Source of the DNA: Chitinophagales bacterium
GTDB lineage: Bacteria; Bacteroidota; Bacteroidia; Chitinophagales; LD1
DNA: 64,000 nucleotides
NCBI GenBank assembly: GCA_016786765.1
Contig: JAEUUZ010000046.1
Location: 1 to 64,000, forward strand
Direction: 5' to 3'
A program made the translations under genes and the position numbers. Shown in pieces: positions 1 to 64,000 of the stretch. The notes under the pieces are model-generated. The model had not been told where the DNA came from and searched no databases. It saw nothing but the letters and a program-made list of their open reading frames with translations. The number at the start of each line of letters is the position of its first letter. The stretch's first letter is position 1.

Positions 1-97
1 ATCGTTGATACTTTTTAGATTCCATGCAACAAAGTTAATTTTGGTAAACTGTTGCGTTAAGTTCTTGAACTCGGGAATGTTCAAAGCCGCTTGCAAC
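1..97 (-). other. End of window inside a further cassette; possible gene start
   Basis: This short stretch lies downstream (minus strand) of repeat site 1 and would be the beginning of the next cassette, which runs off the window. On the minus strand an ATG at 25-23 opens a frame (M-E-S-K-K-Y-Q-R) that is still open at base 1, so a partial gene may start here; eight codons are too few to judge. Bases 75-95 are identical to 2584-2604, the matching position beside repeat site 3, so two cassettes share the same leading sequence. Confidence 0.3.
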
Positions 98-221
98 TAA
101 CGTTTTGCGGCTGTTGCGGTGTGCGGGATTTGGGTGAATAATTTTGATTTTTAGTGCAATTTAAAAGTAACTCAAATTTGCCAATGAAGCAAACTGCCCG
201 CATAACGCAAAACCGCTGTTA
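98..221 (-). repeat. attC-like repeat, site 1 (124 bp)
   Basis: First of three repeats of exactly 124 bp, each opening with TAAC-GTTTTGCG and closing with CGCTGTTA on the plus strand. The two ends fold on each other: the left arm to about base 130 pairs with the right arm from about base 197, sharing TGCGGG and GCG blocks, with an AT-rich centre. It lies just downstream of the DUF262 gene stop at 323, as an attC site lies after a cassette gene. The outer arms differ from sites 2 and 3 while the length is kept. The variable right end GTTACCGG (218-225) is complementary to CCGGTAAC at 2007-2014. It fits the GTT...AAC core of integron sites but not the full RYYYAAC/GTTRRRY consensus. Confidence 0.75.
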
Positions 222-322
222 CCGGATGCCCTATTGTCCAAAAGAAGCGGTTTCGTTTAATGTTTGCTATCAGTATGTTCAAGACGATTAACCCTCATTG
301 CACTGTCTATAAGTATTTGTAG

Positions 323-1321
323 TCACTTTTTAATTACGTACTTTCTAAAAAGTTCGCTCCTTATGACTCTTGCTTGTCTGCTGTTTGTTCCCGAATACAT
401 ATTTGAGTAATATAGTGAAAACTCGTTCGTTTGCTTGTCCTCGTTTTTGTTTTCTAAAACTACTTTTTCAAATTCAACTAAGTTTGGAAGCAAGTCAGCA
501 ACTCTTGTATCATGAAAGAACAATTCTACCACTATTGTGAAAAAGTTAGACTTCCGAAACCAAATTGAATCGTCCTTTAATTCACTCGTAAGAATATCAA
601 TAATCACAGTTGAAAGTAATTGTTTCTTTTCTTCTAAGTTGGGATATTCTGAATTGAATTTGGCGATATATTTTTCAACTTCATTGTCTCTCGTAAAGTA
701 ACCACCTTCTTCAATAGTTGCTAAGACAAGCAGTATGAAATGAAGGTCTGCCATACGCGTTAGTTCACTTTCACTAAAAATGTCAACCTTTAACTCCTTA
801 TTCTTAATTATTTCTAAAATGTCCTTTGCACAACTAATAAACTCACCATTGTAGATGGCTTTGTTAATTTCAATTGCTGTCAAAGTAAAATTTGTTGAGT
901 TTATTCTTTTAAAGATTTCAATAATTGTTTCTGGACTTGCGTCCTTCAAATCACGAACTGTAACATCATAATTTAGAAAATCAGTTTGGTCTTCCTTACC
1001 TAAGTCTTTAAACTTAGGAATATTCTTTTCAAACTTCCAATTCCCTTCAATATATCTTTTAATTGTGGTAATTCTTTGTTGACCATCAACAATAACATTC
1101 TGTGTCGCTAAAGTATCAAGGTTGATACCTTTTTGTGAAATATAGATTTCAGGAAATGGAAACCCGTCCAAGATAGTTTGAATGAACTTCTCCATGTGAG
1201 TCGGTGTCCAAACAAAATCTCTTTGGAATTCTGGTTGTAGTATCAATTCTTCTCTTTGAATTTTCCCAATCAAATCTGAGATTGATTTTTTGTCTGGATG
1301 TGCTGGAATTTGCTTCGCCAT
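323..1321 (-). CDS. DUF262 (GmrSD N-terminal, ParB/Srx-like) protein
   Basis: A 332-residue protein whose first 100 residues match the DUF262 family, with the signature V-D-G-Q-Q-R-I-T-T at residues 78-86 (DGQQR at 79-83) after the conserved LQPEFQRDFVW segment. DUF262 is the ParB/sulfiredoxin-like domain found in the GmrS half of the type IV restriction enzyme GmrSD and in many phage-defence proteins. No C-terminal DUF1524 HNH nuclease motif is visible; the last 230 residues are helical and unassigned. It follows the nucleotidyltransferase-like gene with one base between stop and start, so the two are probably co-translated. It sits inside a repeat-bounded cassette. Family assignment is firm; a defence role is inferred. 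Confidence 0.85.
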   Translation of the reverse strand: MAKQIPAHPDKKSISDLIGKIQREELILQPEFQRDFVWTPTHMEKFIQTILDGFPFPEIYISQKGINLDTLATQNVIVDGQQRITTIKRYIEGNWKFEKNIPKFKDLGKEDQTDFLNYDVTVRDLKDASPETIIEIFKRINSTNFTLTAIEINKAIYNGEFISCAKDILEIIKNKELKVDIFSESELTRMADLHFILLVLATIEEGGYFTRDNEVEKYIAKFNSEYPNLEEKKQLLSTVIIDILTSELKDDSIWFRKSNFFTIVVELFFHDTRVADLLPNLVEFEKVVLENKNEDKQTNEFSLYYSNMYSGTNSRQARVIRSELFRKYVIKK

Positions 1322-1322
1322 A

Positions 1323-1934
1323 TTATATACTTTTTATTTTAGTTGAAATTTCTTCAATTGATGAACGGTAATATTTTTCTGCGTAATAGTAATTCTTGAA
1401 TAAACCACCTTTCACAATGTAGTTTCCAACTTCTGATTTAGAATGTGAAATACTTTTAAAAAAATCGTCCCAATTTTGTTTTAGCTCTTTGAATTCGGTT
1501 GTATTCTGTGGAAGTAAATCCGGTCTCATCCAACCCATCACAAAATATCTCAAGAATTTTTGATACTGTATGAACTGGTCATTCGTTAGTCTAATTTTTT
1601 GGGTTCGGATTTGATATTGATATTCACTTACAAGCTCATAGAAATTATCAAACAGCCTTTCATTAAATAAAACCACATCAATATCGCTGTCAAGACTGAA
1701 CTTAGTAAACTTATAGGGACTGAATCCAAACTTTGATGAGCCGACAATCATTACTTCAAAGAATCCGATCTTAAATTGGTCTGCGATTCGCTTTCTGAAA
1801 TGGTAGTATTCATTCTCTCTATTGTCAAATACAACAGGTATACCATGAAAGAAATGTTTCTGGGTGAACATGCATTTGTCATCTTCGTTAGATAAGTTCA
1901 CAATTTCTTGTCTGTAGTCCTCAATGCTTACCAT
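1323..1934 (-). CDS. Nucleotidyltransferase-fold protein, partner of DUF262 gene
   Basis: A 203-residue protein with a Pol-beta-type nucleotidyltransferase signature: GSSKFG at residues 65-70 followed by SDIDV at 83-87, the G-S...D-x-D pattern that binds metal and nucleotide. It resembles minimal nucleotidyltransferases and synthetase-like proteins used in toxin-antitoxin and defence systems, but the flanking sequence is not one I can name. It is the first gene of a two-gene unit and stops one base before the DUF262 start. No signal peptide or membrane segment. The metal site looks intact, so activity is plausible; the substrate is unknown. Confidence 0.65.
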   Translation of the reverse strand: MVSIEDYRQEIVNLSNEDDKCMFTQKHFFHGIPVVFDNRENEYYHFRKRIADQFKIGFFEVMIVGSSKFGFSPYKFTKFSLDSDIDVVLFNERLFDNFYELVSEYQYQIRTQKIRLTNDQFIQYQKFLRYFVMGWMRPDLLPQNTTEFKELKQNWDDFFKSISHSKSEVGNYIVKGGLFKNYYYAEKYYRSSIEEISTKIKSI

Positions 1935-2010
1935 ATTTCATTAATGTCTTTTTTAAAATTTTTGTTCATAGTATGAATGTTTATAGTCAGCAGTCCCCAA
2001 GGGTTTCCGG

Positions 2011-2134
2011 TAACGTTTTGCGCGTTTACGCTGTGCGGGATTTAGAAGTTTGATTTTCATAATTAGTTACAATTTAAATCTAACTGAAATTTTCGAATGA
2101 AGCAAGTTGCCCGCATAGCGAAAACGCGCTGTTA
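2011..2134 (-). repeat. attC-like repeat, site 2 (124 bp)
   Basis: Second 124-bp repeat, differing from site 3 at only about eight positions, most of them in the AT-rich middle. The outer arms (GCGCG-TTTACGCTGTGCGGG against the complement of CCCGCATAGCG-AAAACGCGC) would form a long stem with bulges. The left end CCGGTAAC (2007-2014) pairs with the right end of site 1, and the right end GTTATGTGC (2131-2139) pairs with the left end of site 3. It lies between cassettes A and B. Confidence 0.75.
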
Positions 2135-2610
2135 TGTGCTGGCGGAGCTTTTGTACATTCTTTCGTCCGCTTTGCGTCTGCGTCCGTTAGTCATTTTTTG
2201 TCAGCGATTTTGTAAGTCGTTTTATTTGTCTGAAAGCAGAGAATAGCGAATTTATTTTCATAACTCATTTGTCTGCCGATAAGTTGTCTGGTTTGAATTG
2301 TTTGTTGGTTAGTCATTTGCGTTTTTTGTCATCGAATTTTGCGTTCCCAAGCCCTAAAAATCAAAATCTCAAAAAAATCGTCATGGAGCCGATACAAACG
2401 CTTACAAATATTTGCTACTTGGATCGCGTCCAGTTGTCATACTGTCGATGCGTCCTGTTTGTAAAATTGTCTTTTTCAAAACTCAAATTCTCTCGTGATT
2501 TAGCCGCGAAAAAATTTGTCATTTCATTCGTCAAAATAGTCAATGAAATCAAGTGTTTTTCGTCAAGATTATCATGAATGTTTGAATGTTCAAAGCCGCT
2601 TGCACATAAC
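2131..2610 (-). mobile_element. Cassette B, apparently non-coding
   Basis: A 480-bp unit between sites 2 and 3 with inverted ends GTTATGTGC (2131-2139) and GCACATAAC (2602-2610); the match continues after two bases with GCGG and CTTT. No convincing gene: the plus-strand frame 2269-2577 runs against the cassette orientation and has no recognisable domain. A 41-codon minus-strand frame (2316 to 2191, ATG to TGA) has the expected orientation but no other support. The sequence is rich in GTC/TTGTC on the plus strand. It may be a decayed, regulatory or RNA-encoding cassette. Confidence 0.5.
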
Positions 2611-2730
2611 GTTTTGCGCGTTTACGCTGTGCGGGATTTAGAAGTTTGATTTTCATAATTTGTTACAACTTAAAGCTAACTCAAATTTTCCAATGAAGCA
2701 AACTGCCCGCATAGCGAAACCGCGCTGTTA
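2607..2730 (-). repeat. attC-like repeat, site 3 (124 bp)
   Basis: Third 124-bp repeat, placed 76 bp after the stop codon of the exported protein encoded at 2807-3358. Its left end pairs with the right end of site 2 and its right end GTTAGCAGT (2727-2735) pairs with ACTGCTAAC at 3399-3407. Near-identity to site 2 within one array resembles the homogeneous repeats of sedentary chromosomal integrons. Confidence 0.75.
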
Positions 2731-3407
2731 GCAGTTGTGCCTTTTTCGTCACTTTTTAGTGACAAAAGCATTTAATGCAAATCTCACAATTCACTTGTCA
2801 AGCTATTTAATGTTCTACAAGTATTCTAAAACGAGTTTGTCTTTCGTCTGTCAGAATTGAAATTATGTAAATACCATTCGTCCAATTTTCAATATCTACT
2901 ACAATAGAATTATCTGTGTCTTTTTGAAGGTAACAACATGTCCCTTTTGTGTCATGTATGGAAACAATGGATTTAGATTTTGGAAATTTAATTGTTAGCG
3001 ATTTTGTCGATTGTAAATAGTCAGGTTTTAGTTCATTCTCGTATTTGTCAGTTAACCCAGTAAAGTAGGTATTAATTGTCCTGCAAATTGAATCAGCCGG
3101 AGCTCCGGGCATCGGAATTCCATATACACACATGTTGTAAGTTTTAGTACTGTCATATGTGTGTGTAATAGTGTCTCGTCCAATTTCTATTAGCGTTTGA
3201 CCGTCACCGAATACCCAATAGTATCCTTCATAAAATAGTCCCATTTTCGTCACTTTGAAGAATACAGTACGTCCATTTGTTTGGCTAATAAAGTCAATTT
3301 GTGCAGATAAGAGATTGCTAAAAAAGAATGGGATTATAAGTAGAATTAACTTTTTCATAGTTATTTTTGAGTTCTCATTTTTCGTCTCCGAGGGCATTAC
3401 TGCTAAC
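2727..3407 (-). mobile_element. Gene cassette C (T9SS-exported protein)
   Basis: A 681-bp unit bounded by GTTAGCAGT at 2727-2735 and ACTGCTAAC at 3399-3407, with a further TGCC/GGCA match after a two-base gap. It carries one minus-strand gene followed by site 3. No 124-bp repeat lies on its promoter side; instead a different hairpin begins at 3401. This is therefore the first cassette of the array, the position next to an attI site in an integron. Confidence 0.6.
2807..3358 (-). CDS. Secreted PKD-like protein with T9SS sorting domain
   Basis: A 183-residue exported protein. The start is set at the ATG at 3358 because it opens directly into a signal peptide (M-K-K-L-I-L-L... ending near S-A-Q); the frame extends 13 codons further upstream without benefit. 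Residues about 40-90 hold a PKD-like pattern (YWVFGDGQT and a HTYDSTKTY block). The last 70 residues resemble the T9SS type A C-terminal sorting domain (sorting signal, ending near NGIYIISI...RFRILVEH). It should be delivered to the outer surface by the type IX machinery. It is the only gene of cassette C. Confidence 0.7.
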   Translation of the reverse strand: MKKLILLIIPFFFSNLLSAQIDFISQTNGRTVFFKVTKMGLFYEGYYWVFGDGQTLIEIGRDTITHTYDSTKTYNMCVYGIPMPGAPADSICRTINTYFTGLTDKYENELKPDYLQSTKSLTIKFPKSKSIVSIHDTKGTCCYLQKDTDNSIVVDIENWTNGIYIISILTDERQTRFRILVEH

Positions 3408-3487
3408 TAGCATATACCCGATACAAACCTTCGCTCATCCACCCCAAACTGGTGCGCTTTGCGAAGTTGTCTATCGTTTTGGTATAT
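3401..3487. repeat. Hairpin beside the array: attI-like site or terminator
   Basis: An imperfect inverted repeat unrelated in sequence to the 124-bp repeats. ATATACC (3412-3418), CGATA and CTTCGC (3429-3434) face GCGAAG (3461-3466), CTATCG and GGTATAT (3481-3487) around a 26-base loop. The cassette-end AAC (3405-3407) lies inside a small palindrome TGCTA-AC-TAGCA (3401-3412). The remaining bases up to the Fic stop at 3598 hold no gene. It could be the primary insertion site, a differently built cassette site belonging to the Fic gene, or a transcription stop for Fic. Confidence 0.45.
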
Positions 3488-3597
3488 TTCATTTTAGTGG
3501 ATATGAAGGGTGGTTTTTATAGTTAATAATTGAGTAGATACAATTCAATCTTTAGAGTGTATGCCATTTTTCATTACCTAAAAATAGCAAGTTGGAA

Positions 3598-4551
3598 CTA
3601 TATTTTCTTGTATTGCGTTGTCTTTTTTTCTCCATATCGCTCTAAAATATGCATATCTACACCGTTCTTTAAATCTCTACTCGCAGTGGCACTCGAAATT
3701 TCAGCAAAAAAGTTCATGTATTCTTTTCTGGTAAATACGCCATCCATTGTTCCTAAAAATATACTCAGCCTATCTATCTCATTCAGCTTTTTTGTCCTTT
3801 GTTGTAACAACTGATCAAGCGATTTATCGATTATACCCAGCATATATTCAATAAATATTGTCGATTTACCCGCTTTGTCCGATAGCGCTAGAGCCTCGTA
3901 ATAAGAGGATTGATTATTCGAGATGAGCGATTCAAACGGTAAAAATTCAAATAATGGATACTCTTTCATTAAAATTAATGTCTGCCATAATCTTCCCACT
4001 CTACCGTTCCCATCCATAAATGGATGTATAAATTCCATTTCATAATGGAAAACACAACTTTTTATTAACGTTAACTCCGATTGGTCTTTTAAATACACGA
4101 AAAGATCTTTCATCAACAAGCTAACATTAGTGTGCGGTGGTGCAACGTGCGCTATTTTCGAACCCTTTACAATCCCTACACTTTGGTTTCTGTATTTCCC
4201 GGGTTGTTCAACCAAACCTTTCATTAATAGATTATGTGCTTTTAAAAAGTCCTGCTCCGATGTATGTCGCAGCACACTTAGTTGCTCATAAACAACAAAT
4301 GCATTTAATACTTCTTTAATGTCTTTTGCTGGTCCAACAACTCTTTTGTTTTCAAGCAATGCAGTTATCTGTTCTTCCGATAGGGTATTACCCTCTATGG
4401 CTAAAGATGATTGTATAGTCTTGATTTTATTCTGTTTTCGCAATTTTGGATTTTGCCTAACCAACATTTTGGCATTTACTTCTCCAATTTTTATCGAAAT
4501 GGAACTAATAAGCTGAAGGGACTTAGATGTAATTTCATATGGTGGTTTCAT
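3598..4551 (-). CDS. Fic family protein (AMP-transferase type)
   Basis: A 317-residue Fic protein. The catalytic loop HPFMDGNGRVGR is at residues 176-187, with the catalytic His176 and the phosphate-binding GNGR intact. An N-terminal inhibitory helix motif S-x-x-x-E-G (S49-LAI-E53-G54) marks the class whose self-inhibition is built into the N terminus. Residues about 260-310 form a winged-helix segment (TASRDLKNG), common in this subgroup and possibly DNA-binding. Fic enzymes usually transfer AMP from ATP to a protein hydroxyl; the target is unknown. It lies between the recombinase (51 bp upstream) and the cassette array, on the same strand. A perfect palindrome sits 14 bp before the start. 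Confidence 0.9.
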   Translation of the reverse strand: MKPPYEITSKSLQLISSISIKIGEVNAKMLVRQNPKLRKQNKIKTIQSSLAIEGNTLSEEQITALLENKRVVGPAKDIKEVLNAFVVYEQLSVLRHTSEQDFLKAHNLLMKGLVEQPGKYRNQSVGIVKGSKIAHVAPPHTNVSLLMKDLFVYLKDQSELTLIKSCVFHYEMEFIHPFMDGNGRVGRLWQTLILMKEYPLFEFLPFESLISNNQSSYYEALALSDKAGKSTIFIEYMLGIIDKSLDQLLQQRTKKLNEIDRLSIFLGTMDGVFTRKEYMNFFAEISSATASRDLKNGVDMHILERYGEKKTTQYKKI

Positions 4552-4565
4552 TTCTTATACTATCA

Positions 4566-4580
4566 TTTGATACTATCAAA
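4566..4580. promoter_or_regulatory. 15-bp palindrome upstream of fic, candidate operator
   Basis: TTTGATA-C-TATCAAA is a perfect inverted repeat with a one-base centre, 14 bp upstream of the Fic start. The nine-base word ATACTATCA occurs twice here (from 4557 and 4570). The position is right for an operator overlapping the promoter. The winged-helix C terminus of the Fic protein makes autoregulation a reasonable guess. Confidence 0.45.
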
Positions 4581-4602
4581 ACTAAACATTTCATACCGCT
4601 TT

Positions 4603-5640
4603 TCATAAATAATCAAAGGGCGATACAATCCGCTGAATACTCTTCGTACTCACATGCGTGTAAATCTCCGTAGTCTTACTACTCCTATGCCCCAAAATCT
4701 CCTGAATGTACCGCAAATCCGTCCCGCTCTCCAACAAATGAGTCGCATAACTGTGCCGCAACCAATGCAACGTCACCGGCTTCGTAATCTTCACTTTCGC
4801 CAAAGCCTGCTTCAAAACCAACTGCAAACTCCGCGCATCATAAGGCTCCCCGGGCTCCTGACCTTCAAAAATCCAAACCAACGGCTTATAACTTTTATAA
4901 TACTCCCCCAAAAGATCCAACACCCGCACCGATAATGGCGCAATCCTGTCCTTTCGCCCCTTAGCCTGCCGAATAATCACCACCCCACGTACCGTATCAA
5001 TATCATTCGGCTTCAAACTCAGCAGCTCCCCGCACCGCAAACCACAACTGTAAATCATCGATAACATTACGCGGTGTTTCAAATTCCCATGCGCCTCCAA
5101 AATCAATTTCACTTCCTCCTTACTCAACACATTCGGCAACAACTTCTGCCGCTTCGGTCTATGAATCAACTCCGGATTCATCTTCGACTGAAACACAATC
5201 CCAAAAAACAACTTAATCGCATTCACAATCTGATTCTGGTACGAAGTCGATAACTTATTCGCCAAAATATATTCGTTATTATAACGAATCACATCCTGCT
5301 CCGTCAAATCCTCCACCGCCCGCTCGTTGTAAAACACCAAAAACGACTTCAACGCCTCCGTATACGTCTTAATCGTACTCTCACTATATCGCCTCGAACA
5401 CAACCACTGCCTAAACCGCTCCACCTGGTCCACATGCCCCGCACTAAACCGCACCTCCTCCGGCAACCTAAACTTCGCCCGGTAAAATGGCGTATCCGGC
5501 AAATGCCAAGCCCCCATCGAAGCACTCCACCGCGCGCCCTCCAACAGCTTTATCCGCGCAATCAACGCCTTGTCCCGCTCAAAATAAACCGCAATCCGCC
5601 TTTCACCACGGTGCGTCACCAACTTTGCCTGCCATTTCAT
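4603..5640 (-). CDS. Tyrosine recombinase with N-terminal extension
   Basis: A 345-residue tyrosine recombinase with all catalytic residues visible: Arg202 (CGLRCGE), Lys228 region (AKGRKDR), His292 and Arg295 (HWLRH), His318 (LGHRS) and the nucleophile Tyr327 (EIYTH). It is longer than XerC/D (about 300) because of an extra N-terminal domain of about 65 residues with spaced tryptophans (W38, W45), followed by a SAM-like core-binding domain (about 70-155). The C terminus ends in VSPFDYL, recalling the end of integron integrases, but the extra IntI-specific segment before the HxxR box is absent. It is on the same strand as, and upstream of, the Fic gene and the cassette array, so it is the natural candidate for the array recombinase. 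The cell Xer function is provided separately by the gene at 34601-35500. Confidence 0.85.
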   Translation of the reverse strand: MKWQAKLVTHRGERRIAVYFERDKALIARIKLLEGARWSASMGAWHLPDTPFYRAKFRLPEEVRFSAGHVDQVERFRQWLCSRRYSESTIKTYTEALKSFLVFYNERAVEDLTEQDVIRYNNEYILANKLSTSYQNQIVNAIKLFFGIVFQSKMNPELIHRPKRQKLLPNVLSKEEVKLILEAHGNLKHRVMLSMIYSCGLRCGELLSLKPNDIDTVRGVVIIRQAKGRKDRIAPLSVRVLDLLGEYYKSYKPLVWIFEGQEPGEPYDARSLQLVLKQALAKVKITKPVTLHWLRHSYATHLLESGTDLRYIQEILGHRSSKTTEIYTHVSTKSIQRIVSPFDYL

Positions 5641-6029
5641 GAACTGTCCAACATTTTCAAATGCACTTTAATACTTTGGGCGTGATATCGGGCTTTTCGT
5701 TCCAATCTTTGCCAATAAGAATCGGCAAAGGATTTCCACTGCAATCCCGCACGCGAAGAGGCCTACCACAAGCCCCTCTAACCACTGCAAAACTAGTAAA
5801 ATCAAGTCCCCTAGTCGAAAGCAAACGACTAAAACCGACAACAAGCAATTACACTAATAATTTGCATTTCAAGTCCCACCCCTTGGAGGGATTTAGGGAG
5901 GTTTTCTATACAAGTCCCCGTTCCATCAAGCCCCCCTTTCCATCCAGTCTCCCCACCCGATGCCTCTATAACGAACAGTTTTCAGTCCCTTCTTCCAAAA
6001 ATCCTCAAAAATTTCTTTGCTTTGCGCTC
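5641..6029. other. Gene-free C-rich intergenic region
   Basis: 389 bp between the divergent recombinase and DUF3822 genes. Reading frames pass through it on both strands, but their translations are low-complexity and lack any domain. It contains small hairpins (CTTTGCC...GGCAAAG near 5706-5730; TAGTCG...CGACTA near 5814-5833) and several AAGTCCC-type blocks, including one next to TTGGAGGGATTTAGGGAGG near 5871-5902. Such blocks look like a dispersed Bacteroidota intergenic repeat, but only one region is available here. Both promoters must lie inside it. Confidence 0.5.
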
Positions 6030-6824
6030 GTGAAACAAACCTACACCATCGATGAAATCGGAATTCTCCTCAGCGCCATGCCCGAAGGAAGTTTCGACCT
6101 ATGCCTCGCCTTCATCGAAAACTCCTTTCGCGTTTGTGTTCGCGGAGCCGATTCCGGAGAGCTCATCTACTACCGCCAATACAGCTTCCTCCAAATCACC
6201 CGCTTCAGCGATGCCCTCCACGAAATGAAAGAAATCGTAGCCACCGAAGTTCTCTTCGCCAATGGCTACAAACACATTAAAATCGGTATAACCGGACGAG
6301 CAGAACTCACCCCACTCGAATTCTATAAACCCCAAGGACCAGGCTATCTGTCTTCCACCTGGGACGAACTTCAAGTTGTCGGCTCACTGCCCATCGATGA
6401 AGCCCTGCAAGAGTTTTATGCTGCTTTTTTCCCAACAGCTACCTATCACGTGCTACCGCTGCAATGGATGAAACTCGTTGCCGCTCAAGCCACACCCGCA
6501 AAGCTTTTCGTGCATATCGATGCCCACTTGCTCTATGTGTTCTACGCCCTTTCACCTTCCGAAATTCGATTCTTCAATACCTTCGATTTTCGTAGCCCCG
6601 AAGATTTTGCCTACTACACCAACCTCATAGCGCAAGAACTCCACATCAACCGCGAAGCTACCGAACTGGTGCTGTCCGGAGATGTAGCCTTCCCATCGCA
6701 ACTCTATAATATCAGTTATACCTATTTCCAAAAAGTTTCCTTCTTGGAATCTCCGGCTGTGGTGCTGTCTAAGCTCTTCGCCCAATACCCGAAACATCAA
6801 AATATTCATCTCTTTAGTCTATAA
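6030..6824 (+). CDS. DUF3822 family protein
   Basis: About 264 residues, function unknown, matching the Bacteroidota DUF3822 family, which is regularly found directly before rsmD. The fold is expected to resemble actin/ASKHA-like ATPase-related domains, without a firm catalytic assignment. The start is uncertain: the frame is open back to 5661, but the first 123 codons encode a Pro/Ser-rich sequence that does not look like protein. A GTG at 6030 (VKQTYTIDE) is taken as the start; an ATG at 6078 is the next option. The stop is two bases before the rsmD start, so the two are probably co-translated. Confidence 0.7.
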   Translation: MKQTYTIDEIGILLSAMPEGSFDLCLAFIENSFRVCVRGADSGELIYYRQYSFLQITRFSDALHEMKEIVATEVLFANGYKHIKIGITGRAELTPLEFYKPQGPGYLSSTWDELQVVGSLPIDEALQEFYAAFFPTATYHVLPLQWMKLVAAQATPAKLFVHIDAHLLYVFYALSPSEIRFFNTFDFRSPEDFAYYTNLIAQELHINREATELVLSGDVAFPSQLYNISYTYFQKVSFLESPAVVLSKLFAQYPKHQNIHLFSL

Positions 6825-6825
6825 T

Positions 6826-7362
6826 ATGCGCATCATTGGAGGACAATTAAAATCGCGTCAGTTTCACCCACCGCAAAATATCCCAACTCGCCCCACAACG
6901 GATTTTGCAAAGGAAGGACTGTTTAACATGCTCAACAACAATTTCGATTTCGAAGCGGTTAAATTCCTCGATCTCTTTGGCGGCACAGGCAGCATCAGCT
7001 ACGAAATGTCGTCTCGCGGCTGCACCGATATTGCTATTGTGGAGCAGTTTCCTAAATGCGCCAACTTCATCAAAAAAACAGCTAAAGAATTCGGTTTCAC
7101 CGGCATGCGCGTTTTTCCCATGGATGTGTTCAAATACATGCAACATTGCACCGAGCAATACGACCTCATCTTTGCAGGTCCGCCCTATCCACTGCCTAAC
7201 CTCCCCGAAATTCCGGATCTCATCTTTCATTACAAATTGCTGAAAGACGATGGCTGGATCATTATGGAACATAACCCAAATCATAATTTCGAACAACATC
7301 CCAACTTCTTTAAGTTCAAAAACTACGGCACTACCATCTTTGCTATTTTTACAAATAAATGA
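6826..7362 (+). CDS. rsmD: 16S rRNA (guanine-966-N2) methyltransferase RsmD
   Basis: A 178-residue protein with the RsmD layout: MRIIGG at the start, RPTTDFAKEGLFNML at about residues 25-39, the SAM-binding loop DLFGGTGS at about 48-55, and the catalytic-region motif near 118. RsmD methylates G966 of 16S rRNA using S-adenosylmethionine. The odd point is that the [DN]PPY motif reads G118-P-P-Y, with Gly in place of the acidic or amide residue that contacts the target base. The rest of the protein is intact and in frame. It is flanked by DUF3822 and coaD, the usual order in this phylum. Confidence 0.88.
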   Translation: MRIIGGQLKSRQFHPPQNIPTRPTTDFAKEGLFNMLNNNFDFEAVKFLDLFGGTGSISYEMSSRGCTDIAIVEQFPKCANFIKKTAKEFGFTGMRVFPMDVFKYMQHCTEQYDLIFAGPPYPLPNLPEIPDLIFHYKLLKDDGWIIMEHNPNHNFEQHPNFFKFKNYGTTIFAIFTNK

Positions 7363-7405
7363 CAAACCAATCACCAATTCATCACTACATTTGAATATCA
7401 AAACT

Positions 7406-7873
7406 ATGTCGAAAATTGCTGTTTTTCCGGGTTCCTTTGATCCTATCACGGTAGGTCACGTTGATATTGTGAAACGTGCACTGCCGCTGTTCGATAAAAT
7501 CATTATCGCCATTGGAGTCAATTCGCAAAAGCAATCGCTCTACACCCTCGAACAACGCAAAGAATGGATTCAACGCGTGTTCAAAGGCGAAAAGAAAATT
7601 GTTGTCGATAGCTACTCGGGGCTCACCATCAACTATTGCAACGAAAAAAAGGCGAACTACATTCTGCGGGGCATCCGTTCTTCAGCCGATTTCGAATATG
7701 AAAAGACAATCGCTCACCTCAATACCGCCATGTTCCCCAACGTGGAAACCATTTTAATTTTGTCTTCAGCCGAGTTATCATCTATCTCGTCTACCATCGT
7801 GCGCGAGATCATTCGCGGAAAAGGCAAAATCAACAAGTTTGTACCGAAAGAGATTGTAAAAGATTTGAAATGA
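7406..7873 (+). CDS. coaD: Phosphopantetheine adenylyltransferase
   Basis: A 155-residue CoaD, converting 4'-phosphopantetheine and ATP to dephospho-CoA, the penultimate step of CoA synthesis. The nucleotidyltransferase motif GSFDPITVGH (residues about 8-17) and the C-terminal ISSTIVRE motif are both present. The frame is open from 7250, but the ATG at 7406 gives the family-typical start (MSKIAVFPGSFDP) and length. It overlaps the next gene by four bases (ATGA). Confidence 0.95.
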   Translation: MSKIAVFPGSFDPITVGHVDIVKRALPLFDKIIIAIGVNSQKQSLYTLEQRKEWIQRVFKGEKKIVVDSYSGLTINYCNEKKANYILRGIRSSADFEYEKTIAHLNTAMFPNVETILILSSAELSSISSTIVREIIRGKGKINKFVPKEIVKDLK

Positions 7874-8838
7874 ACCAAAGGTTGAAAATAGGAGTGTGGT
7901 TGTTGGCTGCTTGTACGTTTATTGCAAACGGCCTCTTTGCCCAAACTTTGGCCGAGCGCGATTCTGTCAAACTCCTGAAAGCTATGCGGATCGTATATGG
8001 TAATTCCAATTTTAAAATGGATTTCACCCGCAAAGAGATAGATCAAGCGAACAAAGAAGTTGTTGCACTTCGCAGCAGTCCAATCGTAGTGCGTTTAAAA
8101 ACAAACAGACGCCAAATCGAAGCCTATCGCAATGCTGGAGAAACTGCGTTGGCCGATAAAATTGAACTCAAAACACTAAAAACAAATTTGAATATTATCA
8201 GTGCCTGCATTCGATTGTTTAACTACAACCGAATTTATTTCATGGATGTTGACGATAAGCCTCGTTTTGTAGCCACCGATTCGTTAGTGTTTTCAAATCT
8301 GTTGTTCGAAAAAGATACAGCAATCTATTTGCCGCACGATTCGGTTTATTATATGGATTTTGGAGTGCTCTATGGGCGAGATCAAACTAACGAGTGGAAG
8401 TATAAGGAATATGGAAACACAACCGAAGGTGCAACTGTAATTGCCGAAAGTGCTTTCGTTATCCGCGATGCGCAAGATAAACAGTTAGTTCCACCTACAC
8501 CTTTTTATAGTATTGTTTTATTTCAAGGGGGCAAAAAAACGAAAGAGAATTTGCAGAACCTTACTTACGATATAAATCTCTATGGCCCCAACAGCAATTC
8601 CGTTATTCGGTCCGATTTTCAAAGCGCCAACGAATACGATTTTGCTATTAGCCGAATGAACTCGCGTCTTTATCGTTGTTTTTCGCTTATCACTAACCGT
8701 CCCGAGCTGGAAAATAATCCAAAGTTGTGGTTGGAAAACAATCCAAATAAATATCTTTATCCCCTATGGATAAACATAGAAAAGAAATTATTGTCCATCC
8801 AAGAAGGACAGGGCGGTCAGTTTATCAAGAAGTATTAG
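7870..8838 (+). CDS. Exported protein of unknown function
   Basis: A 322-residue protein with an N-terminal signal peptide (hydrophobic residues about 7-22, ending in A-N-G-L-F-A-Q), so it is probably periplasmic or secreted. No lipobox and no sorting domain. The body is mixed alpha/beta with no motif I recognise. It overlaps coaD by four bases at the start and lipB by 73 bases at the end, so it is translated as part of this operon. Without the lipB overlap its last 24 codons would look ordinary. Confidence 0.75.
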   Translation: MNQRLKIGVWLLAACTFIANGLFAQTLAERDSVKLLKAMRIVYGNSNFKMDFTRKEIDQANKEVVALRSSPIVVRLKTNRRQIEAYRNAGETALADKIELKTLKTNLNIISACIRLFNYNRIYFMDVDDKPRFVATDSLVFSNLLFEKDTAIYLPHDSVYYMDFGVLYGRDQTNEWKYKEYGNTTEGATVIAESAFVIRDAQDKQLVPPTPFYSIVLFQGGKKTKENLQNLTYDINLYGPNSNSVIRSDFQSANEYDFAISRMNSRLYRCFSLITNRPELENNPKLWLENNPNKYLYPLWINIEKKLLSIQEGQGGQFIKKY

Positions 8839-9434
8839 ACCTTCAGTTGCAGTTGTTCCAACAAGCCACTGCACTCAAATTACAAGATTTACCTGCCCAA
8901 AATCATTTGCTGTTTTGCGAACATGAGCCTACGTATACCTTAGGGAAAAATGGCGATATGGGAAATATGCTTTTCATCCCCGAAAAAGTAGGAGCGGCTT
9001 TTCATACTATCGACAGGGGAGGAGACATCACCTTCCACGGTCCTGGGCAACTCGTTGTTTATCCTATTTTCGATCTCGATAATTTTGGCATCGGCACTGC
9101 TCGCTTTGTTGAAATTCTGGAAGAAGCGGTTATCCATACCCTCAAGCATTTCGGCATTACCTCCGATCGATTGCCGGGTGCTGCAGGCATTTGGGTAAAT
9201 CAATACACTTTCCCCAAAAAGGTATGTGCTATTGGCATCAAGGTAAGCCGACATATAACCATGCACGGCATCGCCATCAACATCAATACCGATTTAGCGT
9301 GGTTCTCGAAAATTGTGCCCTGCGGTTTGCAAAATAAAGGTGTAACCAGTATAGCCGAACTAACAGGAAAAGACTATACGTTTAAAGAAGTTGAAAATGT
9401 TTTTCTGGAAGAATTGAAAAAACTGCTTTCGTAA
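8766..9434 (+). CDS. lipB: Octanoyltransferase LipB
   Basis: A 222-residue lipoyl(octanoyl) transferase, moving octanoyl groups from acyl carrier protein to lipoyl domains such as that of the E2 subunit encoded at 26237-27541. Conserved segments are RGGDITFHGPGQ (residues 84-95), KVCAIGIKV (about 152-160) with the catalytic Lys, and VPCGLQNKGVTS with the catalytic Cys186. The ATG at 8766 lies 73 bp inside the preceding gene; later starts would leave a shorter N terminus than the family usually has. It ends tail-to-tail with the CAP-domain gene, whose stop codon is immediately adjacent. Confidence 0.95.
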   Translation: MDKHRKEIIVHPRRTGRSVYQEVLDLQLQLFQQATALKLQDLPAQNHLLFCEHEPTYTLGKNGDMGNMLFIPEKVGAAFHTIDRGGDITFHGPGQLVVYPIFDLDNFGIGTARFVEILEEAVIHTLKHFGITSDRLPGAAGIWVNQYTFPKKVCAIGIKVSRHITMHGIAININTDLAWFSKIVPCGLQNKGVTSIAELTGKDYTFKEVENVFLEELKKLLS

Positions 9435-10073
9435 TTAACGCACTCCAAAGTCGTGGGTAGTTCTGAAGTAGAAATAGCCGTCATTTCCGGTACCATCAAA
9501 CAACAAGGAACAACCCAATAAGGTATTGCGCTTATCGAGCATATTAATATTGTGCTCTTTCGATCGGCTTAAGTACAAAATAACTTTATCGGCAACTTGT
9601 GTATAGGTTTCCGGGTTGTTCATATCTACAAACATTCTGGCAATATTCTCGGCAATATGCTGCCCGAAAAAGCCGCACATCTCTACTCGATTATTCAATG
9701 CGCGTAACGAGGAGTTATAGGGATTTTCATGGGCAAAAAACTTCTTCTTCACCATTTGGTCCGTATGTATCGAAGCCGCATCGCGCAGTCTTGGTTCAAA
9801 TGCCAATGCCGAAGCGCCACGTGCCGTTCTGTATTTGTTCAACGCGAAGAACAAAGCAGCGTTCATTAAATCATAGTCGAAATTCATCGGATCTACAAAT
9901 TCCTGTGCTTCATCCAAGGCATAAAAGGTTTGCCAAGTCATGCCTTTATAACGTTCATCTTCAAAAACAGACGATTCGTTATATTTCTGAATATCAGCTA
10001 AATACTTTTCAGCTTGCGCATCGGCAGACACAAAAGCAAATGTTGCGAGTAATATAAAAAGCGTTTTCACCAT
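9435..10073 (-). CDS. CAP (SCP/PR1) domain secreted protein
   Basis: A 212-residue protein with a signal peptide (residues 1-19, ending S-A-D-A-Q) and a CAP domain. Visible signatures are ALNKYRTARGASAL, RLRDAASIHTDQM, KKKFFAHENP and GQHIAENIA, the usual four conserved blocks with two His and Glu positions. Bacterial CAP proteins are extracytoplasmic and their biochemical role is mostly unknown. No sorting domain is attached, so it is probably periplasmic. Confidence 0.85.
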   Translation of the reverse strand: MVKTLFILLATFAFVSADAQAEKYLADIQKYNESSVFEDERYKGMTWQTFYALDEAQEFVDPMNFDYDLMNAALFFALNKYRTARGASALAFEPRLRDAASIHTDQMVKKKFFAHENPYNSSLRALNNRVEMCGFFGQHIAENIARMFVDMNNPETYTQVADKVILYLSRSKEHNINMLDKRNTLLGCSLLFDGTGNDGYFYFRTTHDFGVR

Positions 10074-10119
10074 ACTAAAGTAAAAACGCTTTTCACAAGA
10101 AAATATTACTTAATAATTA

Positions 10120-11049
10120 TTAACGAGTGGCAGGTGTAGGTTCAGTACTGTCGAATTTCACTTCACAAATCACACCGTAGTGATCGCTCAAGTCTTTTTT
10201 GCCGTTTTTCAACCGTTTCTTTAAAACACTCACTTTTCGTTCAGTTCTAGAAATTTTCGCACCGTTGTGACGCAGTAAAATGTAATCAAATGTAGTTCTG
10301 TGTTTCTTCCAACTGCCGGTAATTAACTCGTTTTTCGAACCATCATAGGTCTCTTTTTGTAACCCGTCCAATTGTCCGTTTTCAGCATCCAAACATTCCA
10401 ACATGTTACAGTATTCCTCTTTAATCAAGGTTTCCGTATTCATATCCCCGCAAATAATCTGAGGAACGCCTTCTTTCTTATTTACCGAAAGCAATTCTTT
10501 ATACATCATGTCAAATTGCTGTTTTCTGATTTCCGGGTAAAACTCCGATTGCATGTGCGTACCTAAAATCTGGAAGGTTTTTCCGTTAGGCAATGTTCCT
10601 TCCATTAAAGCTGCCCCTTTGTATGAAAAGAAATCTGACCCTTTTCCGGGAGGGAACTGAACGGTATTCAATAATTTCAACGGAATCTTACTTACAATCC
10701 ATACGCCACTGTTGATTCGATCAATGCGCTTTGGCTCGTTAAACGGACCATACATATAGGGAAAACTGCCTGCCAATTTTTTGCGAAGCACACCTAACGC
10801 CTTTTTGTGGAAGGCTTCCTGAAAAACAATAATGTCGTAGTCCGATTTGATTAATGTATCGCCAATGGCTTGTGCTCTTTCCATTCTCCCGGGCATAGGC
10901 ACCAAAGCCGGTAGCATATAAATATTCCACGATAGGATTTTTAGGTCGGAAGTTCTAACCGAGACTTCGTCCTTATCGTTGGGCAAAGCAAACGCAGCAA
11001 GCGAACAGCAGGAAACCAAAAGGAGAACTATTGTTTTAAACTTTGTCAT
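10120..11049 (-). CDS. Endonuclease/exonuclease/phosphatase-fold protein, sphingomyelinase-like
   Basis: A 309-residue exported protein (signal peptide about 1-22). The EEP fold is shown by LKILSWNIYMLP near residue 36, the Glu in IVFQEAF, the THMQSE segment, the GDMNTE motif, and the C-terminal SDHYGVICEV with catalytic His. The arrangement resembles bacterial neutral sphingomyelinase/phospholipase C family members, which cleave phosphodiesters with Mg2+. Sphingolipids occur in Bacteroidota membranes, so an endogenous or environmental lipid substrate is possible; DNA or other phosphodiesters cannot be excluded. Confidence 0.8.
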   Translation of the reverse strand: MTKFKTIVLLLVSCCSLAAFALPNDKDEVSVRTSDLKILSWNIYMLPALVPMPGRMERAQAIGDTLIKSDYDIIVFQEAFHKKALGVLRKKLAGSFPYMYGPFNEPKRIDRINSGVWIVSKIPLKLLNTVQFPPGKGSDFFSYKGAALMEGTLPNGKTFQILGTHMQSEFYPEIRKQQFDMMYKELLSVNKKEGVPQIICGDMNTETLIKEEYCNMLECLDAENGQLDGLQKETYDGSKNELITGSWKKHRTTFDYILLRHNGAKISRTERKVSVLKKRLKNGKKDLSDHYGVICEVKFDSTEPTPATR

Positions 11050-11230
11050 GCGTTTTAATTATTTATCCAAAAATCGCTTTTCTCTTTCATATTTACGTGG
11101 CGCTATCAATAAGAAATCGTTAAGTATCAGTAAGTGGAAGCTGAATTATACGAATGCATGCTTTTTTTCAGTCAACTCATATTGGATTTGCCCGAAATAG
11201 TAGTTATTTGCCCACTTAAATAATCCTACT

Positions 11231-12142
11231 TTGCCACTAAAGTCTACCCAAGCCGGAAAACGTGCCCTCATCGCCATGCATCTCTCAGTTTTGTTATGGG
11301 GCTTAACGGGTGTACTCGGACGAGGCATTAATCTCTCTGAAGGCTATTTGGTTTGGTACCGAATTATGATTGCCTCTGTTACGTTGGGCATTTATGCTGT
11401 TTTAACGAAGCGCTTCGTTCTTCCTTCCAAACGCGACTGGATCAAAATGACCGGAATAGGAGTTCTCCTTACCATACATTGGCTCTTTTTCTATGGAGCC
11501 ATCAAGTATTCCAATATTTCCATTACATTAAGTATGCTCGCCTCCCAAGCACTCTTTACCGTTTTTTTTGAATACCTCATTCTCCGAAAACCTATCGCCA
11601 AATCCGAAATTGTATTCAGCCTAATGGCTATGGCCGGCATTTGGATCATTTTTTATAGCGAACAGATTTTCTTCACGGGTATCATTTTAGCCATCATCGC
11701 CTCCGGGGTGGGTTCCCTTTTCAATATTCTCAACAAACCCATTTTGGAAACAAACGAACCGGTGATGGTCTCCTTCATCGAAATTGGAACAGGCTTTCTT
11801 TTTCTTACTTGCGTGCTTCCGTTTTACACTACCTTTTTTGGTATCGAAAAGGTATTTCCCAATTCCACCGATTGGATGTTGCTCTTCATCTTGGCTTTTT
11901 TCTGTACCCACCTCACCCTCATTTTGTCGCTCAGCGCCCTAAAATACCTCGATGCTTTTACGTTAAATTTGTCGATAAATTTAGAACCTATCTATGGAAT
12001 TGCTTTAGCTTTTTTCTTGTATAATGAGCATAAGGTGCTGAATTACAGATTCTATATAGGTGGTTTGTTAATCCTTTTTTCAGTGTTGATGCACGGATAC
12101 TACCAAGCAAAAAAAGTCAAACAAAGTGCAGAGATTTATTAA
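11231..12142 (+). CDS. EamA/DMT family transporter
   Basis: A 303-residue integral membrane protein with about ten hydrophobic segments arranged as two EamA repeats, the drug/metabolite transporter layout. The start is a TTG at 11231; an ATG at 11276 would remove the positively charged N-terminal stretch and is less likely. Substrate unknown; members export amino acids, nucleotides or other small metabolites. It ends 32 bp before glmM on the same strand. The stretch before it (11050-11230) holds nothing I can identify. Confidence 0.82.
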   Translation: MPLKSTQAGKRALIAMHLSVLLWGLTGVLGRGINLSEGYLVWYRIMIASVTLGIYAVLTKRFVLPSKRDWIKMTGIGVLLTIHWLFFYGAIKYSNISITLSMLASQALFTVFFEYLILRKPIAKSEIVFSLMAMAGIWIIFYSEQIFFTGIILAIIASGVGSLFNILNKPILETNEPVMVSFIEIGTGFLFLTCVLPFYTTFFGIEKVFPNSTDWMLLFILAFFCTHLTLILSLSALKYLDAFTLNLSINLEPIYGIALAFFLYNEHKVLNYRFYIGGLLILFSVLMHGYYQAKKVKQSAEIY

Positions 12143-12174
12143 ACTTGCACCTCATAAAATTTAAAATTTTCACC

Positions 12175-13566
12175 TTGTCACTCATTAAGTCAATATCAGG
12201 AATCAGAGGAACCATCGGAGGCTTTCCGGGTTCAAATCTTACACCGGAGGATATCATGAAGTTTACGGCCGCTTTCGGAACTTGGGTTATCGAAACAACA
12301 GGCAACCGTAAAATTGTGATTGGGCGCGATGCCAGAATCTCAGGTCAAATGGTTAATAATATCGTAACCGGTACACTCATGTCTATCGGCATCGATGTGG
12401 TAGATTTGGGGCTATCGACCACTCCTACCGTAGAACTTGCCGTGCATGACGAACGTGCCGGAGGAGGTATTATTATCACCGCTTCCCATAATCCGAAGCA
12501 ATGGAATGCCCTTAAACTATTGAACTCGCATGGCGAATTCATTTCCGCCAAAGCAGGCGAGGAGGTGTTGCGCATTGCCGAAGACAAAGCCATCGAGTAC
12601 GAAGAAGTAAGCTCCATTGGTTCGTATAGCACTGATGATACGTACATCGACAAACACATCGAACGCATTCTAAAATTGAAATTAGTGGATGTGGAGGCGA
12701 TAAAAGCGAAGAACCTTAAAGTGGTGATCGATTGCGTGAACTCAACAGGAGGTATTGCCGTTCCGAAGTTATTGCGTGCCCTAGGCGTTGAACAAATCAC
12801 GGAATTGTACACTGAGCCAAACGGACAGTTCCCACATAATCCGGAGCCGCTGCCCGAAAACTTGAGCGAATTGTCGAATCAGGTGAAAAAGTACAAAGCC
12901 GACTTAGGTATTGCAGTAGACCCGGATGTGGATCGCCTAGCCCTTGTTTGCGAAAGCGGTGAAATGTTTGGCGAAGAATATACATTGGTAGCTGTAGCGG
13001 ATTATGTGTTGGCGAACAAGAAAGGGAATACCGTATCGAACTTGTCGTCTACTCGCGCATTGCAAGATGTTACCGAGAAAGCCGGACAAGAATATCACGC
13101 TTCTGCCGTTGGCGAAGTAAACGTGGTACAGAAAATGAAGGAAGTAAAGGCTGTTATCGGAGGTGAAGGCAACGGAGGGATCATTTACCCTGAATTGCAC
13201 TACGGCCGCGATGCTTTAGTGGGAATCGCTTTGTTCCTTACCCATTTGGTGAAATCGAACAAAACGGCTTCAATTCTACGTGCCACATATCCGAATTACG
13301 TTATCGCCAAGAAGAAATTAGACTTAGATACAAGTGCTAACATCGATAAACTCTTCGATCAAGTTGGCGAAAAATATGCTAACTACGATGTGAATACCGA
13401 AGATGGTGTGAAAATAACCTTTGATAAAGATTGGGTTCACCTCCGCAGATCGAACACAGAGCCTATTATCCGTATTTACGCGGAAAGTACTTCGGCAACG
13501 TCTTCGGAGAATATTGCCAATCAAATCATGAAAGATTTGCAGTATTTCAGCTCTGGAAGAAATTAA
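12175..13566 (+). CDS. glmM: Phosphoglucosamine mutase
   Basis: A 463-residue alpha-D-phosphohexomutase converting glucosamine-6-phosphate to glucosamine-1-phosphate for peptidoglycan and LPS. All four sites are present: TASHNP with the phosphorylated Ser (about residue 104), the Mg site DPDVDRL, the sugar loop GEGNGG, and the phosphate-binding loop RRSNTEPIIRIY. The TTG at 12175 is chosen because it gives the family start LSLIKSISGIRGTIGG; a TTG ten codons earlier is possible. Followed by a strong terminator. Confidence 0.93.
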   Translation: MSLIKSISGIRGTIGGFPGSNLTPEDIMKFTAAFGTWVIETTGNRKIVIGRDARISGQMVNNIVTGTLMSIGIDVVDLGLSTTPTVELAVHDERAGGGIIITASHNPKQWNALKLLNSHGEFISAKAGEEVLRIAEDKAIEYEEVSSIGSYSTDDTYIDKHIERILKLKLVDVEAIKAKNLKVVIDCVNSTGGIAVPKLLRALGVEQITELYTEPNGQFPHNPEPLPENLSELSNQVKKYKADLGIAVDPDVDRLALVCESGEMFGEEYTLVAVADYVLANKKGNTVSNLSSTRALQDVTEKAGQEYHASAVGEVNVVQKMKEVKAVIGGEGNGGIIYPELHYGRDALVGIALFLTHLVKSNKTASILRATYPNYVIAKKKLDLDTSANIDKLFDQVGEKYANYDVNTEDGVKITFDKDWVHLRRSNTEPIIRIYAESTSATSSENIANQIMKDLQYFSSGRN

Positions 13567-13586
13567 TTCCGGCTAAAACATATAAA

Positions 13587-13624
13587 AACGCCTGCTCTGC
13601 AAAAGAGCAGGCGTTTTCTTTTTG
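13587..13624 (+). terminator. Rho-independent terminator after glmM
   Basis: Twelve-base stem AACGCCTGCTCT / AGAGCAGGCGTT around a short GCAAA loop, followed by a T-rich run. It separates glmM from the peroxidase gene and rules out the longer reading frame that would start the latter at 13431. Confidence 0.9.
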
Positions 13625-13658
13625 GAAGAAGCATAGCATTTTCATAGTTTCGTGGCTT

Positions 13659-15593
13659 ATGCGAAATATAGTTTTGCTTTTTCTGTTTTTCGGATTGGTG
13701 GGTTTTACCACACGCAAAATTGTGGCGCCACTCAATGCCGAAGTATATGCTTCCAACCGAACCATCCAATGGTTTGGCGAAGAACTCTATGCGCTCAATC
13801 AAGAACTGAATACTGCGTTAAGCACATCCGACAGATCAACTTTACAACTTCAATATCGAAAAGCCCGACAGCATTATAAGCATATCGAGTTTTGGGTAGA
13901 GTATTTCTATCCGCGTCCGGCTAAGTTCTATATTAACGGTCCACTCGTCCCTAAATATGACGAAGCCTTTGGCAATCTCCGCATCGAACCCAATGGCTTT
14001 CAGCGCATCGAAGAAATCCTATTCGCTTCTTCCGAGAGCATAGATACATCTGAGTTATATCCCGAAATTCGTTCCCTCCAACAGCATTTGGTGCCCATGT
14101 TCAGCACCAATTACTATTCAAAAATGGGTATATCGGATGGCATGTTGCTGGAAATGTGTCAAATAGAACTCCACAGAATAGCTAGCTTGAACCTCAACGG
14201 CTATGATGCTACAATAACAAAGGACAACATTATCGAAACAAAAGCTTGTTTGGAAGGCATCCAAAAAGTTATTGGCTTTTTTGGGGATAATCCTTCAATA
14301 GCGAATAAACCTGAAAGTGAGATTGTATCGATTGTGGCTGTTAGTATTCAGCTGCAAATGGAAATCGATTCAGCAATAGCGGCTATAGATAGAAATACCA
14401 ATTATGATTCATTTAATCGATTAGCTTTTATTCGTCAACATATCTTCATGCTGAACATCAGTTTGATTGATTTTCATCAGGTATTAGCATTGCCTTGGTC
14501 GAACCGGATGCAAGCGCTTGACTTGAAGCAACGGAATTTATTCTCAAAAGCAGCTTACAACCCATCTTACTTTGCCCCTTATAATTTCGATACCACTTTG
14601 TTAGACAAGAAAGTGGCCTTAGGTCGATTACTGTTTTTCGATCCTATTTTGTCGGGTGACGGTAAACGCAGTTGCGCCAGTTGTCATAATCCCGATTTGG
14701 GTTTTGGCGATGGACAGGCGAAAAGTATTGCTATGGACAAAAACGGCATAGTAGCCCGTAATGCACCTCCGCTTTTCAATCTGGCTTATGCGAACAGCTT
14801 TTTCGATGATGGACGAGCATTTTCACTCGAAGAACAAGTTTCGGAGGTGTTGCACAACAAAGTGGAAATGCGCAGTTCGCTCAAAGAGATTTGTGAAAAG
14901 CTAAAAGGCAGCGATGAGTATCAAAAATTGTTTGCTGAAGCCTTTGAAGGTTCATCTGGAGCTACCATCACCGCCTATGCTGTACAACGGGCTATTGCAG
15001 CTTATGAACGAACGCTCACTTCGTTTAACAGTCGATTCGATCAATATTTAGCCGGAAACGCTAAAGCATTAACCCCTCGCGAACATAACGGTTACAATCT
15101 TTTTGCCGGAAAAGCATTGTGTGGTTCATGCCACTTTCTTCCTTTATTTAGCGGTATTACTCCGCCTTTCTATGGCGAAACAGAGTTTGAAGTGATTGGT
15201 ACGCCTGAGACGTCCGACAATAAGGCATTAGATGCCGACAGCGGTCGATGTAAAATCACCAAACGCGATTTACATTTGCATGCCTTCAAAACGCCTACAG
15301 TGCGTAATATTGCAGAAACAGCACCATATATGCATAATGGAGCATATACAAAACTCGAAGATGTAGTAGAATTCTATCACAAAGGCGGAGGTGTAGGCTT
15401 AGGCTTCAATGTCCCCAATCAAACCTTGCCGTTCGATTCGCTTACATTAAATGCAACCGAAAAACAAGATATCGTCCTTTTCATGAAAACCCTCAGCGAT
15501 GTATCTGCTGCGCAAAAGCAAAAACCAAAGCGCCTACCTTCTTTCGGAAACAATGCTGCTTTGAATGCCCGAAAAATAGGAGGGGAGTATTAA
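13659..15593 (+). CDS. Di-haem cytochrome c peroxidase / MauG-like, long N terminus
   Basis: A 644-residue exported protein whose C-terminal half is a bacterial cytochrome c peroxidase. Two haem sites, CASCH at about residue 339 and CGSCH at about 488, and the conserved KTPTVRNIAETAPYMHNG block are present. Residues 1-300 are an extra helical domain after an N-terminal hydrophobic signal/anchor, a form often seen in Bacteroidota next to iron or methanobactin-like functions, though no such partner is seen here. It would reduce peroxide in the periplasm or oxidise a partner. The start is the ATG at 13659, after the glmM terminator. It overlaps the convergent M42 gene by four bases. Confidence 0.85.
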   Translation: MRNIVLLFLFFGLVGFTTRKIVAPLNAEVYASNRTIQWFGEELYALNQELNTALSTSDRSTLQLQYRKARQHYKHIEFWVEYFYPRPAKFYINGPLVPKYDEAFGNLRIEPNGFQRIEEILFASSESIDTSELYPEIRSLQQHLVPMFSTNYYSKMGISDGMLLEMCQIELHRIASLNLNGYDATITKDNIIETKACLEGIQKVIGFFGDNPSIANKPESEIVSIVAVSIQLQMEIDSAIAAIDRNTNYDSFNRLAFIRQHIFMLNISLIDFHQVLALPWSNRMQALDLKQRNLFSKAAYNPSYFAPYNFDTTLLDKKVALGRLLFFDPILSGDGKRSCASCHNPDLGFGDGQAKSIAMDKNGIVARNAPPLFNLAYANSFFDDGRAFSLEEQVSEVLHNKVEMRSSLKEICEKLKGSDEYQKLFAEAFEGSSGATITAYAVQRAIAAYERTLTSFNSRFDQYLAGNAKALTPREHNGYNLFAGKALCGSCHFLPLFSGITPPFYGETEFEVIGTPETSDNKALDADSGRCKITKRDLHLHAFKTPTVRNIAETAPYMHNGAYTKLEDVVEFYHKGGGVGLGFNVPNQTLPFDSLTLNATEKQDIVLFMKTLSDVSAAQKQKPKRLPSFGNNAALNARKIGGEY

Positions 15594-16600
15594 ATTGTTT
15601 CTAAGTACGCCATACACAAATCAACAGTAGCTTCTATGCCTTTCTTGTGTGTACGTTCCACTCCATGCGATGCGGCTACACCCATACCTATAAGCGCCAC
15701 ACGGAATTGTTGTCCGGCACGCCATGCAGCACTGCCATCGCTTCCATAAAACGGGTACACATCAACTCTGTGGGCGATGTTGTGCTTGCGTGCTAATTCC
15801 ACCAACGTTTTTCTGAAGGTATAATCGTAGGGGCCGCTGCTGTCTTTGGCGCAAATACTACAAGCTTCTTCCACACCTTCTACATTATTGCCTACAACAC
15901 CCATATCAATCACCAACATATCTTTTATGGTGGAAGCATAACCTCCTGTTGCTCCGTGTCCCACTTCCTCATAATTCGAAAAGAACAATTCAACCGGATA
16001 GCTTTTGCCACTGGCTTTGGCGCTACGAGCAATTTCAAACAACACCAAACATCCGGCTTTGTTATCTAAATAGCGCGATTTTATGAATCCGCTTGGCAGT
16101 TCTTGATAACGCGTATCAAAAGCAATAATATCGCCAACGGCTATGCCCAATTTGGTTACATCTTCTTTGGTTTTCACCAATTCGTCAATGCGGATATGCA
16201 TACTTTCGATAGTTCGCTCTATAGTACTTACTTTGTTATTGGCATGAACACTAGGGTTATTCAACAGTAACGTGCCGGTGTAGATTTTTTCGTCTTGTGT
16301 ATGAATGCGACAATATTCGCCTTCAGCCATGTTAAGGGAAAGTCCGTTCAACAGCGAAATTTGCAAAGTGCCATCAGGTTTTATAGCAGAAACAATGGCC
16401 CCTAAGGTATCGATATGTCCGGCAATGCTCAACGTTGGTTGTTCTCCTAACGAGCAAGTAACCGCTCCTTTCTGCGTAAGTTGTGGCGAGTAGCCCAAGT
16501 CGCGAAGGTATTGCATACAGTATTCCGCAGCATGATGGGTGAAGCCTGTAGGCGAATCGATGGCAATGAGTTCTTGAAGTGCTTTATAGTTAATATCCAT
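15590..16600 (-). CDS. M42 family metallopeptidase (glutamyl aminopeptidase-like)
   Basis: A 336-residue cytoplasmic zinc aminopeptidase. Metal and catalytic residues are visible: AGHIDTLG (His and Asp), SRYLDNKAG (bridging Asp), NYEEVGHG (catalytic Glu pair), VIDMGVVG (Asp) and a C-terminal His. The ATG at 16600 (MDINYKALQEL) gives the family length; 20 more upstream codons are open but not conserved in character. M42 enzymes form dodecameric shells that trim peptides after the proteasome or other proteases. Confidence 0.88.
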   Translation of the reverse strand: MDINYKALQELIAIDSPTGFTHHAAEYCMQYLRDLGYSPQLTQKGAVTCSLGEQPTLSIAGHIDTLGAIVSAIKPDGTLQISLLNGLSLNMAEGEYCRIHTQDEKIYTGTLLLNNPSVHANNKVSTIERTIESMHIRIDELVKTKEDVTKLGIAVGDIIAFDTRYQELPSGFIKSRYLDNKAGCLVLFEIARSAKASGKSYPVELFFSNYEEVGHGATGGYASTIKDMLVIDMGVVGNNVEGVEEACSICAKDSSGPYDYTFRKTLVELARKHNIAHRVDVYPFYGSDGSAAWRAGQQFRVALIGMGVAASHGVERTHKKGIEATVDLCMAYLETI

Positions 16601-16742
16601 AATGAAAAGTGGTTGTGTGTTCAATTTCAAAACAAGATAGTAATCCTCTTGTAATTCCAAATGCGGTTTTGGAATAGGCCTTAAAAAGCGGAATTCACTT
16701 CCTTAGTTTATTTAGTCTACCTTTCCCGAAATTATATGTGCA

Positions 16743-17405
16743 ATGGATGTGTTTGTGGCGAGTTTACCTTTCAAGTTGAAAGAACCGGAATTGAGAGCCC
16801 TTTTTGAACCTTATGGCGATGTAGGTGGTATCAAATTGATAAAAGATGAGAAAGGCTTGAATAAAGGCTTTGGATTCGTTACCATGCCCGATGCCGCACA
16901 AGCGAATGCAGCGATTAAAGCATTAAACGGAAAGGAAATCAGTGGAAGAGCCATTGTAGTGAGTCGATCACAACAAACGCATGCCTCTAAAAACAAACGC
17001 AGTTATACATCGGAAGGAGCAACAGCTGCTAAACGAGCCCCAAAAAGCAGTTATGCCGATTTTAAACGCGGAGGTAAGCCTGCTTTCGGGAAGAAAACCT
17101 ATGGCGCAACCAACGAAGATAAACCGGCATCAGCCGAACGCGAATTTGAAAAAGTTGATGGAGCGGCTAGAAAAGGATTCAAGAAATACGGAAGCGCGAA
17201 AGAAGGATTCAAAAAATCTACAACCGGCAAACCGGATGGAGAAAAGCGCAGTCCATGGGGCCCTAAACCGGAAGGATTCAAGAAAACAGCCGGAGGTAGA
17301 GGTGGCTTCAAGGGAGCCGGTAAGGGTAAAGGCGGTTTCAAGAAGAGAGCAGCACCTGGTGGGGCACCCAAAAGCGGAGGAGGAAGGAAACGAAGAGGAA
17401 GTTGA
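16743..17405 (+). CDS. RRM RNA-binding protein with Gly/Lys-rich tail
   Basis: A 220-residue protein with one RNA-recognition motif at residues 1-78: RNP2 VFVASL near the start and RNP1 KGFGFVTM at about 41-48. The remaining 140 residues are basic, low-complexity and contain five GFK-type repeats (GFKKYG, GFKKST, GFKKTA, GFKGAG, GFKKRA). Bacterial RRM proteins of this type bind single-stranded RNA and are often cold-induced. The tail is longer than in most bacterial RRM proteins and may drive condensation or non-specific RNA contact. Confidence 0.85.
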   Translation: MDVFVASLPFKLKEPELRALFEPYGDVGGIKLIKDEKGLNKGFGFVTMPDAAQANAAIKALNGKEISGRAIVVSRSQQTHASKNKRSYTSEGATAAKRAPKSSYADFKRGGKPAFGKKTYGATNEDKPASAEREFEKVDGAARKGFKKYGSAKEGFKKSTTGKPDGEKRSPWGPKPEGFKKTAGGRGGFKGAGKGKGGFKKRAAPGGAPKSGGGRKRRGS

Positions 17406-17472
17406 TTTTTCCTCATATATCCATCTGAATTAACTCTTCGTGCTTGTAGGCCTCAATAAACAAAAATATGTT

Positions 17473-17486
17473 ATATTCTAGAATAT
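17473..17486. promoter_or_regulatory. 14-bp perfect palindrome upstream of the efflux block
   Basis: ATATTCTAGAATAT, perfectly symmetric, 30 bp before the start at 17516. It has the size and position of an operator for a dimeric regulator controlling the small protein and perhaps the RND operon behind it. No regulator gene is adjacent. Confidence 0.35.
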
Positions 17487-17515
17487 TGAGAATTGGTTTT
17501 TAATTTCGCACAGCA

Positions 17516-17968
17516 ATGAAAAGAAAAGCCATTTTTGCGCATCTAATGACCCATATCGGATCTCATTTTCACTTTGGGCTGCGCTCCGTTTGGTTCAGTA
17601 TTCTATTGTTTTTGCTTTCGCTACAACACAGTACAGCTCTTGCTGCTCGTCCTGTATCGCATAACCTGTTAACTCAAAATTCGGCTACTTTTTTTTCGGC
17701 TAATAACTTCTTTAATACAGGTCATCTTCCGTTAGAATTACTGCAAGTTCAGCAAGTAAAAGAAGCGCCAACCGAAAATGACGCAGAGGAAGAAGAGGAG
17801 GAAGTTGAGGATGAGTCACCAATTTTAGCTGTACATAAGCATTCCAAAGGAGCTTTAACCATTCGTTCAACAGCAATTCCTATTGCTTTTGTTAGTTTCC
17901 AGCATTGCAACCGATCTTCGGTTCCGTTTTTTATTCTCTACCATTCCTGGAAGAGTTTTATCGCTTAA
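17516..17968 (+). CDS. Small exported protein, unknown, before RND operon
   Basis: A 150-residue protein with a long N-terminal region and a hydrophobic segment at about residues 25-42 ending T-A-L-A-A, resembling a signal peptide. Residues about 88-103 are almost entirely acidic (Glu/Asp). Histidines are frequent. No domain recognised. It lies 114 bp upstream of the efflux adaptor on the same strand; a metal-related role is a guess from His and acid content only. Confidence 0.5.
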   Translation: MKRKAIFAHLMTHIGSHFHFGLRSVWFSILLFLLSLQHSTALAARPVSHNLLTQNSATFFSANNFFNTGHLPLELLQVQQVKEAPTENDAEEEEEEVEDESPILAVHKHSKGALTIRSTAIPIAFVSFQHCNRSSVPFFILYHSWKSFIA

Positions 17969-18082
17969 CACTTATCGGTAAAGCTCTATGCATTGGTATT
18001 CGCCTTGCATAAGCATCTTTAGCATTTCAGCATAGCTGAATGTTCTCTCATTTGTTTTTCATCAACTTAAATCCATAATTAA

Positions 18083-19168
18083 ATGAAGCGAGTACTCATT
18101 CTCCTTTGCCTAACTATATTATTGTTAAACGTAGGCTGCCACAACGAAAAAGCTGAAAAAGAAGAAGCCGCAAAATTTTTGATTACAAGTCCTATGCAAA
18201 AGGATACACTCCTTTTCAAAGACTATGTGTGTCAAATTCATTCCATTAATCACATCGAAATTCGATCGCAAGAAAGAGGCTATTTGCAAAATATCTATGT
18301 AGATGAAGGGCAGTTAGTAAAGAAAGGACAAGTGATGTTTCAGATTATGCCTTTGCTATATCAGGCAGAATTACAGAAGTCTCAAGCAGAAGTTGATTAC
18401 GCTGAAATTGAATATCAAACTACTAAGAACTTAGCGGATAGCAATATCGTTTCCAAAAGCGAATTGGCTTTATCGAAAGCGAAGTTAAACAAAGAGCGAG
18501 CTGATTTAGCATTGGCACAAGCCCATTTAGCATTCACGGAGGTGAGAGCTCCTTTCGATGGAATCATGGATCGTTTCAGCAAGCGCGTAGGTAGCTTAGT
18601 GGAAGAAGGCGAATTGTTGACCACCCTTTCCGATAACAGTAAGATGTGGGTGTACTTCAACGTTCCGGAAGCAGAGTATTTGGATTACGCGACTAAAGCA
18701 AAATCAAGCATTCCGTTAAGTGTGAAATTGCAAATGGCCAATGGGGCGTTATTTGAAGAATCGGGTGTAATTGAAACCATCGAGGCTGATTTTGATAACG
18801 AAACCGGAAACATTGCGTTCCGCGGTACATTTCCGAACCCTAAACGATTATTGCGCCATGGCGAAACCGGAAACGTTTTGATGCCGGTGTTTCTTAAGGA
18901 TGCAATCATCATTCCTCAAAAAGCAACGTTTGAAATATTGGATAAGAAGTTTGTTTATGTCGTAGACGACAAGCATGTGTTGCATGCTACTCAAATCACT
19001 GTAGGAACTGAGTTGCCGCATTTATATGTGGTTACTGCAGGTATTACTTCAAAGGATAAAATCTTGATGGAAGGCCTAGGAAAAGTGAAGAATAACGAAA
19101 AAATAGAGAGTGAGTTTGTACCTATTGAAAAGGTACTATCTGATCTGAAAAATTTACATGCCGAATAA
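18083..19168 (+). CDS. RND efflux periplasmic adaptor (membrane fusion protein)
   Basis: A 361-residue lipoprotein: signal peptide with lipobox L-N-V-G-C, the lipidated Cys at residue 19. The order is beta-barrel/lipoyl half (VDEGQLVKKGQVMFQI near 75), an alpha-helical hairpin (about 95-150), the second lipoyl half (VRAPFDGIMD near 155) and a barrel domain. It bridges the inner-membrane pump and outer-membrane channel. Resembles the AcrA/MexA group. First gene of the pump operon, 24 bp before the permease. Confidence 0.92.
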   Translation: MKRVLILLCLTILLLNVGCHNEKAEKEEAAKFLITSPMQKDTLLFKDYVCQIHSINHIEIRSQERGYLQNIYVDEGQLVKKGQVMFQIMPLLYQAELQKSQAEVDYAEIEYQTTKNLADSNIVSKSELALSKAKLNKERADLALAQAHLAFTEVRAPFDGIMDRFSKRVGSLVEEGELLTTLSDNSKMWVYFNVPEAEYLDYATKAKSSIPLSVKLQMANGALFEESGVIETIEADFDNETGNIAFRGTFPNPKRLLRHGETGNVLMPVFLKDAIIIPQKATFEILDKKFVYVVDDKHVLHATQITVGTELPHLYVVTAGITSKDKILMEGLGKVKNNEKIESEFVPIEKVLSDLKNLHAE

Positions 19169-19192
19169 GGCAAGAACCTAAAATTAATTGAC

Positions 19193-22100
19193 ATGTTTAA
19201 TACGTTTATTCATAGACCGGTTCTTGCCATTGCCATATCCATTGGAATTATTTTCATGGGTATATTGGCGATGTATACAAGACCTGTAGCACAATTTCCA
19301 GATATAGCCCCACCGAGGGTATCTATTTTTATTGAGTTCCCCGGATCAAATGCGGATGTATTGGTGAAATCTACCTTAACCATTTTGGAGCGCGAAATTA
19401 ATGGTGTTCAGGGGATGCAGTATATGCTTTCGGATGCGACCAGTGCCAGCGAAGCAACAATTGACATTGTGTTTGAGCCGGGTACTGATCCAACCATTGC
19501 AGCAGCACGTGTTAAAACGCGTGTAGATCAGGTAATGACTAACCTTCCGCCATTAGTACAACGTGAAGGCGTGATCATCAAACCGCTACAACCGAGTATG
19601 TTGATGTATGTGAATCTCTTCAGTACAGATAAAAACGCTGATGAGAAGTTTCTTTTCAATTACGCAAACACGTATATTCTTCCGGAGGTACAGCGTATTA
19701 AAGGTATGGGTTTGGCCGAAGTTTCCGGTAGTCGTGCCTTCGCTATTCGGGTTTGGCTAAATCCCGATCGATTACGTGCCTACAAACTTTCAGCCGATGA
19801 TGTGCTCAAAGCTATTGACGAGCAAAGTGTATTGGCTCGTCCGGGTCGTGTGGGCTTGAGTTCCGGTAAAATGGCTCAATCGCAAGAGTATGTATTTACC
19901 TACAGGGGATGGTTCAACAAGCCTGAACAGTACAAGGAAATTATCGTTCGTGCAAATTCCGAAGGGGAACTTATCAAGTTAAAAGATGTAGCCGAGATTG
20001 AAGTAGGGAGTGAGTTTGTGGATATTTATTCGAACAAAGATGGACATCCTTCTGCGTCAATCGTTCTTAAGCAAAATCCGGGTAGTAACGCCAATACCGT
20101 TATTGCCGATGTAAAAGAGAAGTTGGAAAGTTTACGTAAAGATTTCCCTCCGGGCATGGATTATGAAATTAATTATGACGTTTCTAAGTTCGTGAATGCA
20201 TCCATTGAGAAAGTACTGCACACATTAATTGAAGCCTTCATTCTTGTTGCCATAGTGGTGTTTATTTTCCTTGGCGATTTCCGATCAACTCTCATTCCAA
20301 TTATAGCTGTACCCGTTTCGCTTATTGGAACATTTATAGCCATGCAGTTCTTTGGCTTAAGTATTAACCTTGTAACCCTGTTTGCATTAGTATTGGCCAT
20401 TGGTATTGTTGTGGATGATGCCATTGTGGTGGTGGAAGCGGTGCACGTGAAAATGGAAGAGGATAATGTATCGGCCTATACAGCTGTGAAGAAAGTGTTG
20501 GCAGAGATTAGTGGAGCCATCATAGCCATCACATTGGTAATGACATCTGTTTTCGTTCCGGTTTCGTTTATGACCGGACCGGTGGGAGTGCTTTATCGTC
20601 AGTTTGCATTGACTATGGCAAGTGCTATTGTTTTGTCGGGTTTTGTGGCGTTAACATTAACTCCGGTGTTGTGTGCCATATTCTTGAAGAACACGCACGG
20701 CCATCCAAAGAAACGTACGCCAATGCGTATTTTCATCGATTGGTTTAATCGAACATTTGAGAAGATTACGGGACGATATACGCGTTTTCTTCGTGTGATT
20801 GTTGATCGAAGAGTAGTTACTTTTGGAGTGTTAATAGTGTTCAGTATTGGAATTGTTGGAGTAAATAAGATTCTTCCTGCAGGCTTTATTCCGAATGAAG
20901 ATCAAGGACAAATTTATGCCATCATTCAAACGCCTCCAGGAACAACGTTGGAACGTACCAATGAAATTGCCCGTAAGCTCCAAGCTATTGCTAAGAAAGT
21001 AGATGGAGTACAATCGGTAACCTCGTTGGCAGGATTTGAAATCTTGACCGAAGGTAGAGGTTCGAATGCAGGTACTTGTTTGATTAACTTGAAAGATTGG
21101 TCGGAGCGTAAACATTCCGTGAAACAAGTGATTGAAGAAATGGAGAAAGCTTCAAAAGACCTACCTGCAACTATCGAGTACTTCGAACCGCCTGCTGTTC
21201 CGGGTTATGGAACTTCAGATGGTTTCTCACTTCGTTTGTTGGATAAAAGCAGTGATGTGGACTATCATGTATTCGATCAAGTGAATACTGATTTTGTGGA
21301 GGCGCTGAAAAAAAGAAAAGAGTTGAGTGGATTGTTTGCCTTCTATTCGGCTAAATACCCACAATACGAAATCACTATCGATAATGCATTAGCCATGCAA
21401 AAAGGCGTGTCGATTGGCGATGCTATGGAGAACTTGAATATTATGCTCGGTAGTACTTACGAGCAAGGATTTATTCGTTTCAATAACTACTACAAAGTGT
21501 ATACGCAAGCGGCTCCGGAGTACAGAAGACTTCCGACCGATTTGTTGAAATTGTTTATCAAAAACGATAAAGGAGAAATGGTGCCGTATTCGGCTTTTAT
21601 GAAAATTACCAAGACACAAGGCCCGAATGAGATTTCGCGTTACAACTTGTATACGTCTTCATTGATCAACGGTATGCCATCTCCTGGGTATTCTTCCGGT
21701 GAAGCGATTAAAGCCATTCAAGAAGTAGCGAAACAATCGTTACCGCGCGGTTATGATATTGCCTGGGAAGGTCTTTCATACGATGAGGTGAAAAGAGGAA
21801 ACGAAGCACTGTACATTTTCTTGGTGGTAATTTTGTTTGTGTACTTGATTTTGGCAGCACAATACGAGAGTTTCATTTTGCCATTTGCCGTATTGCTTTC
21901 ATTACCTCCGGGGATTTTTGGTTCGTTCTTATTGCTGAAAACACTAGGATTAGCAAATGATGTGTATGCACAAATTGGACTTATCATGCTAACCGGATTG
22001 TTAGGTAAGAATGCCGTTTTGATTGTGGAGTTTGCGGTACAGAAACACCATCAAGGCGCAACTGTATTAGAATCTGCTATTGAAGGCGCTAAAGCTCGCT

Positions 22101-22420
22101 TCCGACCAATTTTAATGACCTCTTTTGCCTTTATTGCCGGATTAATTCCGTTGGTTATTGCTACCGGTCCGGGTGCTGTGGGTAACCATACCATTGGCGC
22201 TTCGGCACTAGGAGGGATGTTGTTTGGAACTATATTCGGTGTGTTTATTGTTCCGGGACTTTATTTCATTTTTGGTAAGCTCCAAGAAGGTCGTCAACTC
22301 TTTAGCGAAGAAGATGAAACGCCATTGAGCGAAGCCTATGCAGAAGAACAATCGCAAGCGGCATTAACAGATACTATTCGAAAAATGATCAACAAAATAA
22401 CTAAGCGAAATGAAGAATAA
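19193..22420 (+). CDS. RND efflux permease, HAE1 family
   Basis: A 1075-residue inner-membrane pump of the AcrB type. It starts with FIHRPVLAIAISIGIIFMG (TM1), has large periplasmic loops after TM1 and TM7, and about twelve TM segments. The TM4 proton-relay motif is visible as VLAIGIVVDDAIVVVEA with two adjacent Asp residues, as in AcrB D407/D408. It exports hydrophobic compounds, drugs or bile-type molecules using the proton gradient. The TM11/12 end includes GLLGKNAVLIVEFA. Its last 11 bases overlap the outer-membrane factor gene. Confidence 0.94.
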   Translation: MFNTFIHRPVLAIAISIGIIFMGILAMYTRPVAQFPDIAPPRVSIFIEFPGSNADVLVKSTLTILEREINGVQGMQYMLSDATSASEATIDIVFEPGTDPTIAAARVKTRVDQVMTNLPPLVQREGVIIKPLQPSMLMYVNLFSTDKNADEKFLFNYANTYILPEVQRIKGMGLAEVSGSRAFAIRVWLNPDRLRAYKLSADDVLKAIDEQSVLARPGRVGLSSGKMAQSQEYVFTYRGWFNKPEQYKEIIVRANSEGELIKLKDVAEIEVGSEFVDIYSNKDGHPSASIVLKQNPGSNANTVIADVKEKLESLRKDFPPGMDYEINYDVSKFVNASIEKVLHTLIEAFILVAIVVFIFLGDFRSTLIPIIAVPVSLIGTFIAMQFFGLSINLVTLFALVLAIGIVVDDAIVVVEAVHVKMEEDNVSAYTAVKKVLAEISGAIIAITLVMTSVFVPVSFMTGPVGVLYRQFALTMASAIVLSGFVALTLTPVLCAIFLKNTHGHPKKRTPMRIFIDWFNRTFEKITGRYTRFLRVIVDRRVVTFGVLIVFSIGIVGVNKILPAGFIPNEDQGQIYAIIQTPPGTTLERTNEIARKLQAIAKKVDGVQSVTSLAGFEILTEGRGSNAGTCLINLKDWSERKHSVKQVIEEMEKASKDLPATIEYFEPPAVPGYGTSDGFSLRLLDKSSDVDYHVFDQVNTDFVEALKKRKELSGLFAFYSAKYPQYEITIDNALAMQKGVSIGDAMENLNIMLGSTYEQGFIRFNNYYKVYTQAAPEYRRLPTDLLKLFIKNDKGEMVPYSAFMKITKTQGPNEISRYNLYTSSLINGMPSPGYSSGEAIKAIQEVAKQSLPRGYDIAWEGLSYDEVKRGNEALYIFLVVILFVYLILAAQYESFILPFAVLLSLPPGIFGSFLLLKTLGLANDVYAQIGLIMLTGLLGKNAVLIVEFAVQKHHQGATVLESAIEGAKARFRPILMTSFAFIAGLIPLVIATGPGAVGNHTIGASALGGMLFGTIFGVFIVPGLYFIFGKLQEGRQLFSEEDETPLSEAYAEEQSQAALTDTIRKMINKITKRNEE

Positions 22421-23831
22421 ATTAGTAATACAATACATCATCTCGATCTTCCTTGTATTATCTGTAGGAAGTTGTAAGCTGTTTAAGATGCCAATAAAAA
22501 CGGAAAATAAAACAGTGCCTTCGAGTTACGCAACTTCGCAGGATACAACGAATTCAGCAAAAGTGCAATGGCGCAACTACTTCACCGATCCTAATTTAAT
22601 TGCATTGATTGATACCGCCTTGAAGAATAATCAAGAGTTGAATATCACTATGCAAGAAATCGAAATTGCAAAGAACGAAGTGAAAGCACGCAAAGGTGAG
22701 TACTTGCCTTTTGCAGGCTTGAAAGCGAGCGGTGGACCCGATAAAGCAGGAGCTTATACATGGAATGGACAGTCTGAAGAAGCACAAAAAGCGAGTGGTG
22801 GCAAAAAGTATATTGGGGATTTTGCCATTAGTGCATTTTTTTCGTGGGAACTTGATATTTGGGGAAAATTACGCAATGCGAAAAAAGCTGCAGTGGCGCG
22901 CTATTTGGGCAGTATTGAAGGGAAAAATTTCATGGTCACGAATTTAGTTTCGGAGATTGCGAATGCATATTACGAACTCTTGGCACTCGACAATCAAATG
23001 CTGATTATTCGTCAGAATATCGAAATACAGGAGAATGCATTGCACATCATCAAGCAACAGAAAGATGCAGCTCGTGTATCTCAATTGGCCGTGAATCGTT
23101 TTGAAGCGCAATTGTTGAATACAAAAAATTTGCAGTATGACATTCAACAGCAAATAGTAGAAACGGAAAATAAATTACACTTCCTTACGGGCAGTTTCCC
23201 CAAAACAATTGCACGAAATGCAGCGTCATTTAATACCACTGTGTTTGATTCTATTTCTGCGGGAATACCAAGTCAGTTGTTGGAGAACAGACCGGATATT
23301 CGTCAAGCTGAACAAGAATTGATTGCCTCAAAGCTTGATATCAAATCGGCTAAGGCGAATTTCTTCCCCAACGTTCGTCTTTCAGCAGAAGTAGGTTTTC
23401 AAGCCTTTAATCCTGCTGTTTGGTTTAATCCAACATCCCTAATCTATAGTGTGTTTGGCGATTTAATGGCTCCGCTCATTAACCGAAATGCTATTGTTGC
23501 AGCTTATAAAACATCTAGAGCTAAACAAATTCAAGCGGTGTATAACTACGAGAAGACAATTTTAAACGCATATGTTGAAGTGGTCAACCAACTTTCGGGC
23601 ATTAAGAATTATTCGCAAAGCGTGGATACCAAAACAAAAGAAGTAGATATACTCGTTCAATCTATTGGCATCTCCGATAATCTCTTTAAATCTGCACGTG
23701 CAGATTATATGGAGGTTTTATTAACACAACGTGAAGCGCTTGATTCTAGAATGGAACTCATCGAAATCAAGAAAAAACAATTGAATGCCGAAGTGAATGT
23801 TTACAAAGCCTTAGGCGGAGGTTGGAAATAA
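22410..23831 (+). CDS. TolC/OprM-type outer-membrane efflux lipoprotein
   Basis: A 473-residue outer-membrane factor with a lipoprotein signal (lipobox ending S-C, Cys22) and two tandem OEP domains. The repeat blocks are LIALIDTALKNNQELN (about 65-80) and LLENRPDIRQAEQELIAS (about 289-306). It completes the tripartite pump and overlaps the permease gene by 11 bp, indicating translational coupling. A terminator follows. Confidence 0.93.
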   Translation: MKNKLVIQYIISIFLVLSVGSCKLFKMPIKTENKTVPSSYATSQDTTNSAKVQWRNYFTDPNLIALIDTALKNNQELNITMQEIEIAKNEVKARKGEYLPFAGLKASGGPDKAGAYTWNGQSEEAQKASGGKKYIGDFAISAFFSWELDIWGKLRNAKKAAVARYLGSIEGKNFMVTNLVSEIANAYYELLALDNQMLIIRQNIEIQENALHIIKQQKDAARVSQLAVNRFEAQLLNTKNLQYDIQQQIVETENKLHFLTGSFPKTIARNAASFNTTVFDSISAGIPSQLLENRPDIRQAEQELIASKLDIKSAKANFFPNVRLSAEVGFQAFNPAVWFNPTSLIYSVFGDLMAPLINRNAIVAAYKTSRAKQIQAVYNYEKTILNAYVEVVNQLSGIKNYSQSVDTKTKEVDILVQSIGISDNLFKSARADYMEVLLTQREALDSRMELIEIKKKQLNAEVNVYKALGGGWK

Positions 23832-23850
23832 AGTTATTACATACCTTTTA

Positions 23851-23884
23851 AAAATCCCTGTTCATTTGGACAGGGATTTTTTTA
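23851..23884 (+). terminator. Terminator of the efflux operon
   Basis: AAAATCCCTGT / ACAGGGATTTT stem around a TCATTTGG loop with a following T run. It lies inside the upstream part of the reading frame of the TfoX-like gene, which supports the internal start at 23911. Confidence 0.85.
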
Positions 23885-23910
23885 TCTTAAAATCTGAAAA
23901 TAACGCACGA

Positions 23911-24267
23911 ATGGCCTACAATGAACAATTAGCAGATAACATCCGCGAAGCAATTGCAGACTTACCTCATGTGGAGGAAAAACATATGTTTGGTGGCGTT
24001 TGCTTTATGGTAAACGGGAAAATGTGCGTTGGCGTTGTGAAGGATGAAATGATGTGTAGGATTGATCCTGATATTTATGCCAATTTGCTCGAAAAAGAAG
24101 CTTGCAGCGAAATGCTTTTTACCGGACGACCCATGCGCGGTTTTGTATACGTTGATGAAAGCGCTTGGACATCCAAACGAGAATTAAAGTATTGGATAAA
24201 TCTATGCTTGGACTATAACCATAAAGCAAAAGCAACTGTGAAAACGAAAAAGCAAAAGCCGGAATAA
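23911..24267 (+). CDS. TfoX N-terminal domain protein
   Basis: A 118-residue protein matching the stand-alone TfoX N-terminal domain: EKHMFGGVCFMVNGKMCVGV and FTGRPMRGFVYVDE are typical blocks. Despite the name, solitary TfoX-N proteins outside gamma-proteobacteria are not shown to control competence. It overlaps the next gene by one base (TAATG), so the two are co-translated. Confidence 0.85.
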   Translation: MAYNEQLADNIREAIADLPHVEEKHMFGGVCFMVNGKMCVGVVKDEMMCRIDPDIYANLLEKEACSEMLFTGRPMRGFVYVDESAWTSKRELKYWINLCLDYNHKAKATVKTKKQKPE

Positions 24268-24833
24268 TGAATATAGACCCATTTATTGCTTATTTGAACG
24301 CATTTACTCCGCTTTCATCATCGGCCATATCAGCAATTGCAAATGTAGCGGAGCGAAAAATATTTCCTAAAAAACATATCCTCATTACAGATCTTGCAGC
24401 TTGTAGACATCTTTATTTTATTGAGAAAGGTCTTGTTAGAGCATATTTCTACCATAATGGCAAAGAAGTAACCGATTGGTTTGGAATTGAGAATACTATA
24501 GTTGGTCCGGCAATACGTAATTTTCCTGTTAAAAATACTGTGCATCAAGTTGAATTGTTAGAAGAAAGTATAGTAGTGAGCGTTTCCTTTGCCGATCTAG
24601 AAAAATTGTTTGGGCAATTTCACGATATAGAACGTTTAGGTAGATTAATTGCAGTTCAAACTATTGTTCAACTTCAACATAAAATAGATATACTCCAACT
24701 CCTTTCAGCCAAATCGCGCTACGAAGATTTTATCACTCGTTACCCTACTTTGCTTAATAGAGTGCCACTCGGCTATATTTCTTCCTATTTAGGGATGAAT
24801 CAGGTTACTTTGAGTAGAATACGGAAGGGGTAA
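24267..24833 (+). CDS. Crp/Fnr-family transcription regulator
   Basis: A 188-residue regulator: cyclic-nucleotide-binding-like beta-roll (residues about 25-115, with LYFIEKGLVRAYF) and a C-terminal helix-turn-helix (YISSYLGMNQVTLSRIRK, about 169-186). The phosphate-binding RxA-type residues needed for cAMP are not evident, as is common in Bacteroidota members. Its likely targets are its own operon with the TfoX-like gene and possibly the glycosyltransferase downstream. Confidence 0.88.
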   Translation: MNIDPFIAYLNAFTPLSSSAISAIANVAERKIFPKKHILITDLAACRHLYFIEKGLVRAYFYHNGKEVTDWFGIENTIVGPAIRNFPVKNTVHQVELLEESIVVSVSFADLEKLFGQFHDIERLGRLIAVQTIVQLQHKIDILQLLSAKSRYEDFITRYPTLLNRVPLGYISSYLGMNQVTLSRIRKG

Positions 24834-24887
24834 TATTTTTTAGCATAAACTAAAAAAAATGAAATACCCAATGTGTTTATTCGCAAA

Positions 24888-26162
24888 ATGAATATTGGTA
24901 TTTTTACGTATGGAACGCGAGGTGATTTGCAACCTTATATTGCATTGGCGCATGGTTTAATAGATAAAGGACATTCTGTATCCATAGCTGCCACTGCCGA
25001 TTTTAAATCTTTTGTGGAAGGTTTTGGTATCACATTCCTCCCCCTTTTTGGAGAAGCTGAGTCAATGATGAATGCACCTGAAGGCCAAACCATTTTAAAA
25101 ACTGAGAATTCCATAAAACTCATGCAATACTATTTCAAAGTGTTGCATGAAAATCGTGTACCATTACGAAAAAGTTATATCGATGCTATCAGTAATGTGG
25201 ATTACATCATTGCAAATGCTATGACACTCCCCATCGTAAGCACCATTGCAGAAAAGCAGCAGAAACCAATGGCCATAACATATTTTATGCCACCGGTTGT
25301 GGGGACTGCAGCTTTTCCGCTTAGTGATTTCGATTTTTTAAATTTTCCTTGGTACAACAGATTTACATATAAAATAGCTCATTATTTCTTTTGGGCTTTT
25401 AATAAAAAGGATACCAATGCATTCAGAGATGAACTTGGTCTACCGTTACTCAAGCAAAACCTTATTCAGTATTTGGACGATAAAAAAGTCTTGGATTTAT
25501 ATTGCTTAAGTCCCGCACTTATTCCTGAGCCTAACGACTGGGAATCACACCATAAGATAACAGGTTTTTTAACGGTTCCTCCAAAGCTCCGGACCACTCA
25601 TGCTTGGGATAAAACTTCCGAGGCATTATTGCAGTGGTTAACTGAAGGCCCCCCCCCTATTTATATCGGATTCGGAAGTAACGGAGTTGGGAATACCCTA
25701 AAGATAAAGGACATTATATTCTCCATTCTAGATCATACGGATGAGCGAATTTTGTTTTGTACGGGTTGGTCTGCATTTGATGATCTTCCCACACATAAGA
25801 ATCTTTATGTACTCAAATATGTTAATCATGAAGTAGTTTTCCCTTTTTGTAAAGTTGGTGTTTTTCACGGAGGAGCAGGTACTTTAGCCGCTATGCTTCG
25901 TCATAATCTACCGTTAATTGTTATATCGTTTTATACCGATCAGCCTACTTGGGGCAAAATCGTTGAACGTAAACAATTAGGAGTTCACATTCCAATAAAA
26001 AAAATAACTATCGCTAAATTTATGGATGCTTTAGAGCAGGTTAATAGTGCTCAAATTCAAAACAACGTAAAGAAAATTGGTGCAATACTCAGAACAGAAA
26101 ATGGTACACAAAACGCTATAAATGCAATTGAAGACTACTTTTCAGTTACTCATACTTTTTGA
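24888..26162 (+). CDS. UDP-glucosyltransferase-like (GT1, sterol/macrolide type)
   Basis: A 424-residue GT-B glycosyltransferase. The N-terminal GTRGDLQPYIALAHGL and C-terminal VGVFHGGAGTLAAMLRHNLPL segments match the family containing sterol 3-beta-glucosyltransferase and antibiotic glycosyltransferases (MGT/UGT). The donor is a nucleotide sugar; the acceptor is unknown. The ATG at 24888 gives the canonical start. The gene contains a run of nine C residues at 25649-25657, in frame as Gly-Pro-Pro-Pro. Confidence 0.85.
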   Translation: MNIGIFTYGTRGDLQPYIALAHGLIDKGHSVSIAATADFKSFVEGFGITFLPLFGEAESMMNAPEGQTILKTENSIKLMQYYFKVLHENRVPLRKSYIDAISNVDYIIANAMTLPIVSTIAEKQQKPMAITYFMPPVVGTAAFPLSDFDFLNFPWYNRFTYKIAHYFFWAFNKKDTNAFRDELGLPLLKQNLIQYLDDKKVLDLYCLSPALIPEPNDWESHHKITGFLTVPPKLRTTHAWDKTSEALLQWLTEGPPPIYIGFGSNGVGNTLKIKDIIFSILDHTDERILFCTGWSAFDDLPTHKNLYVLKYVNHEVVFPFCKVGVFHGGAGTLAAMLRHNLPLIVISFYTDQPTWGKIVERKQLGVHIPIKKITIAKFMDALEQVNSAQIQNNVKKIGAILRTENGTQNAINAIEDYFSVTHTF

Positions 26163-26176
26163 TTCCCCCGAATAAA

Positions 26177-26209
26177 CCGATTTGCATGTATTTTTATACA
26201 TGCAATCGG
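26177..26209. terminator. Bidirectional terminator between convergent genes
   Basis: Stem CCGATT-GCATGTAT / ATACATGC-AATCGG with a TTTT loop and one bulged base, flanked by T/A runs on either side. It serves both the glycosyltransferase (plus) and the E2 gene (minus). Confidence 0.75.
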
Positions 26210-26236
26210 CTTTAAAATTTTGATAGAGAAAGTAAA

Positions 26237-27541
26237 TTACAATTCTCTATTGATATCAAACTTCTCTAAGTAATCAGCAACACGTTTTACAAATGAACCT
26301 CCTAATGCACCATCTACAATACGATGATCGTAAGAATGACTTAAGAACATCATATGGCGAATACCAATGGTGTCACCCTCAGGAGTTTCAATCACCACAG
26401 GCTTTTTGCGAATGGCACCTACTGCTAAGATCGCTACTTGCGGTTGCAGAATAATAGGAGTACCCATTACATTGCCGAATGTACCTACGTTGGAAAGCGT
26501 GAATGTTCCTCCTTCAATTTCTTCCGGTTTCAATTTATTGGCCCGTGCACGATCGGCAAGTTCATTTACTTTTTTCGCTAAACCAACTAAGTTCAGCATA
26601 TCGGCATTTTTGATTACCGGTACAATAAGGTTCCCACTCGGCAAAGCCGCAGCCATACCCACGTTCAAGTCTTTTTTGATGACGATGTTGTTGCCGTCAA
26701 TAGAAGAGTTAATCATCGGGAAGTCGCGCAATGCTTTAGCTACAGCCTCGATGAAGATTGGCGTAAACGTGAAGTTCTCGCCATACATTTTCTTGAACTT
26801 ATCTTTGATCTTGTTTCTCCACAACACCAAATTCGTTACATCGGCTTCAACAAACGAAGTTACGTGTGCAGATACATGTTTCGAATTCACCATGTTGGTA
26901 GCTATAAGCTTGCGCATACGATCCATCTCCACAATCTCCACATTTCCGCTATATGATTTTGCAGCTACCACTTGTGTTTCTTCCACTTTAACGGCAATGG
27001 TTTCTTGCTGACTGCCCACAGCCGGCATTTCTACTACAACTCCGTTTTTCTTATTTTCAACGTAATTAAGAATATCCTTTTTGGTTACGCGGCCTTCTGC
27101 TCCAGTACCCGGCATAGCTTCCAATTCCGACATGCTAACGCCTTCTTGTTTCGCAATGTTCAATACCAAGGGCGAATAAAAGCGATTCCCGTTATTTACT
27201 ACTGCAGCCACAGGTTGTTGAACAGCAGCGGTTTTTACCGGAGCTGTAACTGTTGCAGCAGGAGTGGAGCTAGCCGAAGTTACGGTTGAACCTCCTGCAG
27301 CTTCTGTTTCGATGATAGCCACAGCTTTTCCAACAGCAACTACATCATTTTCTTGAAACAATATTTCTTTCAATACCCCTGAAACGGGAGACGGAACTTC
27401 AGAGTCTACTTTATCGGTAGCAATTTCCAACACCGCATCATCAGCCTTTATGCTGTCGCCCACTTTTTTATTCCAGCGCAGAATGGTAGCTTCTGTAATA
27501 CTTTCACCCATTTTGGGCATTATCAACTCATATCTTGCCAT
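26237..27541 (-). CDS. 2-oxoacid dehydrogenase E2 (dihydrolipoamide acyltransferase)
   Basis: A 434-residue E2: N-terminal lipoyl domain with the lipoyl-Lys44 (EIATDKVDSEV), an Ala/Pro/Val-rich linker, the peripheral E1/E3-binding domain (about 120-165, SPLVLNIAKQEGV), a second linker, and the catalytic core ending in SHSYDHRIVDG (His406, Asp410). The set fits branched-chain or 2-oxoglutarate type complexes; the E1 and E3 genes are not in the window. LipB at 8766-9434 would supply its lipoate. Confidence 0.92.
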   Translation of the reverse strand: MARYELIMPKMGESITEATILRWNKKVGDSIKADDAVLEIATDKVDSEVPSPVSGVLKEILFQENDVVAVGKAVAIIETEAAGGSTVTSASSTPAATVTAPVKTAAVQQPVAAVVNNGNRFYSPLVLNIAKQEGVSMSELEAMPGTGAEGRVTKKDILNYVENKKNGVVVEMPAVGSQQETIAVKVEETQVVAAKSYSGNVEIVEMDRMRKLIATNMVNSKHVSAHVTSFVEADVTNLVLWRNKIKDKFKKMYGENFTFTPIFIEAVAKALRDFPMINSSIDGNNIVIKKDLNVGMAAALPSGNLIVPVIKNADMLNLVGLAKKVNELADRARANKLKPEEIEGGTFTLSNVGTFGNVMGTPIILQPQVAILAVGAIRKKPVVIETPEGDTIGIRHMMFLSHSYDHRIVDGALGGSFVKRVADYLEKFDINREL

Positions 27542-27575
27542 AGCCTTTGTTTTGTTACGTTAAGTGCTTTTCGGT

Positions 27576-28754
27576 TTATTGAAACGCATTGATGCCGGTA
27601 ATGTCTTGTCCGGTAATTAATAAATGTATGTCGTGTGTTCCTTCGTAAGTAATTACTGTTTCCAAGTTCATCAAATGGCGCATAATCGGGTATTCGCCTG
27701 TAATGCCCATTCCACCCAAAATTTGACGCGATTCACGAGCAATGTTCAACGCAATTTCGCAACTGTTGCGTTTCGCCATAGAAATTTGAGCCGGTGTGGC
27801 TTTTCCTTCATTTTTCAATGTCCCTAAACGCCAAACCAATAATTGCGCTTTGGTGATTTCTGTAATCATTTCAGCCAATTTCTTTTGTTGCAATTGGAAT
27901 CCTGCCAATGGTCTACCGAATTGAACACGCTCTTTTGCATAACGCAAAGCGGTGTCGTAACAATCTAATGCTGCACCGATAGCACCCCAAGCAATACCGT
28001 AGCGGGCTGTTGATAAGCATCCTAACGGACCTTTCAAGCCTTCTACATTCGGTAATAAATTTTCTTTCGGCACTTTTACGTTGTCGAAAACTAGTTCACC
28101 AGTGATGGAAGCGCGAAGCGACCATTTACCGTGTGTTGTAGGTGTAGTAAAGCCTTCCATGCCACGTTCTACAATTAAACCGCGAATTTTTCCTTGTTCG
28201 TTTTTCGCCCAAACCACAGCAATATCGGCTAATGGTGAGTTAGAAATCCACATTTTCGCGCCATTCAATAAATAATGGTCGCCTTTGTCTTTGAAGTTCG
28301 TTTCCATACCGGCCGGGTTCGAACCGTGGTTAGGCTCTGTTAACCCAAAGCAGCCGAAAAGCTCGCCTTTCGCTAATTTCGGCAAATATTTTTTGCGTTG
28401 TTCTTCAGAGCCGTATTTGTAAATCGGGTACATCACCAATGAACCTTGAACCGATGCAGTGGAACGAATCCCTGAATCGCAACGTTCCAATTCCTGCATA
28501 ATGATACCATACGAAATCTCATCTAAACCACCACAACCGTATTCAGCCGGCAGCGATGGACCAAAAGCGCCAATTTCGCCTAATTCTTTCACAATATGTT
28601 TAGGGAATTCAGCACGTTGCGCGTAGTCTTCAATAATCGGACTCAACTTCTCTTTCACATACGAACGAACAGTTTCACGAATCAATTTATGTTCAGGAGT
28701 CAATAAATCGTCAATCAAATAATAATCGTGATGTTGGTATAAGTCTTGGCGCAT
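27576..28754 (-). CDS. Glutaryl-CoA dehydrogenase-type acyl-CoA dehydrogenase
   Basis: A 392-residue FAD acyl-CoA dehydrogenase. The sequence around GRPLAGFQLQQKKLAEM and GGMGITGEYPIMRHL and the catalytic Glu371 (TYEGTHDIH) fit glutaryl-CoA dehydrogenase, which oxidises and decarboxylates glutaryl-CoA in lysine/tryptophan breakdown. The start is the ATG at 28754 (MRQDLYQHHDYY); 13 upstream codons are open but atypical. It lies upstream of the E2 gene on the same strand. Confidence 0.88.
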   Translation of the reverse strand: MRQDLYQHHDYYLIDDLLTPEHKLIRETVRSYVKEKLSPIIEDYAQRAEFPKHIVKELGEIGAFGPSLPAEYGCGGLDEISYGIIMQELERCDSGIRSTASVQGSLVMYPIYKYGSEEQRKKYLPKLAKGELFGCFGLTEPNHGSNPAGMETNFKDKGDHYLLNGAKMWISNSPLADIAVVWAKNEQGKIRGLIVERGMEGFTTPTTHGKWSLRASITGELVFDNVKVPKENLLPNVEGLKGPLGCLSTARYGIAWGAIGAALDCYDTALRYAKERVQFGRPLAGFQLQQKKLAEMITEITKAQLLVWRLGTLKNEGKATPAQISMAKRNSCEIALNIARESRQILGGMGITGEYPIMRHLMNLETVITYEGTHDIHLLITGQDITGINAFQ

Positions 28755-28865
28755 AAAGTCATTTTTCGGAACGAAGATGCATAAGAAAGTCAAAACAGAA
28801 AAGCATTGTGAATATTTCTTTTACCTTTTGGGTATAATTTCGAATTTCGCACCATAATCGTTAAA

Positions 28866-29219
28866 ATGAATCAGATAGGAATTGAGGGTATGCACTTTTA
28901 CGCTTTTCACGGTGTGTATGCGCATGAAAAGGAGACAGGAGCGCATTATACTGTGGATGTATATATAGATTACGACTTTGCTATAGCCGGAGCGAGCGAT
29001 AAAGTTGACGATACGATTAACTACGAAAAAGTGTACAAAATAGCCGAGCAAAAAATGCAGATGCCTTCCAATTTGATTGAAAAAGTGTGTGTGGATATTT
29101 TAACCGAAATTAAAGTTGTTTTTTCAAGTATTAAGAATGCCCGTGTTCGGGTCACCAAACATTCGCCTCCTATTAAAGGCAGGGTCGATAAAGTTTTTGT
29201 AGAGAAGAGTTTGGTGTAA
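28866..29219 (+). CDS. folB: Dihydroneopterin aldolase
   Basis: A 117-residue FolB of folate synthesis, cleaving dihydroneopterin to 6-hydroxymethyl-dihydropterin and glycolaldehyde. Typical blocks: MHFYAFHGVYAHEKETG, DTINYEKVY, SNLIEKVC and the C-terminal KHSPPIKGRVDKVFVE. Length is normal. Divergent from glutaryl-CoA dehydrogenase. Confidence 0.94.
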   Translation: MNQIGIEGMHFYAFHGVYAHEKETGAHYTVDVYIDYDFAIAGASDKVDDTINYEKVYKIAEQKMQMPSNLIEKVCVDILTEIKVVFSSIKNARVRVTKHSPPIKGRVDKVFVEKSLV

Positions 29220-29257
29220 AGGATTATTTTCTAATATTCGTTTCACAAAACCACCTT

Positions 29258-30541
29258 ATGCACAAAATCACTTTACTATTTGTGGCAATTTTTTTTGCCG
29301 GCTTCTCAAATGCACAACAGCTAAATCGCTGTTTCACCCACGAGTTAATGCTTGAAAAGGAAAAGCAGCATCCCGGCTATACGCAACGTGTAGATGCTAT
29401 TTTCAACGCAGCTAAGCAATATGCAACCGGCAAATCAGCACATCGATCCACTGCCGATACCGTTTACCATATACGTTGTGTATTTCATGTATTATATACT
29501 ACACCTGCAGAAAATATTGACGATTCAGTTATTCGCAACCAAATTGAAGTTTTAAACCGCGATTACAGAAGAAGAAATGCCGACACTATGGATACTCGAC
29601 CTGAATTTATTGATCGTGCCGGAGATGCACGAATAGAATTCTATTTGGCCGATACCGATCCGGATGGCAATCCAACTACCGGTATTACGCATACTGTGGG
29701 CAACCCCGGCTTTTTGGGTTTCAATGCATTTACCGATAATGCAAAAGCGGCAGCAACTGGCGGAAAAGATCCCTGGCCAACCGATCAATATTTGAATATT
29801 TGGGTATGCAACATTAGTTTGTTTGGGGTGTTGGGATATGCTTTCCCTCCCGATAATGCCCCGAATTGGCCGGCCAATAGCGGAGCAGATTCTTCGAAGC
29901 AGGGCGTGGTTTTAGATACACGAGTTGTAGGTGACAATAATCCTAATCCAATCGATTCAACGGTTTCTGGTGGAAGAAGTGCTGTACATGAAGTGGGACA
30001 TTACCTAGGTTTACGCCATATTTGGGGCGATAACAACGGCACATGTGCCAACGATGATGGTTTAGATGATACTCCAAAGGCAAGTGATGCACATCAACAA
30101 ACCTGCGATAAATCGTCTAATACCTGTGTAGATAGCCCGGTGGATGATCCGGATATGTCGGAAAACTACATGGATTATTCTGATGACCGATGCTTAAATA
30201 TGTTCACTCAACAGCAAATTGGGATTATGCGTGCCATGTTGGCCACTTCGAGAGCAGGAATTACTTGGGTGGAAGTGGTTACCGGTTTGGATGATTTGAA
30301 TACGGCTTCAACCATTGATCTGTTTCCAAATCCGACAAAAGGGAAATTCACTTTGCGAACAACGGCAAACGATAAAATGAATGTGTTGGTTATGAATACT
30401 GTTGGGCAAACTGTACTTTCTACCTCTTCCGAAAGTGGCTCCAACACCTTGGATTTAAGCAGTCAACCTTCAGGTATCTACTACGTAAAAGTTACTTCAG
30501 GTAATGAAAGTGCTGTTAAACGCATAGAAGTTATCCGTTAA
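29258..30541 (+). CDS. M43 (pappalysin-like) zinc protease with T9SS sorting domain
   Basis: A 427-residue secreted metalloprotease. Signal peptide at residues 1-19, a propeptide-like stretch, then the zinc site HEVGHYLGLRH (His244, Glu245, His248, His254) and the Met-turn ENYMDYSDDRC typical of M43. The last 80 residues are a T9SS type A sorting domain (DLFPNPTKGKFTL...GIYYVKV...KRIEVIR). It would cross the outer membrane by the type IX system and be anchored or released. It ends one base from the convergent thioredoxin-like gene. Confidence 0.93.
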   Translation: MHKITLLFVAIFFAGFSNAQQLNRCFTHELMLEKEKQHPGYTQRVDAIFNAAKQYATGKSAHRSTADTVYHIRCVFHVLYTTPAENIDDSVIRNQIEVLNRDYRRRNADTMDTRPEFIDRAGDARIEFYLADTDPDGNPTTGITHTVGNPGFLGFNAFTDNAKAAATGGKDPWPTDQYLNIWVCNISLFGVLGYAFPPDNAPNWPANSGADSSKQGVVLDTRVVGDNNPNPIDSTVSGGRSAVHEVGHYLGLRHIWGDNNGTCANDDGLDDTPKASDAHQQTCDKSSNTCVDSPVDDPDMSENYMDYSDDRCLNMFTQQQIGIMRAMLATSRAGITWVEVVTGLDDLNTASTIDLFPNPTKGKFTLRTTANDKMNVLVMNTVGQTVLSTSSESGSNTLDLSSQPSGIYYVKVTSGNESAVKRIEVIR

Positions 30542-30542
30542 A

Positions 30543-31100
30543 TTATTTCTTCCATTTGATATTACAACCTATGCTTGGCTTTTGCAGGCGCGATGGTTGT
30601 TCGTTTTGTAACAGTGCATCTAGTGCATTGGTAAGATCGATACCATTGGCAATGTTGCTGTTGGCCGGACGAGCATTATCGAATTGACCGCGATAAACTA
30701 AATTTAAATTACGGTCGAATACATAAAAATCTGGCGTGCACTCTGCTTGGTATGCTTTTGCTACTTGCTGCGTTTCATCAAATAGATAAGGGAAGTTGAA
30801 GTTCAATTGCATTGCAGTTTCGCGCATTTTTTCAGGACTGTCTTCAGGATACGCATTGGCGTCATTGGCATTGATAGCAACGAAAGAAAATCCTTTCATC
30901 GAATAACTGTGGGCCACATCTACGATGGCTTTTTCAATATGCTTCACATAAGGACAATGATTACAAATAAAAAAAATAACAGTTCCTTGCTCCCCTTTTA
31001 ATTCAAAAAGCGATTGGTTTTTTTGCCTGACTACGTCAAAAAGAGCGAAATCAGGGGCTTTGGTGCCCAAATCGAGCATGGAAGAAGGCGTTAAAGACAT
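30543..31100 (-). CDS. Thioredoxin-like redoxin family protein
   Basis: A 185-residue AhpC/TSA-like protein with the active-site motif FFICNHCPYV (Cys46, Cys49) and the cis-Pro segment CTPDFYVFD. This C-x-x-C-P-Y-V pattern is typical of a widespread family annotated as thioredoxin family or redoxin. No signal peptide with the ATG at 31100; the frame extends 82 codons upstream, but that overlaps the start of the divergent gene. Confidence 0.88.
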   Translation of the reverse strand: MSLTPSSMLDLGTKAPDFALFDVVRQKNQSLFELKGEQGTVIFFICNHCPYVKHIEKAIVDVAHSYSMKGFSFVAINANDANAYPEDSPEKMRETAMQLNFNFPYLFDETQQVAKAYQAECTPDFYVFDRNLNLVYRGQFDNARPANSNIANGIDLTNALDALLQNEQPSRLQKPSIGCNIKWKK

Positions 31101-31166
31101 GTTCTTTTTTGCGCAAAGTTGTGGATTTTCTTGAAAAAATATACTTTTAGCCAAAAGCAAATAATC

Positions 31167-31496
31167 ATGGCGAAGGAAGTAAAACAAAATACAGACCCTG
31201 CAGAAACGGCTAAACTCGAGGCCATTAAGGAAATCATTTTCGGAAATAACATTCGCGAATACGAAAAAGAATTTGCTGAAATTCGCGAGTTCATTAATAT
31301 CAATTTCACTGCCGTTGACAAAGAAATTTCTGTTTTCAAGAAACATGTTGATGATTTAGAAAAGAAGATTTTTGCGCGTATTGAAGCCAATCATAAAGAG
31401 TTGAGCGAAAAAATTGATGCGTTGAACGAGAAGAAAATGGACAGGAGAAAACTCGGCAAATTATTGTCGGATATAGGCGAAAAGATTTCAGCATAA
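31167..31496 (+). CDS. Small coiled-coil protein, first gene of the GTPase module
   Basis: A 109-residue, charged, helical protein (heptad-like spacing through residues about 25-90, AEIREFININFTAVDKE... onward) without signal peptide or membrane segment. Function unknown. Its stop is three bases before the start of the next gene, which shares the coiled-coil style and is followed by the small GTPase, so it is probably a structural or adaptor part of that module. Confidence 0.7.
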   Translation: MAKEVKQNTDPAETAKLEAIKEIIFGNNIREYEKEFAEIREFININFTAVDKEISVFKKHVDDLEKKIFARIEANHKELSEKIDALNEKKMDRRKLGKLLSDIGEKISA

Positions 31497-31499
31497 TCC

Positions 31500-32333
31500 A
31501 TGTTTGAAGAAAAGGGACAAGCCCTCGAAACCCTTAAGGCTATTATTCTTGAAGACGATAGAAAGTTGAGTGAATCTATCGAGCGGGAGATTAATGTGCT
31601 GAAAGATGAGTTGCTTGAACCGGAAAATTTCGCCAAAAAAGTAGATGTTCATGCCGACAAAAAAATAGATGATTTAAAGAAAAACTTCGGTACCTATTTT
31701 AAATCGGAATTGAAAGCCTCCATACAAAATGAATTGAAGAATTCGCAAGACGAGGTGATTAACGCATTGTATCCGATTATAGGAAAACTTATCAAAAAAT
31801 ACATTCGTTCCGAAATTGAAATGCTTACCGAGCAAATCGACAAACAAATTAATAATACATTCTCTTTTGATTTATGGGTACGCAGAATCAAAGCCTATTT
31901 CTCGGGTACCAATTCTTCATCCATTATTTTAAGCGAGTTGAATAAACCCACCATTGAAGAAGTATTTCTTATTCAAAATGGGTCGGGGCTTCTTATTGGG
32001 AATGCTTCCAAACAGGAAATTGGAGATAAAGACGTGGTTGCCGGTATGCTCATTGCCATCAAAGCCTTTGTGGAAGATGCTTTCAGCAAACAACACGAAT
32101 CGTTGGCTACTATACAATATGAAAGTTTTACCCTAATGGTTCAGAACTATCAAACCATGACTATTGCCTTTGCGGTGAATGGAGTGATTAATGCCGATTT
32201 CAAGCAAAGTATTCAGGAACAATCCGATGATTATATCAGTCAGTACACGGCAAAAGTTCATACAGCTGATATAAATTCGGAATTGCAACAATCAATCAGT
32301 AAAAGTTTGGCCCAATTTTTTCTAAGTAGCTAG
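31500..32333 (+). CDS. Coiled-coil protein with roadblock-like sensing region
   Basis: A 277-residue protein: N-terminal coiled coil (about 1-90), then NALYPIIGKLIKKYIRSEIEML and a segment (about 135-215, VFLIQNGSGLLIGN and DKDVVAGMLIAIKAFVEDAFS) that matches a conserved block also seen at the N terminus of some OmpA-family proteins of cyanobacteria and other bacteria. The second part has the character of a roadblock/longin-like domain. Such domains bind small GTPases, and a small GTPase gene follows 26 bp later. Confidence 0.65.
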   Translation: MFEEKGQALETLKAIILEDDRKLSESIEREINVLKDELLEPENFAKKVDVHADKKIDDLKKNFGTYFKSELKASIQNELKNSQDEVINALYPIIGKLIKKYIRSEIEMLTEQIDKQINNTFSFDLWVRRIKAYFSGTNSSSIILSELNKPTIEEVFLIQNGSGLLIGNASKQEIGDKDVVAGMLIAIKAFVEDAFSKQHESLATIQYESFTLMVQNYQTMTIAFAVNGVINADFKQSIQEQSDDYISQYTAKVHTADINSELQQSISKSLAQFFLSS

Positions 32334-32359
32334 ATTTATAATTAGATTGCGCAACAATT

Positions 32360-32857
32360 ATGCAGGAGGTTAACAAAAAGGTGCTTTTATTAGGTCGTTT
32401 AGGTGTAGGTAAAACTTCCTTAGTTAATCGCTTTGTACACAACCGTTTTTCCGATACTTACTTCTCTACTATTGGCGTACGTATAGAAAAAAAACAGGTG
32501 GTGCTTACGGATGTGAATATGAACCTAGTTATCTGGGATATTGCCGGGGAGAGTAGCCAGCGAAACACACCACAGTCTTATTTCTTAGGTGCACACGGGA
32601 TTATTTATCTTTTCGATATTACTGTAGCTACTACTTACGAAAATATTGAAGAAGAAATTGCTTTCGTGAAGCAAAAATTAGCTGGTGTACCTTTTGTAAT
32701 TGTAGCTAACAAAACCGATTTATTAGGTCCAGGTGAGTTAGAATTATTGGTGAAAAATATGAAGGTAAAACCCGATATGACTTGTAGTGCCAAAAACAAC
32801 ATCAACGTTGAACCAGTATTCGTTGAATTGTGTAAATTGATGCTCCTTAATTCTTAG
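32360..32857 (+). CDS. Rab/Ras-like small GTPase
   Basis: A 165-residue Ras-superfamily GTPase with all G motifs: P-loop GRLGVGKTS (12-20), switch I FSTIGV with Thr37, G3 WDIAGE (59-64), G4 NKTD and G5 TCSAKN. It is most like eukaryotic Rab proteins in the switch region. The residue equal to Ras Gln61 is Glu64, so intrinsic hydrolysis may be altered. There is no C-terminal prenylation motif. The preceding two coiled-coil genes and their close spacing suggest they are its partners. The 32858-33029 gap holds no further gene. Confidence 0.88.
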   Translation: MQEVNKKVLLLGRLGVGKTSLVNRFVHNRFSDTYFSTIGVRIEKKQVVLTDVNMNLVIWDIAGESSQRNTPQSYFLGAHGIIYLFDITVATTYENIEEEIAFVKQKLAGVPFVIVANKTDLLGPGELELLVKNMKVKPDMTCSAKNNINVEPVFVELCKLMLLNS

Positions 32858-33029
32858 TTTCCTTTTCAAACTAGTAACTAACATTTTTTTTGTAATCTAT
32901 TGATTGTGAATGTTTTCCAATTTATGTTTTTGTGGAAACAGTGTGGATATGGGTTTGGAAATAAAAGCAATAATGCATGCTTCAAAATCCAAAAAATGCC
33001 CCAATTTTGTAGCGAATTAAAAATGAAAA

Positions 33030-34598
33030 ATGGCTGATCCGATAGAGAATATTAAGCGTAGAGTTGAGTACCAAAACAAGAAATCATCCATTAGTGCAGA
33101 TGCGTCTTTATTGGAGTTCGGGAAATTGCCGCCACAAGCTAAGGAGTTGGAGGAGGCAGTTTTAGGGGCATTGATGATTGAGAAAAATGCCATGGACGAA
33201 GTGGCGGAAATCCTCAAAGAAGAGAGTTTTTATGTAGAGGCGCACCAATATATTTTCAGGGCTATCAAGCAGTTGTTTGTCAATCAGAATCCGATTGATA
33301 TGCTCACTGTGGTGGAGCGATTGAAGCAAAACGGAGATTTAGAGAAAGTGGGCGGACCATACATGATTGCCCAGTTGACCAATAAAGTGGCTTCAGCAGC
33401 AAACGTGGAATATCACTCGCGTATCATTGCTCAAAAGTACGTGCAACGTATGCTGATTTCTACTTCTTCGGATGTGATAAAAGAAGCCTACGAAGATACT
33501 ACGGATGTGTTTGAATTGCTCGATAAAGCCGAGACGAACATCATGAACATCTCGGAAAATAACATCAAAAAATCGAGTGAGGATATAGCGTCCATCATCA
33601 AAAAGGAATTGGATGAAATCAATATCCGTATGCACTCTGACGAACATTTAAATGGAGTGCGTTCCGGATTTACTGGCTTGGATGCACTTACGGGTGGCTG
33701 GCAAAAATCGGATTTGATTATTGTGGCGGCTCGTCCGGGTATGGGTAAAACTGCATTTACCTTGGCGTTGGCGCGAAACAGTGCCGTGGATGCCAAGAAA
33801 GGTGTGGCCATTTTCTCGCTAGAGATGTCGAGTGGACAGTTAGTACAGCGTATGATTTCCATGGAAACGGAGATTTCTTCCGATAAAATCAGACGAGGTA
33901 ATTTGGAGCAATACGAGCTGATGCAATTGACGTCTAAAATTGACGGATTAAAAGATGCCCCAATTTTTATTGACGATACACCGAGTATCAATATTTTTGA
34001 ATTACGCTCGAAGTGCCGTAAACTCAAACAAAAGCACGATATTCAACTTATCATTATCGATTATTTACAGTTGATGAGTGGTTCGCACGATGGCAAAGGC
34101 GGAGGAAACCGAGAGCAGGAAATTAGCCAGATTTCCCGTGCATTGAAGGGCTTAGCGAAAGAGTTGAATGTACCTATTATTGCGCTTTCGCAGTTGAGTC
34201 GTGCTACGGAAACACGGGGTGGCGATAAGAAACCATTGCTTTCCGATTTACGGGAATCGGGTGCCATTGAACAAGATGCAGATATCGTTATCTTCTTGTA
34301 TCGTGCTGAGTATTACAAAATCTTGACCGATGAAAGCGGTAACAGCACCTTGAATACGGCTGAGATTATTGTGGCAAAACATAGAAATGGTCCGCTCGAT
34401 ACCGTGAAAGCCAAGTTTATTGGGCGTTACGCCAAGTTTGCCGATTTCGATGAGTTCGGTAAAGAAGATACATTTGAAGCCAATCAAGGCGACAATAAGA
34501 GCATCTATAAAAAGTTCAGCTCGAAAGCCAATGATGATGTGGATGTGGAACGCAAACATCGTCCGGAAGAATTCGACACCGAATTACCGCCATTCTAA
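33030..34598 (+). CDS. dnaB: Replicative DNA helicase DnaB
   Basis: A 522-residue DnaB. N-terminal domain with AVLGALMIEKNAMDEV, linker, and RecA-like domain with Walker A ARPGMGKTA (about residue 235), Walker B IIIDYLQLM and the LSQLSRATE/LRESGAIEQDAD blocks. Hexameric 5'-3' helicase of the replication fork. The C-terminal tail after about 460 is acidic and variable. No intein. It ends three bases from the convergent xerD. Confidence 0.96.
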   Translation: MADPIENIKRRVEYQNKKSSISADASLLEFGKLPPQAKELEEAVLGALMIEKNAMDEVAEILKEESFYVEAHQYIFRAIKQLFVNQNPIDMLTVVERLKQNGDLEKVGGPYMIAQLTNKVASAANVEYHSRIIAQKYVQRMLISTSSDVIKEAYEDTTDVFELLDKAETNIMNISENNIKKSSEDIASIIKKELDEINIRMHSDEHLNGVRSGFTGLDALTGGWQKSDLIIVAARPGMGKTAFTLALARNSAVDAKKGVAIFSLEMSSGQLVQRMISMETEISSDKIRRGNLEQYELMQLTSKIDGLKDAPIFIDDTPSINIFELRSKCRKLKQKHDIQLIIIDYLQLMSGSHDGKGGGNREQEISQISRALKGLAKELNVPIIALSQLSRATETRGGDKKPLLSDLRESGAIEQDADIVIFLYRAEYYKILTDESGNSTLNTAEIIVAKHRNGPLDTVKAKFIGRYAKFADFDEFGKEDTFEANQGDNKSIYKKFSSKANDDVDVERKHRPEEFDTELPPF

Positions 34599-34600
34599 AT

Positions 34601-35500
34601 TTACTTAAATCGCGGGTGAAACTGCTGCAATGTACTTCTGAGGAAGTCTTTATCTAAGTGGGTATAGATTTCAGTGGTTGTAATCGATACATGCCCAAGC
34701 ATTTCTTGCACTGCTCTTAAATCGGCTCCTCCTTCTATCAAGTGTGTGGCAAAGGAGTGTCGAAAGGTATGCGGAGAAATGGTTTTCTTGATTCCTGCTT
34801 GTATAGCATATTTCTTAATGGTTAGGAAAATCATCACCCTACTGATGCGTTTTCCGCGAGAAGTAATGAATAAAAAGTCTTCTTCGCCTTTCACTACATT
34901 GTAGTGGTTACGGATCGTATCGCGAAAAAGCACAAGGTATTTCTTAGCTTCTGAACCAATAGGGGTAAGCCTTTCCTTGTTCCCTTTTCCTCGAACTAAA
35001 ATAAAATCACTATCGAGATGTAGGTTTGAGATTTGTAAGTTCACCGCTTCACTTACCCGTAAGCCACATCCATACAGCACTTCAATAATGGCCCGATTCC
35101 GCTGTCCTTCAGGCGTACTCAAATCAATGACATTCAACAATAGATTGATTTCAGCAACCGAAAGGGTATCGGGCAGTTTGCGCTTGAGTTTCGGACCTTG
35201 TAGTAAATCGGCCGGATTGGCGGATATAATATCTTCCAACAACAAATACTTGAAGAAACTTTTTAAACCGGAGATGATTCTTGCCTGACTTTGCTCTTCT
35301 AATCCCAGTTCATTGATCCAAATAATAAACTGCTCCAAATCCTTGAGGGAAACAGCTGTTACACTTTTTTTGGGTTCGTGAATATCGAAATATTGAACCA
35401 GTTTATGGACATCCCGTAGATACGCTTCAATGGAGTGCGGGGAAAGCGATTTCTCCAATTGCAAAAAGGATCGGAATCCTTGGATGTAGATATTCCACAT
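34601..35500 (-). CDS. xerD: Tyrosine recombinase XerD
   Basis: A 299-residue XerD-type recombinase with Arg148 (CGLRVSEA), Lys172 (GKGNKER), His244/Arg247 (HTFRH), His270 (MLGHVS) and Tyr279 (EIYTHLD). It resolves chromosome dimers at dif and is clearly distinct from the longer recombinase at 4603-5640, which carries an extra N-terminal domain. It starts one base after the purC stop. Confidence 0.92.
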   Translation of the reverse strand: MWNIYIQGFRSFLQLEKSLSPHSIEAYLRDVHKLVQYFDIHEPKKSVTAVSLKDLEQFIIWINELGLEEQSQARIISGLKSFFKYLLLEDIISANPADLLQGPKLKRKLPDTLSVAEINLLLNVIDLSTPEGQRNRAIIEVLYGCGLRVSEAVNLQISNLHLDSDFILVRGKGNKERLTPIGSEAKKYLVLFRDTIRNHYNVVKGEEDFLFITSRGKRISRVMIFLTIKKYAIQAGIKKTISPHTFRHSFATHLIEGGADLRAVQEMLGHVSITTTEIYTHLDKDFLRSTLQQFHPRFK

Positions 35501-35501
35501 A

Positions 35502-36446
35502 TTATGCTAACGTAGCAAAGTACTGTTTCACGTTATCTTCGATACGTTGTGTAATATTATCGGTGTTAGCCGGTACAAATGTTTTGCCGGTTACGCGTTC
35601 ATATAATTCAATATATCGTGCAGTAATTACATTCACAAACTCATCGGGCATAAACGGCATTTGCTGATTGTCTTTGCCCTGAAAGCCTTGCTCCATCAAC
35701 CATTCACGCACAAATTCTTTCGATAATTGTTGTTGCGGTTCACCTTTAGCCTGACGATCGGCATAGCCTTCTGCATAAAAATAGCGTGAAGAATCGGGGG
35801 TGTGAATTTCATCTATCAAATACACTTCGTTGTTATGTATACCGAATTCGTATTTCGTATCCACTAGTATTAATCCTTGTTTCAAGGCCATTTCAGTACC
35901 GCGGGCAAATAAACCTAATGCATACTTTTCAAGCGTAGCCCAGGTTTCAGGCGAAACGATATTGCGTTTTAAAATCTCTTCTTTTGAAATATCCTCATCG
36001 TGACCTTCTTCCGCTTTAGTAGCCGGAGTAATAATAGGTGTTGGAAATTTATCGTTTTCTTTCATGCCTTCGGGTAAAACAACCCCACAAAGGATGCGTT
36101 TTCCGGCTTTGTATTCACGTGCTGCATGTCCGGCCAAATACCCACGAACCACCATTTCCAAACGAATTGGATCACATTTAATACCCACTGAAACGTTAGG
36201 ATCAGGTGTGGCTTCCAACCAATTCGGACAAATGTCTTTTGTTGCGGCTAAGAAGTAGGCTGCAATTTGATTCAACACCTGACCTTTGCAAGGAATAGGT
36301 TTCGGTAAAATATGGTCGAAGGCTGAAATTCTATCGGATGCTATAGACACTAATTTATCTTTCACGAAATAAACATCTCTAACTTTTCCGTTGTAAATGC
36401 CTTGTTGTCCGGGAAATTGAAAATGGGTGTCGCGAATAGATTGCAT
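35502..36446 (-). CDS. purC: SAICAR synthase (PurC)
   Basis: A 314-residue phosphoribosylaminoimidazole-succinocarboxamide synthase of purine synthesis, of the longer form used in Bacteroidota. Landmarks: NGKVRDVYFVKDKLV near the start, VRGYLAGHAAREY, LILVDTKYEFG and DEIHTPDSSRYF. It is translated just before xerD, with a one-base gap. Confidence 0.95.
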   Translation of the reverse strand: MQSIRDTHFQFPGQQGIYNGKVRDVYFVKDKLVSIASDRISAFDHILPKPIPCKGQVLNQIAAYFLAATKDICPNWLEATPDPNVSVGIKCDPIRLEMVVRGYLAGHAAREYKAGKRILCGVVLPEGMKENDKFPTPIITPATKAEEGHDEDISKEEILKRNIVSPETWATLEKYALGLFARGTEMALKQGLILVDTKYEFGIHNNEVYLIDEIHTPDSSRYFYAEGYADRQAKGEPQQQLSKEFVREWLMEQGFQGKDNQQMPFMPDEFVNVITARYIELYERVTGKTFVPANTDNITQRIEDNVKQYFATLA

Positions 36447-36488
36447 AGTGTTGTTTTAGCGTGTGAAGTTTCGGCAGCGAAAAATAAA

Positions 36489-36517
36489 AAAGGCTATCAA
36501 ATTTTGATAGCCTTTTC
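36489..36517 (-). terminator. Terminator after rplS
   Basis: AAGGCTATCAAATTTTGATAGCCTT stem; on the minus strand it is followed by a T run, directly after the rplS stop at 36538, so purC is a separate transcript. Confidence 0.85.
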
Positions 36518-36537
36518 CAATATTGTTGGTAAAAATA

Positions 36538-36900
36538 TTATTGTTCAATAGCTTGACGCTTCTCAGTAATACGAGATGCTTTACCTGTACGATCTCTTTG
36601 GTAGTACAATTTAGCTCTTCTTACACGTCCAACTTTGTTCACGATAATTTCGTCAACAAAAGGGGATAACAATGGGAAAACACGCTCTACACCAACACCG
36701 TTAGCCATTTTACGAACTGTAAATGTTTTAGTAGTTCCTTGTCCGTTCAATTGGATTACATCTCCACGGAACTCTTGGATACGCTCTTTGTTACCCTCTG
36801 AAATTTTATAAGAAACGGTGATATTATCTCCCGGGCGGAAAGATGGATGTTTGCTCTCCGGATTTAACGTCTTGTTTACTAGTGCAATTGTAGGATTCAT
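36538..36900 (-). CDS. rplS: 50S ribosomal protein L19
   Basis: A 120-residue L19 with the conserved [22 protein letters not shown] region and the C-terminal [22 protein letters not shown]. It bridges the subunits near the tRNA-binding site. It lies 66 bp after trmD, its normal partner. Confidence 0.97.
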
Positions 36901-36966
36901 ATTATTTTGTTGTATTCGTTTTTATAATTGAGTTTGCAAAAATAGATTTTTTTCTTAAAATACAAA

Positions 36967-37644
36967 CTATTCTTCGAGTAAATCGGGTCTTCGGGTTTTG
37001 GTGCGCTCCAAGGCTTTATTATACCGCCAGTCGGCAATATTCTTGTCGTGGCCGGAAAGTAGTATTTCCGGTACTTTTAAGCCTTTAAACTCCTCTGGTC
37101 TAGTAAAAACGGGTGGTGCCAACAAATTATCTTGGAAAGAGTCTGTTAATGCTGAGGTTTCATCGCTTAATACCCCGGGAATGAGCCTTCCTACTGTATC
37201 CACTAAAACTGCAGCTCCTAATTCCCCTCCACTGAGCACATAATCGCCAATGGAAATCTCTTGGGTTACGTACAATTGCCGAATACGCTCGTCAATGCCC
37301 TTGTAATGGCCACAGATAATCATCAGGTTATTCTTCAAGCTCAGACTGTTCGACATTTTCTGATTCAGCGTATTCCCGTCCGGAGTCATATAAATCACCT
37401 CATCGTAAGTTCGTTCCGATTTTAACTGTTCAATGCAAAGCGATAACGGTTCACACATCATCACCATTCCTGCACCACCACCGTATTGGTAATCGTCTAC
37501 CTGCTTACTTTTGAACGGAGAGAATGTACGCAGATTTACCACATTTACCTCCAAGATGCCCTTTGTTTGAGCACGCTTCAAAATAGAGTGGGAGAGTGGA
37601 CTCTCCAATAACTCGGGTAAAACAGTGATAATATCAATACGCAT
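36967..37644 (-). CDS. trmD: tRNA (guanine-37-N1)-methyltransferase TrmD
   Basis: A 225-residue SPOUT methyltransferase. The trefoil-knot SAM site is shown by [24 protein letters not shown] and [16 protein letters not shown]. It methylates G37 of tRNAs reading CNN and prevents frameshifting. The ATG at 37644 ([14 protein letters not shown]) is the family start; the frame runs 40 codons further without conservation. Confidence 0.96.
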
Positions 37645-37751
37645 GCTCAAGAACCAATTATGGCCGACAAAGGTAGTAATATGTTTGAAATGGAACGTAT
37701 TGGTCAGCATGGATGGTGCGCTGCAATGGCTTGCAATATTCCAATGTCGTA

Positions 37752-37781
37752 TTGTTCCGAACAAATATTTTGCTAGTATTG
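37752..37781 (+). promoter_or_regulatory. Possible Bacteroidota promoter for the lipoprotein at 37810
   Basis: TTG at 37752-37754 and TAGTATTG at 37774-37781 are spaced 19 bp apart, close to the Bacteroidota -33 TTG and -7 TAnnTTTG elements with one mismatch. It lies 28 bp before the start codon. Confidence 0.35.
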
Positions 37782-37809
37782 TGCATTATTAAACCTTAAA
37801 CCCTTTATT

Positions 37810-38367
37810 ATGAAAAGAATCTTATTTCTAGCGACAATTATCGCCTTAGTTTCCACTCCAGGTTGTAAAAAAAGCACTTCAACCGCCACTTGCGGAAATG
37901 GAACATTTAACTGTACCATTAATGGTGTTTCTTTTGCTGCTGCTTCCACCAACGAAAGTACATTGTTGAAATCTTCATACGGTGGTACCCCTGTTAAACG
38001 CATGGATATTCGAGCTAAAGCAGCCGATGGGAAGTATATCATTTTAACTATTACGAATTTGCAGAATGCCGGTTCCGGTGATGGTGTTGTGCTAAAGGAT
38101 TATTTTGCAGATGTAACGAAAAACTACAGTAATGCTGCCGGATACGAAGGGGCATTAACTACCTATACTCAAGGTTCCACGACTACACTGGGACAATCGA
38201 GTGTTGCAGGTGGAAGTTCTAATTACAAAATTACCATTACATCATGTGATGAGACCGCACATACTGTAGCAGGTACATTTAATATGGATTTGGATGATTA
38301 TACCGGTAACGGAAACAGCTATGCAGTGAGCGGATCATTCTCCAACGTTTGCTACACGGTAAGATAA
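37810..38367 (+). CDS. Predicted lipoprotein, unknown function
   Basis: A 185-residue lipoprotein precursor: signal peptide with S-T-P-G-C, lipid-modified Cys19. The mature part is beta-rich with Ser/Thr/Gly patches (about 40-185) and resembles small Bacteroidota surface or periplasmic lipoproteins of the DUF6252 kind, without a firm match. A stand-alone transcription unit with its own terminator. Confidence 0.8.
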   Translation: MKRILFLATIIALVSTPGCKKSTSTATCGNGTFNCTINGVSFAAASTNESTLLKSSYGGTPVKRMDIRAKAADGKYIILTITNLQNAGSGDGVVLKDYFADVTKNYSNAAGYEGALTTYTQGSTTTLGQSSVAGGSSNYKITITSCDETAHTVAGTFNMDLDDYTGNGNSYAVSGSFSNVCYTVR

Positions 38368-38390
38368 ATTGTATAACTTTTATGAATAGG

Positions 38391-38423
38391 GTGTCGGTAT
38401 GGTTCATGCCGACACTTTTTTAT
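38391..38423 (+). terminator. Terminator after the lipoprotein gene
   Basis: GTGTCGG / CCGACAC stem around an 11-base loop followed by a T run, 23 bp after the stop codon. Confidence 0.85.
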
Positions 38424-38509
38424 TTAGGATAGTTTTTGGACTACCTCTATATATGTTTTATTAATCCAATCTACATTAATTCTGTTTTGCTGGGAATAAC
38501 ATTTTAACA

Positions 38510-39424
38510 TTATTTCAAGTGCGCAGTGGTGAGGAGCTGAGTATAAATTGCTACTTGAGCAGTATCTTTTTTTGATTCCCAATACGCTAACATTCTCTTA
38601 AAATGAGCACTTGGAGTGGTTTCTAAATTCCATGCCATTTTTTCCAGGCAATCGGGACAAAGAAATTGAGGTGTTATGTCTGTCTCACCAAGTCCGTTTG
38701 AGCCGTTCATGATACATGGATATCGTACACAATGTTTTAGGCAGAACATATGTCCAATTTCGTGTGTTGCAATTTTGCAAGTACGTTCTAAACAAAGACG
38801 ATACAGCAGGGTATCGTTATCCGGATAACCTAATCTTCGCATACTCCAAACGCCAACACGTTTATAGAATGACGCCAACCCAAATACATAATTCCACGAT
38901 TCTGATGGAAAAAGGTCTTCACTGGTGAGTGCAATCAAAACGGCAGCATCGCTATACTCGTTAATGCTTAAATAGGAATCAATAAAATAGCCAGTTTTGT
39001 ATTGTGTAATACCAATATCTCTTTTCATTGAATCAGGAACATCAGGCATTTTTCGAACAGGGAGTTGTACGACATTCATTCCATAAATAGCTTCTACAAA
39101 ATGACATGTTTCTGTTACAATTTCTTTTTGCTTTTCTGTAAATGAACCAAGTGGTAAAATGTAGATTTTATCGCGTTTTGGGGTAAGGGAAAATGGATCG
39201 CGAATGATATAATTGCCAAAGGGTTCATACGTTTCGTTCTTATGTATTGTTCGCCACGAAAATTCCGATGGTTTGCCGTGCAATTTGTAAAACTTACGAA
39301 CTGGTTCTACTTCAAGATATATTTTTAGCGCAGGAAAGAAGTAAATGCAAAGTCCTATAAACAGCAATAAAGCTCCGGATAGAGCGAATCTCAATAAACG
39401 TTTTCGAGTGAATAGTGTCCCCAT
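38510..39424 (-). CDS. Membrane-anchored archaemetzincin-like metalloprotease
   Basis: A 304-residue protein with an N-terminal membrane segment (about residues 12-32) and a C-terminal archaemetzincin zinc site: HEIGHMFCLKHC (His221, His225, His231) followed by the diagnostic CxxxxCxM and, about 18 residues on, CxxC (CPDC). These bind the catalytic and a structural zinc. Archaemetzincins are aminopeptidase-like proteases found in archaea, vertebrates and scattered bacteria; the physiological substrate is unknown. The ATG at 39424 is preferred over a TTG four codons earlier. Confidence 0.9.
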   Translation of the reverse strand: MGTLFTRKRLLRFALSGALLLFIGLCIYFFPALKIYLEVEPVRKFYKLHGKPSEFSWRTIHKNETYEPFGNYIIRDPFSLTPKRDKIYILPLGSFTEKQKEIVTETCHFVEAIYGMNVVQLPVRKMPDVPDSMKRDIGITQYKTGYFIDSYLSINEYSDAAVLIALTSEDLFPSESWNYVFGLASFYKRVGVWSMRRLGYPDNDTLLYRLCLERTCKIATHEIGHMFCLKHCVRYPCIMNGSNGLGETDITPQFLCPDCLEKMAWNLETTPSAHFKRMLAYWESKKDTAQVAIYTQLLTTAHLK

Positions 39425-39514
39425 TTTTTTCTTCAATCCATGTGTTCATAGATTAAACTCAAAAGAGGGATTTTTAGTATATTGTTATAACTATTATCGC
39501 TGAATGTACTGTGG

Positions 39515-40555
39515 TTACTTCGTTTTACTCAATGCTTCTTCCAATACTTTAATGCGTTCTAACAACTCCGGAATGCGTTTAATATGCGCTAATTGTTTGT
39601 AGTGCTCACGGAAATCTGTGGCCGGTGAACCTGAAACTGATTTATTTTTGCCAATCGATTTAGAAATGCCCGATTGTGCATTGATTTTCACTCCATCGTC
39701 AATTTTGATGTGGCCTACAATGCCAACCTGTCCGCCAATCAACACATGCTTACCAATTTTTGTACTACCCGAAACGCCCGTCTGTGCTGCAATTGCGCTA
39801 TGTTCTCCAATTTCAACATTATGTGCTATATGAACGAGGTTGTCTAGTTTCACTCCTTTATGAATAATAGTAGTGCCAAGCGTTGCGCGGTCAATCACAG
39901 TGTTGGCGCCAATTTCCACATCATCTTCCAACACAACAATTCCGGTTTGAGGTACTTTCTGAAACCCATTTTCGGTTGGAATAAAACCAAAGCCATCCCC
40001 TCCAATTACCGCACCGGCATGGATAATACAGTTTGCGCCAATAATGCATCCATCGTATATTTTCACTCCGGCATGAATCACCGTGTTATCGCCAAGAGTT
40101 ACATTTTCGCCAATAAAACAGTTGGGGTAAATCGATACATTTTTTCCAATGCGAACATTTTTGTCGAGATACGAGAATGCTCCTAAATAGAACCCTTCGC
40201 CATAAGTGGATGCATTGCCAATAAAGGTTTGTGGCTCGATGCCTGTTTTTTTATTGCCGGCTTGAATGAATTGCTGATACACACTTAATAATTTCGCAAA
40301 AGCAGCCTGCGGATTGTCTACACGAATAATGGATTTAATCTTCGAATTGTTGACTTGTAAATCTTTTCGAATCAATAAAACACCCGCTGTAGCAGTGTTT
40401 GCGTAATGTTCGTATTTCGGATTGGCAATAAAACAAAGCGAATCTTCATCGCCTTCTTCAATTTTGGACAGTTTACATACTTTATGGTTGATATCGCCTT
40501 CCGGAACTCCTTCTAAAAGGCTTGCAATTTCAGCAGATTTGAATGATGGAATCAT
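39515..40555 (-). CDS. lpxD: UDP-3-O-acylglucosamine N-acyltransferase LpxD
   Basis: A 346-residue lipid A enzyme adding the second acyl chain to UDP-3-O-acyl-glucosamine. N-terminal uridine-binding domain (1-100), then a left-handed hexapeptide-repeat helix with catalytic His in VHIAHNVEIGEHSAIAAQ, and a C-terminal helix. Follows the HD-hydrolase gene by 28 bp on the same strand. Confidence 0.95.
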   Translation of the reverse strand: MIPSFKSAEIASLLEGVPEGDINHKVCKLSKIEEGDEDSLCFIANPKYEHYANTATAGVLLIRKDLQVNNSKIKSIIRVDNPQAAFAKLLSVYQQFIQAGNKKTGIEPQTFIGNASTYGEGFYLGAFSYLDKNVRIGKNVSIYPNCFIGENVTLGDNTVIHAGVKIYDGCIIGANCIIHAGAVIGGDGFGFIPTENGFQKVPQTGIVVLEDDVEIGANTVIDRATLGTTIIHKGVKLDNLVHIAHNVEIGEHSAIAAQTGVSGSTKIGKHVLIGGQVGIVGHIKIDDGVKINAQSGISKSIGKNKSVSGSPATDFREHYKQLAHIKRIPELLERIKVLEEALSKTK

Positions 40556-40583
40556 ATGTTGGTATATGGTCGCAAAGCTTTAA

Positions 40584-41831
40584 TTAATGGGATAGTGTTT
40601 TCTCTTTCGGGAAACACAAATAGTATTTCACCACAGGTTTGGTTAACACCGATAAATTCAATTGGTCGGAAACTTGCGCTATATCTTCTAATTTGCCGTT
40701 TCTAGTCCAAATTAAAATGCCGTTTTCCGATGGATTGTAGACATGATTAGTGGTTGAATCCGTTAACACCAAGAAGGCAGCATCTTTCTTACTCACTTTA
40801 AATTTCTTCGATACTTCATTGGTGATGGCTTCAATTTCTTTGTGCGAAAATGCTTTTTCTCGCATTTCTACTTTGAATAATTTTCTGTCTAAAATGGCAT
40901 TGGCCAATAAGCTCAGAATCCTGTCGTCATGGCTTCTCCAAGCTTTAAGTCCGCAGATAATGTCGTTGTCATCGAGCATGGAATAGTTTTTTAATACCGT
41001 TTCCGATTTAGAAAATGCTGCTACGTTAACGTCATTCACCAAGAAATATTGTAAAGCATCGGAAGCCGGTACTTTTACGCCTTCCCGAATCAAATCTTTT
41101 GCTCGTTCAATGGCTTTAATCATCATCTGCTCAACACACAAAACGGTTTTGTGGAGGTAGACTTGCCAATACATCAATCTACGCGCAATCAGGAAGTTTT
41201 CGATAGAATAAATGCCCTTTTCGTCAATCACCAATTGATCGTCTTTCACGTTAAACATCTCAATAATGCGGTCGTAGGCAATTACGCCTTCATTCACACC
41301 GGTGAAAAAACTGTCGCGGGTAAGGTAATCCAAACGGTCAACGTCTAATTGCGAGGAAACCAATTGATGTAAAAACTGTTTCGGATAGGTGCCTTCAAAA
41401 ATATCAATGGCCATTTTCAATTTGCCTTTGAATTGTTTGTTCAATTCCTTCATGTAAATCTTCGACACCGATTCGTGCGATACCTTTGGAATCAAAATAT
41501 GTTCTAGGGTATGGGAAAACGGACCGTGACCAATATCATGCAACAAAATGGCGATTGAAGCGCTGAGTTCCTCTTGTTCTGTAATCTTAACCCCCTTTAT
41601 TTTCAGAATGTTTAGGGCTTTTCGCATTAAATGGAATGCACCCAACGCGTGATGAAATCGCGTGTGTAATGCGCCCGGATAAACATAATCGCTAAATCCT
41701 AATTGCTTGATTCTGCGCAAGCGTTGAAAATAGGGGTGTTCAATGATATCAAAAATCAACTCGTGCGGTATGGTAATGAAACCATGTACAGGGTCATTGA
41801 AAATTTTTCGTTTATTGAGTTGAGTTTTCAA
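40584..41831 (-). CDS. HD-domain phosphohydrolase (dNTPase/SAMHD1-like)
   Basis: A 415-residue protein with the HD metal site: H-H in TRFHHALGAFHLM and H-D in LLHDIGHGPFSHTLEH, plus the conserved start KIFNDPVHGFI. This family hydrolyses dNTPs or related phosphoesters; the exact substrate in Bacteroidota is not set. It starts at a TTG (41831). It is first in an operon with lpxD and divergent from porX. Confidence 0.88.
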   Translation of the reverse strand: MKTQLNKRKIFNDPVHGFITIPHELIFDIIEHPYFQRLRRIKQLGFSDYVYPGALHTRFHHALGAFHLMRKALNILKIKGVKITEQEELSASIAILLHDIGHGPFSHTLEHILIPKVSHESVSKIYMKELNKQFKGKLKMAIDIFEGTYPKQFLHQLVSSQLDVDRLDYLTRDSFFTGVNEGVIAYDRIIEMFNVKDDQLVIDEKGIYSIENFLIARRLMYWQVYLHKTVLCVEQMMIKAIERAKDLIREGVKVPASDALQYFLVNDVNVAAFSKSETVLKNYSMLDDNDIICGLKAWRSHDDRILSLLANAILDRKLFKVEMREKAFSHKEIEAITNEVSKKFKVSKKDAAFLVLTDSTTNHVYNPSENGILIWTRNGKLEDIAQVSDQLNLSVLTKPVVKYYLCFPKEKTLSH

Positions 41832-41902
41832 AATATGTTAAACTAGCTATGCTTTACAGATTAAAAATTGATATTTTACGTTAGCAAGTTAAAATAAAAA
41901 AT

Positions 41903-43462
41903 ATGACTAAAACAACGATTTTATGGGCTGATGACGAGATTGATTTATTGAAGCCGCAGGTGATGTTCTTGAAAGAGAAGGGTTATGAAGTGATTACGGT
42001 TTCAAATGGGAAAGATGCTATTGCAAAATTCAGCAGCGAAAAAATCGATGTAGTGCTCTTAGATGAATCTATGCCGGGGCTTTCGGGGCTTCAAACCCTT
42101 ACACTCATTAAGGAAGTAAACCAACACGTTCCGGTAGTGATGATTACCAAAAACGAAGAGGATAACTTGATGGAGGAAGCCATCGGCTCTCAAATTGCCG
42201 ATTATTTGATTAAACCGGTAAAACCCCAACAAATTTTATCGGCTCTCAAAAAGATTTTGAATAAGACCGATTTAGTGAGTGAAAAAACGGTGAGCGACTA
42301 CCGCAGCAAGTTTCAGGAGTTGTTTATGCGTATTCAAGATAAACAAGATCAGAAAGGTTGGTCTGAATTATACAAGGATTTGATTTATTGGGAAGGGGAG
42401 TTGAGCCGCGCGAATACCAAAGAAATGCAAGAGGTGTTTGATATGCAGAAGAACGAAGCGAATACCGAGTTTAATAAGTTTATCATCAAAAACTACAAGA
42501 GTTGGTTTACTGCAGAAGGCATGAAAGAAGCCCCTTTGATGTCGCACAACGTATTACGCAATAAGTTACCGAAGTTGTTGAAAGAGAACAAACCAACGTT
42601 TGTGATTCTGATTGATAATTTGCGCTTCGACCAATGGCGCGCTATTCAATCGTTTTTCTTGAATCAGTTTAGAGTGGATGAAGAGGATACATTTATGTCG
42701 ATTTTGCCTACAGCTACACAATACAGTAGAAACGCCATTTTTGCTGGGATGACGCCTTTACAAATCCAAAAGCAATTTCCGGATAAATGGTTGAATGATG
42801 ATGATGAAGGCGGAAAGAATATGTATGAAGAATTCTTTTTGGAGAATTTCTTGAAACGCACATTTTCAGAGCCAATTAAGCACCAGTATGTGAAAGTTAC
42901 TACGCACAAAGCAGGGCAGGAGTTGGAAGAGAATATTCTCAACTATATGAATAATAAGCTTACGGTGATTGTCTACAATTTCGTGGATATGTTATCGCAT
43001 GCCAGAACGGAAATGGAAGTGTTGAAAGAGTTAGCGAATGATGAAGCTGCTTACCGATCCCTTGCTGTGTCGTGGTTTGAGCATTCACCGTTACAAAATG
43101 CAATCAAAAAATTGGCTGGGAAAGACATTAACGTATTATTACTTACAGATCACGGTTCAGTGCGGGTGAAAGATCCATCGAAGTGTGTGGGCGACCGACA
43201 AACAAGTACTAATATTCGTTACAAAGTGGGCAAGAACCTTAATTTCGAAGAGAAAGATGTTTTGGCGATTCGCAATCCGGAAGAGATTCAACTGCCAAAA
43301 TCAAATTTGAGTTCTACCTATATTTTTGCTAAAGAAGATAAGTATTTAATCTATCCGAATAACTACAGTCATTTCGTACAATTCTTCAAAAATACGTTCC
43401 AGCACGGGGGTATTTCCTTGGAAGAAATGATTATACCGGTAGTAACGATGTCGAGTAAATAA
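41903..43462 (+). CDS. porX: PorX-like response regulator with PglZ domain
   Basis: A 519-residue protein: receiver domain (1-125) with acidic pair D10/D11, phospho-acceptor Asp54 and Lys in LIKPVKP, then a helical linker and a PglZ/alkaline-phosphatase-superfamily domain (about 200-519; VILIDNLRFDQW and LLLTDHGSVRV carry metal ligands). PorX controls type IX secretion genes with the sensor PorY and can act as a nucleotide phosphodiesterase. PorY is not in the window. The PorU/PorV-like genes at 44731-51053 are natural targets of regulation. Confidence 0.9.
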   Translation: MTKTTILWADDEIDLLKPQVMFLKEKGYEVITVSNGKDAIAKFSSEKIDVVLLDESMPGLSGLQTLTLIKEVNQHVPVVMITKNEEDNLMEEAIGSQIADYLIKPVKPQQILSALKKILNKTDLVSEKTVSDYRSKFQELFMRIQDKQDQKGWSELYKDLIYWEGELSRANTKEMQEVFDMQKNEANTEFNKFIIKNYKSWFTAEGMKEAPLMSHNVLRNKLPKLLKENKPTFVILIDNLRFDQWRAIQSFFLNQFRVDEEDTFMSILPTATQYSRNAIFAGMTPLQIQKQFPDKWLNDDDEGGKNMYEEFFLENFLKRTFSEPIKHQYVKVTTHKAGQELEENILNYMNNKLTVIVYNFVDMLSHARTEMEVLKELANDEAAYRSLAVSWFEHSPLQNAIKKLAGKDINVLLLTDHGSVRVKDPSKCVGDRQTSTNIRYKVGKNLNFEEKDVLAIRNPEEIQLPKSNLSSTYIFAKEDKYLIYPNNYSHFVQFFKNTFQHGGISLEEMIIPVVTMSSK

Positions 43463-43463
43463 C

Positions 43464-44123
43464 ATGATCGATTCCATTTCCATTTTAACCACCGGTGATG
43501 GTTCGCAAACCTTGTTTTCACAGCAGTTTGACGAGATTTATCACTCTCGAAATGGAGCGTTGACCGAGTCGCAACATGTGTTTGTGCAACATGGTTTAAT
43601 GAATGTCAACAAGCCGCATATAAAGGTGTTTGAAGTTGGATTTGGCACAGGCTTGAACGCCTTGTTGTGTGCACATTATGCGCATCAGAACAACGTTTCG
43701 ATTGATTACACAGGTGTGGAATTGTATCCTGTTGATGAAACAATTGCAAGTCAATTAACCTTTCATGAAGCGTTGGATGATTGCCCGATTGAAACTTCCG
43801 TTTTGCATAAAGCACCATGGAATGAACGTGTTTCCATATCGCCAAACTTTACAATGCTGAAAATTCAGCACAGTTTTGTGGATGTTCAGCTCGAAGAAAT
43901 ATATGATGTGATTTTCTTTGATGCCTTTGCACCCGAGAAACAGCCGGAGTTGTGGGACTTGTCGGTTTTTCAAAAATGCTATGCATTGTTAGCAGTAGGA
44001 GGAGTATTAACCACCTATTGTGCTAAAGGCTATGTAAAACGAAATATGCAGGAAGCCGGCTTTCGGGTAGAGAAGGTTCCCGGTCCACCGGGTAAGCGTG
44101 AAATGCTGGTAGCGTTCAAATGA
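43464..44123 (+). CDS. mnmD: tRNA (5-methylaminomethyl-2-thiouridine) methyltransferase MnmD
   Basis: A 219-residue stand-alone MnmD, homologous to the methyltransferase half of MnmC. Blocks: VFEVGFGTGLNALL (SAM site), FFDAFAPEKQPELWD and GGVLTTYCAKGYVKR. It completes the wobble-U34 modification of tRNAs. The start is one base after the porX stop. Confidence 0.92.
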   Translation: MIDSISILTTGDGSQTLFSQQFDEIYHSRNGALTESQHVFVQHGLMNVNKPHIKVFEVGFGTGLNALLCAHYAHQNNVSIDYTGVELYPVDETIASQLTFHEALDDCPIETSVLHKAPWNERVSISPNFTMLKIQHSFVDVQLEEIYDVIFFDAFAPEKQPELWDLSVFQKCYALLAVGGVLTTYCAKGYVKRNMQEAGFRVEKVPGPPGKREMLVAFK

Positions 44124-44173
44124 CTTGCAATTGTGGCATGATTTTTCCATCTTCACTGAATAAATAACAGATT

Positions 44174-44716
44174 ATGAATCGTTTTAAGGTAGTTTTTTTA
44201 GGAGCTTCTTTGTTGGTTTTAACGGCTGTATTGGCTTTTCGCCCTGCCGAAACAGAGCCCAAAGGTATTCAATGGATGACTTTTGAACAAATGCAAGCAG
44301 CACAGAAACAGAAACCTAAAAAAGTGATTATCGATATTTATACCGATTGGTGTGGCTGGTGTAAGAAGATGGATAAAACCACTTTTGAACAACCTGCTAT
44401 TGCTAAGTATGTGAACGAAAATTTTTATGCGGTGAAGTTTGATGCAGAATCAAAACCTTCCATAACCTTTGCCGGTAAAGTGTATAACAATCCGCAACGC
44501 TATCACGAATTGGCTATGAAGTTGATGGATGGTAAAGCCGGTTTTCCCACTTCCGTTTATTTAGATGAAACATTAAAGCCCATTACACCTCCTATTGCAT
44601 CTTACCTAGACGCTAAGCAATTTGAGTTAATCATTAATTACCTGAATACCGAAAGTTACAAACGCGTTTCTTTCGATCAGTATTCGCAGGAATTCAAGAG
44701 TTTGATTCAGCAGTAA
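44174..44716 (+). CDS. Thioredoxin-like protein with CGWC site, exported
   Basis: A 180-residue thioredoxin-fold protein with an N-terminal hydrophobic segment (about 5-24) acting as signal or anchor, and the active site YTDWCGWCKKMD near residue 57. Domain type is thioredoxin_7/DUF255-like. It would act as a periplasmic thiol reductant or chaperone. Placed 50 bp after mnmD. Confidence 0.85.
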   Translation: MNRFKVVFLGASLLVLTAVLAFRPAETEPKGIQWMTFEQMQAAQKQKPKKVIIDIYTDWCGWCKKMDKTTFEQPAIAKYVNENFYAVKFDAESKPSITFAGKVYNNPQRYHELAMKLMDGKAGFPTSVYLDETLKPITPPIASYLDAKQFELIINYLNTESYKRVSFDQYSQEFKSLIQQ

Positions 44717-44730
44717 TTAATCCAATCGTT

Positions 44731-47700
44731 TTATCTCAAAATCACCAATTTCCCAAATCCCTTTTTGAAGTATTTGTCGAAGTTTGAGTTCTGCAAGTAT
44801 TTTGTTGATGATTGCAATTTCTCCATTTCCTTGTTGTTCAAGTTCGTGATTACGCGGTAGAAATACACACCATTCGCCAATACATCGCCATATTCATCGC
44901 GACCGTTCCAAGTGTATTGTGTGATGTTCGTTCCTACATACATCGGTCCCAATTCTTCTTTTGTAATTTCCTTCACCACTTTTCCGGTAATGGTCATAAT
45001 CTGAATCTTCATGTAATCAGGCACTTCTGAACCGGTGATGGTGAATACAAATTTCGTAGAAGTCGAAAACGGATTCGGGTAGTTCAGTACATTACTGATC
45101 ATGGCTTTGTTCACTACCTCAAATGCAATACGGTAATTGTAAAAAATATTACCCTCTTGTTTGATTCCTAAAGGCGAAGAACGGTTATCGCTTTTATCTC
45201 TATCCAAAACAAATAATTCGTACGTTCCATCATTAATCAACTGCGGCTTAAATTCGGCACGTGCTCTGTTATTTTTGGCAATGTTACCTGTGGCCGGGTA
45301 GAAAGTAAGTGTACTATTATCGTATTGGTATTGAACAGGAACGGATTGTCCGGGCATTTTCAGATACACTTTCACTAACGATGTATCGTCAAGTGCTAAG
45401 AATTTGTTTTCATCTTTGAGCGTAATTACAATATTCGGACGAGCAGAAACGATGTCTCCACTTACAATGTGCCGACCGTCAAAGGTGACATCAATGAGCG
45501 GATTAATCCGATCCGGTGTGGTGGAGAAATCCAAAATAGCGTAGTTATTGAAATGGAACTGTTCCAATTGATGTTCTGCATCTTCCGGGTTTGCTTCAAT
45601 CACCATTTTATTCAAACCGGTGTAGGCTCCGTTCAATATTTGTTGTTTAAAATGGAGAATCATAGTATCCAATCCAAGCAGAGAATCTTGTTTAATAATA
45701 TAATCTTGCGTAGTGCCGTTTCCTAAATTACGAATGGTGTATTTGGTCCGTATACTATCCATAGGCACATCGGTTACATTCTCCAACGCAATTTGAATAT
45801 CTAATGAATCGCCCAACGAAATGGTATCTAAGGCCACTTTAAAATAGGCTGCAGGGTTTATGGCAGCCTCCGGAGCTTGCTTGTACAACACTCTCCAATA
45901 GTACAATTGAGCCGGTGTTCTGGTTGTATCGTCTTGCGTAATATAGTTTAAACGGATATACGGGAATTGTTGTGCATTAATAAAGGTAATGGCTGTGTCA
46001 AGTGTGGTAGTCTCCAATAATTTAAACTCTTGATTTAAGCCTGTAATGCCATAAATTTCGATTTTTTGGTTATCGGCCGACTGATTCTCCATCGCATAGT
46101 TTCTCCAATGCACAGAGCCCCATTCAGAAGCCGGTCCAATTTTCACCGATTTCATAGTGCCTTGATTCCATCTACCTAAGAAGGTATAGTCTTTATTTAC
46201 TGCTGAAGTGAAACTAGTTCCTACGGCTTCATCGTGCACAGCAGGGTTGCCTTGCTCACAGAAGAAGGTATAAGGGGCAACTACAGTTCCGCTTTTATAG
46301 TTTGGAAGACTAGTGGCTCCCATACTAACTAATCGTGTAACTAATGCCGGATCCATGGTGGTCCAAACCGGTCTATTATTGGAATACATTACAATATAAT
46401 TTCCTGCAGGAATACTATCTAAAAAGTTAGTAATGACTTTGGACCATGGTATACCTAAACTTGGGTGGTTTCCGGTGATTAAGAAATCGAAGCCGAATTG
46501 ATCGAGTGGTTTATTTGCACAATGATAATTACCATATTTACCAAAGTTGGTTGCGTTAGCTTGACTTGACCAAGGTTGAAACGTTTTACCGTCAATAACC
46601 CCAAATGTAATTCCATTCAAGAACCCGCAACCACCCATACGGAAGCGGTGTTGATTTACGCTATTAAAATCCCATCGTAAATCGGAAGCAGGCATTGGGC
46701 CTCCGGTGGCATCAGCCCATCCACATGTAACATGAATTTCGTAAGCATTTGGAAAGTATTTGAAAATGCGGTCAGCCGAATCGATATACATGAAATCTTG
46801 CGGCATTTTATTCTTCGTATATTGAAAGAAATGGGATTGATTCCAACCCGGATATTCATCTTTAAGGTATAAGAACGAAGTATAATGCCAGTTGAATTTA
46901 TCGGTAGGGGAAACGGAATCTTTACTTACACGCCAATAATACACTGTGCTGTCGCGCATAGTAAGGGAAGGTTGCCAATGTAAAACACCACCTACTTGCG
47001 AAACTAAACCGGTAATCTTGGCCGAAGAGTTGAATAATTCTGTAGTGTCGATTTGGAACTGATATGTTCTTAAAGGCGCAAACGGATTAACTGTAGAAGC
47101 TTTCAGCACTACATTTTGTTTCGGTACAATGGCAAATTCATACGGATGAATCGGTAACACATCGTCTGATTCAATGTAGGTGCTGAACTGTTGAATATTC
47201 CCGTTGTTGGTTTCCGAAAGCTCATCGATATCTAAGTCAGATTCTACTAACAATTGGAACTCGTTTTGGCCGTAGCCTAAGTTGTTTACGCGTGTTGGCA
47301 AACGGAACGTAAACGTGTCTTTGTAATAAGTAGCCGGATATTTATTGAAATAATCGGTAACAATTGGTGTAGCCCCATCATAATAGGTTCTGCGCAATTT
47401 TACTCGAAATGATGTATCGCGAATCGCTCTTCCTAAATTGGTGTTAATAATATTGACTTCGAACGTATCTACACTCGCATTTATAGTTGAAGGAGTGAAA
47501 TACATAGACGTATTATCTATTTCATAATCGGGGATATCATATTGATTTAACTTGATGCCGGGGTCGCCATGAAGGGTCATTTCGTAGGCTACCATTGATG
47601 TAAAATCGCCACCATTACTTAAGGTATCCATTTGAATGGAAGTGCGTTGCAGTGCCTTTCCAAACGATTTATTATAAACGTTCTTATTGAAGTTTTTATA

Positions 47701-49935
47701 AAGATGTGTAGAAAAATTATCGAGGCCGTCAGTTCTGGAAAGACTTGATGTTGCTAGAAAGGCAATTGCTCCTTTGTTTGGAGCAAAAACAAATCTTTCG
47801 GAATAGCCTTGATTTGCATCATGTATGAAACCCGTGAAACAACCATTGGAGATGATTACCGGATATTTACCTTGATTGGTATAGTTTTCCGGTTCGTCAA
47901 CGGATATGTCAAACGCAGTAGTGGCAGCATGTCCGAAGAATGTCATTAAGGAAACACCGGAATCGATTCGTCCTTTGATGACTTGTGAAAGAGTAATGTC
48001 TATAGGTGCAGAAGACGTTTTAAAGTAGGATGTAACATGTGCACCCCAAAAAGTGTCCTGTACAATACCTTTATAATTGTTTAAGTAATCTTTGATCAAA
48101 ACTTGTTCAAACACCTCAATTCCTCCACCAAAATGGAGCACTTGCTTCATCCATTGTTTTTCTAATTTGTTTTGATGTGGGTCGCCAAAAGTACTTTGTT
48201 GCAGTTCGTATTCTTTGATTTTGTTTAAGTAATCGCGAATTTGATAGGGATTTTCGGCTGCCAAACGACCAACAGCTAAAATGGGTCGGTTATTGCCTCT
48301 TTTTCCTGCTAAGAGTACATCAGAACCCGGATAACCAAAGGTTGGAATCAACGATTGGTTGTAAGCATTTACGTTATATAGTGCTGCACCTAGGCGCATT
48401 CTTTGATATTCGCGTCCTTTTCCAATCATGAATAAATACTCAGGTGCATTGGTGCTGCTAAATGTTTGCTCGGCAAAGGCTACAAAGTTTCGAATGGCTA
48501 ATGGCGATTTCGGTACGCCATAACCAAATTGATCGTATAGTTGTTCAATATCGTAAATGCGTGCGATGTATTTTCCAGATGTAGGATTATCTACCTTATC
48601 GCGATATGTTCTGTATTGCTCAACAAAATTATTATTCAAGCTATCCTTCAATAATTTTTTGTGAGTGATAATGAGATAATTTCCTTGGTTGGCCGGCAAA
48701 GAATAATCTGTAAAACTTACGGAATCCATTTTTGTAATCGACACTAATGTAGCCGGCACATCGGCTCTAAGGTAGAATTCGCGGGCATTTGCAGAAGCAG
48801 GATAAATAAACTTCTTCGTTGTTGCGGCTACAGGATCCGTACTTCGTATAATGTATCCGTTGGTTATATCGTACAATAAAGGTTGTGTCCCTGAACTATT
48901 GAACAAGCTTACATCGATACGTTGTTTTGAAGGAGTGGCATCCATTTTGAAGTAAAAAGTGGTAGCATTTCCAAACTCAAACTTTCGCGGATAAATAAGT
49001 TCAGCATAATGAATAATATTTTGTTTGGAACTTACTCCACCACCAGTTTCTTGGAGTCTATAAGTGTTTGAAGCCAGAAGTGATGAAGCGGCAATGTTCT
49101 TTTCTAAACGGGTGAATCTAAATCCGTAATAGTTATCGGTTTGTTGCACCGTGTTATTAAAGGAGCTAACAACATTATGCGGTTCATCGGAACGGCTACC
49201 GAAACCTACGCGTAAAATGGCATTGGGACCTGTGGTGAAAACAGAAACCGTAGGTAAGGCAGATGTTAAAGATGTAGTAGAGCCGGTTGTCCAAGCCGAA
49301 CCCCAACCTTCGCTTTCTTCAAATAATGATTTGAACGTGATATCCGGACCTGAATAGTATGGTTTACCTTCAAAGTAGCTGTTGGTATAGGTTACACGCG
49401 CTGTGTGCCAAAAATAATCTTGCTTTGCAGGCTGTGGAGAAACCGTATCGTTCGGAATCACAACAAAGCGGGCATTGTTTGTACCGGCATTGATGGTTAA
49501 GAAATAGATAGACGTATCTGTAAACAAACTGTGATAGGGGTGAGGTTGAGCCCCAGGTTTGTCGTACAAAACGGAATCAATATCACCAATATTCTTTCGG
49601 CCGTAGAAATCAATATAATCGGTAGTAGTGAGTGGGGTAGAGCCGGTTTGCGAAATAAATATTGGTTCCGCTTTACCGTTGTGATACAAGGCAAATTGCT
49701 GCGGATTAATGGAACTCAAATTCGGAATGTTGGCATTCAATGTAGCGTAGGGAATGCGGTAAATTCCATCGTTGACTACTTTAATTTTGAAATAGGTTTG
49801 ATTATAATTAATCCATTCATTCCCGAAAGGTTGAGCTTGGACTACGATACCCATGGTGCTCACCAAAAACAGCACAGATACTGTTTTACGGAACAAAGAA
49901 TAATAGGCGTTTAATATGGCTGTTAAACAACTCAT
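44731..49935 (-). CDS. Type IX secretion C25 sortase, long PorU/PorU2 type
   Basis: A 1734-residue exported protein, well above the about 1100-1300 residues of typical PorU. Signal sequence at the N terminus. A C25 (gingipain-like) cysteine-peptidase domain at about residues 410-790 carries the His-Cys pair: His669 (FFGHAATTAFD) and Cys699 (ISNGCFTGF). A long beta-rich region (about 800-1620) follows, ending in a FlgD-like Ig domain with the segment YMKIQIMTITGKVVKEI and ANGVYFYRV near 1640-1700. The long form with a C-terminal FlgD-like domain matches the proteins called PorU2. PorU cleaves the sorting domain from cargo and attaches it to lipid. Two bases separate it from the PorV-like gene. 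Confidence 0.85.
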   Translation of the reverse strand: MSCLTAILNAYYSLFRKTVSVLFLVSTMGIVVQAQPFGNEWINYNQTYFKIKVVNDGIYRIPYATLNANIPNLSSINPQQFALYHNGKAEPIFISQTGSTPLTTTDYIDFYGRKNIGDIDSVLYDKPGAQPHPYHSLFTDTSIYFLTINAGTNNARFVVIPNDTVSPQPAKQDYFWHTARVTYTNSYFEGKPYYSGPDITFKSLFEESEGWGSAWTTGSTTSLTSALPTVSVFTTGPNAILRVGFGSRSDEPHNVVSSFNNTVQQTDNYYGFRFTRLEKNIAASSLLASNTYRLQETGGGVSSKQNIIHYAELIYPRKFEFGNATTFYFKMDATPSKQRIDVSLFNSSGTQPLLYDITNGYIIRSTDPVAATTKKFIYPASANAREFYLRADVPATLVSITKMDSVSFTDYSLPANQGNYLIITHKKLLKDSLNNNFVEQYRTYRDKVDNPTSGKYIARIYDIEQLYDQFGYGVPKSPLAIRNFVAFAEQTFSSTNAPEYLFMIGKGREYQRMRLGAALYNVNAYNQSLIPTFGYPGSDVLLAGKRGNNRPILAVGRLAAENPYQIRDYLNKIKEYELQQSTFGDPHQNKLEKQWMKQVLHFGGGIEVFEQVLIKDYLNNYKGIVQDTFWGAHVTSYFKTSSAPIDITLSQVIKGRIDSGVSLMTFFGHAATTAFDISVDEPENYTNQGKYPVIISNGCFTGFIHDANQGYSERFVFAPNKGAIAFLATSSLSRTDGLDNFSTHLYKNFNKNVYNKSFGKALQRTSIQMDTLSNGGDFTSMVAYEMTLHGDPGIKLNQYDIPDYEIDNTSMYFTPSTINASVDTFEVNIINTNLGRAIRDTSFRVKLRRTYYDGATPIVTDYFNKYPATYYKDTFTFRLPTRVNNLGYGQNEFQLLVESDLDIDELSETNNGNIQQFSTYIESDDVLPIHPYEFAIVPKQNVVLKASTVNPFAPLRTYQFQIDTTELFNSSAKITGLVSQVGGVLHWQPSLTMRDSTVYYWRVSKDSVSPTDKFNWHYTSFLYLKDEYPGWNQSHFFQYTKNKMPQDFMYIDSADRIFKYFPNAYEIHVTCGWADATGGPMPASDLRWDFNSVNQHRFRMGGCGFLNGITFGVIDGKTFQPWSSQANATNFGKYGNYHCANKPLDQFGFDFLITGNHPSLGIPWSKVITNFLDSIPAGNYIVMYSNNRPVWTTMDPALVTRLVSMGATSLPNYKSGTVVAPYTFFCEQGNPAVHDEAVGTSFTSAVNKDYTFLGRWNQGTMKSVKIGPASEWGSVHWRNYAMENQSADNQKIEIYGITGLNQEFKLLETTTLDTAITFINAQQFPYIRLNYITQDDTTRTPAQLYYWRVLYKQAPEAAINPAAYFKVALDTISLGDSLDIQIALENVTDVPMDSIRTKYTIRNLGNGTTQDYIIKQDSLLGLDTMILHFKQQILNGAYTGLNKMVIEANPEDAEHQLEQFHFNNYAILDFSTTPDRINPLIDVTFDGRHIVSGDIVSARPNIVITLKDENKFLALDDTSLVKVYLKMPGQSVPVQYQYDNSTLTFYPATGNIAKNNRARAEFKPQLINDGTYELFVLDRDKSDNRSSPLGIKQEGNIFYNYRIAFEVVNKAMISNVLNYPNPFSTSTKFVFTITGSEVPDYMKIQIMTITGKVVKEITKEELGPMYVGTNITQYTWNGRDEYGDVLANGVYFYRVITNLNNKEMEKLQSSTKYLQNSNFDKYFKKGFGKLVILR

Positions 49936-49937
49936 AA

Positions 49938-51053
49938 TTATTCAGTTTTTGTTTTCTTTTTAAAATTCAAGTCGAGGCGGAGCGAAATCACATGCGAGTA
50001 TAATCCGTTGTCTTGTGAGCCGCTTTTCAGGGAAGTGAGATTCGTTAAGGAATAATCAATAGCAATTACTTTTACACGAACACCTGCACCAACACTAGGT
50101 GCAAAGGAGGTTTTACGTTTAAAGTTCTCATCGTAATAGCGCTGGATATTTCCAATGCCTCCTCGGAGATAGCCAATTTTCCAAAGGCTAAGTTCAAGGC
50201 CGCAACTCATGTCCATACTGATCGGCTTTCCGGGTACCAACACATTTCTTTTCCCATCGGTACTGAATTGGAAGTTCACTTCAGGCGTAATGAAGACTTT
50301 ATCTTTGATGTTGATTTCATAGCCACCACCTAACATAATCATAGGTGCCGTTTGCTCCAGTGAGTTTTTCGGTAACTCGTTGTTGGTATTGAGGAGTACT
50401 TGCTTTTCTGCATCAGTGAATGTAAAACGCCAAGCATTAAACGTGGTGCTGATATCGCGTAGCATCAAACCTAAACGCAGTCCTTTTCTCCGATATTGAA
50501 CCCCTAAATCGATTCCAAAGCCGGTAGATTTAGCGAACTTACCTACTTGACGGTATATGATTTTCGCAGAACCACCAATGCTTAAGCCTTTTACTTTCTC
50601 GATTTTTTGCGCGTAATGAAAAAGAAAGGCATAATCGGCAGTTGAAAATGAAGTGATGTTATTATAGTTGATAGAACCGTCAGGGCCTATTAAAAACAGG
50701 GTGTTCGGGATATCATCAATACCAAAGCGGAAAAAAGAAAATCCCACCACCTTATTTTTATTCGCAAATGGAACAGCAAAGGCTCCATAGTCATATTTAG
50801 CAATGCCTGCAAAATATTCGGTGTGCATTAAGCCCACTTGCAGGTTGTTATTGATGTTGGCTAATCCTGCAGGATTGTAGTATCCGGAATAAACATCTTC
50901 AGTAGAGGCGGTTATCGCATTCGACATACCTAAGCCTTTGGCACCAACCCCAATGTTAAGAAACTCGTTACTGTACTTGCGAATTTGCGCCTGAGAAAAT
51001 CCGAAGTGGGAGAGTAGTATGAGAAAGCAAAATAAGTATAGTTTCTGTTTCAT
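49938..51053 (-). CDS. PorV-like outer-membrane barrel (PorV2 type)
   Basis: A 371-residue FadL-family beta-barrel with a signal peptide (MKQKLYLFCFLILLSHFGFSQ). The N-terminal block FLNIGVGAKGLGMSNAITA and YYNPAGLA are shared with PorV/PorQ. PorV escorts T9SS cargo to the PorU sortase, and this gene lies directly upstream of the long PorU gene. The ATG at 51053 is used; the ATG five codons earlier is possible. Confidence 0.85.
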   Translation of the reverse strand: MKQKLYLFCFLILLSHFGFSQAQIRKYSNEFLNIGVGAKGLGMSNAITASTEDVYSGYYNPAGLANINNNLQVGLMHTEYFAGIAKYDYGAFAVPFANKNKVVGFSFFRFGIDDIPNTLFLIGPDGSINYNNITSFSTADYAFLFHYAQKIEKVKGLSIGGSAKIIYRQVGKFAKSTGFGIDLGVQYRRKGLRLGLMLRDISTTFNAWRFTFTDAEKQVLLNTNNELPKNSLEQTAPMIMLGGGYEINIKDKVFITPEVNFQFSTDGKRNVLVPGKPISMDMSCGLELSLWKIGYLRGGIGNIQRYYDENFKRKTSFAPSVGAGVRVKVIAIDYSLTNLTSLKSGSQDNGLYSHVISLRLDLNFKKKTKTE

Positions 51054-51181
51054 CTCATTGAATATCAAAGTATATCAAAATGCTGCAGGCAATAACCTTC
51101 TAAAAATAGTAAAAAAATACAATTTGCCACTGAAGAGTGGATTTAGTCTTCAATTTTTTTTGAATGGAATTCAGGATATAA

Positions 51182-51213
51182 AAAAAGCGCCAATAAGGCG
51201 CTCTTTTTATATC
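51182..51213 (-). terminator. Terminator after rplV
   Basis: AGCGCC / GGCGCT stem (51186-51202) with a TTATT loop and a T run on the minus strand. It ends the ribosomal transcript before the PorV-like gene. Confidence 0.85.
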
Positions 51214-51231
51214 GATAGATTAACAGTTAGC

Positions 51232-51639
51232 TTATGCAGCAGTAACCGGTTCTTTTGTTCCAACTTCCAATTTTACTTGGTTGCTTCTTTTTCTTAAACG
51301 GTATGCTCTACCTTGTGGTGCAGGTAAGAAACGTTTTACTACCGGACCGGCTTCAACCATAACATGTGTTACAAATAATGCGTGATCTTCCGGTTTCAAA
51401 CCTGTTTTCTGCTCCCAGTTGTTGATAGCAGATTTCAACAATTTCTCTAATTTACCTGCTGATTCTTTTTTGTGGAATTTCAAAATAGTTAAAGCTTCCT
51501 CAACTTTTTTTCCACGAATCAAATCCACTACTAATCTCGTTTTACGAGGAGATGTAGGATTGCTATTTAAAACAGCACCAAACTTAGTTTTGTTCGCTTC
51601 TTTACGAGCGTCTGCTGCTACTTTTTTACGATTTGCCAT
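51232..51639 (-). CDS. rplV: 50S ribosomal protein L22
   Basis: A 135-residue L22: LNSNPTSPRKTRLVVDLIRGKKVEEALTIL and the C-terminal RAYRLRKRSNQVKLEV. Its loop lines the nascent-chain tunnel. It is the last gene here; rpsC, which normally follows in the S10 operon, is absent and a terminator follows instead. Confidence 0.97.
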   Translation of the reverse strand: MANRKKVAADARKEANKTKFGAVLNSNPTSPRKTRLVVDLIRGKKVEEALTILKFHKKESAGKLEKLLKSAINNWEQKTGLKPEDHALFVTHVMVEAGPVVKRFLPAPQGRAYRLRKRSNQVKLEVGTKEPVTAA

Positions 51640-51667
51640 GATATCTAAATTTCTTAATTAATTAAAC

Positions 51668-51937
51668 TTATTTTTTCTTGTTACCTCCGTGACCGCGGAA
51701 TTGACGTGTAGGGCTGAATTCACCTAAACGGTGACCTACCATATTCTCGGTTACATAAACAGGAATGAATTTTTGTCCGTTGTGTACAGCGAATGTATGG
51801 CCAATCATATCCGGCAATATCATACTTGGACGAGACCAAGTTTTAATCACTGTTCTTTTTCCACTGGCATTCATTTTCTCAACTTTTTTTCCAAGTTTGA
51901 ATGCTACGTAAGGTCCTTTTTTTATTGATCTACCCAT
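51668..51937 (-). CDS. rpsS: 30S ribosomal protein S19
   Basis: An 89-residue S19 with [35 protein letters not shown] and [17 protein letters not shown]. Contacts the 16S rRNA head. Follows rplB by 25 bp. Confidence 0.98.
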
Positions 51938-51962
51938 GATTTATAGTTTTTAGGGATGCTTA

Positions 51963-52787
51963 TTATTTACTTCTTCTGTTCAAAATTAATTTATTCGATG
52001 ATTTCGTGCGGCTACGTGTTTTCAAGCCTTTAGCTTTCAAGCCTTTTCTAGATCTTGGATGACCTCCAGATGCACGTCCTTCACCTCCTCCCATCGGGTG
52101 ATCTACCGGGTTCATCGCTACTGGTCTAGTTCTAGGACGGATACCTAACCAACGTTTACGACCCGCTTTTCCTAATGATTGCAAGTTGTGATCTGAGTTA
52201 GATACTGCCCCGATTGTAGCCAAATTCACTTTCAAGATTTTGCGCGTTTCTCCTGAAGGTAATTTAACGATAACATATCTTTCTTCTTTCGCCATCAATT
52301 GAGCAGAAGTTCCGGCAGAACGAACGATAGTTCCTCCTTTTCCTGAAGTCAACTCGATATTGTGGATTAATGAACCTAATGGAATGTTTTCCAAAGGCAA
52401 TGTATTTCCGATTTCCGGAGCAACTGATTTACCTGAAACGATAACTTGACCAACTTTTACACCTTGTGGAGCGATAACATAACGTTTGTCTCCGTTTGTG
52501 AAGTTTACTAATGCAATAAAGCAAGTTCTGTTTGGATCGTACTCAATTGTTTTAACAGTTCCTTTTACATCGAAGTTATCTCTTTTGAAGTCAATAACAC
52601 GGTAAGTTCTTTTGTGTCCACCACCGGTGTAACGCATAGTCATTTTACCAGAGTTATTTCTACCTCCTGAGCCTCCGATCTTTTTGGTCAAACTTTTTTC
52701 AGGTTTTGAAGCTGTAATCTCTTCAAAGTTGAGCAACGTGGTAAAACGTAAGCTCGGTGTGGTTGGTTTGTACTTTTTAATTCCCAT
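51963..52787 (-). CDS. rplB: 50S ribosomal protein L2
   Basis: A 274-residue L2; conserved [22 protein letters not shown]-type segment near the C terminus (written [13 protein letters not shown] here). L2 sits at the peptidyl-transferase region. Confidence 0.98.
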
Positions 52788-52849
52788 TTTCAGTCTCTTT
52801 TTAATATCAGCGGTTTTAGCTCCGCTATAGTTTTAATGAATAAATTTAA

Positions 52850-53140
52850 TTAAACGGTTGCGTAGATATCTAAAGTTTCGCCTTCTTTCAAAGTGATATA
52901 GGCTTTTTTGTAAGCCGATTTGATTCCTTTTGTAAATCCTTTTTTAGTGTAACGCATTTTTGCTTTCCCTGGAATTACAGCTGTATTCACATCCGCAACT
53001 TTAACGTTGTACAATGTTTCAATCGCTTTTTTGATTTCCAAACGGTTTGCATCGCGGTCTACTTTGAAAGTATAACGATTCAATTTGCCTAACTTGTCCG
53101 TTTTTTCGGTAACTAATGGTTTTATGATTATAGCTGACAT
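52850..53140 (-). CDS. rplW: 50S ribosomal protein L23
   Basis: A 96-residue L23 starting MSAIIIKPLVTEKT with the central AIETLYNVKVADVNT block. Docks trigger factor and SRP at the tunnel exit. Follows rplD by 14 bp. Confidence 0.97.
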   Translation of the reverse strand: MSAIIIKPLVTEKTDKLGKLNRYTFKVDRDANRLEIKKAIETLYNVKVADVNTAVIPGKAKMRYTKKGFTKGIKSAYKKAYITLKEGETLDIYATV

Positions 53141-53154
53141 AGCTTATTCAGTTT

Positions 53155-53787
53155 TTAATTGTTAGAAAAGTTCGCCTCCAATGCTTTCACTCCATCTTCG
53201 GTAATCACTAATTTTTGAGCATGCATTACATCAAAGATGTTCACTAAGCGAGCATCTAAGAAGTTTACTTTTGGAAGGTTTCTTGCAGAAAGACCTACAT
53301 TGTTGTTGGCCTCACCAACCAAGAACAATGTTTTGTTCTCAGCGATGTTCAAATTGCTCAATACAGAAATGAATTCTTTAGTTTTTGGAGCTTCGAATTT
53401 GAAAGACTCAACAACGATAAGGTTACCGTTTTGTGCTTTGAAAGACAATGCTGACTTTCTGGCTAAATCTTTAACTTTTTTGTTCAATTTGAAACCATAT
53501 GGGTGTGGTTTAGGACCAAATGCACGACCTCCTCCTTTTACAAGTGGAGAACGCATATCACCTCTACGGGCACCACCAGTTCCTTTTTGACGGAACGCCT
53601 TTTTACCGGAACGAGCAATCTCGTTACGCTCTTTAGATTTGTGTGTACCTTGACGGTTGTGTGCTTGGATTTGACGAACCGATAACCACATTGCGTGCGT
53701 GTTTGGTTCGATGCCGAATACATCATCGGAAAGTTCGATTTCTCTTCCTGTTTCTTTCCCTTGTTGGTTTAATACTTTTACTTTCAT
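53155..53787 (-). CDS. rplD: 50S ribosomal protein L4
   Basis: A 210-residue L4 with the typical GTGGARRGDMRSPLVKGGG and FGPKPHPYGFKLNKK segments. It is the first gene of this transcript: rplC and rpsJ, which normally precede it, are not found upstream. The 53788-54022 gap contains a possible promoter (TTG at about 53862, TATAATTT-like element) but no gene I would call. Confidence 0.97.
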   Translation of the reverse strand: MKVKVLNQQGKETGREIELSDDVFGIEPNTHAMWLSVRQIQAHNRQGTHKSKERNEIARSGKKAFRQKGTGGARRGDMRSPLVKGGGRAFGPKPHPYGFKLNKKVKDLARKSALSFKAQNGNLIVVESFKFEAPKTKEFISVLSNLNIAENKTLFLVGEANNNVGLSARNLPKVNFLDARLVNIFDVMHAQKLVITEDGVKALEANFSNN

Positions 53788-54022
53788 AACTGTTTTTTTG
53801 TTTTATGCTTTCGCAAAAATGAAAACGCTAAATTATAATGGTATAAACTACCAAGGGCTGAAGCGAAATCATTTCAAAGAAAACGGTTGTTTCGGATGCC
53901 TTATCTTTCCAAAACGAGGTGCGAAGCTAATACTTAGTTTCAGATTTCAAAATATTTCTTTTAAAAAAGTAGTATATTAGCTCTAAGACGCTCTCATTTC
54001 TAACGTATTAATAATATAGAAT

Positions 54023-54163
54023 ATGAAAGAATTTATTGTTGCACACCTTGGGGTTATTATTTCTGCAACGGTTGTTGGCCTTTTTGTCGTTTTTGGGATA
54101 TTGTATTACACTACTGATATAGTGGAACGTATCCAGGGGTTTATTGACGATTTGATTGAATAA
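54023..54163 (+). CDS. 46-residue single-span membrane protein
   Basis: A short reading frame, ATG at 54023 and TAA at 54161-54163, coding for 46 residues. Residues about 8-29 are strongly hydrophobic (ending VVFGILYY), followed by a short acidic amphipathic tail (DIVERIQGFIDDLIE), the layout of small bitopic membrane proteins. It stands alone between rplD and the MacB-type permease, in the opposite direction to both. Too short for homology calls; the hydrophobic profile and clean start/stop are the support. Confidence 0.55.
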   Translation: MKEFIVAHLGVIISATVVGLFVVFGILYYTTDIVERIQGFIDDLIE

Positions 54164-54207
54164 GACATTGGGTTCAGCTTATATAGAGGTATAGTTTCAC
54201 TATGCTT

Positions 54208-55470
54208 TTAACTTCGTATTGCATCTACCGGCCGCATTTTTGAAGCTTGAAGAGCAGGAATGAAACCTGAAATGATTCCGATTACGAACGAAATTCCGAA
54301 ACCTGTCATTATATTAGAAGCAGTAATATAGAATACAAAGGTAGATTCTTGGTAGTTGACCAGGTACCATTCTAATCCGGTAACCAATACGTACATTAGG
54401 AACAATCCGATAAATCCACCCAACAAACACAAGATGATAGCTTCCAATAGGAACTCTAATAATATATAGATACGTTTTGCGCCCAATGCTTTTTTGATAC
54501 CTATAATATTAGTACGCTCTTTTACGGATACGAACATGATATTGGCAATTCCGAAACCGCCCACTAACATCGAAAAGCCGCCAATTAAGAAGCCGGCAAA
54601 TGAAACAAAGGTAAGTACAGAAGAAATGCCATCGGTAAAAACACTCATTTTATTGAGCGCGAAATCATCGTCAGTAGTGGGAGGCAATCTGCGTATAGCT
54701 CGCATGGCCCCACGTGTTTCGAATTTCATTTCTTCGAAAGGTACGCCTTCTTTAGGTTTCAATGCTACTAATGGGTCGCCCCCGTTCATATTCGAAATTA
54801 AACCCAGTGCCTTATACGGAACAACAACTGCATTATCGAGGGTGAAACCGAATAAATCATCACCTTCTTTTTTCAATACCCCAATTACTTTGAGTTTCAC
54901 ACCGTTAGCCGAAATATCGTGGCCTTCAATAGTGGAACTAGAGCCGAAAAGGGTTTCCGCCACATTCGCTCCAATCAAACACGATCGGGCACCGCCACTG
55001 AATTCGCTTTGTGTGAAGTAACGGCCTTGTGTAAAATCTAAACTTTTAATCAGGTTGTAGTCTTTCGTTGCTCCGGTAACGGTTACGTTTTCAATACTTT
55101 CGTTGTTGTACTTTACCGTTTTACCGCCTGCAAAATCCATCATAGCTATTGCCCCGGCTGAGTGCATTATTTCACCGAGTAGTTCCACTTCCCGTTCGTT
55201 CACACTAGGGCGATTCAAGAATCTCCACCAAGGGTAGTCATCGGTCCAAATCCAAGGCCATTTTTGTACGTATAAAATGTCGGTACCCAACGATGCAAAA
55301 CTGCTTTGAATATTTTTTTCTAGGGAAGTAACAGCCGTATTAACCGATACTACACAAAGTACGCCAATCGCAACGCCCAATAGGGAAAGAAAGGAACGCA
55401 ACTTTGCTGCTCGGATCTCATCCAAAGACAATCGAATACTTTGCGCTATAATTTTCCAGTAAATTTGCAC
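54208..55470 (-). CDS. MacB/FtsX-type ABC transporter permease
   Basis: A 420-residue permease: N-terminal TM (LRSFLSLLGVAIGVLCVVSV), a large extracytoplasmic MacB_PCD domain (about 50-260), and three C-terminal TMs of the FtsX domain with the coupling segment (KERTNIIGIKKALGAKR). Begins with a GTG. Its ATPase partner is not adjacent; the LolD-type ATPase at 60056-60712 is in the window but separated. Role in lipoprotein or drug/peptide handling cannot be set. Confidence 0.88.
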   Translation of the reverse strand: MQIYWKIIAQSIRLSLDEIRAAKLRSFLSLLGVAIGVLCVVSVNTAVTSLEKNIQSSFASLGTDILYVQKWPWIWTDDYPWWRFLNRPSVNEREVELLGEIMHSAGAIAMMDFAGGKTVKYNNESIENVTVTGATKDYNLIKSLDFTQGRYFTQSEFSGGARSCLIGANVAETLFGSSSTIEGHDISANGVKLKVIGVLKKEGDDLFGFTLDNAVVVPYKALGLISNMNGGDPLVALKPKEGVPFEEMKFETRGAMRAIRRLPPTTDDDFALNKMSVFTDGISSVLTFVSFAGFLIGGFSMLVGGFGIANIMFVSVKERTNIIGIKKALGAKRIYILLEFLLEAIILCLLGGFIGLFLMYVLVTGLEWYLVNYQESTFVFYITASNIMTGFGISFVIGIISGFIPALQASKMRPVDAIRS

Positions 55471-55609
55471 CGCACAAACCTACATAAAATTATCCGTTTC
55501 CGATTTTCGGAATTGCCTATAATTGCGCAAGAGGCTTAACAGTATTTGGAAATAACATTTTTTGCGTTTTTTTAAAAGAGGAAAGCCTCGTTTAAGTCGG
55601 CAAAAAGTT

Positions 55610-55617
55610 TAGATTTG
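55610..55617 (+). promoter_or_regulatory. Candidate -7 element for queA
   Basis: TAGATTTG is an exact match to the Bacteroidota -7 consensus TAnnTTTG, 36 bp before the queA start. A clear -33 TTG at the right spacing is not visible. Confidence 0.4.
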
Positions 55618-55652
55618 CCCTCCATTTTAGAATTCCGTAAAATTCAATACGT

Positions 55653-56702
55653 ATGAAACTATCCAGTTTTAATTTCAACCTACCAAAAGAACTAATTGCA
55701 CAAAATCCGGCTCCTAATCGCGATGAATCGAGATTAATGGTGGTGCACAAAGACACCGGAAAAATCGAACATAAAGTATTTAAAGATTCTTTGAAATATT
55801 TCGGAGAAGGCGATGTGTTGATTTTGAACAATACCAAAATTTTTCCTGCGCGTTTGTATGGTACAAAAGAGAAAACAGGCGCTAAAATTGAAGTGTTTTT
55901 GCTTCGTGAATTGAACCGCGACAACTTTTTGTGGGATGTATTGGTAGATCCGGCTCGTAAAATTCGTGTGGGAAACAAATTATATTTCGGTAAAAACGAT
56001 GATTTGATTGCAGAGGTAGTGGATAATACTACATCTCGCGGAAGAACCATTCGTTTCTTATATGATGGCGATTACGAGAAATTCAAACGTACTTTATATG
56101 GTATGGGTGAAACTCCACTGCCTAAAGCGATTAAACGTCCGGTAGAGAAATCGGATGAAGAACGTTATCAAACCGTTTTCGCAAAACACGAAGGTGGTGT
56201 TGCTGCTCCAACTGCCGGGTTGCACTTTAGTCGTGAGTTGTTGAAACGCTTTGAAATTAAAGGCATTGAATTGGCTGAGATTACATTACATACCGGTTTA
56301 GGAACGTTCAGAACCATTGATGTTGAAGATTTGTCGAAACACAAAACAGATGCAGAATATGTCGATATTCCGTTGAAAGCCACTAAAATTGTAAATGCGG
56401 CCAAAGAATCGAAAAAGAAAATCTGTGCTGTAGGAACTACTTCTATTCGTGCGGTTGAATCTTCGGTTTCTGCACAAGGGATGTTAACGCCTTACAACGG
56501 TTGGACAAATTTGTTCATTCACCCACCTTACGATTTCGAGATTGCCAATGCGATGATAACTAACTTCCATATGCCTAAATCGAGCCTTTTGATTATGGCT
56601 GCATCATTTGGAGGATTTGATCTAATGATGAAAGCCTATGAAGTAGCAGTAAAAGAGAAATATAAATTCTTTACATATGGTGATGCCATGTTAATCATCT
56701 AA
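55653..56702 (+). CDS. queA: S-adenosylmethionine:tRNA ribosyltransferase-isomerase
   Basis: A 349-residue QueA of queuosine synthesis: it transfers the ribosyl group of SAM to 7-aminomethyl-deazaguanine in tRNA. Landmarks: [23 protein letters not shown] at the start, the [13 protein letters not shown] block, [15 protein letters not shown] and TSIRAVES. A terminator follows. Confidence 0.96.
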
Positions 56703-56720
56703 TTAAAAGAACATAAAATG

Positions 56721-56753
56721 AAAAGCCGATATGAATGTATCGGCTTTTTTTAT
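56721..56753 (+). terminator. Terminator after queA
   Basis: AAAGCCGATA / TATCGGCTTT stem around a TGAATG loop, followed by T residues. Confidence 0.85.
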
Positions 56754-56763
56754 TGCACTAGGT

Positions 56764-57867
56764 TTAGTTGATAGCCTCGTTAATGTTAGGTAGCCCAAAA
56801 CGTTTTAACGCCATTATATGAGAGGAAATTGCCAATGCGAGAGTTTTGTTTTCCAAATAAGGAATTCCAAATTCTTCAGCCGTTTGTTTTACAATTGGCG
56901 CCAACGCAGGATAATGCACATGGCAAATGGTTGGAAATAAATGATGTTCAACTTGGAAATTCAAACCACCTACATACCACGAAAGCCATTGGTTGCCTCT
57001 CGAAAAATTAGCAGTTGTATGCATTTGGTGAATGGCCCAAGCATTCTCAATAGTTCCATTTTCGTTGGGTACAGGATGGGTTGTTTCTGTAATGGTATGG
57101 GCTAACTGGAAAACAATCGTAAGGATAATTCCGGCTACAAAATGCATCAGTAAAAAACCGCCTAACCAGGGCCAAAATGCCAAATGGAAAAGGAGAGGAG
57201 GTAAAACGAGCATGGCGACAAAGTATACCACTTTAGCGAGCGACATTTTTAGAAATATAGTTCTGTTTTCAGTAATGCTGTTTTTGTTTATTCCTTTTTC
57301 GGTATAGCGTAAAAATTGGAAAAAATCTTTCGCGATAACCCAATACAATGTGGCTATACCATACAATGCAAAGGCGTAGAGATATTGGAATCGATGAAAA
57401 GGTTTGGCTTTACCATCCGGATTCAAACGCAGTGCAAGTTTATTTTGAATGTCTTCGTCCCAATTGGCAATGTTCGTGAAGGTATGATGAAGATAGTTGT
57501 GTTGTAGTTTCCAGTTGAAAACAGAACCGCCAAGAAGGTTGAGGGTGTGCGCTAACCAATAGTTTACATTTTTGTTTTTTGAGTAGGCACCATGGTTGGC
57601 ATCGTGCATAATGCTCATCCCAATTCCGGCTAAACAGAATCCCATGAATGCCCATAACAGCAATGCATTTACTATCATTGGCGTAGTGATGAGTAAAATT
57701 GCGAAGCTGCCTATATAGCCTGAAAGTAAGAGCATGGTTTTAATTACCATGGTACTATTGGCATACCGCGATAAGTGCTTCGCCTTGAAATGCGCATTCA
57801 CTCGAGTTTTCAGTGTTTCATAAAATTCAGACGGGTGAAGACTGACAAAGCGAATGGGTTTGATCAA
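56764..57867 (-). CDS. Fatty acid desaturase (front-end / acyl-lipid type)
   Basis: About 367 residues, membrane-bound di-iron desaturase. Histidine boxes HDANH, HNYLHH and QVEHH are all present, with four or more hydrophobic spans. The third box starting with Gln resembles front-end or acyl-lipid omega-type desaturases such as linoleoyl-CoA desaturase. Electron donor and bond position are not deducible. The start is uncertain: the TTG at 57867 gives a family-like N terminus (IKPIRFVSLHPSEFYETL), and a TTG at 57942 would add 25 residues. Confidence 0.85.
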   Translation of the reverse strand: MIKPIRFVSLHPSEFYETLKTRVNAHFKAKHLSRYANSTMVIKTMLLLSGYIGSFAILLITTPMIVNALLLWAFMGFCLAGIGMSIMHDANHGAYSKNKNVNYWLAHTLNLLGGSVFNWKLQHNYLHHTFTNIANWDEDIQNKLALRLNPDGKAKPFHRFQYLYAFALYGIATLYWVIAKDFFQFLRYTEKGINKNSITENRTIFLKMSLAKVVYFVAMLVLPPLLFHLAFWPWLGGFLLMHFVAGIILTIVFQLAHTITETTHPVPNENGTIENAWAIHQMHTTANFSRGNQWLSWYVGGLNFQVEHHLFPTICHVHYPALAPIVKQTAEEFGIPYLENKTLALAISSHIMALKRFGLPNINEAIN

Positions 57868-58031
57868 TGTATTTGTTTTGGTGTTTAGTGGTTTTTTTCT
57901 GAATTCATTTAGACATACATATATAACACACCTTTCCAACAAAAGAGTATTTATTTTAATTTAATTTTGCAGTTGAATTTGCAATTATTCTAGTAGTCTG
58001 GGTATTAGTTAAATATGGGAAAAGCAATAAG

Positions 58032-59228
58032 CTATTTAGCTTCAACATACAATGTTTGATACACCGTTTTACATTTATCGCTGTTTGTTTCAATTACATT
58101 TACCGAGCCGGAAACCTTACCCCAATTCACGATCACGCTATTTTTGTTGGAACTGATAGTTTTACAGCCACTTGGGAATGTCCATTTGTATTTTGCTCCA
58201 GCAATTGCAGGAACCGAAAAGGTAACGTTTTGTTGATAAGGCTTTACGCTTTTAGTGCCGTTAATCGTATGCGGTATTATCAATCCAAAATCTACTGCCG
58301 TCCAATAAGTAGAATAATAATTTTTATCGGCAGAATATAGTTTGTGTTTGCCCCCTTGCATTTCACACTTACCCGGATCTACAAGTAATGCATGTCCGAG
58401 TCCACGAACTTTGTAATAGATGACAACATCTTCTTGTTTGGCATTTTGAAAAACGTTTTTTTCGATACACTTTTTTCCTGCAAAACATTTAATAAGTTTG
58501 GATGGTGTAGCCGAAATACCCTGCAGGTTTGTCCATTGCTTTACAATTTCATAGCCGTTACGTTTGTTCACAACAACATCTGCTTTGCCTTGATACACAA
58601 TCATAGTAGGGTAAGCACCTTTATAATTTGGGTTTTGCGTACGAACTAAATCTCCCCAATGTTGAGGGCTTTTTAATACCCATCCTTCCATCGCAAACAT
58701 GCCCGTGATAAATTTATTCGCTGCTTTAAACGGAGCTCCTGCAAATATAGCCCCAGCTTTAAACGATGCAGGATGAGTGGCGAGCATAGACACTGCCATA
58801 GCTGCTCCTGCTGATAAACCTGTTATGAATACCCGATTTGAATCAATAGAGTAATGTTGCTTCATATAGTCCATCATTGCTGTAATCGAAGCATTCTCAC
58901 CTTTCCCTTTGTCAACATCATTCGGATTGTACCAACAGAAACAATTGCCCATGTTGTTGCTCATTTTTTGTTGCGCATAAAGTACTGCAAAGCCATATTT
59001 ATCGGCCAATTGATTCCATCCTGTTTGTTTGGCTACCATCCCTGCATTTTGTGAACAACCATGGAGAACAACTACCAAAGGCATTGATTTTGCTTGATTG
59101 GAAGGTAAATGCATGTACATCTTCAAGTTACCCGGATTTGGGCCGAAATCATATATGACTGTTAAATCCTGCGCAAGAAGGAAAATTGGTGCAAATAGAA
59201 ATAATGAGACAATAAAGAGAGACCGCAT
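58032..59228 (-). CDS. PHB-depolymerase family esterase with C-terminal PKD-like domain
   Basis: A 398-residue secreted alpha/beta hydrolase. Signal peptide 1-19 (ending F-L-L-A-Q). Oxyanion block VVLHGCSQNAG, nucleophile elbow GLSAGAAM, and a likely Asp and His further on (GKADVVV, LGHALL). This subgroup includes polyhydroxybutyrate depolymerases and feruloyl/xylan esterases. The last 75 residues form a PKD-like beta domain, but no T9SS sorting motif is clear. Confidence 0.85.
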   Translation of the reverse strand: MRSLFIVSLFLFAPIFLLAQDLTVIYDFGPNPGNLKMYMHLPSNQAKSMPLVVVLHGCSQNAGMVAKQTGWNQLADKYGFAVLYAQQKMSNNMGNCFCWYNPNDVDKGKGENASITAMMDYMKQHYSIDSNRVFITGLSAGAAMAVSMLATHPASFKAGAIFAGAPFKAANKFITGMFAMEGWVLKSPQHWGDLVRTQNPNYKGAYPTMIVYQGKADVVVNKRNGYEIVKQWTNLQGISATPSKLIKCFAGKKCIEKNVFQNAKQEDVVIYYKVRGLGHALLVDPGKCEMQGGKHKLYSADKNYYSTYWTAVDFGLIIPHTINGTKSVKPYQQNVTFSVPAIAGAKYKWTFPSGCKTISSNKNSVIVNWGKVSGSVNVIETNSDKCKTVYQTLYVEAK

Positions 59229-59240
59229 GTCAATATGGAA

Positions 59241-60038
59241 TTAAGCGTTCAATTCAATTTCATACCCACTGTGTTTGCGGATATTAATCACTACACCATT
59301 TTCGAACATTAAGTATTGCGCTCGAATACCTATTAATTTGGCATTAATTTCTTTTTGTTTGTCGAACGATGTGCTTGTTACTTTTGTTGGATACTCCAAA
59401 ACCGGATATTCAATATGGATGACTTCATCGTTGTTCGAAATATATTGGTGAAAGAGGTCGGGCAATAATCCAATCACTCGTTCTTTTTCAACCGCCAAAT
59501 CGATTGAAGTATTGAAATCGTTTTTCAACATTTTCATCCAATGTGTTTTGTCGGTCAAATGTTCTTTAAGCGAAACCTCAATGGCTCCGGCTAACTGCCG
59601 ATATGGTGTTTCCGCTAATATAATGGCGCTGTTAGCTCCTTGATCTATCCACCGTGTAGGGATTTGTGTTTCGCGGGTTACACCCACCTTTACTTCATTC
59701 ACCAATGCCAAATAAACATAATGCGGTTGCAAATGGTGTTTAATTTCCCATTCCACATCGCGGCCTTTGCCTTCGTGTGCCTGACAAAGCTCCGGTTTCA
59801 GAATACATTCCGCATTTTCAGCTGCGTTCATGAAACAGTTGTAACATAAACCTTCGCCAAACGATTTGTAGGTTTTCTTACTGCAAATACCACAATAAAT
59901 ATTGCCGGTAAAACGCAGTGAAATGTTCTTGCCTATTAATTCGTTCATCGCAATTTGCTGATCGCCTAACTGCAAAAAATATTGCACAGGATTAATTCGC
60001 AGTGTAGGCATTTTATCTAAAGTTCCTATAGCATTCAT
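59241..60038 (-). CDS. DUF2797 family protein
   Basis: A 265-residue protein of unknown function with two Cys pairs resembling a zinc ribbon (CGIC near residue 49 and CYNC near 65), further Cys residues, and the DUF2797 core (VYLALVNEVKVGVTRETQIPTRWIDQGA). Placed 17 bp after lolD. Cytosolic. Confidence 0.82.
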   Translation of the reverse strand: MNAIGTLDKMPTLRINPVQYFLQLGDQQIAMNELIGKNISLRFTGNIYCGICSKKTYKSFGEGLCYNCFMNAAENAECILKPELCQAHEGKGRDVEWEIKHHLQPHYVYLALVNEVKVGVTRETQIPTRWIDQGANSAIILAETPYRQLAGAIEVSLKEHLTDKTHWMKMLKNDFNTSIDLAVEKERVIGLLPDLFHQYISNNDEVIHIEYPVLEYPTKVTSTSFDKQKEINAKLIGIRAQYLMFENGVVINIRKHSGYEIELNA

Positions 60039-60055
60039 TGGTGTTAGTTATGGGG

Positions 60056-60712
60056 TTATGGAGAAATTTTACCGTCTTTCATCACAATTTTACGGTCGGC
60101 CATATTGGCCAAGTCATCGTTGTGGGTAACAATAATAAAGGTTTGGTTGAATTCGTTGCGTAAGTCAAAAAACAACTGGTGCAAAGCATGCGCATTTTCT
60201 GTATCTAAATTGCCCGATGGCTCATCTGCCAAAATTAGCTTTGGTTGCATCATTAATGCACGAGCTACAGCCACACGTTGTTGTTCGCCCCCAGATAGTT
60301 CGCCCGGCTTGTGTTGTATTCTGTGGCTTAATTTCAATCGTTCCAGTAATTCTTTTGCCCTTTTTTCAGCAGTGGCAATAGATTGCCCGGCAATAAAGGC
60401 TGGTATACTTATATTTTCTAAAGCCGTAAATTCCGGTAAAAGGTGATGGAATTGAAAGATAAAGCCAATATTCTGGTTTCTGTATTTGGGTAATTGCTTA
60501 TCGGATTGGCCGAAAACGGAAACGCCTTCCAGTTTAACGGTTCCTTTATCGGGTTTATCTAAAGTGCCTAATATATGCAACAGTGTACTTTTCCCAGCCC
60601 CGGAAGGCCCAACAATGCTAATCACTTGGCCGGTTTCCACTGCCAGCGATACATCGTTCAACACACAAAGTTGCCCGTAAGATTTAGTTAAGTTTTGCGC
60701 TTCTAGTAACAT
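60056..60712 (-). CDS. lolD: LolD-type ABC transporter ATPase
   Basis: A 218-residue ATPase: Walker A GPSGAGKST (35-43), Q-loop, signature LSGGEQQRVAVARAL, Walker B LILADEPSGNLD. It belongs to the MacB/LolD branch, which powers lipoprotein release or MacB-like export. No LolCE permease is adjacent; the FtsX-type permease at 54208-55470 might use it. Divergent from sucC. Confidence 0.85.
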   Translation of the reverse strand: MLLEAQNLTKSYGQLCVLNDVSLAVETGQVISIVGPSGAGKSTLLHILGTLDKPDKGTVKLEGVSVFGQSDKQLPKYRNQNIGFIFQFHHLLPEFTALENISIPAFIAGQSIATAEKRAKELLERLKLSHRIQHKPGELSGGEQQRVAVARALMMQPKLILADEPSGNLDTENAHALHQLFFDLRNEFNQTFIIVTHNDDLANMADRKIVMKDGKISP

Positions 60713-60766
60713 TCATTTTTTATTTATCAGTGTTCTGTTATATTCGCCAAGTCAAAAAATAAAATT

Positions 60767-61978
60767 ATGAATCTTCACGAATACCAGGCAAAAGAATTAA
60801 TGAAAAAGAATGGGGCGTCCATTCAAGAGGGAATTGTTGCTACTACACCCGCTGAGGCTGTAGCGGCTGCCGAACAAATGAAAACGCTATACAACAGCGA
60901 TTGGGTTGTTGTGAAATCGCAAATTCATGCCGGTGGGCGTGGAAAAGGAAAAATTGCAGGAACCGAACAAAACGGTGTGGCTTTGGCAAAAAATCACGAT
61001 AAAGTGCGTGAAATCGCTACAAATTTATTGGGCGGAACCTTAGTGACTATCCAAACCGGTCCTGCGGGAAGAGTGGTTAATAAGGTATTAATCGCTCAAG
61101 ATGTTTACTATCCGGGTGAATCAGACCCTAAGGAATTATATATTTCTATTTTATTGGATCGTGGAACAGGCAGAAATGTATTCATTTATTCTACTGAGGG
61201 AGGCATGGATATCGAAGAAGTAGCAGCGCACACACCTGAAAAGGTACATAAAGAATATGTTGATCCTAAAGTAGGATTGCAAGATTTCCAATGCCGTAAA
61301 ATGGCGTTTAACCTAGGTTTAAACGGTAATGCGTTCAAAGAAATGACGAAGTTTATCAAAGCAGTTTATAAAACTTACATCAACTCCGATGCAAGCATGA
61401 TTGAAATTAATCCTTGTTTGAAAACATCGGATAACAAGATTATTGCTGTAGATGGTAAAATATCGTTAGATGATAACGCATTATACCGTCACCCGGATTT
61501 ATTGGCTTTGCGCGATTTGAACGAAGAAGATCCTACCGAAGTTGAAGCATCTAACGCTGAATTGAACTATGTGAAATTGGACGGAAACGTTGGTTGTATG
61601 GTGAATGGAGCAGGATTGGCAATGGCCACTATGGATATCATCAAATTGAGTGGTGGTGAACCGGCTAACTTCTTGGACGTGGGTGGAACGGCTAATGCAG
61701 AGCGTGTTGAAAAAGCCTTCCGTATTATCTTAAAAGATCCGCATGTAAAAGCGATTTTGGTGAATATCTTTGGTGGAATTGTTCGTTGCGATCGCGTTGC
61801 ACAGGGAATTGTAGATGCTTACAAGTCTATCGGCAACATTCCGGTGCCTATCATTGTTCGTTTACAAGGTACTAATGCGGTTGAAGCTAAAAAGTTAATT
61901 GACGAGTCGGGATTAAAAGTTTTGTCGGCCATTCAATTGAAAGAAGCCGCTGAGCAAGTTAAAGTAGCATTAGCGTAA
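60767..61978 (+). CDS. sucC: Succinyl-CoA synthetase beta subunit (ADP-forming)
   Basis: A 403-residue SucC: ATP-grasp region with MNLHEYQAKELMKKNG, KSQIHAGGRGKG, and the C-terminal CoA-binding/dimer part NIFGGIVRCDRVAQGI. TCA cycle, substrate-level phosphorylation. The alpha subunit gene (sucD) is not adjacent downstream. Confidence 0.96.
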   Translation: MNLHEYQAKELMKKNGASIQEGIVATTPAEAVAAAEQMKTLYNSDWVVVKSQIHAGGRGKGKIAGTEQNGVALAKNHDKVREIATNLLGGTLVTIQTGPAGRVVNKVLIAQDVYYPGESDPKELYISILLDRGTGRNVFIYSTEGGMDIEEVAAHTPEKVHKEYVDPKVGLQDFQCRKMAFNLGLNGNAFKEMTKFIKAVYKTYINSDASMIEINPCLKTSDNKIIAVDGKISLDDNALYRHPDLLALRDLNEEDPTEVEASNAELNYVKLDGNVGCMVNGAGLAMATMDIIKLSGGEPANFLDVGGTANAERVEKAFRIILKDPHVKAILVNIFGGIVRCDRVAQGIVDAYKSIGNIPVPIIVRLQGTNAVEAKKLIDESGLKVLSAIQLKEAAEQVKVALA

Positions 61979-61998
61979 TAAATTTTATTAATATATAA

Positions 61999-62032
61999 AA
62001 GCGTTGTTTCCAATGGAGACAACGCTTTTTTT
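61999..62032 (+). terminator. Terminator after sucC
   Basis: AAAGCGTTGT / ACAACGCTTT stem around TTCCAATGGAG with a following T run. Confidence 0.85.
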
Positions 62033-62129
62033 ATTTGAAGTGGTGAAAATTTGTTGAAAAACAACTACAGAAAATTTTAAATGCCTACTTTTGTAGTGTT
62101 GAACGTTTCTCCCCAAGCAATAAAATGAG

Positions 62130-63926
62130 ATGGACCCCAGGTTAACAGATGGAGAACTAAATGGCAAGTTTAAGCAACTTTATCACCGCTTCACAAAGCG
62201 AAACAGTGAAAGCATTCTTGACGTTAATGAATTGTTAGCTATTACACAATCGATGCCAGCTCCATGGTATAGCAAAGCGAAAATAGCAGAAGCCCATTAT
62301 TATCTAACGGTCAAAAACGATTACGTTCATTCACTTGAAATTTGTCGATTAGCCGAAGCATTAATTATGGATCAAAAAGCGGATCAATTCTACCCAACTT
62401 TATACTCTATTCAAGCCTCTTGCTATCAGCATTTGGGCGAACTAGACAAGGCTGAAGAATACTATTTGAAAGGCATAACCGCATTTCAACAACTTCTTGA
62501 GCCTTCTCCAAGCGATTATCATCGTTTAGGTTCCAACTATTTTAACTTATTGCAACTTAATGCAATCAGTTCCATCAACAAAGAACAGTTCGATGCGTAT
62601 ATGACGAAGTCGATTCAAGCCATGGAGAAGGCCGATAGTGCAACTGGACTTTCTAATTGCTATAATCTACTCGCAAAAAATGCCTACGATGCAAAAGAGT
62701 ACGACAATGCATTGGAGTTGATGTTAAAGTCATTTGTGATTCTAGAGCAAGAAATACCCTCTCCCCATACGGCTATATATTGCAATAATATTTCGCGGAT
62801 TTATTCCATAAAAGGGGATAGAGAAGTATCTGATCAATGGTATCAAAGAGGTTTGTCGCTTATTGAACAATCCGATAGTGCCTATCATCTTGGTGTTTTT
62901 ATGCATCAACGGATGGAAGTATTGATGGAGCAAAAGCGTTTGCCGGAAGCCATCGAAACAGGGAAAAAAGCGGAACAAATCCTATTGAAGATTGAATCCA
63001 TACCCGAGTTGTTTTCACTGTATCGCGACTTAGCCTTGTGTTATGCCACTACAGAGGATTATAAAACGGCATATACCTATCAACAGCATCAATTGCAACT
63101 GAATGAACAATTGTTTACGCAACGAAAGGCAGCAGCAATAGCAAAGGCTCAGCAATCTTTTCAATGGCAACAGAAAGAAAAAGAGAATTTGCTGTTACAA
63201 CAAAAAGCGCGCGAAGTGGAAATTTATGCCCGACAACTGGAAATTAAAAACGAAGATTTAAAGCATTTCGCGCATGCTATGTCGCACGATTTGAAAGAAC
63301 CGCTGCGTACCATTAATGCTATGCTCACATTATTAGAAAGGAGCATGGATACTACCATCAAGAAGGAACAACAAGAATATCTCGATTTTGTGCATGATGC
63401 CGTTTCTCGCCTATCGGAGTTAGTGGAGAGTGTGCTCGGTTTTTCCAATCTTTCCGAATCGACACAAAATATTGATATTGACCTCAATCGCGTATTGACA
63501 CTTTCACAAGATAATTTGAAGGCATTAATTCAAGAACGAAATGTAGCTATTGAATCGCATACTCTACCGCATGTATTGGGCGATGAAATTCATCTCACAC
63601 AACTCTTTCAAAATTTAATCACGAATGCTGTTAAGTATAATACTAGCGCCATTCCTACGGTTAAAATAACATACGAACAGCATGGAGATGTTGCCATTGT
63701 TTCTCTTGCCGATAATGGAATTGGAATTCCTGACCGTTATCACGAAAAGGTGTTTGAGCTATTTCAGCGCCTGCATAGCAAAGATAAATTTAGTGGCTCC
63801 GGAATAGGTTTGGCTGTTTGCAAAAAAATCATGCAGCAAATGGAAGGCGATATCTATATTTCGAATAATCCAACAGGTGGAACCATATTTCACTTAGCTT
63901 TTCCTTTAAAAGGAACCAAACAGTAA
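62130..63926 (+). CDS. TPR-containing histidine kinase, cytosolic
   Basis: A 598-residue kinase with no membrane span. The N-terminal 330 residues are helical repeats of TPR type (LGELDKAEEYYLKGI is one clear repeat), then a coiled coil, the dimerisation/phospho-acceptor helix HAMSHDLKEPLR (His386), and an HATPase domain (N box LFQNLITNAVKYN, G1 DNGIGI, G2 GSGIGLAV). The TPR part probably senses a protein or peptide. No response regulator follows within the window, so it is an orphan here. Confidence 0.88.
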   Translation: MDPRLTDGELNGKFKQLYHRFTKRNSESILDVNELLAITQSMPAPWYSKAKIAEAHYYLTVKNDYVHSLEICRLAEALIMDQKADQFYPTLYSIQASCYQHLGELDKAEEYYLKGITAFQQLLEPSPSDYHRLGSNYFNLLQLNAISSINKEQFDAYMTKSIQAMEKADSATGLSNCYNLLAKNAYDAKEYDNALELMLKSFVILEQEIPSPHTAIYCNNISRIYSIKGDREVSDQWYQRGLSLIEQSDSAYHLGVFMHQRMEVLMEQKRLPEAIETGKKAEQILLKIESIPELFSLYRDLALCYATTEDYKTAYTYQQHQLQLNEQLFTQRKAAAIAKAQQSFQWQQKEKENLLLQQKAREVEIYARQLEIKNEDLKHFAHAMSHDLKEPLRTINAMLTLLERSMDTTIKKEQQEYLDFVHDAVSRLSELVESVLGFSNLSESTQNIDIDLNRVLTLSQDNLKALIQERNVAIESHTLPHVLGDEIHLTQLFQNLITNAVKYNTSAIPTVKITYEQHGDVAIVSLADNGIGIPDRYHEKVFELFQRLHSKDKFSGSGIGLAVCKKIMQQMEGDIYISNNPTGGTIFHLAFPLKGTKQ

Positions 63927-64000
63927 GAATTTGCCAATATTAGGTTTTTACAGGACATGTGTTTGCTGTATCATTGTGTAGTCAAACCGTTTTATTCCCC

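Follow-up and report, generated by a model that had tools for sequence, protein, structure and literature searches.

A probable variant class of chromosomal integron-like platform in a Chitinophagales bacterium

What kind of system is the repeat array that opens a 64,000-nt stretch of a Chitinophagales genome (positions 1 to 64,000 of contig JAEUUZ010000046.1, assembly GCA_016786765.1; hereafter the window)? An earlier note, made from the letters alone, had read positions 98-3407 as an integron-like cassette array with its own repeat family in a Bacteroidota chromosome. Our analysis supports this reading and adds an integrase and an attI site. Both were absent from the earlier note: the tyrosine recombinase gene lies 1.2 kb beyond the region described there, and the attI-like sequence ends at 3407, so that the note's right-hand coordinate is exactly the first cassette junction. 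We conclude that the window very probably contains the end of a chromosomal integron-like platform at which the integrase lies. The integrase of this platform falls in a clade apart from IntI and lacks the I2 region, so we assign the platform to a variant integron class and not to the classical one.

Repeats and cassettes of the array

Three copies of a 124-bp repeat lie where they had been placed (Table 1). Copies 2 and 3, described as having about eight differences, are 94% identical, and copy 1 has an identity of 65% ungapped and 78% gapped. These similarities are far beyond chance (E-values 1e-21 to 1e-59, blastn, host genome). The copies also fold as the bulged hairpins that had been suggested, with z-scores of -1.5 to -3.8 against dinucleotide shuffles. 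The proposed length fits the core of the repeat; the complementary arms on either side bring the whole site to about 134 bp. A search of Rfam gave no family for these sites, the best hit being a chance match to MIR7504 far under its cut-off.

The host genome, 3.62 Mb in 66 contigs, contains 30 copies of the repeat by blastn and about 37 distinct sites by covariance model. All copies within one array share a single orientation. The sites lie mostly on short contigs and at contig ends, as expected if a long repetitive array was broken by the assembly, and we infer one continuous array across these breaks. Position 1 of the window is itself the end of its contig (C9), and the array extends past this end beyond attC-like site 1. 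Along the minus strand, the integrase comes first, followed by the Fic gene, the attI-like junction and then the cassettes, which run toward position 1.

Table 1. Features at the integrase end of the array (window positions)
Feature	Positions	Strand	Basis or remarks
attC-like site 1	93..226 (core repeat 98-221)	-	repeat comparison, covariance model
Cassette 3	101..2013	-	GTTACCGGA start, TCCGGTAAC end; attC at 3' end
attC-like site 2	2006..2139 (core repeat 2011-2134)	-	repeat comparison, covariance model
Cassette 2	2014..2609	-	GTTATGTGC start, GCACATAAC end; without convincing ORF
attC-like site 3	2602..2735 (core repeat 2607-2730)	-	repeat comparison, covariance model
Cassette 1	2610..3406	-	GTTAGCAGT start, ACTGCTAAC end; attC at 3' end
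attI-like site	3398..3482	-	matches the attI that relatives have about 100 nt beyond the integrase stop codon
Fic/DOC gene	3598..4551	-	Pfam Fic; between integrase and attI
Tyrosine recombinase (array integrase), 345 aa	4603..5640	-	Pfam Phage_integrase, 129 bits

The region had been divided into three minus-strand gene units, and the outer two stand. Cassette 1 has an ORF for a T9SS-sorted PKD-like protein (2807-3397; TIGR04183). Cassette 3 carries a 203-aa ORF (1323-1934) and a GmrSD_N/DUF262 gene (323-1321; Pfam GmrSD_N). The middle unit contains no convincing minus-strand gene; its best ORF, of 102 aa, starts at a TTG on the opposite strand. Cassette 2 is therefore an ORF-less cassette. 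Other cassettes of the host genome encode a Shedu protein, a YhcG-type nuclease, an immunity protein, a HEPN protein, a PLD-domain protein, a cation efflux protein and a TonB-type outer membrane protein.

The two ends of each cassette match. In 22 of 23 testable host-genome cassettes, the opening GTTN6 and the closing N6AAC (9 nt each) are reverse complements, with a match of 9 nt or more; the six variable bases change from unit to unit. Shuffled pairing of starts and ends gave a mean of 1.9 matches and a maximum of 7 in 10,000 shuffles. Chains of cassettes were detected with 9-nt arms, since 7-nt arms were too noisy. The same self-complementarity is found in attC-bounded cassettes, which form circles. 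The matching ends would be the halves of one hairpin site, joined only in the circular unit.

The AAC triplet represents the sole conserved bases of attC (PMC4792948), and sites of the window genome have it. The cassette ends show the AAC/GTT crossover triplet and the complementary R boxes expected of integron members. Beyond the triplet, the earlier note found the core to depart from the RYYYAAC/GTTRRRY consensus of known attC sites. This holds across the cassettes: their starts follow GTTRNNNGYMA, and the classical GTTRRRY fits 6 of 93.

Site folding and cassette movement

The fold of the sites was assessed by covariation. Twenty sites, written as in the circle, were aligned as a two-stem hairpin, in which 95.7% of cells were paired and 10 pairs had changed on both sides. 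The covariation score was 0.281, as against 0.072 for shuffled sites and at most 0.048 when the alignment was slid. Pairing of the outer stem is 100% by choice, because one row with non-matching ends was omitted; the inner stem was not selected. Other genomes supplied 46 unlike site types, in which a site's own arms gave -17.7 kcal/mol and mismatched arms -8.7 kcal/mol; the own arm partner was the best in 38 of the 46. Folding alone showed the bottom strand to be the more stable one in 57 of 62 sites. At the level of folding, then, the sites present the conserved hairpin and bottom-strand preference of integron attC sites.

Cassettes recur as exact units. A 1443-bp mercury cassette, encoding an ArsR-type regulator, a MerT/HMA protein and a small cysteine-rich protein, occurs in seven genomes at an identity of 93% or more. 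It is the first cassette, at attI, in Flavobacterium denitrificans and lies deep inside the array in Pelobium manganitolerans. Its homology begins and ends at G|TT in every one of the seven genomes, with different flanks. More distant copies at four loci (L218, L221, L224, L225) lack G|TT edges, and one at a fifth (L219) has another attC. A megablast search found no copy of this cassette in plasmids. A 190-bp ORF-less cassette stands in two contexts within the host genome (contigs C32 and C58), and the HEPN cassette gave no copy in 150 relatives. Movement of exact units between sites and genomes, a mark of integrons, is thus seen here, and at least one cassette has spread between genera. The earlier note asked whether the repeat recurs in arrays with unrelated genes and held that constant neighbours would speak against its reading. 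The repeat does recur in such arrays, its neighbours vary across genomes, and the flanks of the mercury cassette change each time.

These results bear on a rival explanation, a palindromic repeat of the REP, MITE or IS-end kind that disperses by itself between genes. Such an element would suit the many copies, the hairpin fold and two lone copies that the covariance model places on contigs C13 and C34. It is already contradicted by the single orientation within each array, by ends that pair cassette by cassette and by whole gene-plus-repeat units that move with exact edges, and its probability is negligible.

The array integrase, its attI site and its relatives

The array integrase has a XerA/XerD-like core (profile match to XerA). 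It scores 200 bits against the integron integrase model TIGR02249, under the cut-off of 265. The RKHRHY residues of tyrosine recombinases are in place: an alignment of 52 proteins shows no variation at R202, K227, H292, R295, H318 and Y327. Neither the array integrase nor any of the 52 aligned relatives has the IntI-specific I2 region; integrase residues 241-272 (about 31 residues) face residues 174-247 (about 73 residues) of VchIntIA (2a3v). This additional domain (I2/patch III) is the field's test for an integron integrase (PMC9668308; PMC2426708). By this test we do not count the array as a member of the integrons, although, judged by its sequence, it works like one. An AlphaFold model of the protein (pLDDT 85) has 2a3v as its best PDB match by E-value, followed by XerA, with modest TM-scores.

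An extra N-terminal domain of about 65 aa precedes the core, its first 60 or so residues arranged as beta-beta-alpha-beta-beta-alpha. It has no significant Pfam or PDB match; the best in the PDB is the SMARCAL1 HARP domain (E 0.87). Residues 1-65 (window 5446-5640) bear a GARWS...WHLPD signature, and 6 of 26 members give weak DUF5710 matches. Just upstream of the integrase gene and on its strand lies a Flavo-1 RNA (RF01705; window 5682-5759, minus strand). Flavo-1 RNAs also lie just upstream of the integrase in two relatives, on the opposite strand (L048, 9845-9919; L065, 9791-9869).

An unrooted tree of 65 recombinases, which has long branches, places the attI-bearing integrase family in one clade (100/99) beside tyrosine recombinases without attI. 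Family and neighbours join IntI on one side of a split from Xer (100/99); IntI itself forms a separate clade (100/100). The grouping with IntI and the structural match to VchIntIA would both be expected if this were a classical IntI integron whose integrase has diverged. The separate, monophyletic IntI clade, the missing I2 region, the TIGR02249 score and the R-box consensus all argue against such divergence. So does a covariance model built from host-genome sites only: it made 66 matches in ten family loci, all downstream of the integrase and 64 of them on its strand, and none in eight classical IntI integron loci (L194-L201). A diverged classical integron is therefore unlikely, and a variant class remains our reading. 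The host genome holds no classical IntI above the TIGR02249 cut-off. Within its GTDB phylum, IntI passes the cut-off in 105 of 396 genomes, only one of which belongs to the window's order.

The attI site is a recurrent partner of this integrase. Of 78 loci, 54 have the motif TATA[AT][AG][CT]NAGTT no more than 300 nt beyond the integrase, against an expectation of 0.008 per locus, and the 2.19 Mb of family loci (both strands) contain it only 60 times. Between loci with similar attI sites, identity drops from 1.00 at AG|TT to about 0.24 within four bases, cassette consensus positions being excluded. An inverted repeat lies upstream of the motif, and its letters vary between genomes. The forms seen include GCGAAACAAACC, GTATGA, GTCTGA and CGCTAC, matched within each attI. 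In the window, the first cassette joins at G|TT (3407/3406), reading GGGTATATGCTAG|TTAGCAG. Insertion at G|TT beside an attI next to the integrase, as in integrons, is what most relatives show; unlike them, the window has its attI displaced by the Fic gene. This gene is probably an insertion, because attI directly follows the integrase in most relatives.

GTDB genomes, when scanned for this integrase, yielded 80 loci, almost all of them in Bacteroidota. A strict threshold finds the family in 80 of 395 sampled Bacteroidia genomes (about 20%) and in 49 of 197 genera. Of 44 loci, 18 have a chain of at least three end-matched cassettes downstream of the integrase; upstream, 1 of 41 has one. Some relatives show no chain, their contigs being short or the ends of their cassettes having diverged. 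DUF805 RNA motifs (RF03081) lie inside two arrays (L041, 17409-17476; L112, 14204-14271). One integrase with attI is carried by a 66-kb plasmid of Chryseobacterium sp. SNU WT5 (L160, NZ_CP041688.1), with recurring repeats downstream. The chain scan found no clear chain on this plasmid, though integrase, attI and repeats are present. The locus is possibly a mobile form of the platform.

The XerA/XerD-like core, together with other Xer-type recombinases in the host genome, raises the question of whether host XerC/XerD move these modules, as with the p-dif modules of Acinetobacter plasmids. Modules of that kind are flanked by 28-bp XerC/XerD sites. Here, the sites are hairpins of about 134 nt with a single G|TT junction each, and the arrays, of which a genome usually has one, adjoin the family integrase and attI. 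Movement by XerC/XerD is highly improbable.

Proposed pathway and relation to known systems

We propose the following pathway for the integron-like platform. The recombinase would insert circular cassettes at the attI-like site, at junction 3407 (step 1). Exchange would occur at G|TT, beside the AAC/GTT triplet (step 2). Inserted cassettes would then line up away from the integrase (step 3). Each carries one attC-like site of about 134 nt, with ends that pair N6AAC with GTTN6 and inner arms that form an L-type stem. The bottom strand, as the better folder, is presumably the recombined strand. Sequence comparison supplies the units, their precise boundaries, the compensatory changes in the fold, attI, the link to an integrase family and the intergeneric movement of one cassette. 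Recombination by the array integrase, through circles and a folded single strand, is what we infer from these.

Several points count against this reading. The I2 region, held necessary for IntI, is missing; the R-box bases are off the classical consensus; a Fic gene stands between integrase and attI in the host genome, whose assembly is broken; and some relatives show no chain. A broader proposal is that this is a second functional integron lineage, sister to IntI and widespread in Bacteroidia, which recombines folded single-stranded attC without the I2 helix. An N-terminal DNA-binding domain, possibly HARP-like, might do the work of that helix in part of the family. We give this proposal slightly less than an even chance.

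Survey tools look for IntI together with classical attC. If our reading is true, such surveys overlook an integron-like platform that is present in about one-fifth of Bacteroidia genomes and whose cassettes bear defence, immunity, efflux and mercury-resistance genes. It would also make testable whether hairpin-site recombination needs the I2 helix and how integrons arose from Xer-like enzymes. We found no description of this integrase/attI/attC-like system in the open-access literature on Bacteroidota integrons, a scope that leaves aside subscription papers and preprints. IntegronFinder 2.0 lists a single complete integron in Bacteroidetes proper, that of Salinibacter ruber M1 (PMC9024848). 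The portion consulted of the work on the 'Integron-like' subgroup of simple tyrosine recombinases (Smyshlyaev et al. 2021, PMC8138268) describes no attI, cassettes or Bacteroidia arrays.

XerA/XerD recombinases share with the array integrase their overall fold and the missing I2, but they use double-stranded dif-type sites, have no cassette arrays and are separated from it in the tree (100/99). The IntI integrons of the same phylum, such as that of Salinibacter, share the broad group and the cassette arrays; they differ in having a true IntI above the TIGR02249 cut-off and lie mostly outside the class Bacteroidia. Sedentary chromosomal integrons of the Vibrio superintegron type are likewise built from a tyrosine recombinase, attI and co-oriented cassettes with hairpin sites of about 120-140 nt. 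They have in common with this array the AAC/GTT crossover triplet, complementary R boxes, the bottom-strand folding bias, ORF-less cassettes, and defence and unknown genes. Unlike them, the array has an integrase without I2 that lies outside the IntI clade and bears an N-terminal domain, an R box of GTTRNNNGYMA instead of GTTRRRY, an attI with inverted repeats, and cassettes placed 3' of the integrase gene and in the same direction.
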